Part shown: in pieces, positions 1-64,000 of the stretch
Numbering within the stretch: the first letter of the stretch is position 1
Layout of the letters: each line of letters opens with the position of its first letter
DNA from: Elusimicrobiota bacterium
GTDB taxonomy: Bacteria > CG03 > SLGR01
Length of the DNA stretch: 64,000 bases
Assembly (NCBI GenBank): GCA_003553445.1
Contig: PWEK01000061.1
Coordinates: 1 to 64,000, forward strand
Direction of reading: 5' to 3'
The notes under the pieces: generated by a model
What the model was told of the DNA's origin: nothing
Databases searched by the model: none
The model's input: only the letters and a program-made list of their open reading frames with translations
Position numbers and translations under genes: made by a program

Positions 1-32
1 AATGAACAGTAAATCCGTTAAATGAAAAAAGT

Positions 33-521
33 TCAGGACACATCTTTTGAAAAAGCCTCCCCGAAAATACTTATCAAAACAACAAAAGCGCCTGCAGTAA
101 TTAAAGTATCAGCCACATTAAAAACCGGCCATACTCTTAAATCAAAATAGTCTATTACTCCACCATAAAATATTCTGTCCCAGAGGTTGCTTACAGCTCC
201 CGCCAAAATTAAGCCGTAAGCATAATTCAGGTTTTTATTTCCCTTTTTTCTAGAATATATCATCATTGCTGCAATCAAACCCAAAACGATAAAATTTAAA
301 AAAATCAACAATGAATTGCTGCCGTACATAAGACTGAAAGCCATCCCTGTGTTTTTTAGATAGGTAATATTCAAAGCCCCTGCAATCTGCACAGTTTCCC
401 CAATGGAAAGATTTTCCATTACAAGATATTTCAATATACGATCAATTAAAAAAAACAGAGAAATAATTACAAATATTATTATTTTTTTATTCTGCTTACT
501 ATCTTTATGCATCTTCCGCAA
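33..521 (-). CDS. lspA: Lipoprotein signal peptidase (signal peptidase II)
   Basis: Four-TM protein with NxxDR (SNLWDR) and FNxAD (FNVADT) motifs; overlaps the ileS 3' end. Confidence 0.93.
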   Translation of the reverse strand: MRKMHKDSKQNKKIIIFVIISLFFLIDRILKYLVMENLSIGETVQIAGALNITYLKNTGMAFSLMYGSNSLLIFLNFIVLGLIAAMMIYSRKKGNKNLNYAYGLILAGAVSNLWDRIFYGGVIDYFDLRVWPVFNVADTLITAGAFVVLISIFGEAFSKDVS

Positions 522-3250
522 ATTTCCGGATGCCGGGAAGATTTCCCGATATCTTTACTCTTCATCCAGCATCTTACACACTTTTTTCCTTCCGACAGGC
601 TGACATTAACATCTATTTCTTCCCCGGAGAATTTTTTTCCTTCTTCCGGTTCAGCTTCTTTTATTTCAACCTCGCTAACGATAAAGTATTCTTTTAATTT
701 TGCTTTATACTCATTAAGAAAACTTAAAAGATTGCAGGAATTGGTGCTTATAGTTACCTTACTCTCAAGCGGGTCCTTTAGCAATCCTTTTTCCTTTGCT
801 TTTTCTATTTGCCTTAATACAGTTTCTCTCAGACGGGCGATTCTTTCATAATCCTTTGTAATCTCAGTGTTATCCCATTTCTCGGGCAACCGGGTTATTT
901 CTGAGAGAAACACGCTCTCCGGAAGATCTGCTTTGCGCTCTTTAATCATTTTCTGCCATCCCTCTTCTGCAGTATGCGACAGGACTGGGGCAGCCAGCTT
1001 CATCAGCTCCTCCCCTAAAATAACCAGCGCTGTCTGAGAGGAGCGCCTCACCCTGTCATTCTCAGGCAAAACATACAGCCTGTCTTTCAATATATTAAAA
1101 TAAAAAGAAGACAGCCATCCGTTACAGAAATCATGAAGTATCCTCACTCCCTTATAGAAGAGTAGATTTTCATAGCTTTGACTGATCTTTTCTGCCGTCT
1201 TCTTCAGTTTAGCTAAAATAAACTTATCCAGCCCCGAAAGATTCTCATATTCTATCATTTCGGAAGGGGGAAGATCCTTTGTGTTCCCGAGAACAAATCT
1301 CAGTGTGTTTCTTATTCTCCTGTAATATGTTACCATCTGCTGAAGTATTTCATCTGAAATTTTCACATCTTTAAAATAATTTTCACTGGCAGCCCATAGC
1401 CTTAATAGATCAGCTCCGTACTTTTGAATAATTTCCTGAGGGCTGATTACATTCCCTACGGATTTGGACATTTTTCTCCCCTCTTCATCTACAGTAAAGC
1501 CGTGAGTCAATACATTCCTATAGGGGGCTTTGCCATGCAGGGCTACAGACGGAATTATTGAAGTCTGAAACCAACCCCTGTGCTGATCCGAACCTTCCAT
1601 ATATATATCGGCCGGCCATCTCAAGCTCTCCCTTTCCCGGAGAACGGCAAAACTGCTTACTCCCGAATCGAACCACACGTCAAGTATATCTTCCTCTTTG
1701 TATAAGTTCTTTGAACCGCAGCTGCATGACTGAACGCCCAGTATTTCCTCAGGGCTTCTGTAAAACCATGCATCCGACCCCTCCTTCTCAACTGTGCGGG
1801 CAATGCTGTCAAAGCTTTCCTTTGTTGCCAGCATTTCACCGCAATCACCGCAGTAAAATACCGGAACGGGGACACCCCAAAGCCTCTGCCGGGAAAGACA
1901 CCAGTGGGGCCTGTTTTCTATCATTGAAGAAATTCTTTTTCGTGAAATATCAGGATACCATCTTACATTTTCAATTTCTTCTAAAACCTTTTTTCTGAGC
2001 CCATCCTTATCAACATTTAAAAACCACTGCTTTGTAGCCCTGAATATGACCGGCTTCTTACACCTCCAGCAGTGTGGATATGAATGATTAATTTTTTCCT
2101 CTGCATATAAAGCCCCCCTTTTGTTAAGAATTTCTGTGATAACCTTGTCGGCATCAAAAACGCTCATCCCAACTACTTCCTCAACCCCCGCATCTTTTGT
2201 AAACTGGCCATTTTTATCAACCGGTGAAATTATTTGTAGAGAATATTTTTTTCCAGCAGAGTAATCCTCTTCACCATGCCCTGGAGCTATATGAACCACT
2301 CCCGTTCCTTCATCAAGCGAAACAAAATCGGATGTAATTCCCCGAGACTTTCTTCCTCCAAAAGGAGCTTTATACAAACATCCCGCCAGCGTTTTACCGG
2401 TCACTTTCCTCTCTTCCCGCCATCCTTCATATTTACCCGAAAAATGGCTTGCCACTATCATGTACTCCTCCCCGTTGGTTAACACAGAGTATTTATAATC
2501 CGGGTGAAAACAGACAGCAGTATTAGAAATTAAGGTCCATGGAGTGGTGGTCCACACCAAAGCATACACCCTTTTCCCACCCTCCAGAAATGAAGGACGG
2601 CCTGAAAGCATCTCAAATTTAACATAAATAGAGGGTGATTCAATCTGATCATATTCCACCTCCGCCTCAGCCAGGGCGGTTTTACAGCTTCCGCACCAAT
2701 ATACCGGCTTGAGTTCCCTGTAAATGTATCCTGAAAGAAACAGGTCTCTAAACTTCTCAATAATCGTTTTTTCATAAAGAGAATCCAGCGTGAGATAGGG
2801 ATTCTCCCAATCTCCAAAAACCCCCAGTCTTTTGAACTCTTTTTTCTGAATCCCCACATACTTCAAGGCATAACGGGCCGCTTTTTTTCTGAATTTAAGT
2901 TTATCCTCAACCTCACGCCTGCCCAGGCTTTTCATAAGCTCATACTCTACAGGAAGCCCGTGACAGTCCCAACCGGGGACAAAAGGAGTATAATAACCCT
3001 CCATAGACTTTAATTTAACCACAATATCCTTAAGAACCCTGTTTATGGCATGCCCCAGGTGTATATTTCCGTTTGCATAAGGAGGGCCGTCATGAAGAAT
3101 AAATGGCTCTCCTTCTTTATTTTTCTCCAGCATTTTCCTGTATACTTCCCCTTCATCCCATATTTTTTGAATCTGCGGTTCCCTCTGGGAAAGATTGGCC
3201 TTCATTGAAAATTTTGTCCTAGGTAAATTTAAAGTTTTATTGTAATTCAT
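479..3250 (-). CDS. ileS: Isoleucyl-tRNA synthetase
   Basis: HxGH (HLGHA), KMSKS, and C-terminal Zn cysteines (KCVRCW...CGRC). Confidence 0.97.
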   Translation of the reverse strand: MNYNKTLNLPRTKFSMKANLSQREPQIQKIWDEGEVYRKMLEKNKEGEPFILHDGPPYANGNIHLGHAINRVLKDIVVKLKSMEGYYTPFVPGWDCHGLPVEYELMKSLGRREVEDKLKFRKKAARYALKYVGIQKKEFKRLGVFGDWENPYLTLDSLYEKTIIEKFRDLFLSGYIYRELKPVYWCGSCKTALAEAEVEYDQIESPSIYVKFEMLSGRPSFLEGGKRVYALVWTTTPWTLISNTAVCFHPDYKYSVLTNGEEYMIVASHFSGKYEGWREERKVTGKTLAGCLYKAPFGGRKSRGITSDFVSLDEGTGVVHIAPGHGEEDYSAGKKYSLQIISPVDKNGQFTKDAGVEEVVGMSVFDADKVITEILNKRGALYAEEKINHSYPHCWRCKKPVIFRATKQWFLNVDKDGLRKKVLEEIENVRWYPDISRKRISSMIENRPHWCLSRQRLWGVPVPVFYCGDCGEMLATKESFDSIARTVEKEGSDAWFYRSPEEILGVQSCSCGSKNLYKEEDILDVWFDSGVSSFAVLRERESLRWPADIYMEGSDQHRGWFQTSIIPSVALHGKAPYRNVLTHGFTVDEEGRKMSKSVGNVISPQEIIQKYGADLLRLWAASENYFKDVKISDEILQQMVTYYRRIRNTLRFVLGNTKDLPPSEMIEYENLSGLDKFILAKLKKTAEKISQSYENLLFYKGVRILHDFCNGWLSSFYFNILKDRLYVLPENDRVRRSSQTALVILGEELMKLAAPVLSHTAEEGWQKMIKERKADLPESVFLSEITRLPEKWDNTEITKDYERIARLRETVLRQIEKAKEKGLLKDPLESKVTISTNSCNLLSFLNEYKAKLKEYFIVSEVEIKEAEPEEGKKFSGEEIDVNVSLSEGKKCVRCWMKSKDIGKSSRHPEICGRCIKIVSRIKK

Positions 3251-4268
3251 CGGGTTTTTTTATCACTCCTTTCTCAGTAACATACCCATGTATTAGATCC
3301 GCAGGCGTTATATCAAAAGCCGGATTGACGGCTCTGGTACCCTCCGGAGCTGTAAGCATGCCGTTTATCTTCAGGACTTCACACTCACAGCGATACTCCA
3401 CATTGATTTCTTCACCTGTATCAATTTCAAAATCAAAAGATGAAACCGGCGCCGCTATGAAAAAAGGGATGCTGTTTCTATCAGCCAGCGCAGCTAACTG
3501 ATATGTTCCTATCTTATTTGCAACATCGCCGTTTAATGCGATTCTGTCAGCGCCCGTTATAACTGCATCAATCATCCCCCTGTACATTAAATAACCCGGA
3601 GCAGTGTCGCAAATTAATTCATGCTCAACGGACTTTTTATTTAATTCATAACAGGTTATTTTCGCCCCCTGCATCCTCGGTCTTGTCTCTCCTGCATAAA
3701 CTTTTCTTATTATACCCTCTTTATAAGCGTTTTTTATGACCCCCAGCGCAGTTCCCCATCCGCCGGTAGCCATCGCGCCGGCATTGCAGTGTGTAAGTAC
3801 ATTTAAATTTTTTCCAACTCTTCTCAAATACCTGCTCCCGTTTCTGCTTATTTTTTTATCTGAATTAAGCTGTTCTTTTTTTATTGAATTTGCTTCGTCT
3901 ACCAGGGCCGCATAAATATCTTCCCTTTCGTATTCTGTCGCAGAATGAAGCAATCTCTCTTCCATACGCTCAAGCGCCCACTGAAGATTAACGGCAGTCG
4001 GACGGGAGGAAAGAAGACCCTTCTTAACCTTCAGCATACCTTCCAGCATTTTTTTCTTTCCGCAGTTTTTATTTTCCAAGAACCCCAGACAGTATCCATA
4101 TGCTGCCGCAATTCCTATAGCAGGAGCCCCTCTAACCTTCATCTTTTCTATACTTTCAGCAACATCTTGCCATTCACGGAGAGAAATAAAAACCTCTCTG
4201 TCGGGAAGAGCTGACTGATCAATTATTTTCAACTCTGAATTTTTAAACTCTATTACTTTCAAAACCAA
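3237..4268 (-). CDS. mtnA: S-methyl-5-thioribose-1-phosphate isomerase
   Basis: MtnA/eIF2B-alpha-like motifs: KVRGAPAIGIAAAYG, THCNAGAMATGGWGTALGVI, GADRIALNGDVANKIGTYQLA. Confidence 0.93.
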   Translation of the reverse strand: MVLKVIEFKNSELKIIDQSALPDREVFISLREWQDVAESIEKMKVRGAPAIGIAAAYGYCLGFLENKNCGKKKMLEGMLKVKKGLLSSRPTAVNLQWALERMEERLLHSATEYEREDIYAALVDEANSIKKEQLNSDKKISRNGSRYLRRVGKNLNVLTHCNAGAMATGGWGTALGVIKNAYKEGIIRKVYAGETRPRMQGAKITCYELNKKSVEHELICDTAPGYLMYRGMIDAVITGADRIALNGDVANKIGTYQLAALADRNSIPFFIAAPVSSFDFEIDTGEEINVEYRCECEVLKINGMLTAPEGTRAVNPAFDITPADLIHGYVTEKGVIKKPDELQ

Positions 4269-4292
4269 AAGTATAAAAGTATAACCCCGACA

Positions 4293-5087
4293 TCAGAATT
4301 TATCGCGGGCCTTTTCCATCGCCTCTTTAAATATTTTCTCAAATCCGTTTTCCAGAAGGTGATTCAAAGCAGCCTCCGTCGTGCCTCCGGGAGAAGTAAC
4401 ATCCTCTCTTAATCCCGTGAAGTCACTATCCGACATTTTTTCCTTCATTAAAAGCCCAGAGCCCGCCACAGTCTGCGAAATCAGACTTTTCGCCTTTTCT
4501 TTTTCTATTCCGTTTTCCAGGGCAAATTTTTCCATTATTTCCGCCATAAGAAAAAAATATGCCGGACCCGAACCGGATACAGCCGTAAGAGCATTCATTA
4601 AACCCTCTTCTATAAAGAGAGTTTCCCCTGTATGACGAAATATTTTTTCAATCAGTGTTTTTTCTTTTTTTCCCGCCGATGGGAATGCTATTCCTGTTAC
4701 GCCCTGACCTATTAAAGCGGGGGTGTTCGGCATTAATCTCGCTATATGAGACTTCTTAAGATATTTTCTTATATATCCAATTTTTATGCCTGCCGCTATG
4801 CTTGCAACGATACTTTCGGAAACATCCTGCCTTATGCTTAATTCTTCCAGCACCCCGGCCATGTCCTGCGGTTTTACCGCAATAACATAAACATCAGTTT
4901 CATCAAGCTCTTTAACACTTTTAAATACCTTGTGCCCCTTATCTCTCAGGGCTGTCGCCCTTTTGGCATCTTTTTCCACTCCACTGGTAATAAATTCCGG
5001 TGAAGAGGATATTGCGCTAAGTAGAGCCAGCCCCATCTTCCCGCATCCGATTACAGCAACTTTTTCTTTTTTTTCCTTTTTATTCAC
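4293..5087 (-). CDS. proC: Pyrroline-5-carboxylate reductase
   Basis: GxGxMG Rossmann start, RLMPNTPALIGQGVT, AVSGSGPAYFF, TSPGGTTEAAL. Confidence 0.95.
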   Translation of the reverse strand: MNKKEKKEKVAVIGCGKMGLALLSAISSSPEFITSGVEKDAKRATALRDKGHKVFKSVKELDETDVYVIAVKPQDMAGVLEELSIRQDVSESIVASIAAGIKIGYIRKYLKKSHIARLMPNTPALIGQGVTGIAFPSAGKKEKTLIEKIFRHTGETLFIEEGLMNALTAVSGSGPAYFFLMAEIMEKFALENGIEKEKAKSLISQTVAGSGLLMKEKMSDSDFTGLREDVTSPGGTTEAALNHLLENGFEKIFKEAMEKARDKF

Positions 5088-5215
5088 TTTTTTTAAAACA
5101 AAAACCTTTATTATCCATAAATCTTATAGAAACCAAAACATCTTCAAGGGCCAGTTTTTTTCTGTTTCTAACCCCGAATCAATATAACAGTAAAGGAATT
5201 TTTAATTTTATCAAG

Positions 5216-5749
5216 TTAATGTTGAATTGCAAATGCTGCCATTCTTTTTTCATCTCCGCTGCGGTAAGAAAAATAACAATCGTTTTCCAGTGTACAAAAC
5301 CCCTTTTCTTTAAAAAGCTTCAACCTTGAAGAACTTAACCCAACCTTCTCAATCTTATGCCCGAGAGCCTTAATCAGGTCAACTCTACTGCCTCCAGCAG
5401 CGGCATCTGGAAATTTATTAAGGACTTCCGGCCCCACTTCGAAACAACTGCCGCAGATATGGGGCCCTGCAAATAATTCAATGTCGCGGCATCCGTATTT
5501 CTTAAGAATTTTTATGTATTTCTCAGTTATGCCGGCCGCAATCGACCGCCATCCCGCATGAAATGCCCCCAGAAGTTTACCTGAAGAAAAAGCAAAAACC
5601 GGAACACAGTCAGCAACTTTGACAACCGCGGCAAAAGGCGCGCTTATTCCATTTATTATAACACCGTCACACCCCGGTATAACCCCGCCTGACAGATCCC
5701 CTGTTCTTTTCAACTCGGCTATTTCAGCTCCATGAACCTGCTGCATCAT
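5216..5749 (-). CDS. pgeF: Peptidoglycan editing factor PgeF / polyphenol oxidase (laccase-domain, YfiH) family; the N-terminus probably extends upstream to ~5884
   Basis: QQVHGAEI, ADCVPVF, FHAGWRS, GPHICGSCFEVGPEV motifs. The frame stays open upstream to a TGA at 5885-5887 with no ATG/GTG/TTG (see findings). Confidence 0.85.
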   Translation of the reverse strand: MMQQVHGAEIAELKRTGDLSGGVIPGCDGVIINGISAPFAAVVKVADCVPVFAFSSGKLLGAFHAGWRSIAAGITEKYIKILKKYGCRDIELFAGPHICGSCFEVGPEVLNKFPDAAAGGSRVDLIKALGHKIEKVGLSSSRLKLFKEKGFCTLENDCYFSYRSGDEKRMAAFAIQH

Positions 5750-5877
5750 TATAACCTTCCCAGGTGGGATCCCCGTTTTTTCCGCAATTGTTTTTCTGCT
5801 TAAAACAGCATCCGCGGCATCAATTTCCCGGCAGGATACCGCCGCGCTTATTCCGTCATAAGGAATTTTAAAATATT

Positions 5878-6975
5878 CTATAACTCAGCCCCGCTGTCAG
5901 ATTTTATTCCCCTTATATTGAGCATTAGATCTTCCGCATTCGTAGCGAATTTCTTCGCATCTTCAAGCGTAATCTTCCCGCTTTTATATAAATTCTCAAG
6001 GGATTTGTTGAAAGTCTGCATTCCGTAATAATCGCCCTTCTTCATTCTTTCCGTTATTTCGTTTACATTTTTTTCTTCTATCAAGCTTCTTATTGTTCCC
6101 GTGGCTATTAAAACTTCTATAGCCGGAATCATCCCCACTTTGTCTTTTCTCGGCAGAAGCCGTTGAGAAATAATGGCGGTTAATGTATCGGCCAGCATCA
6201 GGCGGATATGGTTCTGCTTGTGCGCGGGAAATACGTCAACGACCCTTGATATTGTTTGTGAGGCATTCGTTGTATGAGTTGTTGAAATTACAAGATTACC
6301 GATCTGGGCAGCTGTCAAAGCCGCCTGCATTGTTTCAATATCCCTCATTTCCCCAATCAGAATAACATCGGGGTCCTGCCGTACAACATGCTTCAATGCC
6401 GCAGAATATGAGTAAGTGTCTACCCCCAGCTCCCTTTGCGAAATCATGCTTTTTACATCCCTGTGAAGATATTCGATCGGGTCTTCTACCGTAATTACAT
6501 GCTTGGAATAGTTATTGTTTATATAGTCAATCATGGCCGCGAGAGTTGTAGATTTTCCGCTTCCCGTTGTTCCCGTTACAAGAACCAGCCCTCTGCTGGA
6601 GGATGCTATTTTTTTAAAAGTAGCCGGTAGATTCAGTTCTGAAAAACCCTTAACCTTATCGAGAACAAGCCTCATAACAATTTTCATTGAACCAAGCTGC
6701 TGAAATACATTTACCCGGAACCTGGCAAGACCCTCCACGCTGAATGAAAGATCCACCTCCTTTTTTCTCTCAAATATTTTTCTGTGTTTTTCATTGAAAA
6801 TATCTTCGGATATTTTTTCAATCTCATCCTGACTTATTTTTGAGAAATGCTCAACTGTCTTTAACTTTCCATTTACCCTGTATACAGGCTCGCTGCCGGA
6901 ACGCAGATGCAGGTCCGAAGCCTCAAGTTCAACCATTGTTTCCAAGTATTTTTTGAGTTTCTTGTTAATTCCCAC
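5878..6975 (-). CDS. pilT: Twitching motility ATPase PilT
   Basis: Walker A GTTGSGKSTTLAAMI, Asp box, HVVRQDPDVILIGEMRD, TTHTTNASQTISRVVDVFP. Confidence 0.94.
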   Translation of the reverse strand: MGINKKLKKYLETMVELEASDLHLRSGSEPVYRVNGKLKTVEHFSKISQDEIEKISEDIFNEKHRKIFERKKEVDLSFSVEGLARFRVNVFQQLGSMKIVMRLVLDKVKGFSELNLPATFKKIASSSRGLVLVTGTTGSGKSTTLAAMIDYINNNYSKHVITVEDPIEYLHRDVKSMISQRELGVDTYSYSAALKHVVRQDPDVILIGEMRDIETMQAALTAAQIGNLVISTTHTTNASQTISRVVDVFPAHKQNHIRLMLADTLTAIISQRLLPRKDKVGMIPAIEVLIATGTIRSLIEEKNVNEITERMKKGDYYGMQTFNKSLENLYKSGKITLEDAKKFATNAEDLMLNIRGIKSDSGAEL

Positions 6976-8048
6976 TAATCCTTCTCCTTTCTTCTGAGGT
7001 ATGCGGGTATCTTGAACTTCTCCGATTCAGCCTTCCTGGGAAGCGGTCTCCTTATATGTTTTTTTTCCGGCTTTTCGGTCTGCTCTTCCTTCTTTGTGCA
7101 TCCCGTGGCTATAACTGTTATCCTCATTTCGTCATCAAGCTCTGCGTCTATCGTATTTCCGAAAAAAACATCCGCATCAGGCGACACCGATTTGTATATA
7201 AGCTCCATTGCCGAATTTATCTCATACATAGTCATCTTCTTATTCCCGGTTACGTTTACCAATAGCCCTACAGCGCCCTCTACGGAAACATCCTCAAGAA
7301 GAGGGGATGTAATCGCCTCTTTTGCCGCTTCTGCAGCCCGGTTTTCGCCGCTTCCTGTGCCAAGCCCCATAATTGCCTCACCCGCATTGTGCATAACGCT
7401 TCTCACATCGGCAAAATCTACATTTATCAAACCCTTGGATGTTATTATATCCGAGATTGACTGAACTGCCTGGCGCAGCACATCATCTGCCACCTTAAAC
7501 GCCTCAAGAGCCGGGGTGTCTTCCTTAATCACGGAAAAAAGCCTCTGGTTCGGTATTACCAGCAGTGTATCCACGTTTTTCCTGAGCTTCTCTATCCCCT
7601 CCAGGGCTCTCTGGCACCTCTGTTTCCCTTCAAACATAAATGGCTTGGTCACAACCCCGACTGTGAGCGCGCCGCCCTCCTTCGCCGTCTTAGCAATTAC
7701 CGGCGAGCCCCCGGTCCCGGTGCCACCCCCGAAACCAGCCGTTACAAAAACCATATCAGCGCCTTTCAATGTGTCCTTTATGGTTTCCGAATCCTCCTGA
7801 GCGGCCTTTTCACCAACCTCCGGATTTCCACCCGCTCCCAGACCACGCGTATAGTTCTCCCCTAACTGTATTCTCTTGCCCGCCAGGGAATCCTGAAGCG
7901 CCTGGGCATCAGTATTTGCAGCAATGAAATCAACCCCTTTTATCCCGGCTTCAATCATACGGTTGACAGCGTTCCCCCCACCGCCCCCAATGCCTATTAC
8001 GGTTATATTTGCATTGCCTCTAGTTTCTTCTTCTATTGAAATTACCAT
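6975..8048 (-). CDS. ftsZ: Cell division protein FtsZ
   Basis: Tubulin signature [19 protein letters not shown], conserved C-terminal peptide [10 protein letters not shown]. Confidence 0.97.
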
Positions 8049-8078
8049 TTACACATCCTTTCCCCGGACAAACAAGAG

Positions 8079-9296
8079 TTAAAACAATTCTTCTATCAAG
8101 ATCTTCAGCTTATCAAAAAAACCCCGGCCGCCTGCAATTTCAATTACGTCCTGCTCTTCAGCAGCAAATTTAATCAGGCCTATTGCCGTAGAATACTCTG
8201 CCTTTGTTTCAGACTCATTTTTTCCTTTGACACCTCTGCATTTCCCTACCCTTACATCTAAATCATCCATCCTTTTTGAAAGCGCCCGTTCCATACCGTT
8301 TAACTGAGCGCCGCCTCCGGATAGAACAATTCCGCCCGGTATCATCTGCCTGAAACCGCTTTGTATTATCGCGTCCTCTATGAAATCAATCATTTCATCC
8401 ACCCGGGACTCAATTATTCTGTTTATCTTTTCAATTGGGGCAGTATACTTTGTATGTCCGTCAATCCCCTGATAACTGACTTCGTCATCAAGCCTGTTTT
8501 CCTTTACCGCGCTTCCATAGGTTTCTTTTATCCTTTTGGCTTCCGCAAAAGAGGTCCTTAATAGGTGAGCCAGATCCCTGGTTATATAGGCAGAACCAAA
8601 ATCAATATGCCCTATATAACATAATGAACCCTCTACATACACCGCCAGATTTACTGTCTGAGCCCCCACATCCACAAGAACACACCCCAGTTCCTTTTCC
8701 TCTTTGGTAATAACTGCCGAAGCCGGAGCAAGAACAGATGCAGTTATACTCTGTATTCCCACACCAGTTCTGGTTATACTTTTATTTAAGTTGTTTACCG
8801 GTGCTGAATCACCTGTAATAAGAAGGACTTCAACCTCAAGGTGATTGCCTTCCATCCCCACGGGGTTATCTACCCCTTTCTGCGTATCCACCTTAAAATC
8901 AAGAGGAATCGCATGAATTATCTGTTTGTCGGAAGCAAGAGGAACCGCCCGGGCCGAACTGATCACCCTTTCAACATCTTCCTGGGTTATTTCCCTGTCC
9001 GAACGCGGCACCTTAGTGGCACCCTGCTGCAGGTTCCCCTCTATGTGGTGTCCGTTGACATTTACTATAACATCCTTAACCTTCACCTGGGCCTCTTTCT
9101 CAGCCTCTTCGATTGCCCGGCTTACAGCACAGGAAGTATTGTCTATATTAACAACCACACCGTTTTTCAGGCCTTCGCACCCGGCTTCGCCTATACCCAG
9201 TATCTTTACAATTTTCTCTTCCTGGCTAAACTCCGCTATTACCGCATATACCTTGCTGGAGCCCACATCGAGTCCGCATAATATTTTTTCTTTCAC
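8079..9296 (-). CDS. ftsA: Cell division protein FtsA
   Basis: Actin-fold motifs (GLDVGSSKV, LVDVGAQT, VLSGGGAQLNG) and C-terminal amphipathic helix. Confidence 0.95.
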   Translation of the reverse strand: MKEKILCGLDVGSSKVYAVIAEFSQEEKIVKILGIGEAGCEGLKNGVVVNIDNTSCAVSRAIEEAEKEAQVKVKDVIVNVNGHHIEGNLQQGATKVPRSDREITQEDVERVISSARAVPLASDKQIIHAIPLDFKVDTQKGVDNPVGMEGNHLEVEVLLITGDSAPVNNLNKSITRTGVGIQSITASVLAPASAVITKEEKELGCVLVDVGAQTVNLAVYVEGSLCYIGHIDFGSAYITRDLAHLLRTSFAEAKRIKETYGSAVKENRLDDEVSYQGIDGHTKYTAPIEKINRIIESRVDEMIDFIEDAIIQSGFRQMIPGGIVLSGGGAQLNGMERALSKRMDDLDVRVGKCRGVKGKNESETKAEYSTAIGLIKFAAEEQDVIEIAGGRGFFDKLKILIEELF

Positions 9297-10042
9297 TTTA
9301 CCACCACCGCTCCGTTTATTTCTTCACCTCCGACTTTAACCAGCCGCAAATCAACATATTCAAGTTCACCCTCTTTACTTATATGTTTTTCACTTACCTT
9401 TTCTGTCAAAAAAATACTTCTTTTTATATTAACTTCATCTAAATCTTCAACAACAGGCCACTTGCAATAAAAACCCTCTTTTAAGTATATAATTATCTCA
9501 TTCCTGTAGTTTATGTCAACAGCACTTATTCTATCATAAAAAGAGCTCTCAATTCTATTGATTTTTTCAGTTAAATCCACAAGCTTCTTAAGAGCGTCTC
9601 CATCCTCTGATTTAAAAAGCAAAAAACCATCTGCCTCCCCCGGAAAATAATCGCCTTTTTCTGTAACCACATGGCTCTCTCCGTCAATGATTGTATACCC
9701 CACAGGCTTTTTTTCTTCTATATCTATCTTTAGAGAATCAGGAAAATCCCTCCTGACTTTAGCTTTACTTACAAACTCAAACTTCTGCAGTTTTCTTTCA
9801 TAATACGATGTGTCTATGGCCAAAATGTTGCGTCCGTCCTTAAAATCGAGCGCTTCAGTCAACCTGTCTTCAGACATAAACACATTTCCCTTAATGATTA
9901 TTTTATCCGAATCAAGATTAAGGTAATCCCAGTTTATCAAAAATCTCCAGCAGAATCTTCCGCCAACTGCTGTTACCATTAAAATAAAGATCCACTTAAA
10001 AAAAACAGACGCCCTTTTTTTTCTAAGTCTTTTCCGACGCAC
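9293..10042 (-). CDS. ftsQ: Cell division protein FtsQ/DivIB (POTRA domain)
   Basis: N-terminal TM, POTRA-like IIIKGNVFMSEDRL, and position between ddl and ftsA. Confidence 0.82.
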   Translation of the reverse strand: MRRKRLRKKRASVFFKWIFILMVTAVGGRFCWRFLINWDYLNLDSDKIIIKGNVFMSEDRLTEALDFKDGRNILAIDTSYYERKLQKFEFVSKAKVRRDFPDSLKIDIEEKKPVGYTIIDGESHVVTEKGDYFPGEADGFLLFKSEDGDALKKLVDLTEKINRIESSFYDRISAVDINYRNEIIIYLKEGFYCKWPVVEDLDEVNIKRSIFLTEKVSEKHISKEGELEYVDLRLVKVGGEEINGAVVVK

Positions 10043-10928
10043 TTTTTATTATTCTCAATATGAGCTCGGGAAAGTCTATCCCCGCATATCCTGCCGCTTC
10101 CGGAAGCAGGCTGGTGGAAGTCATTCCCGGAATCGTATTTATTTCAAGCACATATATGTCATCCCCGTCCACCCTGAAATCGACTCTCCCCATATGGCTG
10201 CAACCGGCTGTCTCATAGGCCCTTACGGCCACCTCTTGAATTTTACTGTATAGCTTACCACCGGAATCTTCCATTTCCCTATGCACCGACATACCACGGG
10301 AGTATTTTGCCTCATAATCATAAAAAGAATTTTTGGAAAATATTTCCAGTACCGGCAGGGGCTCTCCATCTATAATCCCGACCGTCACTTCCCTGCCGGG
10401 AATATATTTCTCGGCTATCACTTTTTCACCTTCTCTGCTTGCAGCATCATAAGATTCCTGAATCTGTTCATTTTTTTTTACAATTGAGGTTGCTATTGCC
10501 GATCCGGATGAAACCGGTTTTATTACAACCGGCAGTTTAATATTTAAATCCGAAGCTGAGTTCATTTCTTGCCAGCGCGGCGTTTTTATTCCGTGATACT
10601 CAAATAACTTCTTGCACATTATCTTGTCCATACAGAGGGCAGAAGATAAAACCCCGCTTCCTGTATAAGGTATTTTCAGAATCTCCAGCAGACCCTGCAT
10701 ACACCCGTTCTCCCCCGATCCTCCATGCATAGCTATAAAGACTAGATCCGGTTGCTCCTTTATCAGCTCCGGGATAAAATCATCCCGGGCATCAACAAGA
10801 GAATGGTTAATACCCAGCTTCTCCAGAGCGTCTTTTATGCTTCCGGCTGTTTTTAAAGACACCTCACGTTCTGCCGACCCCCCCCCCGTCAGAACCACTA
10901 CTTTTCCAAAAGAGTCACTCAAAGCCAT
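10023..10928 (-). CDS. ddl: D-alanine--D-alanine ligase
   Basis: ATP-grasp: GGGSAEREVSL, HGGSGENGCMQGLLEILKIPYTGSGVLSSALCMDK, EINTIPGMTSTSLLPEAA. Confidence 0.96.
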   Translation of the reverse strand: MALSDSFGKVVVLTGGGSAEREVSLKTAGSIKDALEKLGINHSLVDARDDFIPELIKEQPDLVFIAMHGGSGENGCMQGLLEILKIPYTGSGVLSSALCMDKIMCKKLFEYHGIKTPRWQEMNSASDLNIKLPVVIKPVSSGSAIATSIVKKNEQIQESYDAASREGEKVIAEKYIPGREVTVGIIDGEPLPVLEIFSKNSFYDYEAKYSRGMSVHREMEDSGGKLYSKIQEVAVRAYETAGCSHMGRVDFRVDGDDIYVLEINTIPGMTSTSLLPEAAGYAGIDFPELILRIIKSASEKT

Positions 10929-11781
10929 CTCCCATCAGATCAATTTCAAGCTCCAGTTCTATACCCTTTTTCCGCCTCACAGTATCTTTTATTCTTTTTA
11001 TTAATTTCCATATATCTTCAGGGGATGCATTGCCCATGTTTATTATGAAATTTGCATGTTTTTCTGAAACCCGGGCATCCCCCTGAGAAAACCCTGACAT
11101 GCCTGCGGAGTCAATAATCTTACCTGCGGAAAAACCTTTAGGGTTTTTAAAAACACACCCGCAGCTTTTATACTGTATAGGCTGTCTTTTTCTTTTTTCC
11201 TTCTTCAGCTTATGTATTTTTTTAATTATATCAGTTTCATTACCTCTTTTCAATTTAAATTCACACGAAACTATAATGCCATCAGGCTGTATATCACATC
11301 TCCGGTATGAAAAATTAATTGAGCCTTTATCCATAAACCTAAAGGCCCCATTTATAAAAACTTCAACTCTTTCAACGGCAGAGCCTATCCAGTCATTCTT
11401 TGAACCGCTGTTGCCTTTAAGAGCGCCTCCCACCGTACCGGGTATACCGGCTAAAAACTCCAGCCCCGAAAGAGAATTTTCGGCAGCTTTCTGCACAGTC
11501 CTCTGAAGGTCTGCGCCCGCACCCGCTCTAAGAAAAGAACCATCAAGCTTAATACTTTCAAACTCTCCCCTAAGCAAAATCACCGCGCCCTGATACCCGC
11601 GACCGCTTATCAATAGATTAAATCCCTTACCTAGAACACGCCAGGGAATTTTTTTCTTATTTAGCTCCTCTATAACTCCTGCCAGCTCCGTGCGCCTTTT
11701 AACTTCTATCAGTTCTTTGGCTCTGCCGGCGCAACCGAAACCCGAAAGATTCTTTAACTCAGCATCCCGTATTCTTTTCAT
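10915..11781 (-). CDS. murB: UDP-N-acetylenolpyruvoylglucosamine reductase
   Basis: FAD-binding GxGxNLL, GIPGTVGGALKGNSG, CGCVFKNP, ending in a VRRKKGIELELEIDLMG-type motif. Confidence 0.95.
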   Translation of the reverse strand: MKRIRDAELKNLSGFGCAGRAKELIEVKRRTELAGVIEELNKKKIPWRVLGKGFNLLISGRGYQGAVILLRGEFESIKLDGSFLRAGAGADLQRTVQKAAENSLSGLEFLAGIPGTVGGALKGNSGSKNDWIGSAVERVEVFINGAFRFMDKGSINFSYRRCDIQPDGIIVSCEFKLKRGNETDIIKKIHKLKKEKRKRQPIQYKSCGCVFKNPKGFSAGKIIDSAGMSGFSQGDARVSEKHANFIINMGNASPEDIWKLIKRIKDTVRRKKGIELELEIDLMGDGFE

Positions 11782-13136
11782 CTTTTAAGAATTTCAAAGG
11801 GGATCGAATTTATATCTCCCGCCCCCAGTGTAATGCATATATCACCCGGAGTTAAATTATTTTCCAATTCTTCTAATAAATCCCTTCTTGAAGGGAAATA
11901 TTTCACACGTTTTTCATCTTCAAACTCCCTTACAATCAACTCCGAAGTCACACCTTCTATCGGGGGTTCACCAGCTCCGTAGATCGACGTTATGTATACC
12001 ATATCGGCAGAACTGAAGGCCTCGGGAAACTCAGTAAATAAATCCCGGGTTCTTGAATACCTGTGCGGTTGAAAAACAGCGATAATTCGCCTTTCGGGAT
12101 ATATGTCATTCAGGCTTGAAAGCGAAAGTTTTATTTCCGAAGGGTGGTGAGCATAATCATCATAAAAAAGAATTCCGCCTTTTTCGCCCGCTTTCTCAAG
12201 CCGCCTGCCCACACCCTCATAACATGCTATACCCCCTTTAAGTTTTTCAAAATCCAACCCCATCTCCATACCCACGGCAATTGCCGCAAGAGAGTTCAGT
12301 ATGTTATGCATACCGGAGCTTTTTATTTCAACTACACCAAGTTTACTGCCCTTGCTGCATGCTGTATATACAGACTTTCCCGCCGCCAATTCGCAATCAA
12401 CCGCGTAATAATCGTTTGAACTCTTTAAGCCGTATGTTTTATATGGCCTCCTTAGGGCGGGAATTATCTTCCTGACGTTCTCATCATCTCCGAAAAGAAC
12501 CGAAAAACCATAAAAAGGAACCTTGTTCAAAAAGCGGGTGTATATCTCTCTTACTGAATTCATATCCTTATAATAATCCATATGGTCGTTATCAATACTT
12601 GTAACAACCCCGATAGTTGGAGAATAATGAAGAAAGGAACCGTCACTTTCATCGGCCTCAGCGGCTATAAACTCCCCCTTGCCCAGTTTTACGCTGCTTT
12701 TTAAGTTTTTTATAAGTCCTCCTACTACCACCGTTGGATCAAGCCCCGATTCTAAAAGCATCATTCCAATCAAAGATGTGGTTGTCGTCTTTCCATGCGT
12801 ACCCGCAACACATATGGAATATTTAATTCTCATAAGCTCTGCAAGCATCTCGGCCCTGGGTATTACTGGTATCTTTTTTTCATGGGATTCAGCAACCTCG
12901 CTGTTGTCTTCTTTTATCGCGGAAGAAACCACCACCACATGGGGCTCTTTAATATTTTTTCGGGAATGCCCTATCTTTATATCCGCCCCCATCTTTCTGA
13001 GACGACGGACTGCCGCGGATTCCTTCATATCCGAACCGCTTACCTGATATCCAAGGTTCAACAGCATCTCAGCTATACCGCTCATGCCGCTGCCGCCGAT
13101 TCCCACAAAATATATTCTGTTTATTTTTTCAAACAC
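11778..13136 (-). CDS. murC: UDP-N-acetylmuramate--L-alanine ligase
   Basis: GIGGSGMSGIAEML, AGTHGKTTTTSL, YDDYAHHPSEI. Confidence 0.97.
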   Translation of the reverse strand: MFEKINRIYFVGIGGSGMSGIAEMLLNLGYQVSGSDMKESAAVRRLRKMGADIKIGHSRKNIKEPHVVVVSSAIKEDNSEVAESHEKKIPVIPRAEMLAELMRIKYSICVAGTHGKTTTTSLIGMMLLESGLDPTVVVGGLIKNLKSSVKLGKGEFIAAEADESDGSFLHYSPTIGVVTSIDNDHMDYYKDMNSVREIYTRFLNKVPFYGFSVLFGDDENVRKIIPALRRPYKTYGLKSSNDYYAVDCELAAGKSVYTACSKGSKLGVVEIKSSGMHNILNSLAAIAVGMEMGLDFEKLKGGIACYEGVGRRLEKAGEKGGILFYDDYAHHPSEIKLSLSSLNDIYPERRIIAVFQPHRYSRTRDLFTEFPEAFSSADMVYITSIYGAGEPPIEGVTSELIVREFEDEKRVKYFPSRRDLLEELENNLTPGDICITLGAGDINSIPFEILKR

Positions 13137-13184
13137 AACCTCTCCTTATGCCTTATAAAGACAAGGGCTTTTCCTTTACTGAGT

Positions 13185-14294
13185 TTACACATATCTAATA
13201 ATTTCCCGCGACAATCTTTCACAAGCAGTTTTAAATCGCTCTCCCAGAGCGGCGGCTTTCCGCCCCATCTCTCCGCGAACACCAGGCTCTTTAATAATAG
13301 GAATGAGCCTTAAAGCCAAACCCTCACCGCTTAGCTGCTCCTCCGAGTGCGAAAGGGCAGCACCAGCTCTGCGAAGAGGCTTTGCGTTAAGCAACTGATG
13401 CTGGGAAGCTGCCTCCGGATAGGGAACAAGCACAGCCGGTTTTCCCAATGCAGAAATTTCCGCTACTGTAGTCGCTCCCGCGCGGGCAATAACAATATCG
13501 CAAGCCCCGTATGCATATTCCATACGGGTGATATATTTATATACCTTAGCCTTAAACCCTTCTTTTTGATACTCTCTCTTAACCTTCTCATAATTTCTGC
13601 GCCCGCATATATGTACAAACTGAATTTTATTTTTTACGCCATCTAAATATGGAAGCATTCCTAGCATTGAGAGATTTATGGCCTGTGAACCGAGGGATCC
13701 GCCGAAAACCAATATGGTTATTCTATCAGCAGATAAATCAAAAAACCGTATGGATTCTTCTCTGGTTACCTCAAACAAGGATTTTCTTACCGGATTCCCT
13801 GTTAAAACAGTTTTATTGGACGGAAAATAAGATCGCGATGCGCAGAAAGAAACAGCAATTCTGTCAGCAAAAAGAGCAAGAAATTTATTAGCCATTCCCG
13901 GAAAATAATTCTGCTCATGCAAAACCACCGGAATTCTCATTATTTTAGCCGCAATTACAACGGGTACGGAAGTATACGCCCCAAAAGCCATAACCACCCC
14001 GGGGTTTATTTTTCTGAGTCTTATAACTGACTCAAGAACTCCCAATGACATTCTAAATATAAACCGGCAGATATGCCATACTTTCTTTCTCGGAAGCGGC
14101 GCCGAAGATATCCTGTAGTATCTGTACCCCGAACTTTTAAGAACACGCGCAGCCAGCGGTCTTTTATCTACAAGAAAATAAATCGAACCTCTGTCAAGCG
14201 AACCGCATAACTCATCCGCGACACAAATCCCGGGGTAAATATGCCCCGCGGTTCCCCCCACGTTTATAACTACTCTCCTTTTCTTATTTTTCAT
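13185..14294 (-). CDS. murG: UDP-N-acetylglucosamine--N-acetylmuramyl-(pentapeptide) pyrophosphoryl-undecaprenol GlcNAc transferase
   Basis: GGTAGHIYPG, VLHEQNYFPGMAN, ARAGATTVAEISALGKPAVLVPYP. Confidence 0.96.
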   Translation of the reverse strand: MKNKKRRVVINVGGTAGHIYPGICVADELCGSLDRGSIYFLVDKRPLAARVLKSSGYRYYRISSAPLPRKKVWHICRFIFRMSLGVLESVIRLRKINPGVVMAFGAYTSVPVVIAAKIMRIPVVLHEQNYFPGMANKFLALFADRIAVSFCASRSYFPSNKTVLTGNPVRKSLFEVTREESIRFFDLSADRITILVFGGSLGSQAINLSMLGMLPYLDGVKNKIQFVHICGRRNYEKVKREYQKEGFKAKVYKYITRMEYAYGACDIVIARAGATTVAEISALGKPAVLVPYPEAASQHQLLNAKPLRRAGAALSHSEEQLSGEGLALRLIPIIKEPGVRGEMGRKAAALGERFKTACERLSREIIRYV

Positions 14295-15409
14295 TTTTTT
14301 ACGCCCCTGGAGATATTAAGTATTATTCCCACGGCTAACATGTTAACAAAAAGCGATGTACCCCCAAAGCTGATGAAAGGAAGAGAAAGGCCTTTGGTGG
14401 GCAGGATTCCGGTAACAACCCCCATATTTATCACCGCCTGAAATGTAATAAGAAAAGTCAAACCCGAAGCCATTACCCGCGCCAGATAATCCCCGTGCCT
14501 GAAAGCTATTCTCATGCCCCTCCAGGCAAAAACCATAAACAGAAGAAGCACCCCCGCGGTCCCTACAAACCCCAGCTCCTGTCCGATTATAGCATATATA
14601 AAATCCGTATGAACCTCCGGAAGATAAAACAGCTTCTGCTGGCCTCCTCCCATACCCACACCGGTCAAGCCTCCCGCGCCGAGCGCAGTCAGCGACTGCG
14701 CAAGCTGAAACCCCGACCCGGTTAAACTTTCAAAAGGATTCATAAAAGAAATAACTCTTTCTTTTCTGTAACCGTAGGATAGAACCCCGTAAAGTAAAAA
14801 AGGTATAAAAAATATCATCCACATAAAAAGGTATTTAAGTTTAACACCTCCCAGGAACAACATACCTACAGTTAAAACGATAATGAGTACCGTACTGCCG
14901 AAATCCGGCTGCATATATATTAACAAGGCTGTCGTAAAAACAAGCACCAGGGGGGGGAAAAGGTCTTTCGTGAAAAAACCGGATCTGGAGAATTTTCTGT
15001 CCATAACACCCGCCATATATATAACCACCCCCACCTTTGCAAATTCGGAAGGCTGAAAACCGACCGGGCCCATCCTTATCCATCTTCTCGCACCCCCTAC
15101 GGAATGACCTATGCCCGGAATAAGCACAACCGCCAGAACTATTATCATAAAAAACATTCCCGCAGTGGAAATTACAGCCCATTTTCTGTAGTTTATTGTC
15201 ATCCCCAGATAAAGAGCCGCCAAACTTAAAAGGGCCCATACAAATTGCCTGAAGGCAAAATAATACATGCTTCCGTAATTTTCGTGCGCCACTATGGCAG
15301 AAGAGCTAAAAACCATAATCAACCCAAATACCATAAGGATTATTGTAACTGCCAGAAGCAGACTATCTATGGATGAGACAGCTCTTCTTCTGCGGTTTCT
15401 TTTACCCAT
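14291..15409 (-). CDS. ftsW: SEDS glycosyltransferase FtsW
   Basis: Multi-TM SEDS protein: QPSEFAKVGVV, MQPDFGSTVLI, LPEVHTDFIYAIIGQELGFVG, LPFISFGGTSL. Confidence 0.95.
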   Translation of the reverse strand: MGKRNRRRRAVSSIDSLLLAVTIILMVFGLIMVFSSSAIVAHENYGSMYYFAFRQFVWALLSLAALYLGMTINYRKWAVISTAGMFFMIIVLAVVLIPGIGHSVGGARRWIRMGPVGFQPSEFAKVGVVIYMAGVMDRKFSRSGFFTKDLFPPLVLVFTTALLIYMQPDFGSTVLIIVLTVGMLFLGGVKLKYLFMWMIFFIPFLLYGVLSYGYRKERVISFMNPFESLTGSGFQLAQSLTALGAGGLTGVGMGGGQQKLFYLPEVHTDFIYAIIGQELGFVGTAGVLLLFMVFAWRGMRIAFRHGDYLARVMASGLTFLITFQAVINMGVVTGILPTKGLSLPFISFGGTSLFVNMLAVGIILNISRGVKK

Positions 15410-16701
15410 TTTTTAAACTTCTCTCCTCTTTCAGCAAAATCGCTGAACTCATCAAAACTCTCCCCTCCGGGAGAAAGAAGGACGGTACAACCCGGAAAGG
15501 CCAGTTTTACAGACTCTCTTACAGCAGCATAAAGGCTCTTTTTCTTTATAACATTTACCCCTTTAGGTATTTTCTCCATATATTCATCTGCCGACTCCCC
15601 GAACACCACCACGGTTGAAACCTTACCCTTTATCTTACCCCATAAGGGCATATAATCCTGCTTTTTTGACCTCCCCCCCATTAATAAAATCAAAGGCCTC
15701 TCAAAACTGTCAACAGCTCTGCTTACCGCATTTAAGTTTGTCGCCTTTGAATCATTGACATATTTAACCCCGCTGTATTTTCCGACGAACTCGCACCTGT
15801 TAAGCGGAAATCTGTAATCTGAAAAATCTTTTAACCCCCTTTTCTGAAGTGCTTCGCATGCAGCCAAACTGGCCAGATAGTTTTCGATATTATGCGCAGA
15901 GTTTATTTCTTCGGGTATTTTACCGTAATAACTGCCGTCATACATTATTTCATTTCCTGACACGTAAAAACCCCTCTTAATATCTCTTTCAGCGGAAAAA
16001 AAGATTTTCTTGCAATCCAGGCCTTTTTTAAATTTTTCAATATTCTCTGTCTCTGCATTTAAAACGGCCGTTTTCTCTCTTTCCATGCGCTCAAACATCT
16101 TTCTTTTTGAATTTACATACTCGGAATAACTGCCGTGCCACTTCAGATGTTCCGGATAAAGATTTAATAATACCCCGACTTCCGGTTTTAATGAGGGAGA
16201 ATAGGTTATCTGATAGCTGGAGACTTCAAGAACAAGAATATCCCCTTCTTCTATATTATCCACGATACTGGTAAGAGGTATACCGATATTTCCCGCAAGA
16301 GAGGCACCGGTCAAATATGATATCATTGTTGCGGTTGTTGTTTTTCCGTTTGTTCCCGTAACTCCAACTACCTTTACAGGCGGCAAAAACCGCAATCCCA
16401 ATTCAAGTTCTGCGATTACTTCGATATTCATTTCTGACGCATTTTTCAGCACAGGATTTTGCGGCATTATTCCGGGACTTGTTACAATTTGATCAAAAGA
16501 TCCTACATCTATATTTGACGGATCTTCGCCAAATATATATTCCACCGGGGATAATTCATCAGAGCCTCTTTCGATTTTTTCCCGGGTTTTAGAGTCGTAT
16601 GCCGTTACCGCGGCTCCCCTGCTTGAAAGCAGCCTGCATGCCGCCCGCCCGCTTTTCCCATACCCGACTACCAGAATTTTTTTATTTTTATACTCTTTCA
16701 T
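15367..16701 (-). CDS. murD: UDP-N-acetylmuramoylalanine--D-glutamate ligase
   Basis: GVTGTNGKTTTATMI, EVSSYQI, NDSKATN, LLSPGGESFDEFSDF. Confidence 0.96.
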   Translation of the reverse strand: MKEYKNKKILVVGYGKSGRAACRLLSSRGAAVTAYDSKTREKIERGSDELSPVEYIFGEDPSNIDVGSFDQIVTSPGIMPQNPVLKNASEMNIEVIAELELGLRFLPPVKVVGVTGTNGKTTTATMISYLTGASLAGNIGIPLTSIVDNIEEGDILVLEVSSYQITYSPSLKPEVGVLLNLYPEHLKWHGSYSEYVNSKRKMFERMEREKTAVLNAETENIEKFKKGLDCKKIFFSAERDIKRGFYVSGNEIMYDGSYYGKIPEEINSAHNIENYLASLAACEALQKRGLKDFSDYRFPLNRCEFVGKYSGVKYVNDSKATNLNAVSRAVDSFERPLILLMGGRSKKQDYMPLWGKIKGKVSTVVVFGESADEYMEKIPKGVNVIKKKSLYAAVRESVKLAFPGCTVLLSPGGESFDEFSDFAERGEKFKKWVKETAEEELSHP

Positions 16702-17783
16702 CTCAACTTTATTGTCGAAAGCGCTATAAGAGAAAGAACAATTGAAATAATCCAGAACCTTACAACCACCTGGGGTTCACTCCACCCCTTCAATTCAAAA
16801 TGATGGTGAAGAGGCGCCATCTTGAAAAGCCGCTTTTTCTTCCACCTGTAACTCACAACCTGTATAACAACTGACATAATCTCTATGAGAAAAACCCCTC
16901 CCGCAATTATAAGAAGCGCTTCCTGCTTTATTATGAGAGCTATTATCCCAATTGCCCCCCCCATAAAGAGTGAACCTGTATCCCCCATAAAAACCTTGGC
17001 GGGAAAAATATTGAACCATAAAAAACCAAGCCCCGCTCCGCAAAGCGCTGTCAGGTAAATACTCAGCTCACCGGAACCTGGAACATGAGGTAAAAAAAGG
17101 TACTCGCTAAACTCCGCATGTCCCGCAATATATGCTAAAACCGCATAAGCCATTGCGGCGCATATAACCCCTCCTATGGCAAGCCCGTCAAGCCCGTCAG
17201 TGATGTTCACCGCATTTGATGTAGCTATTACCGTAATTATTACAAAACAAATATAAAATTGCCCCAGATTTATAAATAGATCTTTGAAGAAAGGCATCGC
17301 TACAGCATAAGGCTGAGAGGGAAAAGGAGGATTTATATATAAAAATGAGGCAAGGGCCAGCCCTAAAATAAGCTGCCAGGCCAGCTTTACCGCGGGAACG
17401 ATACCCTTTGTGTCTTTTTTGGATGTTTTCATATAATCATCAAAGAATCCAAGCAGACCAAGCCAGAGACTGCCTATTATAACAATAATTACATAAACAT
17501 TATCAAGCCGGGCCCAAAGCAAAACGGAAATAAGCAAAGAAATTATAATAATCAGCCCTCCCATTGTGGGGGTGCCTTCTTTTTTGCTGTGCCCTTCGGG
17601 ACTGCCTTCTCTTATTACCTGTATTTTCTGAGAACCTTTAAGCTTTTTTATTACTGCCGGAGCAATCAAAAAATTTATGATCATTGCCGTTATAAATGCA
17701 AGAGCGGCTCTAAAGGTAATATACCTTAAAACATTAAGAGGAGAGAACAAGTCTCTCAACGGGAAAAATAAATGATACAGCAT
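16698..17783 (-). CDS. mraY: Phospho-N-acetylmuramoyl-pentapeptide transferase
   Basis: GTPTMGGL, NAVNITDGLDGLA, GDTGSLFMGGAIG, MAPLHHHFELKGW. Confidence 0.97.
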   Translation of the reverse strand: MLYHLFFPLRDLFSPLNVLRYITFRAALAFITAMIINFLIAPAVIKKLKGSQKIQVIREGSPEGHSKKEGTPTMGGLIIIISLLISVLLWARLDNVYVIIVIIGSLWLGLLGFFDDYMKTSKKDTKGIVPAVKLAWQLILGLALASFLYINPPFPSQPYAVAMPFFKDLFINLGQFYICFVIITVIATSNAVNITDGLDGLAIGGVICAAMAYAVLAYIAGHAEFSEYLFLPHVPGSGELSIYLTALCGAGLGFLWFNIFPAKVFMGDTGSLFMGGAIGIIALIIKQEALLIIAGGVFLIEIMSVVIQVVSYRWKKKRLFKMAPLHHHFELKGWSEPQVVVRFWIISIVLSLIALSTIKLR

Positions 17784-17787
17784 AAGT

Positions 17788-19137
17788 CTACTCCTTCAGA
17801 TACTCCATTACTTCTTCCAGCCTTTCCCTGCGGGAGGCCTTTATTACCGCAATGGAGTCTTCATCGTTAATTTTCTTTATAATTGACGCCGCTTCCCTAT
17901 TATTATCATATTCAAACATTCTTTTTTCAGGGAAGCCCTTCTTGGCGGCTCCGCTTAAAAGCGAACTTGAGTATTTCCCGCCAGCAAGAATATATTTTAT
18001 GTTTTTTAGCCCCGCAAGAAATGCCCCTGCATCCCGGTGCATTTTATGGGAATATCTCCCTAACTCTCTCATCTGACCCAACACAGCGATTATATTTTTT
18101 TCCGGGCATATTTTCAACAAATCGCTGAAAACCTTTTTCACTGCAGAGGGATTGGAATTATAGGTGTCATCTATAATATCTATACCTCCCACCCGTTTAA
18201 ATTCAAATCTATGGGGGGGAGGCTGAAAACCCCCTATTCTTTCTGCTGAATAATCAAGATTCAACCCGGCTGATAATGCCGATGCTGAAGCCGCAGCCGC
18301 ATTATATACATTAAAGAGCCCCGGAATTTTCAGCCTGAAATTTATACCGTTTATTGAAAATAAGGTTTCTGATATCATCTGATCTTTAATTTCTATCCTC
18401 AAATCCGCCCCCTTACTGAAACCAAAACCGATTCTATTTAAATGACGGTACTCTGCAGCCTTACCGCGTACAATTTCCTGGTCATAATTATAAACCAGAT
18501 CAGCTTTCGCCTCCAGATAATCCGCAAGCTCAAATTTTGTATTTAAGATATTATCCACGGTCTCAAACTCTCCAATATGAGCCTCGGTTACTGAAGTAAT
18601 AACCCCGGTATGCGGTCTGGCGATCCCGCACAAGTATTTAATTTCGCCCCTGTGATTTGCCCCCATCTCAAAAACGCCTGCCTGCGTATCTTCGCTCATT
18701 TCAAGCACCGACAGAGGCAGGCCAATTTGATTGTTAAAGCTGCGTTTTGTAGATGAGGCTTTCATCTTCCCCTTAATTATCTGCGCAGCCATCCTGCTTA
18801 CAGTGGTCTTTCCGTTTGACCCGGTAACTCCGATTATTATTTCCGGAGAAAGCGTATTTCTATAATTCTGTGCAAGGCTGACCAACCCCTTCACAGACGA
18901 TTCCACCTGAATATCGCAGCCCCTTTTTTCTCCCGCAGTATACCCCCCCTTTTTTTTCACCTCATCAATAAAAAAATGCCCGTCCGTTCTTTTTCCCTTA
19001 ATGCAGAAAAAAAGAGAGTTTTTCTGCGCTTCTCTGGAATCAATTACAACGTTATTTACTGTTTTATTTTCATTTAAGCTGGCTTTCAGCTCGCCTCCGG
19101 CCCATAGGGAAGCCTGTTTCAAGGAAACACTCTTCAT
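17788..19137 (-). CDS. murF: UDP-N-acetylmuramoyl-tripeptide--D-alanyl-D-alanine ligase
   Basis: GVTGSNGKTTVSRMAA, FEMGANHRGEI, DDTYNSNPSAV, VLGQMRELG. Confidence 0.95.
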   Translation of the reverse strand: MKSVSLKQASLWAGGELKASLNENKTVNNVVIDSREAQKNSLFFCIKGKRTDGHFFIDEVKKKGGYTAGEKRGCDIQVESSVKGLVSLAQNYRNTLSPEIIIGVTGSNGKTTVSRMAAQIIKGKMKASSTKRSFNNQIGLPLSVLEMSEDTQAGVFEMGANHRGEIKYLCGIARPHTGVITSVTEAHIGEFETVDNILNTKFELADYLEAKADLVYNYDQEIVRGKAAEYRHLNRIGFGFSKGADLRIEIKDQMISETLFSINGINFRLKIPGLFNVYNAAAASASALSAGLNLDYSAERIGGFQPPPHRFEFKRVGGIDIIDDTYNSNPSAVKKVFSDLLKICPEKNIIAVLGQMRELGRYSHKMHRDAGAFLAGLKNIKYILAGGKYSSSLLSGAAKKGFPEKRMFEYDNNREAASIIKKINDEDSIAVIKASRRERLEEVMEYLKE

Positions 19138-20594
19138 TTCTTTAAATATTTTTCTGCTGTTGCCATATCCGAAAAAGGTATCTCTCTATCCCCTATCACC
19201 TGATAATTTTCGTCTCCCTTACCCGCTATAAGAACAACGTCGCCTTTATCCGCTATCTGAAGCGAATGCCCTATCGCTTCCTCCCTGTCTGATATAACAG
19301 AATACTCTGTGGCAGTATCTCTGAGCCCCACTTCTATATCCAGAAGTATCCCCATCGGGTCTTCACCGCGCGGATTGTCGGAAGTTAGACACACATAATC
19401 CGCCAGAAGCCCCGCAATTTTACCCATCAATGGCCTTTTCGTACGGTCCCGCTCTCCGCCGCATCCGAAAACACATACAATCCTGCCTCGGCAAACATCC
19501 CTTAATGTTAGAAGAACATTTTCAAGAGCATCAGGAGTATGCGCGTAATCTACAATCACGGTCCTTCCGCTCTCTTTTCCTTTCTTTACATGCTCCATCC
19601 TCCCCGGAATCGGAGAGGCGCCGGAAACAACTCCACAAACGCTGCTCATATCATAACCTCCTTCTACTGCCCATGCAAGAGCTGCAAGGCAGTTATATAT
19701 ATTAAATCTTCCTATCAGCTTAACATCCAACTTCCTTTTTTCTTTCGGAGACCTGAATATAAATCTGCTTTTTCTCACAGTCATTGACTTAATATCAGCG
19801 TTATAATCAGCCTCCTCCTTCACTGCATAAGAAGCAGTTATTTCCCCCTTTTTCTCCTTTATTCTCCTTCCATACCCATCATCCACATTTACAAGGGCCT
19901 TTCCCCGGTCCTTAGTTTTGATTTTTGAAAAAATCTTCAGCTTTGCCCTGAAATAATTTTCCATTGTTTTGTGAAAGTCCAGATGATCCTGGGTCAAGTT
20001 CGTAAAGACAACACTCTCAAAATTAATGTCCTCAACCCTGCCAAGTTCCAGAGCATGCGACGAAACCTCCATTACCACAGTTTCAATTCCGTTATCAACC
20101 ATATCCGAAAGCAGCCATTGAAGCTCATGAGCCTGCGGAGTTGTCATTGAAAACTTACCCTTTTTATCTGCGTATAAATATCCGGAGGTTCCAATTAATC
20201 CACTCTTTCCTTTCAGCTCCATTATCTGTTTTATAAGCCCGGCAACAGTGCTTTTTCCGTTTGTTCCGGTTACCCCCGTAATTTTTAGTTTTTCAGCCGG
20301 GAATCCGTAAAAAAAGGATGACCATTTAGAGAGCGCAAGAAGCGGCTTGCGCATAACTATCTGAGGAGCAGAAATCTCTTCTTTTAATCTCTCCTGAACG
20401 ACCACAGCCGAAGCGTTTCTAGAAACTGCTTCTTTTATAAAAGCCCTGCCGTCACTTTTCTCTCCTTTCATTGCAAAGAAAACATCCCCCCCGGAGACCT
20501 TTTTTGAATGAGTGGCGAAACCGCTCACATCAACATCCCTGCCGGTGTAAAACTCATCCGGCGGAAAATAGTCTATCAATTTTGAGAGCTTCAC
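19134..20594 (-). CDS. murE: UDP-N-acetylmuramoylalanyl-D-glutamate--diaminopimelate (or lysine) ligase
   Basis: GVTGTNGKSTVAGLI, EVSSHAL, YAHTPDALENVL, GCGGERDRTKRPLMG, SDNPRGEDP (DNPR, typical of DAP-adding enzymes). Confidence 0.95.
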   Translation of the reverse strand: MKLSKLIDYFPPDEFYTGRDVDVSGFATHSKKVSGGDVFFAMKGEKSDGRAFIKEAVSRNASAVVVQERLKEEISAPQIVMRKPLLALSKWSSFFYGFPAEKLKITGVTGTNGKSTVAGLIKQIMELKGKSGLIGTSGYLYADKKGKFSMTTPQAHELQWLLSDMVDNGIETVVMEVSSHALELGRVEDINFESVVFTNLTQDHLDFHKTMENYFRAKLKIFSKIKTKDRGKALVNVDDGYGRRIKEKKGEITASYAVKEEADYNADIKSMTVRKSRFIFRSPKEKRKLDVKLIGRFNIYNCLAALAWAVEGGYDMSSVCGVVSGASPIPGRMEHVKKGKESGRTVIVDYAHTPDALENVLLTLRDVCRGRIVCVFGCGGERDRTKRPLMGKIAGLLADYVCLTSDNPRGEDPMGILLDIEVGLRDTATEYSVISDREEAIGHSLQIADKGDVVLIAGKGDENYQVIGDREIPFSDMATAEKYLKK

Positions 20595-22297
20595 TCCGCC
20601 CCCCTCTTTTGAGAAAGAACAACCCTGTCAGGAGGGATAGAAAGGTAACTCATCAATGATTTCGCCACCCTTGAAAAGACCGGGGCGGCAACATGCCCGC
20701 CCCAATGTAGTTCACCCCCCGGTTCATCAAAAATAACTAAAATTGCAACCTCCGGTTCATCAGCCGGAATGAAACCCCCGAAAAGCGCAACAAATCTGTC
20801 CTCTTCATAAGACATTTTTTCAAGGTTAAATTTCTGTGCTGTTCCGGTCTTTCCGGCCACGGAATAACCTCCAACGGCGGCCCGCTCACCTGACCCCCTC
20901 TCAACGGCCTCCCTTAATATATGCCTCAGTTTTCGGGAATTCTCCTCACTTATGACCCTTCTTATTTTCAACGGCTCCATTTCTTTAATTCTTCCCTTTT
21001 CTTCAATTGCCTGGACAATCCTGGGTTCATATAAAACCCCTCCATTCGCAACAGCCGAAATTGCTCCTATAAGCTGAATAGCCGTAACCCCAATTTCCTG
21101 TCCAAATGAAATTCTTGACAGACTTGTTCCCGACCACCTGTCAGGCTTTCTTAAAATACCCCTGGTTTCACCGGGAAGCCTTACTCCCGTAAAATTACCA
21201 AACCCGAAATCCCTGGCATACTTATATAAAAGGTTTTCTCCAAGAAGGGAACCAATTTTGGCCATCCCTATATTTGACGAATGAACCATACAGTCCATAA
21301 AACTAAGCTCATCATGCGAATTAAAATCCCTTATAGGAAACCCCCCGACATCATATGTGCCTCCTTCACAGTCAATCATTTCGTCAACATCCATCAACTT
21401 TTCCTCCAGTGCCGCCGCGGCTGGCACTATTTTGAAAGTTGACCCCGGTTCAAACACATGAGATACAACCATGTTTTTTAAATTATCGGCAGCTGTATAG
21501 CTGCCCGCATTGCTGTCATACGAAGGGCAAACCTCCATGCCCAGTATTTTTCCATTATTCACATCCTGAACAACCGCCATTGCCCACCCTGCCTCGTTCT
21601 CTTTGATTCCAGCCAGAAGTTCTCTTCTTAATATATACTGAATGTTCTTATCTATACTCAAGACTATATTACCGGGTCTTTCCTCCGTATTATCATCCCG
21701 GGCGCTGTAAATAGTTCTGCCCCTGGCATCCCTGACCTTATTCTTATTCTCTACGCGCGCTGTAAGAAGCTCATTATAGTAAAACTCTATTCCAGACAAC
21801 CCCTGATTGTCGGTACCCACACACCCTAACACATTCACCCCGATTGGAGAGAAAGGATAATACCTGTGGTTTTCCCTGAAAAGTTCTATTCCCCTGTTGG
21901 AATAAGGAAAAAGATCTTCCACTTTTTCTGGAGAAACATGCCTTGCAAGCCACGTGAAGCGGCTCCTTCCTTTTACAGCCCGCCTTACCTGCTCTTCACT
22001 CATATTAAGAGAAGACGCAGCAGCGCGTATTATATTCTGCCGATCCCCCGGATCAGATATTGGCCTGAACCCCACTGAATATGTGTGCCTGTTAAGAGCA
22101 AGCTCTTTACCGTTTCTATCTATAATAGAGCCCCTCATAATAGTATTTCTTCCAGAATTAATTGTATAATTTCTGCGCGCTACTGCGGTGAACTTTGAGT
22201 GTCTTAGAATCTGTATTGCAAACAGACGAAACCCTATACCGAATAGGCATAGAAATACAACTCCGGAAAGTAAAACAATTCTTATTTTTAATTTCAT
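20591..22297 (-). CDS. ftsI: Division-specific penicillin-binding protein (PBP3/FtsI family transpeptidase)
   Basis: PBP dimerisation domain plus transpeptidase motifs: EPGSTFKI (SxxK), SSN (HSSNIGMAKIG), KTGTAQK. Confidence 0.93.
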   Translation of the reverse strand: MKLKIRIVLLSGVVFLCLFGIGFRLFAIQILRHSKFTAVARRNYTINSGRNTIMRGSIIDRNGKELALNRHTYSVGFRPISDPGDRQNIIRAAASSLNMSEEQVRRAVKGRSRFTWLARHVSPEKVEDLFPYSNRGIELFRENHRYYPFSPIGVNVLGCVGTDNQGLSGIEFYYNELLTARVENKNKVRDARGRTIYSARDDNTEERPGNIVLSIDKNIQYILRRELLAGIKENEAGWAMAVVQDVNNGKILGMEVCPSYDSNAGSYTAADNLKNMVVSHVFEPGSTFKIVPAAAALEEKLMDVDEMIDCEGGTYDVGGFPIRDFNSHDELSFMDCMVHSSNIGMAKIGSLLGENLLYKYARDFGFGNFTGVRLPGETRGILRKPDRWSGTSLSRISFGQEIGVTAIQLIGAISAVANGGVLYEPRIVQAIEEKGRIKEMEPLKIRRVISEENSRKLRHILREAVERGSGERAAVGGYSVAGKTGTAQKFNLEKMSYEEDRFVALFGGFIPADEPEVAILVIFDEPGGELHWGGHVAAPVFSRVAKSLMSYLSIPPDRVVLSQKRGAE

Positions 22298-22656
22298 CAG
22301 TTTGCCTTTGCGCTGTCGGGAGTAAACAGATTTCTCAGAGCCAGGATAAAAGCGCCGGGGATTCCTTCCCTTTCAAAATAAGGCTCCTCTTCTATTGCAA
22401 ACACCCTTAGCCTCCCTCCTTCCGGTGGAGCCATTCCATACTGCTGCCTGCTGATACGGTCGATATTTGCAAGAGAACCCCGCGTATTAACCTCTCTTAA
22501 AAGCTGCTGTCTGTCTACTTCAAGCTGCCTGCACTCTTCCTTTAGTGAGGCCAGGCGGTACCCCATCTGAAATATAGTAATCTGCTGCCAGGTAATGAAA
22601 ACCAGAAACATAAATATTACTGTAAAAACCGTTACGATATTTTTTGTTCTGCTCAT
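22297..22656 (-). CDS. ftsL: FtsL-like short bitopic division protein
   Basis: Single TM plus short coiled coil between rsmH and ftsI; positional call. Confidence 0.65.
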   Translation of the reverse strand: MSRTKNIVTVFTVIFMFLVFITWQQITIFQMGYRLASLKEECRQLEVDRQQLLREVNTRGSLANIDRISRQQYGMAPPEGGRLRVFAIEEEPYFEREGIPGAFILALRNLFTPDSAKAN

Positions 22657-23603
22657 TAAACCTTCTCCTTTAATATCTCAAAAACCCTCATTTTTGCGCT
22701 TCTGGCCGAAGGGTTTTCTGATATTTCAGTCGCAGTTGGAGATTTTCCGGAAACCTTAACCTCTTTTATCAGGGGGCGCTTCCGGTCAGCGCCGCACCTG
22801 CAGAGAGGAAAATTCTCGGGGCATCCGCATTTTCCTGAGAGTTCGGAGAAGATGCCCTTAACAACCTTTGCTTCAAGAGAGTGGTACGTTAACAAAACAA
22901 GCCTGCCGCCTTTTTTTATAACATCGCAGCACGCCTTCATCCCCCTCCTCAGTTCCCCGAGCTCATCATTTATATATATTCTAATTGCCTGAAATGTCTT
23001 TGTCGCCGGGTGAATATTTTTTCTGCACTCAGCAGCCAAAGCGGCTATTTCAGCCAGCTCGCGGGTATACATTATGGGTTTTTCTTTTCTTTTCCTCACA
23101 ATCTCCTCTGCAACCCTCTTAGAATTCCTCTCCTGCCCAAATCTCTTAATCACTCTTAAGAGCTCTTTTTTATCTGCTCTGTTAATCCATCTGTATGCCG
23201 GCTCGCCCGAATGGGGGTCATACCTCATATCCAGGAGCTCATTCTTTAAAAAACTCATACCCCTGCCCGATTTTTCAATATGCCTTTTTGAAAAACCCAG
23301 ATCTAAAAGAACAGAAGAAACCCTGTCAATGCAGTTTTCTCTTAAGAACGGCTTTATATACGCGTATGAGCCGCTGCCTGAAATCAATCTTGTTTTTACC
23401 CCGGACAACCTTTCCTCCGCCACGGAAAGCATCTCTTTATCCCTGTCAATTAAAACAAGAACTCCACTGCCCCCCAAAACCCCGGCTATTTTTTCAGCGT
23501 GGCCGCCTTCGCCCGCCGTTCCGTCTACAACGGTATCTCCGGAATGAATCTTCATTGCCCGAATTACCTGCGAAACCATAACGGGTTTATGTGAGTATTT
23601 CAA
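22656..23603 (-). CDS. rsmH: 16S rRNA (cytosine1402-N4)-methyltransferase
   Basis: DGTAGEGGHAEKI, LDLGFSKRHIE, TKTFQAIRIYINDEL, LTYHSLEAKVVK. Confidence 0.96.
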   Translation of the reverse strand: MKYSHKPVMVSQVIRAMKIHSGDTVVDGTAGEGGHAEKIAGVLGGSGVLVLIDRDKEMLSVAEERLSGVKTRLISGSGSYAYIKPFLRENCIDRVSSVLLDLGFSKRHIEKSGRGMSFLKNELLDMRYDPHSGEPAYRWINRADKKELLRVIKRFGQERNSKRVAEEIVRKRKEKPIMYTRELAEIAALAAECRKNIHPATKTFQAIRIYINDELGELRRGMKACCDVIKKGGRLVLLTYHSLEAKVVKGIFSELSGKCGCPENFPLCRCGADRKRPLIKEVKVSGKSPTATEISENPSARSAKMRVFEILKEKV

Positions 23604-23619
23604 TGTGCTTTCATATCTC

Positions 23620-24051
23620 TCAAAAATCTATTTCCGTCATATTCTCTGCCAGATCCGAATAACTATCTTCACATTTCTTTGAATATTTTTCCCATTCATC
23701 CGGATTCCAGAGTTCAATGCGATTTACCATACCTATAAAAGTACATGAGGAAGTGATGCTCGAAAAGCTTATAAGCCTTTCCGGAATAAGTATCCGCCCC
23801 TGACTGTCAGTATTTATCTTTTTAGCCCTTGAAAGAAGAAACCTGGAGAAACCCCTCGCATCCTTTTTGGCCAGCGGCATACTCATAATTTTTTCGGTCA
23901 CTTTCTTCCATTCATTTTCCGGAAATAGAAAAAGACATTTTTCAAGACCGGCAGTTATTACCCAATTCTTTCCTATTCTAAATTCCGCCGGAACGAAAAC
24001 CCGTTTCTTCTTATCGACGTTGTGATTATACTCACCTATTAAATTCACCAC
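23620..24051 (-). CDS. mraZ: Transcriptional regulator MraZ; GTG start (24051 or the second GTG at 24048)
   Basis: GEYNHNVDKKKRVFVPAEFR, DSQGRILIPERLI double AbrB-like repeats; first dcw gene. Confidence 0.92.
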   Translation of the reverse strand: MVNLIGEYNHNVDKKKRVFVPAEFRIGKNWVITAGLEKCLFLFPENEWKKVTEKIMSMPLAKKDARGFSRFLLSRAKKINTDSQGRILIPERLISFSSITSSCTFIGMVNRIELWNPDEWEKYSKKCEDSYSDLAENMTEIDF

Positions 24052-24104
24052 TTTCCTCCACTTTCCACCACTAAATATATAACAAATAAACCCTATGGTG
24101 TCAA
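24042..24104 (-). promoter_or_regulatory. mraZ/dcw promoter (TTGACA-17-TATATA) followed by three 10-bp direct repeats, a putative MraZ operator
   Basis: Minus strand: TTGACA (24104-24099), 17-nt spacer, TATATA (24081-24076), then GTGGTGGAAA GTGGAGGAAA GTGGTGAATT (24071-24042). Confidence 0.8.
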
Positions 24105-24244
24105 ACCAGTGATTCGTTATTCCAACAAAATATTTCAGAAATGCAAATTCTGGCTAAAGACTACTGACAAAAAAGTTTTGCCGGCTGGCTGAAGTTTTGA
24201 TTATTTCCATGTATGTCATTGAAAAACATTTTGCCTTAAAAGAT

Positions 24245-24265
24245 AAAAACCGGCCTTTTGACCGG
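24245..24265 (-). terminator. Rho-independent terminator downstream of the HAMP protein gene
   Basis: Minus strand CCGGTC-AAAA-GGCCGG-TTTTT hairpin plus U-tract. Confidence 0.72.
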
Positions 24266-24316
24266 GAAAAAATCAGCTATTCGATGTGGTTTATTTTAGT
24301 TTATATGTAATGGTTT

Positions 24317-24766
24317 TTATGAAGAGGATTTATTCTTTTCTTCAAATATTTCTTTTATTTCAGGGTTTTTTATGGAAGATGTTTCCAGTTTTTCAGAAAG
24401 AATATTGATTTCTCTGGCTGTCTCTTTAAACTCGTCCCCTTTTCTTAAATTGATTTTTTCATTAAATTTACCGCTGTTAATCTCTTTTAATGTTTTCTCA
24501 AGTCTAAAAACAGGCCCTACTATCTTGCCGGAGAGGAAGATTCCGGCCAGGAATGCAAATCCAAGAATTACTACCATCCTGCTGAGATAATTACTCCAAC
24601 TTATTTCTTCAAGAATATTTACCATCTCAAATCTGCGGGACAGTTCATAGTATAATAAGGAAATTGAAGCCACAGCAGCAATCAATACAAATATTAAAAT
24701 TGTCAGAGCGTATTTAAACTGATATTTCTTTCTGCTTAAGTATTTTTTTCTTTTATAATCTTCCAT
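24317..24766 (-). CDS. Stand-alone two-TM HAMP-domain membrane protein (start re-assigned to MEDYKRKKYL)
   Basis: Two TM helices followed by HAMP-like GPVFRLEKTLKEINSGKF...RKGDEFKETAREIN. The track ORF start at 24820 lies inside rnpB. Confidence 0.7.
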   Translation of the reverse strand: MEDYKRKKYLSRKKYQFKYALTILIFVLIAAVASISLLYYELSRRFEMVNILEEISWSNYLSRMVVILGFAFLAGIFLSGKIVGPVFRLEKTLKEINSGKFNEKINLRKGDEFKETAREINILSEKLETSSIKNPEIKEIFEEKNKSSS

Positions 24767-24779
24767 TTTAAAAAAATAA

Positions 24780-25019
24780 TTCAGGCGGCTCAGTAAGCCG
24801 GATTCTGTTTTAACGGTCATTTATCTTTGCGGCCTACCCGGGCCTTTTAAACTGCGAGCAACAGCATAAGGCCCCTATTTGACCTTGCTTCAGGCGGGGT
24901 TTAGCCTTTTCACTACAGCTTACCTGTACCTTGTTTCTGTGCCACTTTCCCGCCATGCTCTATGAAGTCCGGACTTTCCTCTTCCTTTACCGGGAAGCGA
25001 CCGATCATCGCCGCCTGAA
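24780..25019 (-). ncRNA. rnpB: RNase P RNA, compact bacterial form
   Basis: P1 TTCAGGCGGC/GCCGCCTGAA, P4 strands GAGGAAAGTCCGG and ACAGAATCCGGCTTA, GCAAGGTCAAATAGGGG, CCCGGGTAGGCCGC. Confidence 0.92.
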
Positions 25020-25028
25020 ATCCGTTTT

Positions 25029-25733
25029 TTAATCTTCCATATAAAGGTATCTGCTGCAGCCGTCACAACGCACCATCTTCTCCTCCTGTATAACCTCATT
25101 AATGGTTTGAGGTCTAAGATGTATGTGGCACCCGCTGCAGCTTGTGCCATCGGCTTTTGCAACAGCTATACCCTTTCTAACTTCGCGAAGTTTTTTATAT
25201 TCTTTTATGAGCTCAGGATCTATGCTTTCTTCCAAGGGCCTTATTTTTTCTTTCACTTCACTAAGGTTTCTTTTCATCTTTTCAATATCCCCCCTGTAAG
25301 ATTCCTTCTTTTTTTCTATGTTTTCCTTTTCGCTGTCAAGAAGCTTTTTTTCTTCTTCTATCTTTTCTTCTGTATTGTCAATCTCTTCATAAATCTCAAT
25401 TATCTCACTCTCAACCCTGTCGATTTTATTTTCAACCGATTTAATCTCTTTCTGCATGGATTTATATGCCTCGTTGCTTTTTAGTGTATTGAGTTTCTCT
25501 TTATTCTTTTTTACAGTTTCTTCATTTTTCTGCAATTCAATTTCTTTTTCCTTAAGTTTAACTTTAATGTTCTTTAACGCTTCCTTAAAATCTTCTATAT
25601 TCTTTTTAAATTTTTTCTTTTTATTATCTTCTTCTTCTATGAGCTGGGGAAGCTCACATAGCCTGTCCTTTATGTCGTCTTTTATGTTGTCTAACTTTTG
25701 AAGTTCAAGCAGTTTTTTTATTTCTTCTTTCAT
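25029..25733 (-). CDS. Coiled-coil C4 zinc-ribbon protein (CT398/HP0958-like)
   Basis: Long coiled coil plus C-terminal CSGCHIHLRPQ...MVRCDGCSRYLY zinc ribbon. Confidence 0.85.
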   Translation of the reverse strand: MKEEIKKLLELQKLDNIKDDIKDRLCELPQLIEEEDNKKKKFKKNIEDFKEALKNIKVKLKEKEIELQKNEETVKKNKEKLNTLKSNEAYKSMQKEIKSVENKIDRVESEIIEIYEEIDNTEEKIEEEKKLLDSEKENIEKKKESYRGDIEKMKRNLSEVKEKIRPLEESIDPELIKEYKKLREVRKGIAVAKADGTSCSGCHIHLRPQTINEVIQEEKMVRCDGCSRYLYMED

Positions 25734-25745
25734 TTTTCCTTTTCA

Positions 25746-25822
25746 TGGTGGGCAATGCAGGACTTGAACCTGCGCCCTTTCGGATGTGAACCGAACGCTC
25801 TTGCCAGCTGAGCTAATTGCCC
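25746..25822 (-). tRNA. tRNA-Val(CAC), CCA encoded
   Basis: Minus: GGGCAAT acceptor / ATTGCCC; anticodon loop TTCACAT closed by TTCGG/CCGAA; T arm GCAGGTTCAAGTCCTGC; ACCA end. Confidence 0.93.
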
Positions 25823-25858
25823 CAGATTTCCTCTTCTTACGGTTTTTAGCATTTTTGT

Positions 25859-25935
25859 TGGTGGGCCCACCAGGACTCGAACCTGGGACAACCTGATTAT
25901 GAGTCAGGTGCTCTAACCAACTGAGCTATGGGCCC
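25859..25935 (-). tRNA. tRNA with CAT anticodon (elongator Met or Ile2), CCA encoded
   Basis: Minus: GGGCCCA/TGGGCCC acceptor; loop CTCATAA closed by CCTGA/TCAGG; T arm CCAGGTTCGAGTCCTGG. Confidence 0.92.
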
Positions 25936-25949
25936 GTAAATCTATATTA

Positions 25950-25977
25950 TTTTTATCTATTTTTTCAGTTATGTCAA
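25950..25977 (-). promoter_or_regulatory. Putative promoter for the tRNA pair
   Basis: Minus TTGACA (25977-25972), 16-nt spacer, TAAAAA (25955-25950), just upstream of tRNA(CAT). Confidence 0.5.
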
Positions 25978-26006
25978 TGATAAGCACGAAGAAAAGCTAA
26001 ATATTT

Positions 26007-27719
26007 CTATTCTTCCAGGTGCAGGTATTCACGTAACCGCTTGCTTCTGTTTGGATACTTGAGCTTTTTTAACGCCTTTGCCTCTATCTGCCTGACACGC
26101 TCCCTTGTTACACCGAAATATTTCCCTACTTCTTCAAGAGTTCTTGGATACCCGCCCTCCAAACCAAAACGAAGCTTTATGATTTTTGCCTCCCTTTCCT
26201 TTAGGGTACCCAAAACATTTTCAATTTCTTTCCTCCTTAAAGATTGCATCGTGGCATTATCCGGGGTCTGTCCCTCTCTGTCTTCTATGAAATCCTCAAG
26301 CCTGCTGTCCTCATCATCTCCTATCGGTGTATCCAGAGAAATAGGCTTCTGCCTTATTTCCATAATTCGTCTTATCTTATCCGGTTCTAAATCCAGCTCT
26401 TCAGAATACTCCTCAACAGTAGGGTTTCTGCCGTAATGCTGTCTCCATTTCCTTGATACCTTTGAAAGCTTATTCATAATTTCCTTCATATGAACCGGAA
26501 TCCTTATAGTGCGGGCCTGGTCCGCAATAGCCCTGTTAATAGACTGCCTTATCCACCATGTGGCATATGTCGAAAACTTAAAACCCTTTTTGTATTTAAA
26601 CTTATCAACCGCCTTCATCATACCTATGGAGCCTTCCTGTATTAAATCAAGAAGGGACAAATTTGGGTTGGTGTTCTTTTTAGCTATCGAAACCACCAGC
26701 CTGAGATTAGCTCTTACAAGAGTCATTTTACCTTCATTTATCTTCTGTTCATGCTCGTATACTTTCTTTATCGTTCTTCTGGCCCGCTCCAGGTTCATAT
26801 TAAGCCTTCTTGTATACCCGCTCATGCTAAGCTTAATGCCTTTTATTTCCTCTTTTAGTTCTTCTGCCCGTTCAGGGCTCAATCCGCTTTTTTCAATCAT
26901 ACCATCCGCCGTCAAGCGCCCCTTTCTGTAACGGGTGTGCAGCTTCTTTAAATCCTCATAAGAACATGAAATTCCGCTTAGCTTTCGCGACATTCTTCTG
27001 TCCAGCCTGTAAACGGGTTCAGCCTCATCTTTAAACTTCTCTATTATTTTTTTTATTACTGATTTTCTTAACTCAAGAGAAAGAACGGAATCCACAATTG
27101 CTTTTATTTCTTCTTCTATTTCTTCTCTAAGTTTATTCTTTTCCTTCTCGCTTATTCTGGTGTTTTTTAATTTATTTTCTCTACGGTGGATCTTTCTTTG
27201 ACGCCTTTTGACCTCATTATATACAGAGTTTACTTTTTCCCTCATCCTCCGCAGTATTTCATCTGTTTTCTTTCCCCTTTTCATAATGTCCCGCGGGGAA
27301 ATATTATCATTTTTCAGGTCTTCCGCTATTTTTTTAAACTCATCTATTCCAAGTGGTGTTCCCAGAATCAGCCTTACCAGAGCCTGTTCGTTTTCCTGTA
27401 TGTTTTTTGCCAGATACATCTCCTGCGTCCTTGTGAGAAGAGGCTCCTTACCCATTTCGCTCAAATACATCTTTATCGAATCTGTTGACGTCAGTGAGGG
27501 TGGCGGGGTCCTTTTTACGCCGGTTTCGTCTTTCCTGCTCTTCGCAATCTCTCTTTTTCTTTCATCAATTACATTTATATTTGCCGTTTCTATTTTATCA
27601 AAAAGCTCATCTACATCAGACGGCTCAAGATTCTCTTCATCAAGATGTTCGTTTATTTCCTGATAGGTTAACACCCCTTTTTTAACGCCCTTCGAAATTA
27701 GTTTTTCTATATCAGCCAA
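26007..27719 (-). CDS. rpoD: RNA polymerase primary sigma factor (sigma-70)
   Basis: Region 1.1, region 2 ([44 protein letters not shown]), region 4 HTH ([27 protein letters not shown]). Confidence 0.97.
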
Positions 27720-27749
27720 TATCTTCTCCTCCTCCTCTTAAATTTTTAT

Positions 27750-29498
27750 TTAATGTTTTCCTTTTCCTGTTTTTAATGCTTTTGCTATTTGCGAAAATTC
27801 CTTCTTTTTTTTCTCATCTACAGGCTTATTTAAATCGATTAATTTTTTTATTTCAAGCCCTATTTTATCATAATGTTCCTTAAGCCTGCAATCCCTTAAA
27901 ACCCCTGAAAGCTCCTCAAGATAGCTAACCGGATCCGATGTGTTCAATTCGCAAACAGTTAAACGCGAAAGAATCTTTCTCTCTTTTTCTTCCGCAGACG
28001 AAATCATCTTCTGAACATCACATGAAAAATTCTCTATATAATCCTTAAGCATTTTTGAGTACTTTCCTGTGGATGAGTATTCCATGTTTTTCAATGTCTC
28101 GTTTTCTTTGATTAATTCCGGTCGATAAATCAGTACGTGAAGAACCTCTCTGGCGGCCCTTTCTTTTCTTGATAAAATCTCCATCTCCGATTTTTCACGG
28201 ATAAACGATTTTCTTCCGGAGGAAATCCTGCTCATTTCAATCTTAAGCGCTTCTTCTGAAACACCCAGTCTTTCAGAAACCATTTTTACGGCTTCCTCCT
28301 TTTTTACAGGGTTAATTATTTTACTGATTACGGGGGCTATGTCTTCCGCAATTTTTGATTTCCTGACACCTTCTTCTTTAATCTCATTATGGTTTTCCAT
28401 GCTGTGTTCAAGCCTCCACTGAATCATTGACACTGAACCTTCCAACATTTCCATAAATATTTCTTTATTTTCTCTTATCACATCCTCCGGATCTTTACCT
28501 TCCGGAAGCACGCACACTCTCCCGGGAACATCGGATTCTAAAAGTATATCAATCCCTCTTGAAGCAGCCCTTCTGCCGGAAGCGTCGGAATCAAAAGCGA
28601 GAATCACCTCATCCGCCATATGTCTTATCCTCTTTACATGATCTTTTGTAAGGGAAGTGCCCAGCGCTGCCGTTGCCCATTTAACACCATATTGATGAGC
28701 TGCAACCACATCCATGTACCCTTCCAACACTATAATTTTTCTCTTCTCTCTAATATTTTTCTTAGCGTGATACAGCCCGTACATTAGTCTTCTTTTTTCA
28801 AAAACCCTGTTCTGTGCAGTGTTTAAATACTTCGGCTGTTCTCTATCATCGATACCCCTTCCTCCGAACCCAACAAACCTCCCCCTTTCATCTCTGATAG
28901 GGAATATTATTCTATATCTGAATTTGTCGTAAAAAACCCCTGATGTATTTTGCCCGACGAGATCGGCTTTTAAAAGAAGCTCTCCCTCCACGTTATCACT
29001 CAATGCTCTCTTTACCAGCTGATTACCCGGGGGAGCGTAACCTATCATAAACTCTTCTACTTGCTTCTTGGTCAATCCCCTATTTTTTAAGTACCGCAGG
29101 GCTCTCTTACCCTTCGCGCTTAATAGACACCTGTGATAAAAAGCCGCCGCCCGTTCATTAAGGTTTAGTATCTCCCGCCTGATTCTGTCTGATTTACCTC
29201 TTCCAGGGGACTCTTCTATCTTAATATGACTACGCTCTGCCAAGCGATGAAGTGCTTCAGGGAAACTAACTCCTTCCATCTTCATAATGAAATTAAATGC
29301 ATTTCCCGACTCCCCGCAACCGAAACAGTGGTATATCTGTTTTTGAGGTGATATCACAAAAGAAGGATCATTATCCGAATGAAAAGGACAGAGTGACTTG
29401 AAATTTGAACCGGCTTTTTTCAAAGACAAATATTCTTCAGCAAGAGCAACTATATCTGTTGACTCCCGTATTCTATCTATTGTTTCCTCTTTAACCAT
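27750..29498 (-). CDS. dnaG: DNA primase
   Basis: CHC2 zinc finger (CPFHSDNDPSF...YHCFGCGESG), Toprim VLEGYMDVVAAHQYG, AFDSDASG. Confidence 0.96.
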   Translation of the reverse strand: MVKEETIDRIRESTDIVALAEEYLSLKKAGSNFKSLCPFHSDNDPSFVISPQKQIYHCFGCGESGNAFNFIMKMEGVSFPEALHRLAERSHIKIEESPGRGKSDRIRREILNLNERAAAFYHRCLLSAKGKRALRYLKNRGLTKKQVEEFMIGYAPPGNQLVKRALSDNVEGELLLKADLVGQNTSGVFYDKFRYRIIFPIRDERGRFVGFGGRGIDDREQPKYLNTAQNRVFEKRRLMYGLYHAKKNIREKRKIIVLEGYMDVVAAHQYGVKWATAALGTSLTKDHVKRIRHMADEVILAFDSDASGRRAASRGIDILLESDVPGRVCVLPEGKDPEDVIRENKEIFMEMLEGSVSMIQWRLEHSMENHNEIKEEGVRKSKIAEDIAPVISKIINPVKKEEAVKMVSERLGVSEEALKIEMSRISSGRKSFIREKSEMEILSRKERAAREVLHVLIYRPELIKENETLKNMEYSSTGKYSKMLKDYIENFSCDVQKMISSAEEKERKILSRLTVCELNTSDPVSYLEELSGVLRDCRLKEHYDKIGLEIKKLIDLNKPVDEKKKKEFSQIAKALKTGKGKH

Positions 29499-30453
29499 CT
29501 CTTTTTATTCTTATAAATCCGCTGAACCCGGTAATTTCAATATTCCCGCGGGTTTTTATCAGCTTATCCAATAAAAGATTAAAACCAAGACTGTCCGAAG
29601 GAATATGCCCGGCAATTATAATGTTTATATTCTCTTTCTGAGCTTTTTTGTAATGCTTTTCGCTCATATGCATAGCAATAACCGTAGAAATCCCGCTGGA
29701 TACCAATTTTTCAAGTAAAACCGCATCATTTTCAGTTCCTCCGGTCATATCTACATAAACCTTTCCGCACCTGTTTTCAGGATTTCCGGCCAATATTTTC
29801 GGTGGAACCCCGTTTTTAGCGCCCTGTTCATACTCGGGAATCCCCATCAGAAAATCAACCGCATTTTTCAGGCGCAGGGGTTTTTCCTTGTCGAAACCCC
29901 TTTTAAGATAATCCGCCACCTGATTATCTGCAGGAGTATGAATGCTTAATGCCGGAATATTCAGAATTCTGGCGGCATCCTGGGCCTTGAAATGATTAAC
30001 AGCCGACACCTTTCTTGAAACCTCCCCCTTTCTCGAGCGCGTTATGTTATCAGCCGCAGCAACTGCAACGCCCGCATCTTCAAGCGCATCCGCCTGCAAG
30101 TCCATTACATCATAAAAATTTGAATATGCTCTTCCAAATGGATGATGGCTTATAACTACAGGCCTGCTGTCTTTTTTCCCGCTAACCCTGTCAACTAAAA
30201 GCAGTTCCGATGTATCCACATCTATCCCTACCCAGGCATGGTTTACCTCTTCATCAGATTTTCCATGTATAATCCTGGTGTCAGAATACGGATTGCTCAG
30301 TGATTCGGTGTCAAAAACTCTTTTTTCCACCCCTTTTAATTTTTCATATTCGGTTTTGCGACCCTCAAGCTGCCTTTTAATTTCTTCAATTTCCCTGGGG
30401 TCTTTCCGCATTCCCTGCTCTATTGCAAACTCTAAAATATCCTTCAGCTTCAT
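29491..30453 (-). CDS. NIF3-like protein (divergent, ~100-aa N-terminal extension)
   Basis: VISHHPFGRAY, LNIPALSIHTPADN, YKKAQKENINIIIAGHIPSDSLG metal-ligand pattern. Confidence 0.7.
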   Translation of the reverse strand: MKLKDILEFAIEQGMRKDPREIEEIKRQLEGRKTEYEKLKGVEKRVFDTESLSNPYSDTRIIHGKSDEEVNHAWVGIDVDTSELLLVDRVSGKKDSRPVVISHHPFGRAYSNFYDVMDLQADALEDAGVAVAAADNITRSRKGEVSRKVSAVNHFKAQDAARILNIPALSIHTPADNQVADYLKRGFDKEKPLRLKNAVDFLMGIPEYEQGAKNGVPPKILAGNPENRCGKVYVDMTGGTENDAVLLEKLVSSGISTVIAMHMSEKHYKKAQKENINIIIAGHIPSDSLGFNLLLDKLIKTRGNIEITGFSGFIRIKRDG

Positions 30454-30505
30454 TTTCTATCTCCTGCGGTCATGCCGCCAGACTATTATTTTTCCAGAGA
30501 ATCTC

Positions 30506-30748
30506 TTATCCCTGTCTTTTTTTTGTTTTTAATCTTTTATGCTTTATATTCTCTTTATGACGATCCTTTATCTTTCTTCTTTTTTCCCTTGACTTTTCTA
30601 TATTTCTGTTCTCACTTGGAGAAATATAGAATCTTCTCTTTTTCAACTCATTCTTTATGCCTGCCTTGTTGCAGGCTCTCCTGAATCTCTTTAACAATGA
30701 ATTTACAGATTCACTATCCCTCTTTCTCACTACTGGACCTTTTCCCAT
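30506..30748 (-). CDS. rpsU: 30S ribosomal protein S21 (start trimmed to MGKGPVV)
   Basis: S21-like VVRKRDSESVNSLLKRFRRACNKAGIKNELKKRRFYISPSENR with basic C-terminus. Confidence 0.88.
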   Translation of the reverse strand: MGKGPVVRKRDSESVNSLLKRFRRACNKAGIKNELKKRRFYISPSENRNIEKSREKRRKIKDRHKENIKHKRLKTKKRQG

Positions 30749-30791
30749 TATATACTCACCTATCCTTTCTTTTCTGTTATAGGTTTCCATT

Positions 30792-31148
30792 CTACCCCGG
30801 AGGCCACTGCATTTTCCTGCCTCCCAGCAGATGAAAATGAAGATGTCCAACCTCCTGACCTCCATCACTACCACAATTTATTACAACCCGGTATCCTGTC
30901 TTTTCTATGTCTTTTTCCAGGGCCATTTTCTTTACAACACTAAAACACTCCGCCGCAATCTCTTTCGGGGCCTCATTCATGTCTCTGTAATGTTTTTTAG
31001 GAACAACCAGAACATGCACATCCGCCTGTGGGTTTACATCATTAAATGCAACTGCCTGGTCTCCGGAGTACAGCATCTCCGTATTCATTTCTCCGGCTGC
31101 TATTTTGCAGAATAAACAATTCTCTTTTTCTGATTTTTCATCATTCAT
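30792..31148 (-). CDS. hinT: HIT family protein (HinT-like)
   Basis: CLFCKIAAGEM and HLHFHLLGGR HIT triad. Confidence 0.93.
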   Translation of the reverse strand: MNDEKSEKENCLFCKIAAGEMNTEMLYSGDQAVAFNDVNPQADVHVLVVPKKHYRDMNEAPKEIAAECFSVVKKMALEKDIEKTGYRVVINCGSDGGQEVGHLHFHLLGGRKMQWPPG

Positions 31149-31229
31149 ATTTTAAATATCCTCAATTTTTTCTGAAGCGGATTATATTACTTTCATCACC
31201 GGTTTTTCTATTTTATTAATAATTGATTT

Positions 31230-32408
31230 TTATTCAAGGTATCCGGTAAGGCATTTATCGGTAAAACCGCTTATCCTCACATCCGCATGTTTTCCATAAA
31301 AAGAAGGACTGCCCTTTATCTTTACCGGAAGGGATTCTCTAGTATATCCGGATTTTCCATTCTCAAGAATCACCTCCGCTTTTTTTCCTACCCACTCCCT
31401 GAAATTCTTTAACCTTTCTTCATGGGCGGCCTCCTGAATTCTTCTGACTCGATAGTTCTTTATATTTTGCATGACCCTTCCACCCATTTTATAAGCAGGT
31501 GTATTATTCCTAGGAGAAAAGGGGAAGACGTGGACCTTTACGGGAGATACATCTTTAATAAAACCTATTGTCTTATTAAAATCCTCGCAAGTCTCCCCCG
31601 GAAAACCCGCTATTAAATCAAAAGAAAAAACCGCATTTTCCACATTAATCTTTATATCATCTATTATACGCCTTATCATCACTATGCTGTAGTTGCGGTT
31701 CATCCTCTTTAAGACACTGTCGGATGCGCTCTGTATTGGAAAATGAAAATGAGGGCAGAACCTGTCATCCTCTTCTAAAAGCTCTATTATATTTTTTCTA
31801 AGACAAAGGGGATGTATAGAGCTGAAACGCCACCGTAAGTCCCCTTTTAATCTGACCATTTTTTTAACAAGCTCATCTAAATATCCATATTCCTTGAAGT
31901 TTGTAGCGCATAAAACTATTTCAGGATGTTTTTGAGATACCTTCTTGATCTCTTTAATTACAGTTTCCGGCTTTTTTTTAAAAAACGGCCTTTTTAATTT
32001 CCATATAGAGCAATAGGAACAACCGCCCGAGCATCCTTGCTGAACCTTGATAAAGGCCCTTGTATGATCATAAAACTGCCTTATGCACCTGGAGGGATTG
32101 TCCAGCCAGAGAAAGCTCTTAGCCGTCTCCGCCCCGGACTTATGGTACACAGAAGAACTTTTTCTTACAGAACATCCCGTTGCCATTATTTCCTTATTGG
32201 GAAACTCTCTTTTTGTCCGACGAATATATTTTAATGCTTTCTTATCCGCTTTTTTGGTTACCGAACAAGTATTTACCAGAACTATATCAGCATCCGGCAA
32301 ACCTGAAAACACATGCCCCATGGATTGAAGAGCTTCGCGAATCAGTCTGGAATCATACTGATTAACCTTACATCCAAAATCTTTAATATGAAATTTTGTT
32401 CTTTCCAT
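31230..32408 (-). CDS. mtaB: tRNA t6A methylthiotransferase MtaB
   Basis: DFGCKVNQYDS, NTCSVTKKADKKA, radical-SAM GCSGGCSYCSI. Confidence 0.92.
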   Translation of the reverse strand: MERTKFHIKDFGCKVNQYDSRLIREALQSMGHVFSGLPDADIVLVNTCSVTKKADKKALKYIRRTKREFPNKEIMATGCSVRKSSSVYHKSGAETAKSFLWLDNPSRCIRQFYDHTRAFIKVQQGCSGGCSYCSIWKLKRPFFKKKPETVIKEIKKVSQKHPEIVLCATNFKEYGYLDELVKKMVRLKGDLRWRFSSIHPLCLRKNIIELLEEDDRFCPHFHFPIQSASDSVLKRMNRNYSIVMIRRIIDDIKINVENAVFSFDLIAGFPGETCEDFNKTIGFIKDVSPVKVHVFPFSPRNNTPAYKMGGRVMQNIKNYRVRRIQEAAHEERLKNFREWVGKKAEVILENGKSGYTRESLPVKIKGSPSFYGKHADVRISGFTDKCLTGYLE

Positions 32409-33125
32409 TTACTTTAAAAGAGCAACTGAGCTTGCGGCTATACATGCAGTTTCCACATCCATCACAAGACTTCCTAGAGTACGGCGTTTTAATCCCGCTC
32501 TGTCAGCTTTTTCAACCTCATCAGGATTTAACCCTCCCTCGGGGCCTATAAAAAGAGCTGCGGGACTCTTTACTTCTTCATGCTTCAAGCATTTTTTATT
32601 CTTTTCATTTTCCCAGAATATTATTCCTGTTTCATAGGAGCTTTCACTGTAGTGCTTTAGCGCCTCATCAAAACTCATTATATCGCTGACTACGGGAATT
32701 TCAGCCCGGCCGGATATTTCCGCCGCATGAGAAGCCTTTTTCATGCTTCTTCTGAAAAATTTACTTTTTGACCTGATGGGAATTTTTTCAGTACGCTCAG
32801 TTACAATTGGAACAAACCGGGAAACCCCTACCTGAGTGCATCTAAAAACCACCTCTTCAAACTTGTTCCTTTTCGGAACTGAAACAAATAATGTTAAATC
32901 CTTAGATGGTTTCGGAGGAGTGGGGTTTTCTTTAGTTATTTCAATCTTATGCTCATTATCCTTTATAAAAACAACCCTTGCTGTAAATTCTTTTGCATCC
33001 GCATCCCCCACGGTTATCATGTCGCCTTTTTTTACCTTAAGAACCTTCAGGTGATGACTGTTATCACTGTCAATTTTGCAAACCTTACCCTTGTAAAGCG
33101 AATCCCTCAAAAATATTTTTTTCAT
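32409..33125 (-). CDS. rsmE: 16S rRNA (uracil1498-N3)-methyltransferase
   Basis: [34 protein letters not shown] motifs. Confidence 0.93.
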
Positions 33126-34225
33126 TCAAACAGTTTATTCCACCAGGACGAATTATGGTTGTCGCTGTCTTTGGTAAGCTCAGCATATTTTTTCAATGCC
33201 TCTTTCTGCTGTTTATTAAGCTTTTTGGGGGTTATCAATTTCACTTCAACAAAAAGGTCACCCTTGCCGTAGCTGTTTATGTTGGGCATCCCCTCCCCTT
33301 TCAGCCGTAACTTTGTGCCGGACTGTATGCCTGAAGGCACTTTTACTGTTTTTGTTCCATTTAAAGTTTTTATCTTCTTTGATGTGCCTAAAACCGCCTC
33401 AGGGAAAGAAACCGGAACCCTTGTATAAAGATTGTTCCCATCTCTTCTTATTGATTCATGCGGCTTTACCTTTATCTCCACAAAAATATCCCCTCGCGGG
33501 CCATTGTATCTTCCGGCATTTCCCTGCCCTCTCAACCTGAGGGTTGAACCGTCATGAACACCTGGAGGGATTTTAACTGAAATGGAATCTTTGTTTGCCT
33601 GAAGGCCTGTGCCCCTGCAATCTGAGCACGGGTTGGTATTAGCCTGGCCTTTTCCCCCGCACCGGGGACAGCTCTGGCTTATTTTAAAGAAACCGCCTCC
33701 TCTGGATACAGCCCCGGTTCCCTTGCATGTGGAACAGGTGGTGAAATCACCGCCCCTACCTCCGCAGGCCTCACAGGGATCCTGCCTTAAAACCTTTAGC
33801 TTTACCTTTTTTCCCTCTGCAGCCTCCTGAAGGGTTATTTCAGCCTTCAGCTTTAAAGAACTTCCTCTATATACCTTTTCCCTGGTTTTTGCGCCGGAGC
33901 GTCCTGATGCCCCTCCAAAAAACTGATCAAAAATATCCGAAAAATCACTGAACCCGCCGGCTTCAAACCCGCCGAATCCGCCAGCCCCGGCGCCGGAGCC
34001 CATATCAGCGCCCTGTTTTCCAAAGCGGTCATAATTTTTTCTCTTGCCCTCATCGCTGAGAACTTCATATGCCTCGTTTATTTCCTTGAACTTCTCCTGG
34101 GCTTCTTTATCTCCCTTTGTTCTATCAGGATGATACTTTAATGCCAGTTTCCGGTATGCCTTGCGTATTTCTTCCTGCGATGCATCCTTGCCGACGCCCA
34201 GAATTTCATAATAATCTTGAGACAA
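33122..34225 (-). CDS. dnaJ: Chaperone DnaJ
   Basis: J domain HPD ([13 protein letters not shown]), G/F region, four CxxCxGxG-type zinc repeats. Confidence 0.97.
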
Positions 34226-34230
34226 TTAAA

Positions 34231-36171
34231 TTACTCTTTCTTTTCTTCGTCTTCAACTTCGTATTCCGCATCAACAACATCTTCATCATCCTGCTGCTGG
34301 TTCTGCTGCTGAGAATCTGCATCCTGCTTTTGAGACTGTTCTCCGGCTTCCTGCTGTTGGGACTGCTGGTAAATATACTGTGCCAATTTCTGTGACTTTT
34401 CAGTAAGTTCGCTGGCGGCCTTTTCAAGTTCAGACTTGTCCTGTGACTCCAGTTTTCCCTTGGATTCCGACAGAGCAGACTCTATTTCATCTTTTATTTT
34501 CTTGTCAACCTTATCTCCGTGCTCTTTCAATGATTTTTCAACAGAATATATTGTTGACTCGAGCTTGTTCCTTGATTCAATGAGCTCCTTTTTCTCCATA
34601 TCCTCCTGCTCATGCTCCTTGGCTTCTTTTATCAGCTCCTCAACCTCTTCTTCAGAAAGACCGCTTGAAGCTTTTATCGTTATGGACTGTTCTTTGCCTG
34701 TACCCTTGTCCTTTGCAGATACATGTATTATGCCGTCGGCATCTATATCAAAAGTAACATCAATCTGCGGAACTCCCCTCGGCGCAGGCGGAATCCCCGT
34801 CAGTTCAAACTGCCCCAGCGATTTATTATCCTTTGCCATCTTCCTTTCCCCCTGAAGCACGTGCACAGTAACCGCCGGCTGATTATCAGCTGCCGTACTG
34901 AATGTTTTCGTCTTTTTAGTTGGTATGGTGGTATTTCTCTCAATAAGAGGGGTCATCACCCCTCCCAGTGTTTCTATTCCGAGAGTAAGGGGCGTTACAT
35001 CAAGCAGAAGAACATCCTTTACTTCACCTCCCAGCACACCGGCCTGTATAGCCGCCCCGGAAGCCACAACCTCATCAGGGTTAATTCCCTTGTGGGGTTC
35101 CCTTCCGAATAGTTCCTTCACTTTTTTCTGAACAAGCGGCATTCTAGTCATTCCGCCAACAAGGACAACTTCGTTTATGTCTGATGAAGATAAACCTGCA
35201 TCGCTTAAGGCTTTCTTACATGGCCCAACTGTTTTATCTACAAGATCGCCGACCAGAGACTCAAGCTTAGCCCTTGAAAGAGTCATGCTGAGATGTTTCG
35301 GCCCTGTTTGATCCGCGGTAATATAAGGAAGATTAATTTCCGTCTTGTTTGTGGTTGACAGTTCGCATTTAGCTTTTTCAGCTGCCTCCTTCAGGCGCTG
35401 CATTGCCTGATTGTCTCCGGCTAAATCAACTCCCTCCTGTTTTTTGTATTCCTCATAAATCCAGTTTATTATTCTCTGGTCAAAATCATCCCCGCCCAGA
35501 TGAGTATCCCCGTTTGTGGATTTAACTTCTATTATGTTTGATTCCTCTTCCTTCTCTCCTTTTAAAATTGATATATCAAAAGTTCCGCCGCCAAGGTCAA
35601 ATACGGCTATTGTTATATTCTTCTTCTTCTGCAGGCCGTAAGCCAGTGCAGCAGCTGTAGGCTCGTTAATTATCCTCTTGACCTCAAGCCCCGCAATTTT
35701 TCCGGCCTCTTTTGTAGCCTTTCGCTGAGAATCATTAAAATAAGCGGGGACAGTTATTACAGCTTCTGTGATTTTTGAACCTGTATATTCCTCTGCATCC
35801 CTTCTCATTTTCTGCAGAATTTTCGCCGATATTTCAGGCGGGGAATATTCCCTTCCCTTTATCTTTATGCGCACATCCCCGTTCGGAGCTGAACTGAGCT
35901 CATAAGGAACGTGTTTTTTATCCTCTGCTATAGCCGAAGTGTTTAATTTTCTCCCCATGAACCTCTTAACGGAAAAGACCGTATTTTTTGAATTTGTTAT
36001 GGCCTGTCTTTTGGCAACCTGTCCCACAAGCTCTTCCCCGTCTTTTGTGAACGCTACTACAGATGGGGTCGTTCTGTTGCCCTCGGCATTTGATATAATC
36101 TCGGGTTTCCCCGCTTCTATAACCGCCATACATGAATTTGTTGTTCCTAAATCAATTCCTAATATTGCCAT
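34231..36171 (-). CDS. dnaK: Chaperone DnaK (Hsp70) with Q-rich C-terminal tail
   Basis: [39 protein letters not shown]; tail [41 protein letters not shown]. Confidence 0.98.
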
Positions 36172-36192
36172 AATCTATTACCTCCTGTTTAC

Positions 36193-36693
36193 TTATTCTT
36201 CTTCCTTTGGTTTACTGACAACAACCATTGCTGGCCTCAGCACCGCGTTCTTCCAGAGATACCCGGGCTGAAGCACTTCTACCACCTTCTCTTCAGTTTC
36301 ATTATCCCTCTCTACATAATTTACAGCATGATGCAAATTGGGATCAAACCTGCTGTTTAAAGCCTCCATTCTCTCCACCCCTTTTTTCCTTAAAATATTA
36401 AAAAACTCCTTGTTTACTAAATTAATGCCTTCCTTATCCAGCTTTTCTTCGGAAAGAGCTCTTTCGAAATTATCTAAAACCACAAGGAGATCCTTTGCAA
36501 TTGTTTTTTTTCCTTCTTCGTAGTTCCCGGATGAAACCTTCTCCATCCTTTTCCTGTAGTTTTCATAATCGGCTTTTAATCTTCTGAGCTGATTTAAATA
36601 AAGTTCAGCCTCCTGCTTGCTTTTATCAAGCGCCTGCCGAAGTTCTTCAACTTCTTTTGAATCTTTATTTTTTTTCTTCTCTTTTTTGCCCAT
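36193..36693 (-). CDS. grpE: Nucleotide exchange factor GrpE (start trimmed to MGKKEKK)
   Basis: DYENYRKRMEKV, LLVVLDNFERAL, RFDPNLHHAVNYVE, LQPGYLWKNAVLRPAMVVVSK. Confidence 0.93.
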   Translation of the reverse strand: MGKKEKKKNKDSKEVEELRQALDKSKQEAELYLNQLRRLKADYENYRKRMEKVSSGNYEEGKKTIAKDLLVVLDNFERALSEEKLDKEGINLVNKEFFNILRKKGVERMEALNSRFDPNLHHAVNYVERDNETEEKVVEVLQPGYLWKNAVLRPAMVVVSKPKEEE

Positions 36694-36779
36694 GGTTTTT
36701 CCTTTTTTCATAAATTTAATGCTTTTTCTATCGTCAATATTTCGGATTTCTTTTTGGTAATTTTATGGAAATAAAGACC

Positions 36780-37892
36780 CTATGTCAAGCCCTTTCCGTA
36801 TATCCTGTATTTCTTATATATTTCTCCCCCCATCATCTTACCTATTTTAATAGTATTTAGATTATCTTCAAGTATCCATGAAAACTCACACTCTCTGAAT
36901 CCTCTCTTTACAGCAGATTCAAGAGAGTTATTATACATCAGTGCGCCCAAACCCCTGTTCTGAAATTTGTTTTTTATTCCCATTGCCATCAGTCTCAAGC
37001 CCTTTATCTTTCTTTTTAAAAGAATAAACTTCAACCATCCAAGCGGCAATAGCTTTCTGCCTATCTTTTTTATTACTTCATTGTAATCAGGAAGGGCCAG
37101 AAGAAACCCGGCAGGCTCTTCCTCAAAGAACCCTATCTGCACAAGATCAGCCATCACCAGGGGCTTCATCTGCCTTGCGATATCTGTCAACTCCGCCTCC
37201 GTCCACGGAACAAAACCCCAGTTTTCACTCCAAGCCTCATTATATATTTCCTTAACGTACCCTATCTCTTTTTCAAACTCTCCCATTTTAACGGGCCTTG
37301 AATACATCCCGGGCTCTTTTTTTTTCAACCTTTTTACTGCCCTTTGAAGTCTTTGAGCCGGACCTTTTGATACATCCATTATTAGCGCCACCAAATCATG
37401 CTGCTTTCTGTAGCCCGCTTCTTCCAGAATATCAAGATAGTAGCGGGGCGTATATGGCATCATAAACTTTGGAGGCGAATCAAAACCATCCAGAAGCACC
37501 CCGCATTCATCATTTGAAGAGGGATTCATCGGACCCACAACACGTTTCATGCCCTTTTTCTTCAACTCTCTTTCACATCTGTGAAGAAGTTTTTCCGGGA
37601 TTTTTTTATCTTCAAAAGATTCAAAGAAACCGAAAAACCCTGTTTTATCGTCCTGGTGTTTGAGATAGTTATAATCTATAATTGCAGCCGCTCTGCCTAT
37701 AGGTTTTTTTCCTTCATATGCCATATAAAGTTCCATCCAGGCATGTGAAAAAAACGGGTTTTTCTCGCTCAACAGGTGTTTTATATCAACGTCAAGCTTA
37801 GGAACCCAGTTTTTATTCCCCTGATATACTTTCTCCGGGAATTTCATAAACCTTTTAAGTTCCCTTCTGCTCTCCACCTTTTTAATTTTCAC
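36780..37892 (-). CDS. GNAT-fold acyltransferase-like protein (candidate N-acyltransferase of the lipid operon)
   Basis: Start overlaps the stop of the upstream SPT-like gene (ATGA-type). Motifs VYQGNKNWVPKLDVDIKHLLSEKNPFF, IGRAAAIIDYN, GFFGFFES, GPMNPSSNDECGVLLDGF, C-terminal FQNRGLGALMYNNSLES. Confidence 0.7.
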   Translation of the reverse strand: MKIKKVESRRELKRFMKFPEKVYQGNKNWVPKLDVDIKHLLSEKNPFFSHAWMELYMAYEGKKPIGRAAAIIDYNYLKHQDDKTGFFGFFESFEDKKIPEKLLHRCERELKKKGMKRVVGPMNPSSNDECGVLLDGFDSPPKFMMPYTPRYYLDILEEAGYRKQHDLVALIMDVSKGPAQRLQRAVKRLKKKEPGMYSRPVKMGEFEKEIGYVKEIYNEAWSENWGFVPWTEAELTDIARQMKPLVMADLVQIGFFEEEPAGFLLALPDYNEVIKKIGRKLLPLGWLKFILLKRKIKGLRLMAMGIKNKFQNRGLGALMYNNSLESAVKRGFRECEFSWILEDNLNTIKIGKMMGGEIYKKYRIYGKGLT

Positions 37893-39160
37893 TTAACTCT
37901 CCATAGTTTTTTCATCCAGTTACGCATTTTTTCCTTCATTGTTTTGGGCCCCTCCCCTGATTTTCCTTTACGGTCCGGTACAACCCCGATCATCTTTCCT
38001 GTCTCCTCAAAAACATCCAGGGCCTGGTCAATATGCCTCTGGCTGAAAGTTGCCATCACGGAAACCCTTATCAGGGCCCTGTTATCGGGCACTGCCGGAG
38101 AAACCACGGGAGTGGTAAAAACCCCCCTGTCAAACAAAATTTTCCACATCTGAAAAGCCTTCATGCTGTCGCCTATTATAAGCGGGATTATGGGGGTTGT
38201 GCTCTCCCCCGTATCATACCCGATTTCCTTAAAACCCCTGCGTAGCTTCTCGGCATTTTCCCATAAACTCCTGAGCCTGCTTTTATCTTTCTCAAGAATA
38301 TTTAAAACAGCCAGAACCGAAGCCACATTAGCCGGCGGCGGCGAAGCGGAAAAAATAAGAGAACGGGCATTGTGTTTTAAATAATGAATAGTTTCTTCAT
38401 CGCCCGCAACAAACCCCCCGATTGAAGCAAAAGATTTGGAAAATGTCCCTACTATCAAATCCACCTCATCTTCAAGGTCAAAATGTTCGGCGGTTCCGCG
38501 ACCGTTCTTTCCCATCACCCCGATACCGTGTGCATCATCAACAAGCAACCTGGCATCATATTTTTTCGCCAGCTTAACAATTGAAGGCAGATCTGCCACA
38601 TCGCCCTCCATGCTGAAAACACCATCCACTATTATAAGCTTCCCCTTATTTTTATCACACGACTTTAATACCTTCTCCAAATCCGACATGTCGTTATGCC
38701 TGAATCTTTTCATCTTTCCGAATGACAATCTGCACCCGTCGATTATTGAAGCATGGTCATACCTGTCGGTTATTATTGTTTCCCCTCTGCCAACCAGGGA
38801 ACTTATAACCCCCAGATTAGTCTGCATCCCGGTTGTAAAAAGCAGCGAGGCCGGTTTTTTCACAAATTCTGCCAGGCGATTTTCCAGCTCCTCATGCATT
38901 TCCAGGGTTCCGTTAAGAAAACGCGACCCCACACAACCGACCCCGTATTTTTCCGTGGCATTAATCGAGGCCTTCTTAACGGCGGGATGCGAGGTTAATC
39001 CAAGGTAATTGTTCGACCCCATCATAATCATTCGTTTTCCCTCAACATTCACCACCGGATCCTGACCGGTTTCAACTTTGTGAAAATACGGATAACATCC
39101 CAAAGCCATAACCTCTTTAGCCGCCCGGAAATCACGGCATTTATCAAACAAATCACTCAT
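37889..39160 (-). CDS. Serine palmitoyltransferase-like alpha-oxoamine synthase (PLP)
   Basis: GSNNYLGLTSHP, GVGCVGSRFLNGTLEMHEELE (SPT-like), DDAHGIGVMG, PLP Lys in DLIVGTFSKSFASIGGF. Start placed at MSDLF after GGAG. Confidence 0.82.
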   Translation of the reverse strand: MSDLFDKCRDFRAAKEVMALGCYPYFHKVETGQDPVVNVEGKRMIMMGSNNYLGLTSHPAVKKASINATEKYGVGCVGSRFLNGTLEMHEELENRLAEFVKKPASLLFTTGMQTNLGVISSLVGRGETIITDRYDHASIIDGCRLSFGKMKRFRHNDMSDLEKVLKSCDKNKGKLIIVDGVFSMEGDVADLPSIVKLAKKYDARLLVDDAHGIGVMGKNGRGTAEHFDLEDEVDLIVGTFSKSFASIGGFVAGDEETIHYLKHNARSLIFSASPPPANVASVLAVLNILEKDKSRLRSLWENAEKLRRGFKEIGYDTGESTTPIIPLIIGDSMKAFQMWKILFDRGVFTTPVVSPAVPDNRALIRVSVMATFSQRHIDQALDVFEETGKMIGVVPDRKGKSGEGPKTMKEKMRNWMKKLWRVK

Positions 39161-39189
39161 CGGTATCTCCTTTTTTCGTTTTTCAGCCT

Positions 39190-40101
39190 TTACAGCCTGC
39201 CTTTTTCTATATACCACTGATAGGTTTGCCTGAAACCATCATTCAGTTTGTATTTCACCTCTATACCGGAGGAAGGCATTACCCAGTCACCGGCAAATAT
39301 TTCTTTAACTTTGTCTTTATTTAGAACAGCCGGTTTTGAAGTCAACATCCCCCAGGCGCTTGCAGCAGTCCCTATCATTTTAACCAATCCACCGGGAATA
39401 TCTAAACACCTTACCTTTTTCCCCACGCTTCCCTGCAGGGCATATGCAACCTCTTCCCAGGTATAGTTCTCCCCGTCAGAAAGAAAAACTCTTTCACCGG
39501 GAGAAACATTAATTATTCCTTTCACACAATCCTCCACATGAATAAAACTCAACTGACCCGCCCCCGCAGGCCTGAGAAAAACCCCAAACCTGTCTGCCAT
39601 CCTAAAGACTGATAAAAAATCCTCATCTCTCGGGCCGTAAACCGCTGCGGGTATAACTATGGAGTTATTCGGAAGGCTCTTGACATAATCTTCTGCCTTT
39701 TTTTTACTTTTACCATAATCTGATACAGCTTCGCCGCCGGAAGGACCCCACGCCGCCTGACTGGAAACATATATAAAATTTTCTACCTGACTGCCGCAGT
39801 TCTTTACCGTCTCAACGAGATTTCTCGTGCCTTCACTGTTTATTCGATATAAATCACTCCCCATCACGGCCCTTACAGCTCCTCCCACGTGATAAATCTT
39901 CTCAACATTGCATACGGCATCTTTAAGAGATTCCGCAGAGCACAAATCGGCACAAACATAATCTGCTGAAATTCCTTTCAGCCATCTTGTATCCGAAGTC
40001 TCTCTAACCATACATACAACATCGTCACCCCGGCCGGTAAGCCGCTCCACAAGATGACTGCCTATAAAACCGTTTGAACCGGTTACCAGAACCCTGCTCA
40101 C
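39190..40101 (-). CDS. NAD-dependent epimerase/dehydratase (extended SDR; candidate 3-ketosphinganine/ceramide reductase-like)
   Basis: VTGSNGFIGSHLVERL, HVGGAVRAV, YVSSQAAWG, YGKSKKKAE (YxxxK). Confidence 0.82.
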   Translation of the reverse strand: MSRVLVTGSNGFIGSHLVERLTGRGDDVVCMVRETSDTRWLKGISADYVCADLCSAESLKDAVCNVEKIYHVGGAVRAVMGSDLYRINSEGTRNLVETVKNCGSQVENFIYVSSQAAWGPSGGEAVSDYGKSKKKAEDYVKSLPNNSIVIPAAVYGPRDEDFLSVFRMADRFGVFLRPAGAGQLSFIHVEDCVKGIINVSPGERVFLSDGENYTWEEVAYALQGSVGKKVRCLDIPGGLVKMIGTAASAWGMLTSKPAVLNKDKVKEIFAGDWVMPSSGIEVKYKLNDGFRQTYQWYIEKGRL

Positions 40102-40658
40102 CCCAAGAACCTCAATATCAGAGCTCCGGCGACCGGAAGATAAAAATTATCATTAATCTTAAGCGGTAGAAGCTCTAAAAATGCGCAGACCACCGAACCT
40201 ACCGCAATCCCGTATATGCTTAAACTCAAAATAGACGAAAAGGAAAAAACAGCAAGAACCGTAAAAGTAGCTGCCGCGAAAGCCAGAGCTCCCTCAACTG
40301 TTTTTCCAAAAAGAGTTATATTCCCAAGCCTCTCTCCGGCAATCGCCGCTGAAATGTCTCCCACACTCAGATATATTATTCCCCCCGCCGCCGCATCCGG
40401 CGGAAACAGAAGTATCGCCACAAAAACGCCTGCCAGAAAAGGAGGGCTGCCGGAAAAGTTTTTAACCTCCCGGCGCCTTAAAATAGGTATATTTTTATAA
40501 ACCACCCTATTAATCTTTCTATAACGCAGCCTTGCAATATCTATAAGAGTCAGTAACACTAAAAGAACCCCCGAAATCCATAGCGCGGATTTTTTTGTAA
40601 AAAGAATAAGCCATACAGCGAAAAAAACCCCTGAAAGATGATATAATTTTCTATACAT
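40098..40658 (-). CDS. Integral membrane CTP-dependent kinase-like / CDP-DAG-synthase-fold protein (dolichol/phytol/DAG kinase family)
   Basis: Five to six TMs, N-terminal RKLYHLSG, GDISAAIAGERLG...KTVEGALAF motif typical of SEC59/DGK1/VTE5-like proteins. Confidence 0.65.
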   Translation of the reverse strand: MYRKLYHLSGVFFAVWLILFTKKSALWISGVLLVLLTLIDIARLRYRKINRVVYKNIPILRRREVKNFSGSPPFLAGVFVAILLFPPDAAAGGIIYLSVGDISAAIAGERLGNITLFGKTVEGALAFAAATFTVLAVFSFSSILSLSIYGIAVGSVVCAFLELLPLKINDNFYLPVAGALILRFLG

Positions 40659-40665
40659 AGGTTTG

Positions 40666-40694
40666 ATTTTATCAAAATAAGCTCACCTTGACAA
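40666..40694 (-). promoter_or_regulatory. Promoter of the SPT-like lipid operon
   Basis: Minus TTGTCA (40694-40689), 17-nt spacer, TAAAAT (40671-40666), ATG at 40658. Confidence 0.75.
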
Positions 40695-40716
40695 CATATT
40701 ATTTTAAGTTTACAAT
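40688..40716 (+). promoter_or_regulatory. Promoter of tRNA-Leu
   Basis: TTGACA (40688-40693), 17-nt spacer, TACAAT (40711-40716), tRNA start at 40727. Confidence 0.82.
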
Positions 40717-40726
40717 TACCAAACGT

Positions 40727-40811
<85 letters not shown>

Positions 40812-40830
40812 AACCTATATATCACATATT

Positions 40831-41559
40831 TTAAAAATAAACCTTTCTTAGCTCTAGACCTTTTGCCGGAGCGCAGAAATTGCATCTTTTACCTTTACCG
40901 GACAATAACCGAACCAGATCCTCTTTATTCCTTTTGCCTTTTCCGGCTGATATTAAGAAACCGGTAATAAACCTGACCATATACGTAAGAAAATAACGCG
41001 CGCGAAAATTCAACTTATATAATCCGTTACCGTTATCTGATACATTACATTCCATGATTTCTATAATATGGTTTTTTTTATCTCCTGCGGATGAAAAAAG
41101 ACTAAAATTATGTTCTCCCTTAATCATTCCGGCCATTTCTCGAACAGTATCCCAGTCAATTTCCCCGGGAATATGCCAGACGTACCTGTGCTGCCTGTAA
41201 CTGATATATGAGCTGTTCAACACTCTGTAAACATAAAGTTTTGAATCAATTTCATAACGAGGGTTAAACCCTTCATTGCATTTCTCAACGCTCTTTATAA
41301 TTATACTGCCCGGAAGGGCTGAATTTACAGCCTTTTTTATCCTCTCAAGCGGTATTTCAAAAGGCGGGTCAAAAGACGCAACCTGATCCGAAGCATGAAC
41401 CCCTCTATCGGTTCTGCTGGTGTAATTTAATCTGATATTTTCTCCATATATGTTTCTTAGTGTTTTTCTTATCTCTCCATACACTGTAACCCTGCCGGGC
41501 TGCTGCTGCCACCCGAAATAATCCGTCCCGTCATACTCCACCTTCAGAAGAACAGTCAT
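40831..41559 (-). CDS. truA: tRNA pseudouridine(38-40) synthase
   Basis: VEYDGTDYFGWQQQPG, TSRTDRGVHASDQVASF, YLTYMVRFITG. Confidence 0.95.
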   Translation of the reverse strand: MTVLLKVEYDGTDYFGWQQQPGRVTVYGEIRKTLRNIYGENIRLNYTSRTDRGVHASDQVASFDPPFEIPLERIKKAVNSALPGSIIIKSVEKCNEGFNPRYEIDSKLYVYRVLNSSYISYRQHRYVWHIPGEIDWDTVREMAGMIKGEHNFSLFSSAGDKKNHIIEIMECNVSDNGNGLYKLNFRARYFLTYMVRFITGFLISAGKGKRNKEDLVRLLSGKGKRCNFCAPAKGLELRKVYF

Positions 41560-41560
41560 A

Positions 41561-42301
41561 TTATCCCGAATATAAAAACAGACCCAGAATATATAAAATA
41601 CAGAAAAAAGCAGCTGCCAGTTCCCTCATTCCAATAGCATCAAAAACCGGCCTAGGGGTTAAGCTCTGCATATTTATATCTCTAACCTCAAGGGCATCTT
41701 CAATAGATGACGCTCTTTTCATAACTCTTATCATAAAAACAGTACAGAAAGACTCTATTTTAACTCGCAGCTTAAGCTTTTCCGGCCGGAGTTTCTGGGC
41801 TTTCATTATACTTTCAGCTTCCTCAAGCATTATCGGAAAAAACCTCATAGCAAGCATAAATGTCAAAGCAACCGATGAGGGCGAAACCCCCACGGCCTTA
41901 AGGGGATATAAAAACCAGGCCATGGCTCTTCCTATATCCATTGCGGGAGTTGTTGCAGTCAGAAGAGAAGCCCACCCGACTAAAAGAACAATTCTGAGTG
42001 AAATAGCTGCAGCCAGTTCAGGCTGTGAGGGCGGCAAAACCGCATGCAAAAGGAGTGTTAAAATAACCAGCCAGAGCACCGGAAGCATGGATTTGAGAAA
42101 TATACATATTTTAATACCTGAGAAAAACACCGCTCCGTATAGAAAAACCGATGAAACAAGAAATAAACCCGGCGTAACCGACATAAAAAGAGAAACCGAA
42201 ATTGCGAACAGGATAAGGATTTTCACCCTTGCGTCAAGTCTATGCGCAAAAGATCCCCCCGGGGTGTACCGGCCAAACAGAAAAGTGCCGGAAATTTTCA
42301 T
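41561..42301 (-). CDS. ecfT: Energy-coupling factor transporter T component (EcfT/CbiQ-like)
   Basis: LDARVKIL start, TM core, RFFPIMLEEAESIMKAQKLR and MKRASSIEDALEVRD coupling helices. Confidence 0.85.
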   Translation of the reverse strand: MKISGTFLFGRYTPGGSFAHRLDARVKILILFAISVSLFMSVTPGLFLVSSVFLYGAVFFSGIKICIFLKSMLPVLWLVILTLLLHAVLPPSQPELAAAISLRIVLLVGWASLLTATTPAMDIGRAMAWFLYPLKAVGVSPSSVALTFMLAMRFFPIMLEEAESIMKAQKLRPEKLKLRVKIESFCTVFMIRVMKRASSIEDALEVRDINMQSLTPRPVFDAIGMRELAAAFFCILYILGLFLYSG

Positions 42302-42305
42302 GAAA

Positions 42306-43331
42306 TCAATTCACAGTCTTTTTTTTTAAGATAAATTCAGCTATCTGAACAGCGTTTAATGCAGCGCCTTTTCTAAGGTTATCAGCAACAACCCAGATAT
42401 TCAAACCGTTTTTTACAGAATAATCCTTTCTTATTCTCCCTACAAATACCTCATCTCTGCCCCATGAAGAGTTTGCCAGCGGATAAACCTGTTTTTCCGG
42501 ATTATCCTCAACCTTGACGCCGGGAAATTTTTCAAGAACCTCTCTGGCGCGAGCCGGCGATATTTCTTTCTTAGTTTCTATATTAACCGCTTCGCAGTGC
42601 CCGCCTACTACCGGAACCCTGACGCATGTCATTGTTACAGCCAGATTTTCATCCTTCATTATTTTTCGTGTTTCATTCAGCAATTTCATTTCTTCTGTAG
42701 TATAACCGTTTTCACCAAAAGCATCTGACTGCGGTATTTGCGGCAAACACTCAAATGCTATCTGGTGTGGAAAAATATCCGTTTTACATTTTTTTCCCTG
42801 CTGAAAATCTTTAATCTGCTGCATAAGCTCATCAACCGCTTTTTTTCCTGCGCCGGAAACCGACTGATAGGTTGCCACAACAATTCTCTTTATCCCGGCT
42901 TCATCGTATATCGGCTTTAATGCCATTACCATCTGAATAGTTGAACAGTTCGGATTTGCAATTATCCCGGTGTTTTCTTTTATATCCTCCGGATTAACTT
43001 CCGGTATGACAAGCGGAACATCGATATCCATCCTGAATGCGCTTGAATTATCAATAACTGTGGCCCCCTGCTCCGCGGCCTTGCGCGCATATTTTTTCGA
43101 ACGTTTAGCCCCCGCGGAAAATAATGCTATATCAACATCGCTGAAATCCGCTTCCTCCAGGTTTTCAACCTCCACATAGGAATCCCTCCACTTAAGCTTC
43201 CTGCCTTTTGAACGACTGGAAGCCATATAACGCATATTCTTTACCGGAAAATTCCTTTCCTGCATTATTTTCCGCATCTGCTCCCCCACCGCTCCAGTTG
43301 CTCCAACTATAGCCGTATTTATACCATCCAT
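42306..43331 (-). CDS. asd: Aspartate-semialdehyde dehydrogenase
   Basis: [55 protein letters not shown]. Confidence 0.96.
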
Positions 43332-43332
43332 T

Positions 43333-44448
43333 TTATTTTAAAACCTCCCGAACAACCATATCTCCCACCTGGGTTGTTGTATATCCCATTCTTCCTGCAG
43401 CCAGAGAATCCAGTCTTTCGGCGACCACCCGGCGCAGGGCATTCTCAACAGAGCCTGCGGCATCTTCCTCCCCCAGTTCTTCCAGCATAAGCTGAACGGA
43501 AGATATAGCAGCCAAAGGATTTATTTTACCCTGACCCGTATACTTGGGAGCGGAACCGCCAATCGGCTCAAACATGGATACTCCTTCGGGATTTATATTC
43601 CCGCCCGCGGCAATCCCCATTCCTCCCTGTATCATGGCACCGAGGTCTGTAATGATGTCTCCAAACATATTACCGGTAACGATTACATCATACCACTGGG
43701 GGTTTTTCACCATCCACATGCAGCAGGCATCAACATGATTGTAATCCCGCTTTATATCCGGATAGGTTTTCTCCCCCATCTCATCAAAAGCGCGTTTCCA
43801 CAGGTCATAAATATAGGTAAGAACGTTTGTCTTGCCCACTAGTGTAAGCTGACCTTTTAAACCCTTTTCTTTTTCTTCTTCTGACAGCCCCTTCCAGGGT
43901 CTGCTGGATCTTCGGTTTCTGGCATATTCAAAGGCATACTTCAAAGCCCGGTCCACCCCCCTGCGTGTATATACTGAGCTCTGTACCGCCACCTCATCTG
44001 CCGAACCCCTGTGCGTAAAACCGCCGGTTCCCGTATACAAATCTTCGGTATTTTCCCGTATTACAGTAAAGTCTATCTCCCCGGGTCCTTTATTTTTTAT
44101 TGGAGTCTCTACTCCTTCATATAATTTTACCGGGCGGAGGTTTATATACTGGTCAAGCTCAAACCTGAGTTTTAGCAGAATCCCCTTTTCAAGTATTCCG
44201 GGCGGCACATCCGGATGCCCGATTGCTCCAAGAAAAATCGAATCGGTTTTCCTCAGCTCATCTACTGCAGAATCAGGCAATGGTTCCCCGGTGCGCAAAT
44301 ATCGCTCTCCACCAAAATCATACTCTATGTAATTAATTTTTATACTGAATTTTTCAGCAGCGGCATCTAAAACCTTCCTGCCTTCTTTTACAACTTCGGG
44401 GCCTGTCCCGTCCCCGGGTATTACAGCAATATTGTAAGTTTTAGCCAT
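43333..44448 (-). CDS. leuB: 3-isopropylmalate dehydrogenase family
   Basis: [49 protein letters not shown]. Confidence 0.88.
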
Positions 44449-44449
44449 C

Positions 44450-44953
44450 TTAATCCCTTTCTATTAAATCTTCTCTGGTTTTCTCAATCAGCCCGCCGGC
44501 GGAAATAATTCGGGTCAGAAAAACGGGGAATTCTGAAAAACGCCTCTCCTCACCTGAGGTTTTATTCCGTATTTTTCCTTTATTCAATTCAATTGAAACC
44601 TCGTCTTCTGTTTTTGCCTTAAAATCCGATATCTCTACTATCGGAAGACCGATATTGACAGCATTTCTAAAGAATATTCTTGCAAAGCTTACAGCAACAA
44701 CCGCACCCACACCGCATCCTTTTATAGAAAGCGGCGCATGCTCCCTGGAAGAACCGCACCCGAAATTTCTGCCCGCAACTATTATATCTCCCTTACTAAC
44801 TCTCTGTGAAAAATTCTCGTCAACACCCTCCATGCAATGTTTGGAGAGTTTTTCAGGATCAGATGTATCAAGAAACCTGGCAGGAATTATCTGATCAGTA
44901 TCTACATTGTCGCCGAATTTGAAAACCTTGCCTTCTATAATTATATTTTTCAT
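44450..44953 (-). CDS. leuD: 3-isopropylmalate dehydratase small subunit
   Basis: FGDNVDTDQIIPARFL, GRNFGCGSSREHAP, FARIFFRNAVNIGLP. Confidence 0.93.
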   Translation of the reverse strand: MKNIIIEGKVFKFGDNVDTDQIIPARFLDTSDPEKLSKHCMEGVDENFSQRVSKGDIIVAGRNFGCGSSREHAPLSIKGCGVGAVVAVSFARIFFRNAVNIGLPIVEISDFKAKTEDEVSIELNKGKIRNKTSGEERRFSEFPVFLTRIISAGGLIEKTREDLIERD

Positions 44954-44981
44954 TTTCCCTCTTAACTATCCCCTTCACTTT

Positions 44982-46244
44982 TTACTTCAATAACTCCGGT
45001 GATACAATATACCCGGCAACCGCGCTTGCGGCAGCTACTTCAGGATTCGAAAGATAAACCTGAGAGTTTTTATGTCCCATTCTTCCCACAAAATTCCTAT
45101 TTGTTGTGGCCAGGGCTTTTTCACCGTCAGCCAGTATCCCCATATGTCCGCCCAGGCATGGACCGCACGTAGGAGGCGATATCACTGCTCCTGCCTGAAT
45201 AAATATTTTAATTAATTCTTTTTCAATCATCTGCTCATACATCCTGGCAGTGGACGGGATAACTATAAAGCGAATACCCGGAGCCGCTTTCTTTCCTTTC
45301 AAGATGCGCGCAGCCCTGACAAAATCTTCTATCCTGCCGTTTGTGCATGAGCCGATAACAACCTGGTCCAGCTTTACCTTTTCAATAGAGTCCACCGGAC
45401 GGGAATTTGCCGGAGACGAAGGAAATGCAACCTGAGGCTTTATGCTGGAGCAATCAATCTCAATAACATCTTCATAATCTTCATCTTTTCCCATATCATA
45501 CTCCCCGGGCAAAGGAGTGTATGGCCTGCTCGCCCTTTTCTCAACATATTCAATAATCTTTCTCGGTGTTTCCATTATGCCGTACTTTGCTCCGCACTCA
45601 ATAACCATATTTGAAATTGTAAAACGCGAATCAACCGAAAGTTCTTCCATGGCATCCCCGCAAAACTCAAGTCCCTTGTACAAAGCACCGTCAGTTCCCA
45701 ATCTGCTGATCAGATATAAAATTATGTCCTTACCGCTTACATATTTAAGAAGCTTGCCTTTTAATACAATTTTCACAGCTTCCGGCACCTTGAACCAGCA
45801 TTTCCCCGTAAGCCATGCAGCTGCAACATCCGTAGACCCAACACCGGTTGCAATCGCCCCTAAAGCCCCGTATGTGACCGTATGGGAATCTGCCCCGATT
45901 ATTATGTCCTGAGGGAGAACAAGCCCCTTTTCAGGAAGAAGAGCATGCTCTATGCCGCAACCCGCATCAAAAAAACGTATCCCCTGCTCTGAAGCGAATT
46001 CTCTTACCTTCTTAACCTGCTCGGCAGAAGCGATATCCTTATTCGGCGTAAAGTGATCCGCAACCACGACCGACTTATCAGGATAACGAACCCGGGATGA
46101 ACCTGATTTTTTAAATGCATCTATAGCCAGCGGTGTAGTAACATCATTTGAAAGAATTACATCTACTTCTGATTCTATAAATTCCCCAGCGCTTAATTTC
46201 TTTAAACCAAGCTTTCTTTTAAAAATATTTCTTGCAAGACTCAT
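44982..46244 (-). CDS. leuC: 3-isopropylmalate dehydratase large subunit
   Basis: GADSHTVTYGALGAIATGVGSTD, GSCTNGRIEDF, CGPCLGGHMGILADGE. Confidence 0.95.
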   Translation of the reverse strand: MSLARNIFKRKLGLKKLSAGEFIESEVDVILSNDVTTPLAIDAFKKSGSSRVRYPDKSVVVADHFTPNKDIASAEQVKKVREFASEQGIRFFDAGCGIEHALLPEKGLVLPQDIIIGADSHTVTYGALGAIATGVGSTDVAAAWLTGKCWFKVPEAVKIVLKGKLLKYVSGKDIILYLISRLGTDGALYKGLEFCGDAMEELSVDSRFTISNMVIECGAKYGIMETPRKIIEYVEKRASRPYTPLPGEYDMGKDEDYEDVIEIDCSSIKPQVAFPSSPANSRPVDSIEKVKLDQVVIGSCTNGRIEDFVRAARILKGKKAAPGIRFIVIPSTARMYEQMIEKELIKIFIQAGAVISPPTCGPCLGGHMGILADGEKALATTNRNFVGRMGHKNSQVYLSNPEVAAASAVAGYIVSPELLK

Positions 46245-46263
46245 AATTAACTATTGCCGGTGC

Positions 46264-47823
46264 TTACAAATTTGCGCGCAGCCGGCCTCCTCCTTTTCCG
46301 CTTTTTAATACCTTCAACCTGTTTATTGCAGATATATATGCAAGCGCCGAGGCTTCAATAATATCCGTGGATGAACCCCTGCCCTGAATTTCCCCTGAAG
46401 CCTCTTTTTCCTTGATTCTGATTGTTACCTCGCCGAGCGAATCACCCCCGCGTGATACCGCTTTGATATTATAGTCGACCAGAACAGGTACTATTCCGGT
46501 CACCTTATTTATTGCATTGTAACATGCGTCAACAGGCCCGTCCCCTACTGCCGCTTCCTGAATCACCCTGGATTTTTTTCCGGATTTATTTATTTTAATC
46601 CTTATTGTCGCGCTTGGAACCGTCTTTGTTCCTGAAAGAGTATGAATATAATCCAGCTCATATATTTTCCTTACGGAACCAATCTGGTCTTCTACCAGCG
46701 TTAAAATCTCGTCATCGTAAACCTGTTTTTTCTTATCTGCCAGTTTCTTAAACCTCTCAAATAGGTCTTCTATATCAATCTTGCCCGCATCCACACCCAT
46801 CCTTTCAAGCCTTTCCTTAATCGCGTGCCTTCCCGAATGTTTTCCCAGGTACAACGCCTCCACCTTACTCCCGACCGATTCAGGGGTCATTATTTCATAG
46901 GTAAGTTTATCCTTAATAACACCGTGCTGATGTATACCTGCCTCGTGCCTGAAAGCATTTGCTCCGACAACGGCTTTATTTCGCTGCACCTGCATTCCGG
47001 AAAGACGGGCAACAAGAGATGAAGTAGGGAATATCTGCCTGGTGTCTATATCCATAGAAATTTCGCCGAATATATCTTTACGAACCTTTAAGGCCATAAT
47101 AACCTCTTCCATGGCGGCATTTCCTGCCCTTTCTCCTATTCCGTTAACAGTACACTCAATTTGAGAGGCGCCGCTGCTTACCGCTTCCAACGAATTTGCC
47201 GAAGCAAGCCCGAGGTCATTGTGACAATGAACACTCAAAACCACATCTTCCGGAAGAGAATTTCTAATTCTTTTTATTAATTCCCCGAATTCGGCAGGCA
47301 GCGCATAACCGACTGTATCAGGAATATTTATCGTCTTTGCTCCAGCATCTGCCGCCGCTCTCACAACCTCAATGAGGTATTCCGGGTCCGTCCTTGTGGC
47401 GTCTTCAGCTGAAAACTCCACGTCTTTGCAGAAGGAGCATGCTTTTTTCACCGCTTTAACAGCATTCTGTATTACCTCTTTTTTAGTCATACCCAGCTTT
47501 GACTTTCTGTGTATTGAACTGGTGGCTATAAAAGTATGGATCTTAGGCTTTCGCGCGGATTTTACGGCATCCCAGCATCTTTTGATGTCCCCCTCAACCG
47601 CCCGGGCCAAACCGCAAACCGAGGATTTCTTAATCTCTGAAGCAACCCTTTTTACTGCTTCGAAATCGCCCTGGGAAGCCACCGGAAACCCGGCTTCGAT
47701 AGTATCTACCCCCATTTTTTCGAGCTGCCGGGCAATTTGAATTTTTTCAGCAATATTCATGCTTGCCCCGGGAGACTGCTCCCCGTCTCTTAATGTCGTA
47801 TCAAATATTTTTATCTTATTCAT
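46264..47823 (-). CDS. leuA: 2-isopropylmalate synthase
   Basis: IFDTTLRDGEQSPGASM, HCHNDLGLASANSLEAVSSGASQIECTVNGIGERAGNAAMEE, C-terminal LeuA dimer domain. Confidence 0.95.
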   Translation of the reverse strand: MNKIKIFDTTLRDGEQSPGASMNIAEKIQIARQLEKMGVDTIEAGFPVASQGDFEAVKRVASEIKKSSVCGLARAVEGDIKRCWDAVKSARKPKIHTFIATSSIHRKSKLGMTKKEVIQNAVKAVKKACSFCKDVEFSAEDATRTDPEYLIEVVRAAADAGAKTINIPDTVGYALPAEFGELIKRIRNSLPEDVVLSVHCHNDLGLASANSLEAVSSGASQIECTVNGIGERAGNAAMEEVIMALKVRKDIFGEISMDIDTRQIFPTSSLVARLSGMQVQRNKAVVGANAFRHEAGIHQHGVIKDKLTYEIMTPESVGSKVEALYLGKHSGRHAIKERLERMGVDAGKIDIEDLFERFKKLADKKKQVYDDEILTLVEDQIGSVRKIYELDYIHTLSGTKTVPSATIRIKINKSGKKSRVIQEAAVGDGPVDACYNAINKVTGIVPVLVDYNIKAVSRGGDSLGEVTIRIKEKEASGEIQGRGSSTDIIEASALAYISAINRLKVLKSGKGGGRLRANL

Positions 47824-47826
47824 TTT

Positions 47827-48489
47827 TCAATCTGTCCTTACCGCCGCTCCAAAAAGATAAACAACCGTAAATAACATAATCGCAAAAACCTCATCCACCA
47901 TATATATTCCAATCAGCCCCACCAATACCCCCGCCACTATTGAGTAATATGATTTTTTTTTCAACAGCGTAATGCTGAATCTGCACTTTACAACCATCAT
48001 AAAAGAAAAAAACAGAACCATAAGCGATATTATGGGAAATATTACTGAAGAACCCGCCCCAAATCTAATCAGCAGCATATATACAGAAAGTATAAAAACC
48101 GCCGCCGGGCCTATCGGTAAGCCGATACTATCAATATCCTTGTTTTCAGAGCAGTTTTTAACCACCCATACTAAAGACGCCATAGCCCACAAAAATAACA
48201 CCGCCGCTCCAATTACCTGATTACTGTAAAGTAATCTTCCCCAAATCAGAACAGAGACCGTTGCGGTATAAAACATCAGTCCGGCGGCCTTAACTATACT
48301 TAAATTTTTTCCGGATGACAATCCGGCAAATGTGTTTTCAAAGAAAAACATAGCAAAAAGAAAGTATACCGCCGGAGCAAGGGCATTGTCAAGAGCCGAA
48401 AGAAAACCGGCAAACCCGCTTAGCAGCGCAATCCCTGAAGCTAAGGAAGCCGCTATTGACTTCCCCGGCGGGGAAGCTACTTCAGCCAT
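47827..48489 (-). CDS. PssA-like polytopic membrane protein lacking the CDP-alcohol phosphotransferase motif
   Basis: Multi-[12 protein letters not shown] and [12 protein letters not shown]...[15 protein letters not shown] resemble the C-terminal half of CDP-DAG:serine phosphatidyltransferase; located between ilvC and leuA; no DGxxAR...G...D...D. Confidence 0.55.
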
Positions 48490-49478
48490 TCCATCATATC
48501 TCTTAATTTCTTACCTGTTTTCTCAATTATATGATTTTCCATCTCCGAACGTTTCTTTTTAAATTTCGGAAGGCCCTTGCGGTTTTCCTCAATCCACTCC
48601 TTAGCAAATGCCCCGGACTGAATTTCAGCAAGTATTTTTTTCATTTCCTTCTTTGTCTCATCGCTTATAACCCGCTCGCCCCTGGAGTACTCTCCGTATT
48701 CAGCCGTATCGGATATGGAATAATTCATATAGGATATACCCTTTGAGTAAACAAGGTCAATTATTAATTTCATTTCATGCAGACACTCAAAATATGCTAT
48801 CTCTGGCTGGTATCCCGCTTCAGTCAGAGTTTCAAACCCCTTCTTCATAAGCTCTACAACGCCACCGCATAAAACAGCCTGTTCACCGAACAAATCCGTC
48901 TCGGTCTCTTCCTTAAAAGTCGTTTCAATAACTCCGGCTTTCGTGCCCCCTATCGCCTTTGCATATGACAGAGCCAGATCCAACCCCTTACCGGATACAT
49001 CCTTCTCTACCGCAACAAGCATTGGAACACCGTTTCCTTCTTCATAAACCTTGCGCACAAGATGACCCGGTCCCTTTGGAGCGACCATAACCACATCAGC
49101 ATTTTCAGTTGGCTTAATCTGCTTAAACCTTATGTTAAACCCGTGAGAAAACCCTATTACGATATTTTCTTTATCTTTTATATGTGGTTTTATTTCCTCA
49201 TAAACCGCCGGCTGAAGAGTATCGGGAACAAGAAGCTGAACCCATCCGACTCCCTGCTTCTTAACAGCATCACTGGCGCTGAGCGGCTCAAAACCGTCTT
49301 TCTGCGCCTGTTTGAAGTTTTCCGAACCCTCAACATCCGCAACTATTACATCTATTCCGGAGTCCCTCAGGTTTTTTGCATGAGCATGCCCCTGGGACCC
49401 GTATCCTACAATAACAACCTTTTTTTCTTTAAGATGCTTTAAATCGGCATCAGATTCATAATACATTTTGGCGCACAT
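48477..49478 (-). CDS. ilvC: Ketol-acid reductoisomerase
   Basis: [48 protein letters not shown]. Confidence 0.97.
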
Positions 49479-49957
49479 TATTTTCCTCCTCTTTCCAGGG
49501 CTATTATTCCTGTTCTTGCCATCTCTTTAATTCCGTAAGGCATCATCAGCTCTATAAATGCTTCAATCTTACTCTCACTGCCGGTTACTTCAATCATCAC
49601 AGAATCCTGGGCCACATCAACAACCTTAGCCCTAAATATGCCTGCAATCTCCATTATCTCCGGCCTTTCCTTTTTGCTTGCCTTTGCCCTTATAAGCATC
49701 AAATCTCTCTCAACAAATTCCGCACTAAGAAAGTCTTTCACGCTTATGGTATCCGGGAGCTTATTAAGCTGTTTTGTGACCTGCTCCAGAACATCCTCAT
49801 CCCCTCCTACAACAATAGTCATCCTGGATGTATCAGGATCTTCAGTCGGGCCTACCGCAAGAGAATCTATGTTGTATCCCCTTGCGCTGAAAAGACCTGA
49901 AATCCTGGCCAGCACCCCTGATTTATTTTCCACAAGAACTGATATTGTATGTTTCAT
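49478..49957 (-). CDS. ilvN: Acetolactate synthase small subunit
   Basis: ACT domain [34 protein letters not shown]. Confidence 0.96.
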
Positions 49958-50006
49958 TTTAATCCCTCTTTACATATTCTGTATATCCTCATAATAACCG
50001 ACCCTT

Positions 50007-51692
50007 TTATGCCATCTCCAGCATTATTTCATCCAATGCCGCACCGGCCGGAACCATGGGATAGACGTTCTCTTCCTGTTCCACTATAAAATCAATCACT
50101 ACCGGTCCCTGCTTATATGCAAGGGCCTCTTTTATCGCATCCTTGACCTTGCTCTTTTCTTCCACCCTTATTCCCTTAGCGCCGTACGCCTGGGCAACTT
50201 TAGCAAAATCCGGAACCCGTTTATCGTGAGATTCTCCCAGACAGACCTGGCTGTATCTTTTCTTGTAAAAAAGCTCCTGCCACTGCCGTACCATCCCCAG
50301 ATAATTGTTATTAAGAACCGCAACGATAACAGGAATCTTATTTACAACGCATGTTGCGAGCTCCTGAATATTCATCTGAAAACTTCCGTCTCCAGCTATA
50401 TCTATTACCGTTTTTTCAGGGCGGGCTGTTTTCGCTCCTATTGCTGCTGGAAAACCATACCCCATCGTTCCGAGTCCGCCCGAGGTTAAAAATGTCCTGG
50501 GCTTGTTGTACTTGTAGAACTGTTCACCCCACATCTGACACTGACCGACCTCAGTTGCAACAACGGCTTCCCCTTTTGTCAGCTTCCAGAACTGCTCTAC
50601 TACATACTGGGGGCGCAGCTTATCATCCTCTGTATAAGAAAGAGGGCATTTTTCCTTCCATTGAGCGATTTTTTCATGCCATTTTTTCCTCTGCCTTCTC
50701 TCAACCTGCTTTGTCAGCAAAGAAAGAATGTTTTTACAATCTCCGACAATAGGTATATCAGCCTTTACCGTTTTTGAAATCGAAGTCGGGTCTATATCAA
50801 TATGTATCTTTTTTGCTTTTTTTGCAAAGTCCGAGAGCCTGCCCGTAACCCTGTCATCAAACCTGGACCCTACAGCAACCAGCAGGTCGGATTCCTGCAC
50901 TGCCTTGTTTGCATAGTAAGTACCGTGCATCCCCAGCATATCAAGAGAAAGCTCCGACTCGGAAGGGAATGCCCCTTTGCCCATCAGGGTAGTAGTCACG
51001 GGAAGAAGGCCTTTTTCAGCAAACTTTTTAAGATGACCGGAAGCTTCGGAAGAGATAACTCCTCCCCCGGCATAAATCACAGGTCTTTCAGAATTATTTA
51101 TTGCCTCCGCAGCTTTTTTAATCTGCTTTTTATGCCCTTTTATTTTAGGTTTATATCCCCTTATCTGAACCTTTTCCGGATATTCAAACTTACACTCGGC
51201 CCTTTGAACATCAACCGCTATATCTATAAGTACAGGGCCGGGCCTGCCCGTCCTGGCAAGATGAAAGGCTTCCTTAATAGTCCCTGCAAGGTCCCTCACA
51301 TCCGTTATGAGATAGTTCTGCTTTGTAACCGGCCGGGTTATACCTGTAGTATCGGCTTCCTGAAAAGCGTCATTTCCGACAAGATGCGATGCCACCTGTC
51401 CGGTAATCGCCAACATCGGAATAGAATCAAGGTAAGCAGTGGCAAGCCCCGTTACCAGGTTTGTAGCACCCGGGCCGGATGTGGCGATACAGACCCCGAC
51501 TTCTCCCGTGGCCCTTGAGTAACCGTCTGCCATATGACTGGCTGCCTGCTCATGCCTTGTCAATATAAACTTCAAATCTTTTTCAGAATGAAGTTCGTCA
51601 AAAATCGGAATCACGGACCCGCCGCATATCCCAAATATATGTTTTACGCCTTCCCTTTTTAAACTCTCCAGTACTATTTTTGCTCCATTCAT
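50007..51692 (-). CDS. ilvB: Acetolactate synthase large subunit (start trimmed to MNGAKIV)
   Basis: [33 protein letters not shown], ThDP motif [12 protein letters not shown]. Confidence 0.96.
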
Positions 51693-51751
51693 GATTTTAA
51701 CCGTCCTTCTTGAACTTTTTATTCTCCTTCTTTGTATCTGTTTACAACCCT

Positions 51752-53404
51752 CTATTTCAAAACCGCACCCTGCGCTGCCGAGGTTACAAGCCTGGCATAC
51801 CTTGATAGCCACCCGGAAACTTTTCTTTCCGGTTTTTTACATTTCTTCAGTCTTTCCCTGATATTCTCATCGGAAAGTTTCACATTCAGAGACCTTCGGG
51901 TAATGTCAATCTCAATCTCATCTCCCTCCTCAATCGCCGCTACTGGTCCTCCCTGCGCTGCTTCCGGAGAAACATGTCCGATACAGGGCCCCCTGGTTCC
52001 CCCGGAAAATCTTCCGTCCGTAATAAGGGCGACATCCTTCTCAAGGCCCATACCCGCAAGTATCGATGTAGGGTTAAGCATTTCCCTCATACCCGGCCCC
52101 CCGGAAGGCCCTTCGTAACGGATGATAACGACATCTCCTTTTTTTACTTCCCTGTTTCTTATCGCCTCTACAGCTTCCTCCTCGCTTGAAAATATCCTTG
52201 CAGGTCCCGACATCTTCATGTTTTTTTCATCAACCGCTGCAGATTTAACAACTGCCCCGTCAGGACAGATGTTTCCGTAAAGTATAGCCAGCCCGCCGCT
52301 TTCGCGATAGGCAGTTGAATGTGTCCTTATTACATCATCATCTTCAACTACCGCGTTTTCGGCAATTTCTTTTATCCTTTTGCCGGAAACGGTGTTATTA
52401 TCCTTAACATAACCGCTCAAGTTTTTTAAAACTGCGGGTATCCCACCCGCCCAGTCGAGATCTTCCATAAAATAATTTCCACCCGGCCTTAAACTGAGTA
52501 TCTGAGGAGTATCCCTGCTTATTCTGTCAAACACAGATAAATCCAGACTCAGACCGCATTCATGAGCTATAGCCGGAAGATGAAGAACAGTGTTTGTTGA
52601 TCCCCCCGTCGCCATGTCCACCACAATGGCGTTATGAAATGCATTTTCGTTCATAATACTCCGCGGTGTAACCTCATCTCTTACAAGTTCAACAGCTTTT
52701 TTACCGCTTCTGTATGATATGCGTTCTTTTTCCGCGCTTACGGCCGGGGCTGTTCCGCATCCCGGCAGGCTCATACCCATGGCCTCGGTAAGAGAATTCA
52801 TTGTATTTGCAGTGTATAAACCCTGACAGGAACCGCACCCCGGACAGGCCTTTAAAGTCAGTTCTTCGAGCTCCGATTCAGTTATTTTTCCGGCTTCGCA
52901 ATTTCCAACCGCCTCGAAAGTATCCCGAACCAGAGAGAGTCTCCTACCCTTGCTGCGGCCGGTTAACATAGGGCCTGCAGTAAGAACAACAGAAGGTATA
53001 TCCAGACGGGCGGCAGCCATAAGCATGCCCGGTGTTATCTTGTCGCAGCTTGTAAGAAGAACAAGCCCGTCCAGTCCGTGAGCCATTGCCACCGACTCCA
53101 CGCAATCTGCTATTACTTCTCTTGAAGGAAGAGAATACCTCATTCCTTCATGCCCCATTGCAATCCCATCGCATATGGCCGGAACCCCGAATTTGAAAGA
53201 AATCCCCCCGCCGGCGTGAATCCCTTTTGCCGCCGCCTGGGAAAGCCTCTCCATATTTACATGACCGGGAACTATTTCAGAAAAACTCGATGCTATCCCT
53301 ATAAAGGGCTTGCTGTGAATATCCTCGTTGTCCACCCCGCATGCGTATAAAAGAGCCCTTGAAGGCGCCCTTTGAAACCCCTTTTTAATTTTATCGCTTC
53401 TCAT
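51752..53404 (-). CDS. ilvD: Dihydroxy-acid dehydratase
   Basis: [54 protein letters not shown]. Confidence 0.97.
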
Positions 53405-53435
53405 CTGTTGCTCCCGTCATTTATTCTGTGCATCT

Positions 53436-55022
53436 TTACAGTCCCCGCTCACGCATAAGCTTGTATTCAATACTGTCTACAAGGGCCTCCCAGGAAGCCT
53501 CTATGATGTTTTCAGAAACCCCAACGGTTCCCCACTCCTGCTTCCCGTCCCTGGATTCTATTAAAACCCGCACCTTTGCAGCTGTTCCTTCCTTCGCATC
53601 TATGACCCGCACCTTAAAATCAGTCAAGCTTACCGTTTTTAACTCGGGATAAAACTTCTCCAGCGCTTTTCTCAGCGCATTATCCAGAGCATTTACCGGT
53701 CCGTCGCCATCTGAGGCAGTATGTTCAAGAACCCCGTCAACAAGAACCTTTATGGTAGCTTCAGAGCGAAGGTTGCCTTCAGAATCGTTTTCAATTATTA
53801 CCCTGAATCCCTCAAGGTCAAAAAATTTCTTATATGAATCTGATTCTTTTCTCATAACAATTTCAAAAGAAGCCTCGGCCCCCTCGTAATGATAGCCTTT
53901 CTCTTCCAGCTTTTTTATGTGTTTGAGAATTCTTCTTACCTTTTCATCATCCTTTGAAAGATCGATGTTAAACTCCTCTGATTTAAGCCTTATATTGCTT
54001 GCTCCCGCCAGTTCGGAAAGGAGAATTCTCCTTTTATTCCCCACCGACTCCGGGCTTATATGTTCGTATGTGGTCGAATCTTTTCTTATTGCGCTTACAT
54101 GTATGCCCCCTTTGTGGGCGAAAGCGGAATGTCCTACGAAAGGCTGATGCGAATCAGGAACAATATTTGCGATTTCGTCTATATACCTGGAAACCTCCGT
54201 CAGGCGCTTCATTCTTTCTCCAGGAAGACAGCTGTACCCCATCTTCAGCTGCAGATTAGGAAGCACGGAGCAGAGGTTGGCGTTTCCGCACCTTTCACCG
54301 TATCCGTTTATTGTTCCGTGAACCATTCTGCATCCCCGTCTTACCGCCTCAAGCGTATTGCCTACCGCAACACCCGAATCATTATGCGCGTGGATTCCCA
54401 GAGGAACATCAACAGATTTTTTTACCTCTTCAACTATCCGGCCGACCTCATGAGGAAGAACACCCCCATTGGTCTCACATAGAACCCCCCCCCGTGCGCC
54501 GCCCTCCACTGCCGCTTCCAGGGTTTTTACGGCATACTCCGGATCGCTCAAAAATCCGTCAAAAAAATGCTCCGCGTCATATATTACATCTATGTTCTTT
54601 TCACGCAGGTAACTGACTGATTCGCGTATCATATTCAAATTTTCTTTTCTTGTTGTACCTAACGCCTTTTTCACATGAAGATCCCAGGATTTACCAAAGA
54701 CACAGCATGTGCCGGGCTCGACCTCGACCACCCTGTTTAAAATAGCATCCTCTCGCGGTTTAGTATTTTTCTTTCTTGTAGATGTGAATGCCGCGACAGT
54801 GGAAGTCTCAAGATTCATATTCTTTACCTTGTTGAAGTATTTCGCGTCTTTCGGGTTTGACCCGGGCCAACCGCCTTCAATATAATCGACCCCCATCCAG
54901 TCAAGTTTGGCGGTTATTTTAAGCTTATCCTCCATAGATATAGAAACACCTTCCGCCTGGGTCCCATCCCTGAGCGTGGTATCAAGAACTAAAATTTTTT
55001 CTTTTTTATTCACAGAATTCAT
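53436..55022 (-). CDS. cimA: (R)-citramalate synthase
   Basis: LDTTLRDGTQAEGVSISMEDKLKI, YIEGGWPGSNPKD, GIHAHNDSGVAVGNTLEAV. Confidence 0.93.
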   Translation of the reverse strand: MNSVNKKEKILVLDTTLRDGTQAEGVSISMEDKLKITAKLDWMGVDYIEGGWPGSNPKDAKYFNKVKNMNLETSTVAAFTSTRKKNTKPREDAILNRVVEVEPGTCCVFGKSWDLHVKKALGTTRKENLNMIRESVSYLREKNIDVIYDAEHFFDGFLSDPEYAVKTLEAAVEGGARGGVLCETNGGVLPHEVGRIVEEVKKSVDVPLGIHAHNDSGVAVGNTLEAVRRGCRMVHGTINGYGERCGNANLCSVLPNLQLKMGYSCLPGERMKRLTEVSRYIDEIANIVPDSHQPFVGHSAFAHKGGIHVSAIRKDSTTYEHISPESVGNKRRILLSELAGASNIRLKSEEFNIDLSKDDEKVRRILKHIKKLEEKGYHYEGAEASFEIVMRKESDSYKKFFDLEGFRVIIENDSEGNLRSEATIKVLVDGVLEHTASDGDGPVNALDNALRKALEKFYPELKTVSLTDFKVRVIDAKEGTAAKVRVLIESRDGKQEWGTVGVSENIIEASWEALVDSIEYKLMRERGL

Positions 55023-56253
55023 TATGCAGCTCTCTTACTGCTTCTTTTCCTTTCTTTGCGGATACTACACATGATATCTTTATTTCCGACGTAGATATCA
55101 TCTCTATATTTATACTTTTTTTTGACAAAACTTCAAACATTCTTGCCGCCACACCCGCATGACTTTTCATTCCAATCCCAACAATTGAAACCTTATCCAC
55201 TTTCTCATCTATTATTATTTCTTTAGCGCCTATTTCATCTTTTATTTCCTGCAGAATTCTTCTTGCTTCATCAATTCTGCTGTGCCCGATAGTGAAAGAA
55301 ATATCATTTACACCCGAACTGTACGCTGAAGACTGTATTATCATATCAACATTTATACCGTCCCGGGCAAGCACACCGAAAATCTTCGCGGCAACCCCGG
55401 GTTTGTCGGGAACCCTTTCAATAGATATCCTGACCTGATCTTCATCAAGGGTCACGCCCCTGATAAAAACATCCTCCAATCCTTTTGCCTCATCCGTTTT
55501 TTCTGTTTCTTCCATAACAACCGTACCGCCTTTCTCTTCTCTTTTCAAACTGGATTTTATATGAAGTTTAACCTTATGCTTTTTTGCCACTTCCATTGAC
55601 CTTGACTGCATAACATTAGCGCCCGCAGACGCAAGCTCCAGCATTTCGTCATATGTTATACTGTCTATTTTTTTTGCTCCTTTTACCACAGATGGATCCG
55701 AACTGTACACTCCATCAACATCTGTGTATATCTCGCATACCTTAGCTTTTAAAACAGATGCTATTGCTACAGCGCTTAAATCACTGCCGCCTCTCCCCAG
55801 TGTCGTAATATTATCATCTTCCGACACCCCCTGAAACCCGGCGACAATCGCAACCTCGCCCCTGGCAAGCGAATCATAAATTTTCTTAGCGTCAATACTC
55901 TTTATTCTAGCCCTGCTGTGAGCCGAACTCGTAAGTATTCCTACCTGCGATCCGGTTAAAGAAACAGCCTTGCACCCGATTTCATTCAGTGCCATGGCGA
56001 CAAAAGCCATCCCCTGCATCTCACCTGTGGATAAGAGCACATCCATCTCTCTTTCAGTCGGACAGGAAGTTATTTTATTTGCCATATCCACAAGTCTGTC
56101 CGTAGTGTCACCTGGCGCTGAAACCACAGCCACCACATGATAGCCCTTCTTTACTTTTGAGTAAATAATTTCCGCAACATTTTTTATACGCCGGGGGTTC
56201 TTTACTGAAGTTCCCCCGAACTTTTGCACTACTACAGGTTTATCAAGATTCAT
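55006..56253 (-). CDS. lysC: Aspartate kinase
   Basis: VQKFGGTSVKNPRRI, TLGRGGSDLSAVAIA, tandem ACT domains. Confidence 0.97.
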   Translation of the reverse strand: MNLDKPVVVQKFGGTSVKNPRRIKNVAEIIYSKVKKGYHVVAVVSAPGDTTDRLVDMANKITSCPTEREMDVLLSTGEMQGMAFVAMALNEIGCKAVSLTGSQVGILTSSAHSRARIKSIDAKKIYDSLARGEVAIVAGFQGVSEDDNITTLGRGGSDLSAVAIASVLKAKVCEIYTDVDGVYSSDPSVVKGAKKIDSITYDEMLELASAGANVMQSRSMEVAKKHKVKLHIKSSLKREEKGGTVVMEETEKTDEAKGLEDVFIRGVTLDEDQVRISIERVPDKPGVAAKIFGVLARDGINVDMIIQSSAYSSGVNDISFTIGHSRIDEARRILQEIKDEIGAKEIIIDEKVDKVSIVGIGMKSHAGVAARMFEVLSKKSINIEMISTSEIKISCVVSAKKGKEAVRELHNEFCE

Positions 56254-57149
56254 AACTCTTTAATTTCCGCTCCTTTAGCTGAAACCCGCGTAACAATGTA
56301 AAAGGAAGAAAAACCATCCCTTTTCCATACCTCCTTCATCGCTTCTCCCACATCATCCCCTTTTGAATCTTTTACAAACGAAAAAACAGACGGTCCGGAA
56401 CCCGAGATAGCCGTACCCCAGGCTCCGGCTTCTCTGGAAGCCTCCTCTATTTCATCAAAACGGGGAACAAACTTTTTTCTATACGGCTGATGAAGCCTGT
56501 CCTGCATTGCAAAATCAAGCAGTTTAAAATCTTCTTTAACCAGAGCTGAAATTAGCAAGGCTACTCTCCCGTTTGTAAAGACAGCATCTTCGTGCCTGAC
56601 ACATTCCGGCATGGCTTTTCTTGCATCCTGCGTAGATATCTCAATATCCGGAACCCCTATTATGATTTCCGGACTCCGGGTAATATCGTGTAGGCTGTAT
56701 TTTAAATCACCGTCTGCCATACAGCTCGCTGTAAGACCGCCGAAAACTGCCGGGACAGAATTATCCGGGTGACCCTCCAGCTCAGAAGCTGCGGCTGCCG
56801 TCTTTCCGCTATCCACCTCTTTATCACTGATAAAACCGCCTATCATTAATCCGGCGACCCGTGCTGCAGCCGAAGATCCAAGCCCTTTTTTTAATGGAAT
56901 ACCACTTCTGACTTTAACATTTAGCGGTGCTTTCCCTTTTCTCCCCCGGGCGGCATTGATTCCTTCGAGTATGGCATTCTCTGATTCTTCAAGACAAACC
57001 TTCCTCCCGGATATTTCCAGTGAAAATTCATCTTTTTCTGACGGATATACATCCGCCTCAAGGAAGAGCTCGACAGCCATACCCAGGACATCATACCCGG
57101 GCCCCATATTCGCAACTGTTGCCGGAACTTTAACCCTGAACGGCCTCAT
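56250..57149 (-). CDS. thrB: Homoserine kinase
   Basis: GHMP kinase: PATVANMGPGYDVLGMA, IPLKKGLGSSAAARVAGL, SGSGPSVFSF. Confidence 0.95.
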   Translation of the reverse strand: MRPFRVKVPATVANMGPGYDVLGMAVELFLEADVYPSEKDEFSLEISGRKVCLEESENAILEGINAARGRKGKAPLNVKVRSGIPLKKGLGSSAAARVAGLMIGGFISDKEVDSGKTAAAASELEGHPDNSVPAVFGGLTASCMADGDLKYSLHDITRSPEIIIGVPDIEISTQDARKAMPECVRHEDAVFTNGRVALLISALVKEDFKLLDFAMQDRLHQPYRKKFVPRFDEIEEASREAGAWGTAISGSGPSVFSFVKDSKGDDVGEAMKEVWKRDGFSSFYIVTRVSAKGAEIKEL

Positions 57150-58240
57150 TAAATAAGACCCGCTGCTGATGCAACCTTCTCAGTGCTCTCCTTGACAACC
57201 ACAGGCTTTTTTACGGATTTAACAGCCCGGTCGGGGTCCTTCAGCCCATGGCCAGTAAGAATACATACAACGCTGCCCCTGAAATCTTTATCAATTTTTT
57301 TATTTTCCAGGCAGAGTTTAAGCCCTGCCAGCGATGCAGCAGAGGCCGGTTCGGCAAAGACTCCCTCACAGGCAGCCAACTCCTGCCAGGCTTGAAGTAT
57401 CTTTTCATCGCTTACTGAATCTATCCCCCCCTTAGACTCATCTCTTGCAGAGACCGCCTGTCTCCATGATGCCGGATTGCCTATTCTTATTGCCGTTGCG
57501 ACAGTTTCCGGTTTATTTACTATTCTATCCTCTACAATCGGTGCCGCGCCGGATGCCTGAAACCCCATCATTTTAGGCAGAGACAGGCCCCTTTTTTCGT
57601 TTATTTCCTTATAACCTTTCCAGTACGCCGTTATATTACCGGCGTTTCCAACCGGCATAAACTGATAATCCGGCGTATCGCCGAGAATTTCAGTAATTTC
57701 ATACGAAGCTGTTTTCTGTCCCTCTATCCTGTTCGGGTTCAGGGAGTTAACCATCTCAACCTCATATTTTTCACAGAGCTCCCTGACTACTTTAAGGCAC
57801 CCGTCGAAATTTGTCTTAACGGCAACAACCTTCGCTCCATGAATAAGAGCCTGGGACAGTTTCCCTAGAGCGATAGCCCCTTTTGGAATAACCACAATAC
57901 TTTTCATCCCGGCTTTGGCGGCATAAGCAGACGCAGAGGCAGATGTATTTCCGGTAGAGGCGCATATAACCGCCCTGGCCTTTTTTTCAGCAGCCTTTGA
58001 CACCGCCACGGTCATACCCCTGTCTTTAAATGAGCCTGTAGGGTTTAACCCCTCGTATTTCAAAAAGACTTCAAAACCTACCCCAAGCTTATCCCTGAGA
58101 TTTTCCGCTTTTATTAAAGGAGTGCTTCCCTCGTTTAGAGTCACCACCGGGGTATTTTCATTTACCGGAAGAATATTAAAATATTTTTCTATGATTCCTT
58201 TTCCGTATCCCAACTCAGTATATCTCCATATCAGATTCAA
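57149..58240 (-). CDS. threonine synthase (thrC): Threonine synthase
   Basis: NPTGSFKDRGMTVAVS (PLP Lys), CASTGNTSASASAYAAKAGM. Confidence 0.95.
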   Translation of the reverse strand: MNLIWRYTELGYGKGIIEKYFNILPVNENTPVVTLNEGSTPLIKAENLRDKLGVGFEVFLKYEGLNPTGSFKDRGMTVAVSKAAEKKARAVICASTGNTSASASAYAAKAGMKSIVVIPKGAIALGKLSQALIHGAKVVAVKTNFDGCLKVVRELCEKYEVEMVNSLNPNRIEGQKTASYEITEILGDTPDYQFMPVGNAGNITAYWKGYKEINEKRGLSLPKMMGFQASGAAPIVEDRIVNKPETVATAIRIGNPASWRQAVSARDESKGGIDSVSDEKILQAWQELAACEGVFAEPASAASLAGLKLCLENKKIDKDFRGSVVCILTGHGLKDPDRAVKSVKKPVVVKESTEKVASAAGLI

Positions 58241-59522
58241 GCCTTATAAACACAGTTTTTTTCTTTATTATTCCCATTTCGTCTATTTCTCTCAGGGCTT
58301 TTTTCAGGTTGCCTTCAAGAGCCCTGTGAGTAACCATTACTATCGGAACCTCTTCTCCGGCTCTGCCTTTCTGATAACACGATAGAATGGAAACATTATA
58401 TTTTCCGAGAACCCCCGATATCGTTGATAAGACACCCGGCTTGTCAATTGTTTTAAACCTTAAATAATACTGAAAGCTTAAATTTTCCATATCCAAAACC
58501 GGGGTGCTGCCGGATGTATCGGTATACATAAAAGGAATTTTTCCGGCTATACCGTAATTTATCTTCTGCGCCACATATATTATATCGCTGACTACGGCTG
58601 ATGCCGCCGGGTACCTGCCGGCGCCCTTCCCGTAAAACATAACCTCTCCCGATGCATCCCCCCTTACCAGAATACCGTTATACTCATCTTTCACTCCTGA
58701 AAGAACATCCCCGGAGGGAAGAAAAGAAGGGTGCACCCTTACCTCAACCCCTTTTGATGTGACATTTATTACAGAAAGAAGCTTTATATCGAACCCGAAC
58801 ATTTCTTTAGCCAGTTTTATATCCTGCAGTTCAAGGCCTGAAATTCCCTCGCAGTAAACATCATCTAAATTCACCGGGGTTTTAAATATCACATTTGCCA
58901 ATACGCATATTTTGTGGGCTGCATCCAGCCCGTTGATATCCGCAGAAGAGTCAGGCTCCGCAAAACCTGCCTCTATCGCAGCTTTTTCCGCTTCCTGCAT
59001 TGTAAGGCCTTCTTTCTCCATCCTTGTCAGCATATAGTTTGTTGTTCCGTTCAAGACACCCTTAACCCTGTCTATCCTGTTTGCGGCCATTCCCTCGTTT
59101 ATACCCTGAATCACCGGAATTCCGCTTCCTACGCTGGCCTCAAAATACAAAATAGAATTACACTCTGAAGCTTTTTTGAAAATTTCCTTCCAGTGCCCTG
59201 CCAGCAGAGCCTTGTTTGCGGTTACTACATGCTTGGAATTTTCAAAACATTCATTTATAATTTTAAGAGCAACTTTAGTGTTGCCGGTAAGGACAGCCAC
59301 AAGAGATATTTCGCTGTCATTTAGTATATCCCTGTAATCTTTCGTAAAAACCCCGGGAGGAAGATTCATGTCTTTTCCGAGGTCCTCCCTGATATCGCAG
59401 ACTTTTTTTACCCTAATTCCGCCGTTTACTCTTTCATTAATCCGGTCAGAGCGATTTACAAGCATATCATATACACCGCCCCCAACGGTTCCCAACCCTA
59501 TTATACCTATATTAACTGTCAT
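58215..59522 (-). CDS. hom: Homoserine dehydrogenase
   Basis: GLGTVGGGVYDML, VTANKALLAGHWKEIF, GVLNGTTNYMLTRM, C-terminal ACT. Confidence 0.96.
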   Translation of the reverse strand: MTVNIGIIGLGTVGGGVYDMLVNRSDRINERVNGGIRVKKVCDIREDLGKDMNLPPGVFTKDYRDILNDSEISLVAVLTGNTKVALKIINECFENSKHVVTANKALLAGHWKEIFKKASECNSILYFEASVGSGIPVIQGINEGMAANRIDRVKGVLNGTTNYMLTRMEKEGLTMQEAEKAAIEAGFAEPDSSADINGLDAAHKICVLANVIFKTPVNLDDVYCEGISGLELQDIKLAKEMFGFDIKLLSVINVTSKGVEVRVHPSFLPSGDVLSGVKDEYNGILVRGDASGEVMFYGKGAGRYPAASAVVSDIIYVAQKINYGIAGKIPFMYTDTSGSTPVLDMENLSFQYYLRFKTIDKPGVLSTISGVLGKYNVSILSCYQKGRAGEEVPIVMVTHRALEGNLKKALREIDEMGIIKKKTVFIRLESDMEIY

Positions 59523-60727
59523 TTTGGCGGGCCCTTTCTTATGAACTCCTTCAATCTCAACAAAGCATCATGAAACCTCTGAAAATGGGTAACCGTCGCC
59601 ATTCTTACAAAACCCTCTCCGTACGAACCGAAGCCTATTCCGGGCGCAACGGCAATACCGGTTTCCTCTATCAGCAGTTCAGCAAATTCCAGCGATCCCA
59701 TATCCTTGAATTTTCCGGGAAGCGGAAGCCACAGATACATGGTAGCAGCCGGAAGTGAAGCATCCCATCCAACCTTATTAAGCCCCTCCACAAGCTTATT
59801 CTGTCTTCTTCTGTATTCCCTAACGGTTTTGCTGACACATTTTTGAGGACCGTTAAGCGCCTTTACCGCCGAAAGCTGAAGGGCCGTAAAAACCCCGTAA
59901 TCCAGGTACGATTTTATTTTTTCAAGCGGTTTAAGAAACTCTTTTCCCCCTACACAGAACCCCACGCGCCATCCGGCCATGTTATAAGTCTTAGATAACG
60001 AATGGAATTCAATGCCTACATCTTTCGCCCCCTCCGTCTGCATAAACGAAGGCGCGCTGTATCCGTCGTAGGTTATGTCAGAATAAGCATAATCATGGCA
60101 TACAAGAATATTATGGCTTTTAGCAAACTCAATAACTTTTCTAAAAAAACCGCTCTCAACAACCGCAGTAGTCGGATTGTTTGGATAATTTATAAACATA
60201 AGCTTGGCTTTATCCGCAACTTCTTTCGGTATGTCCTCCAATACAGGGATATAATTATTGTTTTCGTTAATCGGCATATCATAAGGAACACCCCCTGCAA
60301 GGATAATTCCGTTTCTGTGAACCGGATAACACGGGTTGGTAACAAGCGCCACATCAGAATCGTTTAAATATGCCATGCATATATGAGCAATCCCCTCCTT
60401 GGAACCAATCAATGCAAGGGCTTCATTTTCAGGATTTATGCTGACATCGCACCTCTTTGAGTACCAATCTGCCACCGTTTTTCTGAATTTAGGCATCCCC
60501 TTCGCCTGGGGATATCTATGTGTTTTCGGATGGTTCTTAACTGTATCGCAGAGCCTTTCTACTATGTGGCCCGGTGTGGGCATATCCGGATTTCCCATTC
60601 CGAGATCTATTACATCAAGTTTTTTGCGGTATGCCTCTTTCTTCAAAACATCTATGGCCCCGAAAAGATAAGGAGGCAGCTGGTTTAATTTTCTTGCCGG
60701 CTCTACTGTAATTTTTTCTTTTTCCAT
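59519..60727 (-). CDS. Class I/II aminotransferase of the AlaC / LL-DAP-aminotransferase-like family (start trimmed to MEKEKIT)
   Basis: DLGMGNPDMPTP, INYPNNPTTAVVE, EFHSLSKTYNMAGWRVGF. Confidence 0.88.
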   Translation of the reverse strand: MEKEKITVEPARKLNQLPPYLFGAIDVLKKEAYRKKLDVIDLGMGNPDMPTPGHIVERLCDTVKNHPKTHRYPQAKGMPKFRKTVADWYSKRCDVSINPENEALALIGSKEGIAHICMAYLNDSDVALVTNPCYPVHRNGIILAGGVPYDMPINENNNYIPVLEDIPKEVADKAKLMFINYPNNPTTAVVESGFFRKVIEFAKSHNILVCHDYAYSDITYDGYSAPSFMQTEGAKDVGIEFHSLSKTYNMAGWRVGFCVGGKEFLKPLEKIKSYLDYGVFTALQLSAVKALNGPQKCVSKTVREYRRRQNKLVEGLNKVGWDASLPAATMYLWLPLPGKFKDMGSLEFAELLIEETGIAVAPGIGFGSYGEGFVRMATVTHFQRFHDALLRLKEFIRKGPPK

Positions 60728-60796
60728 TTTATCCCTTTTCTTAATTATCTTGTCATCTTCTGCAACCACCATTTCTATAGAAGCAAAATTACCTGT

Positions 60797-60825
60797 AATT
60801 TATCAAAATTTATAATACCAGTCAA
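60797..60825 (-). promoter_or_regulatory. Putative promoter of the amino-acid biosynthesis block
   Basis: Minus TTGACT (60825-60820), 17-nt spacer, TAAATT (60802-60797), upstream of the aminotransferase gene. Confidence 0.6.
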
Positions 60826-60921
60826 ACTTATGCCTGACTTATATAATCTAAATTTTCGTGCTTTCTGAAGCCCTATATCCGCAATCTAAAAGCCCTCAAA
60901 CCCCTCTCCTCCTATTACTTC

Positions 60922-61569
60922 CTATCTCTCCCCATGAGCCATTAATTCCCATACAGTAAGATTTTTCGGCAGTATATCCCTGCCTCCGGCAAACTCTCTT
61001 AATCTCTGTACATCAAGAAAGCGGTCCGAAAAATACCCAAGCGGCTGAAGACCTATCTTGTTTGATGGTGTATCATAATGCATTGGAATTACAACCCGGG
61101 GATTTATAAGGTTAACTGTTTCGTAAGCGGATTTGCTGTCAATTGTATAAACACCCCCTACCGGAACGGCAAGTATATCGCAGGGTTTTATCTTTTCCAG
61201 CTGTCCGGATGACGGAACATGTCCTATATCCCCCATGTGAACAAAGATTATATTTTCCATCTCAAACCTGAAGATTACATTGGAACCCCTTTCCTTTCCG
61301 CCGCTGTTATCATGCCAGGATTTTATTCCTTTTATGCGAACCGGGGGAATTTCATATTCTCCCGCCGAATCTATAATTTCAGGCGAACCTTTAACAGTAT
61401 CAACAGCGCTATGGTCAAAATGTCCGTGAGAAACAGTTACAATCTCCGCTTTTTCCGAAGGAACTTTATACCCTAGAGAACTGTCATAAGGGTCGCAAAC
61501 TATCCGAATACTTTCTCCGCCGCCGGTTTCTATATGTATGCGCGCCTGTCCGTACCACCTTAATTTCAT
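60922..61569 (-). CDS. MBL-fold metal-dependent hydrolase (UPF0173/UlaG-like)
   Basis: WYGQARIHIETGG, VTVSHGHFDHSAV, HMGDIGHVPS, VVIPMHYDT. Confidence 0.85.
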   Translation of the reverse strand: MKLRWYGQARIHIETGGGESIRIVCDPYDSSLGYKVPSEKAEIVTVSHGHFDHSAVDTVKGSPEIIDSAGEYEIPPVRIKGIKSWHDNSGGKERGSNVIFRFEMENIIFVHMGDIGHVPSSGQLEKIKPCDILAVPVGGVYTIDSKSAYETVNLINPRVVIPMHYDTPSNKIGLQPLGYFSDRFLDVQRLREFAGGRDILPKNLTVWELMAHGER

Positions 61570-61571
61570 AG

Positions 61572-63104
61572 CTACATCCTTTCCGGGGCTGACACCCCGA
61601 CAAGCTCGAGGCCGTTTGCTATTATGTTCTTTACCGCTTTAAGCAGAAGAAGTCTGGCCTCCTCTTTTTCAGTATCTAAAATTCTGACCGTATCGTAATA
61701 CTTATGAAAACCGACAGCAACCTCCCTCAGGTATTCCGTCATAAAGTGAGGAGCGCTTAACCTGACACATTTTTCAAGAACATAAGGAAATCTGGATATT
61801 GTTTTTATAACATTCTTTTCTTCCGCATCCAGCATTGTGGCTGCTTCGGGACCGATATCCTCCGGCTTAATGCCTTTCTTTGAAAAGACCGAGCATATGC
61901 GGGCATGAGAATACTGAACATAATATACGGGATTTGTTTTATCCTCTTTCTTTGCAAGCTCCAGATCAAACTCGAGTTTTGCATCGCTGCTTCGCATAAG
62001 CATAAAAAAACGCGAGGCATCAGAGCCAACCTCCCCGATCACCTCTTCGAGGGTCACGTACTCCCCCTCTCTCGTAGACATGGAGATTTTTCTGCTTCCT
62101 CTTTTTAAGTCAACAAGTTTATAAAGCATCACATCCAGCTGTGCATCTTTATCATACCCCATGGCTTTCCAGAAGGCTTTTATTCTGGGCACATACCCAT
62201 GATGGTCCTCTCCCCAGATATTAATAATTTTATCAAATCTTGAAGCTTTATTTCTGTGATAAGCGCAGTCTGAAGCAAAATAAGTGTATTCCCCATCGCT
62301 CTTTTTCAGAACCCTGTCGGTGTCATCACCGTATAAGGTGCTTTTAAACCAGGATGCCCCGTCTTTCTCGAAAATAAGCCCTTTTTCCGCCAGGATCCGA
62401 ACTATGTCATCAACCTCATCTCTTGAGAATAACCAGGATTCATAAAACACATCATCATATTCAACCCCGAAGTTTTTTAAAACATCAAGGTGTTTTTTTA
62501 GTATCTTCTGAGATGCTTTTTCAGCGCACTGCCGGCTGTCCTCACACCCCTTTAAGTCATCGGCTATCTCTTTAATATAGCTCCCTTTATAACCGCAGTC
62601 GGGTATATCCAGGCCTTTTGCCGTATTAAATATACTCTCTCCCAGAATTTTCATCTGCCGCCCTGTATTATTTACATAGTACTCCCTGTAAACCTCATAA
62701 CCGAGCCTTTCATACATCCTGGCAAGGGAATCCCCTATAGCCGCCCCCCTGCCGTGTCCTATATGAAGAGGGCCGGTAGGGTTTGAACTCACCATTTCAA
62801 AGAGAACCTTCTTTTTTTCCTCGCTTCTGGCGTATTCGGCAGGTGACGAAACAATCTCTCTTACTTCCTGCCTGAGCGCCTCCATCGTCAATGTTATATT
62901 TATAAATCCGGGCCCTGCACTCTGCGCCTTTTCCACACACGGCAGCTGCTGAATTCTTTTAAGGAGCCGACCGGCATCCATTCCCGCAGCCATTGCGGCG
63001 TTTGTTGAAATATCACCTTCCAGTTTTCGGGGAGGAACAGATAATTTAACCTCCTCCAAACCGGTATAATCGCTTATGCATTTTTTAATATCAATTATGT
63101 ACAT
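61572..63104 (-). CDS. argS: Arginyl-tRNA synthetase (start trimmed to MYIIDIKK)
   Basis: VSSNPTGPLHIGHGRGAAIGDSLARMYERLGYEVYREYYVNNTGRQ, KISMSTREGEYVTL, YVQYSHARICSV. Confidence 0.96.
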   Translation of the reverse strand: MYIIDIKKCISDYTGLEEVKLSVPPRKLEGDISTNAAMAAGMDAGRLLKRIQQLPCVEKAQSAGPGFINITLTMEALRQEVREIVSSPAEYARSEEKKKVLFEMVSSNPTGPLHIGHGRGAAIGDSLARMYERLGYEVYREYYVNNTGRQMKILGESIFNTAKGLDIPDCGYKGSYIKEIADDLKGCEDSRQCAEKASQKILKKHLDVLKNFGVEYDDVFYESWLFSRDEVDDIVRILAEKGLIFEKDGASWFKSTLYGDDTDRVLKKSDGEYTYFASDCAYHRNKASRFDKIINIWGEDHHGYVPRIKAFWKAMGYDKDAQLDVMLYKLVDLKRGSRKISMSTREGEYVTLEEVIGEVGSDASRFFMLMRSSDAKLEFDLELAKKEDKTNPVYYVQYSHARICSVFSKKGIKPEDIGPEAATMLDAEEKNVIKTISRFPYVLEKCVRLSAPHFMTEYLREVAVGFHKYYDTVRILDTEKEEARLLLLKAVKNIIANGLELVGVSAPERM

Positions 63105-63436
63105 TTTATCTTTTTTGCCTCTCCCCATATGCGTTCAAGGTTATAAAAATTTCTGCAGTCAGGCAGAAAAACATTAATTATAACACCACCGTAATCGACA
63201 AGAACCCAACCGCTTGTTTTTTCCCCTTCCACATGGTCCGGTCTCCGTTTTATGTTTTTTTTCAAGTCTTTAATTACAGCTTCTATCTGAACGGAAGACT
63301 TCACAGTTGTCATCAATATAAAATCCGTAAATGAGGTCAGTTCCCTGACATCATACACAACCGTATTTTCTCCTCTCTTTTCACCTATCGCTTCTGCAGC
63401 CTTTTTTACCAGTTTCTTGTTATCTAATACTCCCAT
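63095..63436 (-). CDS. rsfS: Ribosomal silencing factor RsfS
   Basis: DVRELTSFTDFILMTTVKSSVQIEAV, GWVLVDYGGVIINVFLPDCRNFYNLERIWGEA. Confidence 0.93.
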   Translation of the reverse strand: MGVLDNKKLVKKAAEAIGEKRGENTVVYDVRELTSFTDFILMTTVKSSVQIEAVIKDLKKNIKRRPDHVEGEKTSGWVLVDYGGVIINVFLPDCRNFYNLERIWGEAKKIKCT

Positions 63437-64000
63437 ACCTTATTAATATCTTCACCTATTACCACATTAATATCCACCATTCTGCTGAAGTCCAGATTGG
63501 TTTCAATATTCCTGCATCCGATGATGTTAGCAACTTCCCTTGCCGGTTTCAAATCACCCGTACGCGATATAATCTGCGTGTGTCTCCTCCTTACTCCATA
63601 GTTTCCATAACGCACAACATCTACGTTTCTTCTTCTTAAGTATTCAGTCATTTCCCTTGCCAGCCCCGATTTTCCGGTAGCATTCCACACTTCTGCCGTT
63701 ACCCTTGTTGAAACTCTTTTTCCGGTATCAGCCTTTGCAGCGGGCAGATTTATCAAATGGGAATTTTTAACTACATCCATAACATCGTTTAATCTTCTTT
63801 TATCCGCCTGCCAGTAGCTCCTTCCCCAGCGCATCACAGGCTCCCCGGGCACTTTCTGAACCCTGTAATTTTGAAGATTAAAATTCCGCGCCTCATCGGC
63901 AATAACAGAAAAATCCAAAATGCCCAGATCGGTTTCAATATTTTCATTGGCTGCCCTTAACGCTCTGTAAAAAGAGAGCGCTCCCTCGGGTGATTTAATT
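63424..64000 (-). CDS. LytR_C-domain protein (C-terminal part of an LCP-family or LytR_C-only protein); 5' end beyond the window
   Basis: TAEVWNATGKSGLAREMTEYLRRRNVDVVRYGNY...; the frame stays open to the window edge (IKSPEGALSFYRALRAANENIETDLGILDFSV), so the track start at 63918 is internal. Confidence 0.75.
   Translation of the reverse strand, partial: IKSPEGALSFYRALRAANENIETDLGILDFSVIADEARNFNLQNYRVQKVPGEPVMRWGRSYWQADKRRLNDVMDVVKNSHLINLPAAKADTGKRVSTRVTAEVWNATGKSGLAREMTEYLRRRNVDVVRYGNYGVRRRHTQIISRTGDLKPAREVANIIGCRNIETNLDFSRMVDINVVIGEDINKVWEY

Follow-up and report, generated by a model that had tools for sequence, protein, structure and literature searches.

The RNA subunit of bacterial RNase P meets its substrate through CR-II, CR-III and P11, on which the tRNA elbow stacks, through P4, which touches the acceptor stem, and through L15, which base-pairs with the CCA end (PMC8509007). 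In the E. coli enzyme A233 senses the tRNA, and a set of docking contacts places L14 and L18 into P8, L8 on P4 and L9 on P1 (PMC9433436). P7, P10, P11 and P12 form one coaxial stack in Thermotoga maritima (PMC4919922). A survey of RNA types found P9 in every type and P8 missing only from archaeal type M (PMC2858038), which is also devoid of P6, P16 and the P15 recognition loop and keeps P9 (PMC4919922, PMC2858038). Archaeal type T RNAs (Pyrobaculum) have lost nearly the whole S-domain (PMC4919922, PMC5839562), and the RNAs of CPR bacteria commonly lack P13, P14, P16 and P17, some of them also P12 and P18 (PMC8172020).

The stretch of DNA analysed here (the window; 64,000 nucleotides from an Elusimicrobiota bacterium) carries on its minus strand, at 24780–25019, an rnpB gene whose predicted RNase P RNA measures 240 nt from P1 to P1. 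An Rfam search matched the whole of model RF00010 (positions 1–367) to 24777–25018 with 141.1 bits (gathering score 100) and an E-value of 1.2e-44, and RF00010 was the best model of its clan for 24780–25019. Bacterial type B RNAs are distinguished by P5.1, P10.1 and P15.1, which replace P6, P16 and P17. Type B features were not found here: RF00010 outscores the type B model (RF00011) within the clan, and P6, P16 and P17 are present. The E-value, six syntenic homologues and covariation (described below) exclude a chance match, and on this sequence evidence the identification of the minus strand of 24780–25019 as a genuine rnpB is secure. A sequence-only reading of the window that preceded our analysis had proposed a naturally miniaturised bacterial RNase P RNA. 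The motifs that it quoted all lie at their positions on the minus strand, and its proposal is upheld by the RF00010 match and by equally short RNAs in relatives from the same order. A second full-length rnpB, which that reading had named as evidence that would count against it, was not found: the whole 2.2-Mb genome gave a single RF00010 match.

The predicted catalytic domain could be traced helix by helix. P1 is formed by TTCAGGCGGC (25010–25019) and GCCGCCTGAA (24780–24789), with compensatory changes in seven pairs, and P2 by CGGTC (24999–25003) and GACCG (24814–24818). The P3 hairpin CTTCC...GGAAG (24981–24997), already recognised from the sequence, is confirmed by compensatory changes in four of its five pairs. 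Both strands of the P4 pseudoknot helix in the catalytic core, AAGUCCGG with its bulged U (24969–24976) and CCGGCUU (24795–24801), are invariant in all six members of the order and are flanked by the universally conserved nucleotides. P5 pairs 24964–24967 with 24888–24891. The P6 pseudoknot joins GAGCA (24956–24960) to TGCTC in the P17 loop (24856–24860) and is marked by one compensatory pair; compensatory changes are also found in both helices of the P16/P17 arm (24840–24874). The 5′ strand of P15 (24881–24884) pairs with 24831–24834, within an element (24831–24838) that also contains the L15 GGU (24836–24838; indexed on E. coli rnpB), which pairs with the tRNA 3′ CCA. The tRNA genes examined end in an encoded CCA, matching this GGU, with the exception of one that is cut at a contig end. 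At P18, a loss that the sequence-only reading had not listed, the RF00010 alignment places no residues at 24 model positions. The catalytic domain (P1–P6, P15–P17 and the L15 GGU) is thus shown, as predicted from the alignment, to lack only P18.

The specificity domain appears in a much reduced form. The 5′ strand of P7 (24949–24955) runs directly into P10 (GG), with none of the 30 model positions of P8 and P9 occupied, and the opposite strand (24892–24898) combines P10 (CC) with the 3′ strand of P7; this arrangement is indicated by the Rfam alignment, by the consensus fold and by covariation, which affects three pairs of P7. GGCGGG (24954–24949) indeed lies opposite CCCGCC (24898–24893), as had been noted, but of what was then called P7 only four G-C pairs belong to that helix and the other two are P10. 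Likewise, AAAGTGGCACAGAAA is present within this enclosure and is now assigned to P10/P11 plus CR-II, and the small hairpin TACAG-GTAAG-CTGTA (24914–24928) is P12, shrunk to 5 bp and displaying two compensatory pairs. The 5′ strand of P10/P11 (GUGGC, 24941–24945; placed by the Rfam alignment, the six-member alignment and the consensus fold) is followed by CR-II in J11/12 (ACAGAAA, 24934–24940), the element that binds the tRNA elbow (PMC8509007). CR-III in J12/11 (GTGAAAAG, 24906–24913) is followed by an Rfam deletion of 43–44 positions, with one residue at the 44 model positions of P13 and P14. The invariant 3′ strand of P11/P10 (GCUAAAC, 24899–24905) includes 24901, which in E. coli rnpB numbering corresponds to the tRNA-sensing A233 (PMC9433436). 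The covariance model therefore places P8, P9, P13 and P14 as deletions, all four of which the sequence-only reading had reported as lost, and the alignment shows a predicted S-domain from which they have been removed by clean excision.

Support for these pairings came from an alignment of the six order members, in which 67 pairs were named on the window sequence. Standard pairs occupy 95.6% of 387 cells, both sides have changed in 23 of the 67 pairs, and none of 500 shuffles matched either the pairing percentage or the covariation score. Sliding the alignment by one column lowers pairing to below 50%, although this control somewhat favours the named pairs because they were chosen on the window sequence. 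Two-sided changes are found in three pairs of P7 and two of P12; the pairs of P10/P11 and P4 never vary, so that covariation is silent on them. When the S-domain was folded independently as a consensus, the same single rod was predicted, and a fold of the single sequence also gives it (weakly, z −1.6). In each of the six RNAs of the order, exactly 29 nt separate P4 from CR-II, compared with 57 in E. coli and 66–80 in a sister family; a slightly different measure gives 28 in the order and 57–59 in the 18 of 30 unrelated, well-scoring RNAs in which the motifs were found. These analyses, drawn from six RNAs in fragmented draft assemblies (five of them labelled as metagenome-assembled genomes (MAGs)), show the predicted S-domain to be a single rod of P7/P10-P11-J11/12-P12.

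The searchable set contained 16 species of the phylum (labelled Elusimicrobia by NCBI and treated as a separate phylum in the search taxonomy), and a clear rnpB was found in 12 of them, six from the window's order and six from the sister family. The order RNAs, from four families, span 242–262 nt by Rfam and have P8 and P9 deleted in every case, whereas those of the sister family span 303–346 nt and retain P8 and P9 as two hairpins, with nothing at P13/P14 or P18. Since the sister family keeps P8/P9 and is nonetheless devoid of P13/P14/P18, the loss seems to have been stepwise; the simplest history, by parsimony on these two groups, would be that P13, P14 and P18 were lost before the groups split and P8 and P9 later in the window's order. 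This sequence would make mechanical sense, because L14 and L18 dock into P8, which had then already lost two partners. The sister-family RNAs also have CCAAGCAGT at J5/15 rather than the usual CCAAATAGG, and an extra hairpin in the P16/P17 arm. No rnpB match was obtained in two other members of the order (66% and 88% complete). The phylum members without a convincing rnpB were G001, G007, G011 and G013 (G011 having only a 66-base match, E 8e-4), and a search of these four genomes for the CR-II pattern with one mismatch allowed was unsuccessful. Incomplete assembly (66–89%) is probably the reason, though G001 and G011 are 88–89% complete.

Wherever their contigs extend far enough, the genomes of the order share one arrangement around rnpB: rpoD, a Zn-ribbon gene, rnpB and a HAMP gene, then the cell-division genes named below. 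In the window the upstream neighbour (25029–25733, minus strand; Pfam Zn_ribbon_9 and CT398 coiled coil) and the downstream HAMP-domain gene (24317–24766, minus strand) are both conserved, and the latter is followed by mraZ, rsmH, ftsL, ftsI and murE, cell-division names that were assigned from reading of the ORFs. The RNA gene starts ∼10 nt past the upstream stop codon, with ∼13 nt between its end and the probable start of the following gene; genes for tRNA-Met (25859–25935) and tRNA-Val (25746–25822) lie upstream on the same strand. No promoter-like site was found directly before rnpB. Given the close spacing and the same-strand tRNA genes, a shared transcript of the enzyme RNA and its substrates may exist. 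Two sub-threshold Rfam matches to ‘Plastid-ycf2 5UTR’ on the plus strand (25861–25935 and 25748–25822) are antisense images of these two tRNA genes, which suggests that this family model contains antisense tRNA sequence.

The architecture appears to be rare. When 84,980 species of bacteria and archaea were scanned for closely spaced exact matches to the P4, CR-II and J5/15 motifs, five contigs were returned, all from MAGs labelled ‘Elusimicrobia bacterium’ and all from the window's order. Of 30 class A RNAs with high scores, 18 carry the same motifs at any spacing, so that a good part of the divergent cases would escape a scan of this kind. A search of 386 genomes with a less strict pattern from P4 to CR-II recovered the six order members and two other matches; the latter, from unrelated genomes, do not resemble RNase P RNA and fit the chance rate given by the reversed pattern (four hits). 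No viral contig was found to have the same architecture. Outside the order, the shortest whole-model match above the cut-off was 292 nt among 145 genomes (mostly one per family), and in 100 genomes of a small-genome phylum that we take to be the mycoplasmas no whole-model Rfam span was shorter than 278 nt. The RNase P RNA of Mycoplasma fermentans is 276 nt long. An unrelated genome with a normal 385-nt rnpB has a second RF00010 match of 239 nt and 64.8 bits (L111; G132:C72:6956-7194), for which a contaminant, a fragment and a divergent copy are all candidates.

The order RNA resembles type A (RF00010; E. coli, Thermotoga maritima) in having P1–P7, P10–P12, the P6 pseudoknot, P15–P17, the L15 GGU, CR-II and CR-III, and an RnpA partner, and differs from it in the absence of P8, P9, P13, P14 and P18 and in its length (240 nt, compared with an average of ∼374 nt; PMC7191817). 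Judged by its sequence features, it would thus count as class A in catalysis and substrate binding and depart from that class at P8/P9, P13/P14 and P18, the last three of which are known to vary in CPR and archaeal type A RNAs. The sister-family RNAs share the absence of P13, P14 and P18 and have identical CR-II and CR-III, but retain P8 and P9, and their P16/P17 arm is longer. The type B RNA of M. fermentans and those of CPR bacteria are also reduced bacterial RNAs; they lose P12 and other peripheral helices, and are not described as having lost P8 and P9 together. Absence of P8 is shared with archaeal type M, but the order RNA has P6, P16 and L15 and is devoid of P9, and so does not fall within that type. 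Type T is similar in its extreme reduction, its retention of P6 and its absence of P18 (PMC5839562), but has a degenerate S-domain without the CR-II/CR-III module, whereas CR-II, CR-III, P11 and P12 are intact here. The parallel with type T drawn from the sequence alone consequently stands for the degree of reduction and is otherwise loose: hardly anything of the S-domain survives in type T, and the binding site is kept here. Our literature search, which reached a minority of RNase P papers, brought up no account of an RNA that has lost P8 and P9 together but retains the elbow site.

That elbow site appears to be fully preserved. CR-II (ACAGAAA) and CR-III (GTGAAA) are invariant in all 12 phylum members with a clear rnpB, the position equivalent to A233 is an invariant A, and the binding site comprising these elements and P11 is, as read from the alignments, intact and invariant. 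The protein partner is likewise ordinary. Elsewhere in the genome rnpA lies in the usual order dnaA, rpmH, rnpA, yidD, yidC and encodes a protein of 110 amino acids with a normal Pfam match (PF00825) that also matches solved RnpA chains; PF00825 is found in 13 of the 16 phylum genomes, consistent with a single small RnpA partner. RnpA scores are lower in the sister family (32–47 bits) than in the window's order (62–80 bits). A search of the 16 phylum genomes for a protein-only RNase P (HARP, PF08745) found none, whereas the control search was positive in four genomes. There is no sign of a compensating RnpA domain, though a change within RnpA is conceivable.

We considered whether the short RNA might be an artefact (an assembly deletion, a pseudogene or a contaminant), since the host assembly comprises 142 contigs and has an estimated contamination of 5.6%. 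The same architecture, at the same locus and with compensatory changes, is present in five other independent assemblies, so that an artefact is next to inconceivable; an assembly deletion, which the sequence-only reading had itself raised together with the prospect of full-size relatives, is ruled out by the syntenic 242–262 nt RNAs of six order members from four families. That reading had also suggested a greater reliance on protein for T-loop recognition; in such a scheme RnpA or some additional protein would do most of the T-loop reading, as has been supposed for archaeal type T. Five helices have been lost, no new RNA–RNA docking motif is visible (P12 is not capped by a conserved tetraloop), and archaeal RNAs missing an S-domain element need a protein complex that holds two tRNA anchors (PMC8509007). 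The invariance of CR-II, CR-III and the A233 equivalent (and the retention of P11) nevertheless argues strongly against this idea, as does an RnpA that is ordinary in length and context and without an added domain. RnpA in known structures, moreover, contacts the C-domain and the 5′ leader and not the T-loop. We therefore regard protein-based T-loop recognition as very improbable. On the sequence and its covariation, we infer with considerable confidence that this is the organism's functional RNase P RNA, a type A derivative of ∼240 nt that works like an ordinary bacterial RNase P.

How such an RNA might hold its two domains in register is a more tentative matter. The missing helices make the L8-P4, L9-P1, L14-P8 and L18-P8 contacts impossible, along with that of P9 A118 on A233, and every known inter-domain docking partner of L8, L9, L14 and L18 is, by this predicted structure, gone. 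P7, P10 and P11 are as many base pairs long as usual and normally stack coaxially, so that the ruler from elbow to active site would be intact even without P8 and P9. The elbow would then stack on CR-II/CR-III, the CCA end would pair with L15 and P4 would perform the chemistry, with domain orientation set by P5/P7 stacking, RnpA and the bound substrate. Orientation by substrate and RnpA is plausible because the S-domain is flexible even in the free E. coli holoenzyme, where most of it is not resolved in one class (PMC9433436). Disruption of the P8/P18 contact lowers the activity of E. coli RNase P RNA in vitro (PMC5839562), and the 240-nt RNA alone may therefore be weak. A variant of the preferred reading, differing in what sets the domain angle, is that RnpA or another factor replaces domain–domain docking (rather than T-loop recognition), leaving the RNA alone inactive or mis-oriented. 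All known inter-domain tetraloop contacts are missing and something must set that angle; RnpA has no extension, however, and the disorder of the free E. coli S-domain indicates that substrate-induced orientation may suffice, and we consider such replacement possible but rather doubtful. For the preferred reading in its strongest form, the chances seem evenly balanced: this would be a distinct structural type restricted to a single uncultured order and smaller than any other bacterial form that we know of, with no docking contacts at all and kept in register only by the continuous coaxial rod, RnpA and the substrate.

If this is true, the conserved P8/P9/P14/P18 docking network would be something that a natural RNase P with just one small protein can do without. 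P8 and P9 together make up the hub between the two domains, and the order appears to have dropped this hub with all its partners while keeping the elbow site and an ordinary RnpA; it would thereby separate the gripping of tRNA from the locking of domains, which in E. coli are difficult to study one without the other. An ordered evolutionary series would also emerge, from full-size RNAs, through those that keep P8 and P9, to the rod only, and the order RNA may serve both as a compact natural ribozyme for structural work and as a natural test of the minimal RNA that a cell needs.

Follow-up and report, generated by a model that had tools for sequence, protein, structure and literature searches.

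A predicted bacterial ceramide operon with a candidate CTP-dependent lipid kinase gene in an uncultured Elusimicrobia-related lineage

Four adjoining minus-strand open reading frames at positions 36780-40658 of the window, the whole stretch of 64,000 nucleotides that was analysed, form a tight unit encoding a small membrane protein (here KIN), an SDR, a serine palmitoyltransferase (SPT)-like synthase and a GNAT protein. The three-enzyme core of SPT, GNAT and SDR very probably represents a bacterial ceramide (dihydroceramide) operon. This core belongs to an already known type of ceramide operon; what sets the unit apart is gene 1. We tentatively propose that KIN may phosphorylate ceramide or sphingoid bases in a CTP-dependent manner, a reading to which we give somewhat less than an even chance; it would then provide a second, non-homologous bacterial route to sphingolipid phosphorylation, in SPT-bearing lineages without a DAGK_cat (LCB5/CpgB-type) kinase. 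The original prediction of a complete SPT-reductase-acyltransferase route plus a CTP-dependent kinase is upheld for the core by homology, tree and synteny, while its kinase stays a candidate.

The operon and the promoter-like sites around it are arranged as follows:

40666..40694, minus strand: promoter-like site TTGTCA-17-TAAAAT, sigma-70-like with an extended -10, just upstream of the operon (consensus match only, suggestive)
40098..40658, minus strand: gene 1, KIN, 186 aa, ATG start, membrane protein, candidate CTP-dependent lipid kinase
39190..40101, minus strand: gene 2, SDR, 303 aa, GTG start, extended SDR of the CerR type
37889..39160, minus strand: gene 3, SPT-like alpha-oxoamine synthase, 423 aa, ATG start
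36780..37892, minus strand: gene 4, GNAT, 370 aa, GTG start, tandem-GNAT protein of the YghO/bCerS family
36760..36788, minus strand: promoter-like site TTGACA-17-TAAAAT between the GNAT gene and grpE, likely serving grpE-dnaK (consensus match only, suggestive)

All four reading frames were found where they had been predicted, with overlapping or tight junctions. Genes 1 and 2 (40098/40101) and genes 3 and 4 (37889/37892) overlap by 4 bases, and the gap of 29 bases between genes 2 and 3 contains a strong Shine-Dalgarno sequence before the ATG at 39160. In the mechanical reading frame the synthase starts at a GTG at 39217; however, because the Shine-Dalgarno sequence 'aaaggag' precedes the ATG at 39160 and this position agrees with the starts of homologues, the proposed start at 39160 was retained as correct. 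The single upstream promoter of the original prediction corresponds to the promoter-like site at 40694-40666, which is suggestive given that 13 such sites were detected in the region against 7.6 expected. The separate promoter-like site before grpE points to the GNAT gene as the last one of the operon. A divergent tRNA-Leu (40727-40811) lies upstream of the operon and adjoins the promoter-like site, and grpE-dnaK-dnaJ are located downstream. The draft genome of the host comprises 2.22 Mb in 142 contigs and is 97% complete.

The assignment of gene 3 as an SPT-like synthase, predicted to condense serine with a long-chain acyl thioester, is well supported. Its best NCBIfam model was NF047600 (serine palmitoyltransferase) with 556 bits, followed by TIGR01825 (433), BioF (404) and KBL (317). 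The score lies below the curated cut-off of 640 bits and places the synthase outside the calibrated range of the NF047600 equivalog, although this cut-off defines one equivalog (CFB type) and not every SPT, and NF047600 is still the top model. Among PDB sequences the top match was the SPT of Sphingobacterium (424 bits, 49.5% identity), compared with 318 bits for KBL/BioF. The residues N52, Y54, G80, S81, H138, S185, D210, H213, T241, S243 and K244, taken from the SPT active site described in PMC10196870, are all conserved. The PLP lysine, the histidine over the ring, the serine-contact residues and the PLP motif GTFSKS are present, and so is the GSRFLNGTLEMHEELE segment that had been noticed as SPT-like. 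A tree was calculated for 63 alpha-oxoamine synthases with a quick method and SH-aLRT in place of bootstrap support; in it, the synthase grouped with all six known SPTs (E. coli, Roseomonas, S. wittichii, Sphingobacterium, Prevotella and Parabacteroides) in a clade with 99% SH-aLRT support, and KBL and BioF fell outside. The genome search found gene 3 as the sole alpha-oxoamine synthase, hence gene 3 does not encode a surplus KBL or BioF.

Also well supported is gene 4 as a YghO/bCerS-family protein, predicted to N-acylate a (keto)sphingoid base. It shares 33% identity with E. coli YghO over the full length, and its predicted structure (pLDDT 94) matches tandem-GNAT proteins, so the expected bCerS-like fold is corroborated by both homology and a confident model. 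The suggestion that this 370-aa protein represents a distinct subfamily of ceramide synthases was not supported, since it is an ordinary member of a broad family that occurs at no fewer than 580 loci in one pattern scan. The matching E. coli record contains an acyl-AMP ligase, an epimerase, an ACP, an aminotransferase, lptF, lptG and yghO (cluster aasR-cerR-acpR-spt-lptFG-yghO). This is the cluster that has been described in BL21, with yghO listed together with CC_1154 (bCerS) as the gene required for dihydroceramide synthesis (PMC9386255).

The product of gene 2 is related to CerR, and as a CerR-type SDR it is predicted to reduce a 3-keto group, either of 3-keto-ceramide or of 3-ketosphinganine. 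It carries the Rossmann motif GxxGxxG near the N terminus and YGKSK as the YxxxK motif, and shares 27% identity with E. coli CerR. When a profile was built from 33 SDRs encoded in such operons of other phyla, E. coli CerR scored 202 bits and RfaD, the one ordinary epimerase used as a non-CerR control, 70 bits. The SDR of the window scored 282 bits, a value that is partly circular because the profile members were gathered with the window protein as query, whereas the CerR score is not. For both gene 4 and the SDR, the link to bCerS and CerR of Caulobacter is drawn via the E. coli orthologues.

The gene order provides a further line of evidence. Within the phylum, SDR-SPT-GNAT is retained in nearly all contigs long enough to show it; one genome (G009) has a gene inserted, another (G003) lacks the operon and its synthase is more distant, and a third (G013) keeps the SPT-GNAT pair on a short contig, where no SDR was found. 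Of the top 80 GNAT loci in named genomes, 46 had an SPT in the fetched flanks and 37 had both SPT and SDR, among them loci of Endomicrobium, Desulfuromonadaceae, Nitrospirae, Zixiibacteriota, WOR-3 and others. Conservation across this and other phyla argues that the order is not due to chance. The predicted four-gene order is narrower: the arrangement with KIN ahead of the SDR was seen in the window and in three relatives (G001, G005 and G007), but KIN was not found in family f5 or in G004 and G006, although the latter two do carry the SPT operon. Where compared, loci of relatives from the same order or phylum were sequence-identical to public records labelled Elusimicrobia bacterium (CSSed10_371m and AUK228), Caldiserica bacterium B21_G15 and 'bacterium 01_128', and it is from these relatives that the lineage is termed Elusimicrobia-related.

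The small membrane protein KIN has multiple helices and carries RKLYH near its N terminus (R3-K4-xx-H7), an instance of RKxxH. An alignment with 18 relatives showed R3, H7, E64, G70, D101, G108, K119, E122, G123, D170 and N171 to be invariant or near-invariant. In the CTP-dependent prenol kinase PfPolK, Arg29, Lys30 and His33 form a charged clamp (PMC10849223). The KIN motif matches this clamp, and a second operon lineage has RTxxH. KIN gave no Pfam or NCBIfam match, and searches of PDB sequences and plasmids yielded nothing usable. PF00781 (DAGK_cat) was absent from the protein and from the whole genome. The predicted CTP-dependent kinase thus draws on the motif, the recurrence in operons and a distribution complementary to that of DAGK_cat, set against the missing Pfam and fold matches. 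The genome encodes DgkA, which weakens the idea of KIN as the only, housekeeping lipid kinase of the cell. It also encodes LpxC, and the loss of LPS as a reason for sphingolipids was rejected.

The strongest competitor of a sphingolipid kinase, with a probability close to one half, is a polyprenol, phytol or diacylglycerol kinase outside sphingolipid metabolism that shares the transcript by position only. The enzymes matched by the motif act on prenols, two close relatives have the same operon without KIN, and KIN relatives were detected in 131 of 384 genomes, most of them outside SPT operons. Against this stands the linkage to SPT operons in two lineages and in different positions: in the second lineage KIN lies just downstream of SPT-GNAT (L157, L171, L199, G120, G255 and G383), and by a rough estimate about 0.17 such lineages were expected by chance (P ~0.013). 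The two operon clades of KIN are each well supported, in a tree that fits one origin or two. In G001 the link to the operon persists despite a different upstream flank, and the genome already encodes DgkA. Counted from ~97 bits upwards, KIN occurred in 48 of 115 SPT-positive genomes compared with 44 of 269 SPT-negative ones (p 2e-7). KIN and DAGK_cat were anticorrelated in SPT-positive genomes (odds ratio 0.24, p 7e-4), also at the family level (p 0.01 with one genome per family, p 0.004 with any genome per family), whereas in SPT-negative genomes the avoidance was not significant (odds ratio 0.64, p 0.19). The analyst set the thresholds, the idea first arose from 30 genomes inside the same set of 384, G001 with its truncated SPT was entered by hand in the distribution table, and the statistics were calculated without full phylogenetic correction; therefore, we regard the KIN/DAGK_cat pattern as suggestive and not as a confirmed rule.

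For the core, it is possible but unlikely that the product is a related amino-lipid, such as a 1-deoxyceramide derived from alanine or a ceramide analogue based on another amino acid. Among the serine- and PLP-contact residues checked, only two differ, Ala79 being replaced by Val and Met271 by Ile. Ala79 lines the side-chain pocket for the amino acid, and Val occupies this position in the window and, where read, in its phylum relatives; hence, the amino acid used may be other than serine. Other amino acids have also been suggested as SPT substrates in a study on structurally diverse sphingolipids from anaerobes (PMC11334938). However, the remaining serine-pocket residues that were checked are kept except Met271, which acts via its main chain; Asn52, with its water-mediated contact to the serine hydroxyl, is among the conserved ones, and a sulfonolipid-type cysteate acyltransferase was a weaker PDB match (28eh, 273 bits).

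A rather improbable reading of KIN is that of a cytidylyltransferase (CDP-lipid synthase). Two of the 18 relatives matched PF01148 (CTP_transf_1) marginally, and 5guf, which we take to be CDP-archaeol synthase, an archaeal membrane-lipid enzyme, appeared in a fold search that returned no significant match for the low-confidence model. Yet, the N-terminal RKxxH matches CTP-dependent prenol kinases, and a cytidylyltransferase acts on lipids that are already phosphorylated, whereas the operon would then hold no lipid kinase to supply them. That the synthase is a KBL or BioF with unrelated neighbours, as the common alpha-oxoamine synthase fold and the BioF and KBL scores might allow, is very improbable and was rejected by the higher SPT model score and the tree, in line with the conserved linkage to YghO/bCerS and CerR homologues and with the lack, noted in the original prediction, of tdh or bioA/D nearby.

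The ceramide reading rests on homology, active-site conservation, operon structure, phylogeny and conserved gene order, from which we infer the substrates, the products and the whole kinase step. The SPT would form a 3-keto long-chain base by condensing a fatty acyl thioester with an amino acid, which is probably L-serine. N-acylation of this base would fall to the YghO/bCerS-type tandem GNAT, and reduction of the 3-keto group to the CerR-type SDR; which of these two reactions comes first is unsettled in the literature. KIN may then use CTP to phosphorylate the ceramide or the long-chain base, and so begin the assembly of an anionic headgroup. These results add an uncultured Elusimicrobia-related lineage to those with a probable ceramide operon in the full SDR-SPT-bCerS order. 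KIN, in turn, is a concrete candidate that can be tested as a novel kind of sphingolipid kinase in bacteria, where enzymes of its type have so far not been connected with sphingolipids. If this function holds true, DAGK_cat genes alone would not suffice to judge the capacity for phosphosphingolipids, and an extensive, unannotated family of bacterial membrane proteins would gain its first function.

Compared with the clusters of Caulobacter crescentus and E. coli BL21 (aasR, cerR, acpR, spt, cerS/yghO; CC_1162-1165, CC_1154), the operon shares clustered homologous genes for SPT, a CerR-type SDR and a YghO/bCerS-type GNAT. It differs in possessing a CTP-kinase-like gene, in lacking acpR and aasR, no AcpR/AasR pair being found within it, and in its SPT, which branches apart from the rhodobacterial ones. 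An Spt-like clade with co-localised bCerS and CerR was reported from about 40 phyla (PMC11334938); it shows the same three-gene co-localisation in uncultured anaerobic bacteria, and the window synthase would belong there by position, while neither Elusimicrobia nor any kinase is mentioned in the main text of that paper. A lipid kinase genetically linked to SPT is likewise known from CpgB of Caulobacter and from a Bacteroidota kinase gene beside SPT (Parabacteroides). CpgB is a soluble, ATP-using ceramide kinase with an LCB5 DAG-kinase domain, taken here to be of the DAGK_cat type, whereas KIN is a small multi-helix membrane protein without such a domain, in a genome without a DAGK_cat match. 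In their size, their multiple membrane helices and RKxxH near the N terminus (the motif as in PfPolK), the CTP-dependent phytol, farnesol and dolichol kinases (VTE5, FOLK, SEC59 and PfPolK) and yeast Dgk1 resemble KIN; no profile match and, for the low-confidence model, no significant fold match was obtained to confirm homology, and KIN is linked to a ceramide operon instead of prenol metabolism.

Residue 77 of the SPT-like synthase in the operon is the equivalent of Ala79 in the reference SPT from Sphingobacterium. Cys133 of human SPTLC1 occupies the same position, which adjoins the substrate side chain.

37889-39160, minus strand: SPT-like synthase (gene 3)
40098-40658, minus strand: candidate CTP-dependent lipid kinase (gene 1)
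40666-40694, minus strand: promoter-like site

This position is Val in the window and, where readable, in the relatives from the same phylum (genomes G005 and G008-G014); most of the other lineages that were read have Ala or Thr here. The Val may mark an altered amino-acid preference.

Transcription from the promoter-like site, provided that this site is genuine, would begin no more than a few bases from the ATG of gene 1 (40658-40666), and the mRNA would be nearly leaderless.

Around yghO of E. coli K-12, which is directly adjoined by an IS5 element (L062:9044-11341), spt was absent from the fetched region, unlike in another E. coli record (L064), where a complete spt cluster is present. Two YghO/bCerS-type GNAT genes occur a short distance apart at loci L131 and L146, from genomes labelled Geobacter and Desulfuromonadaceae; the second copy may act on a different substrate.

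In Parabacteroides distasonis (L205:1831-4188), SPT and a gene of the diacylglycerol kinase family are neighbours on opposite strands, which parallels the kinase-SPT link of the window.
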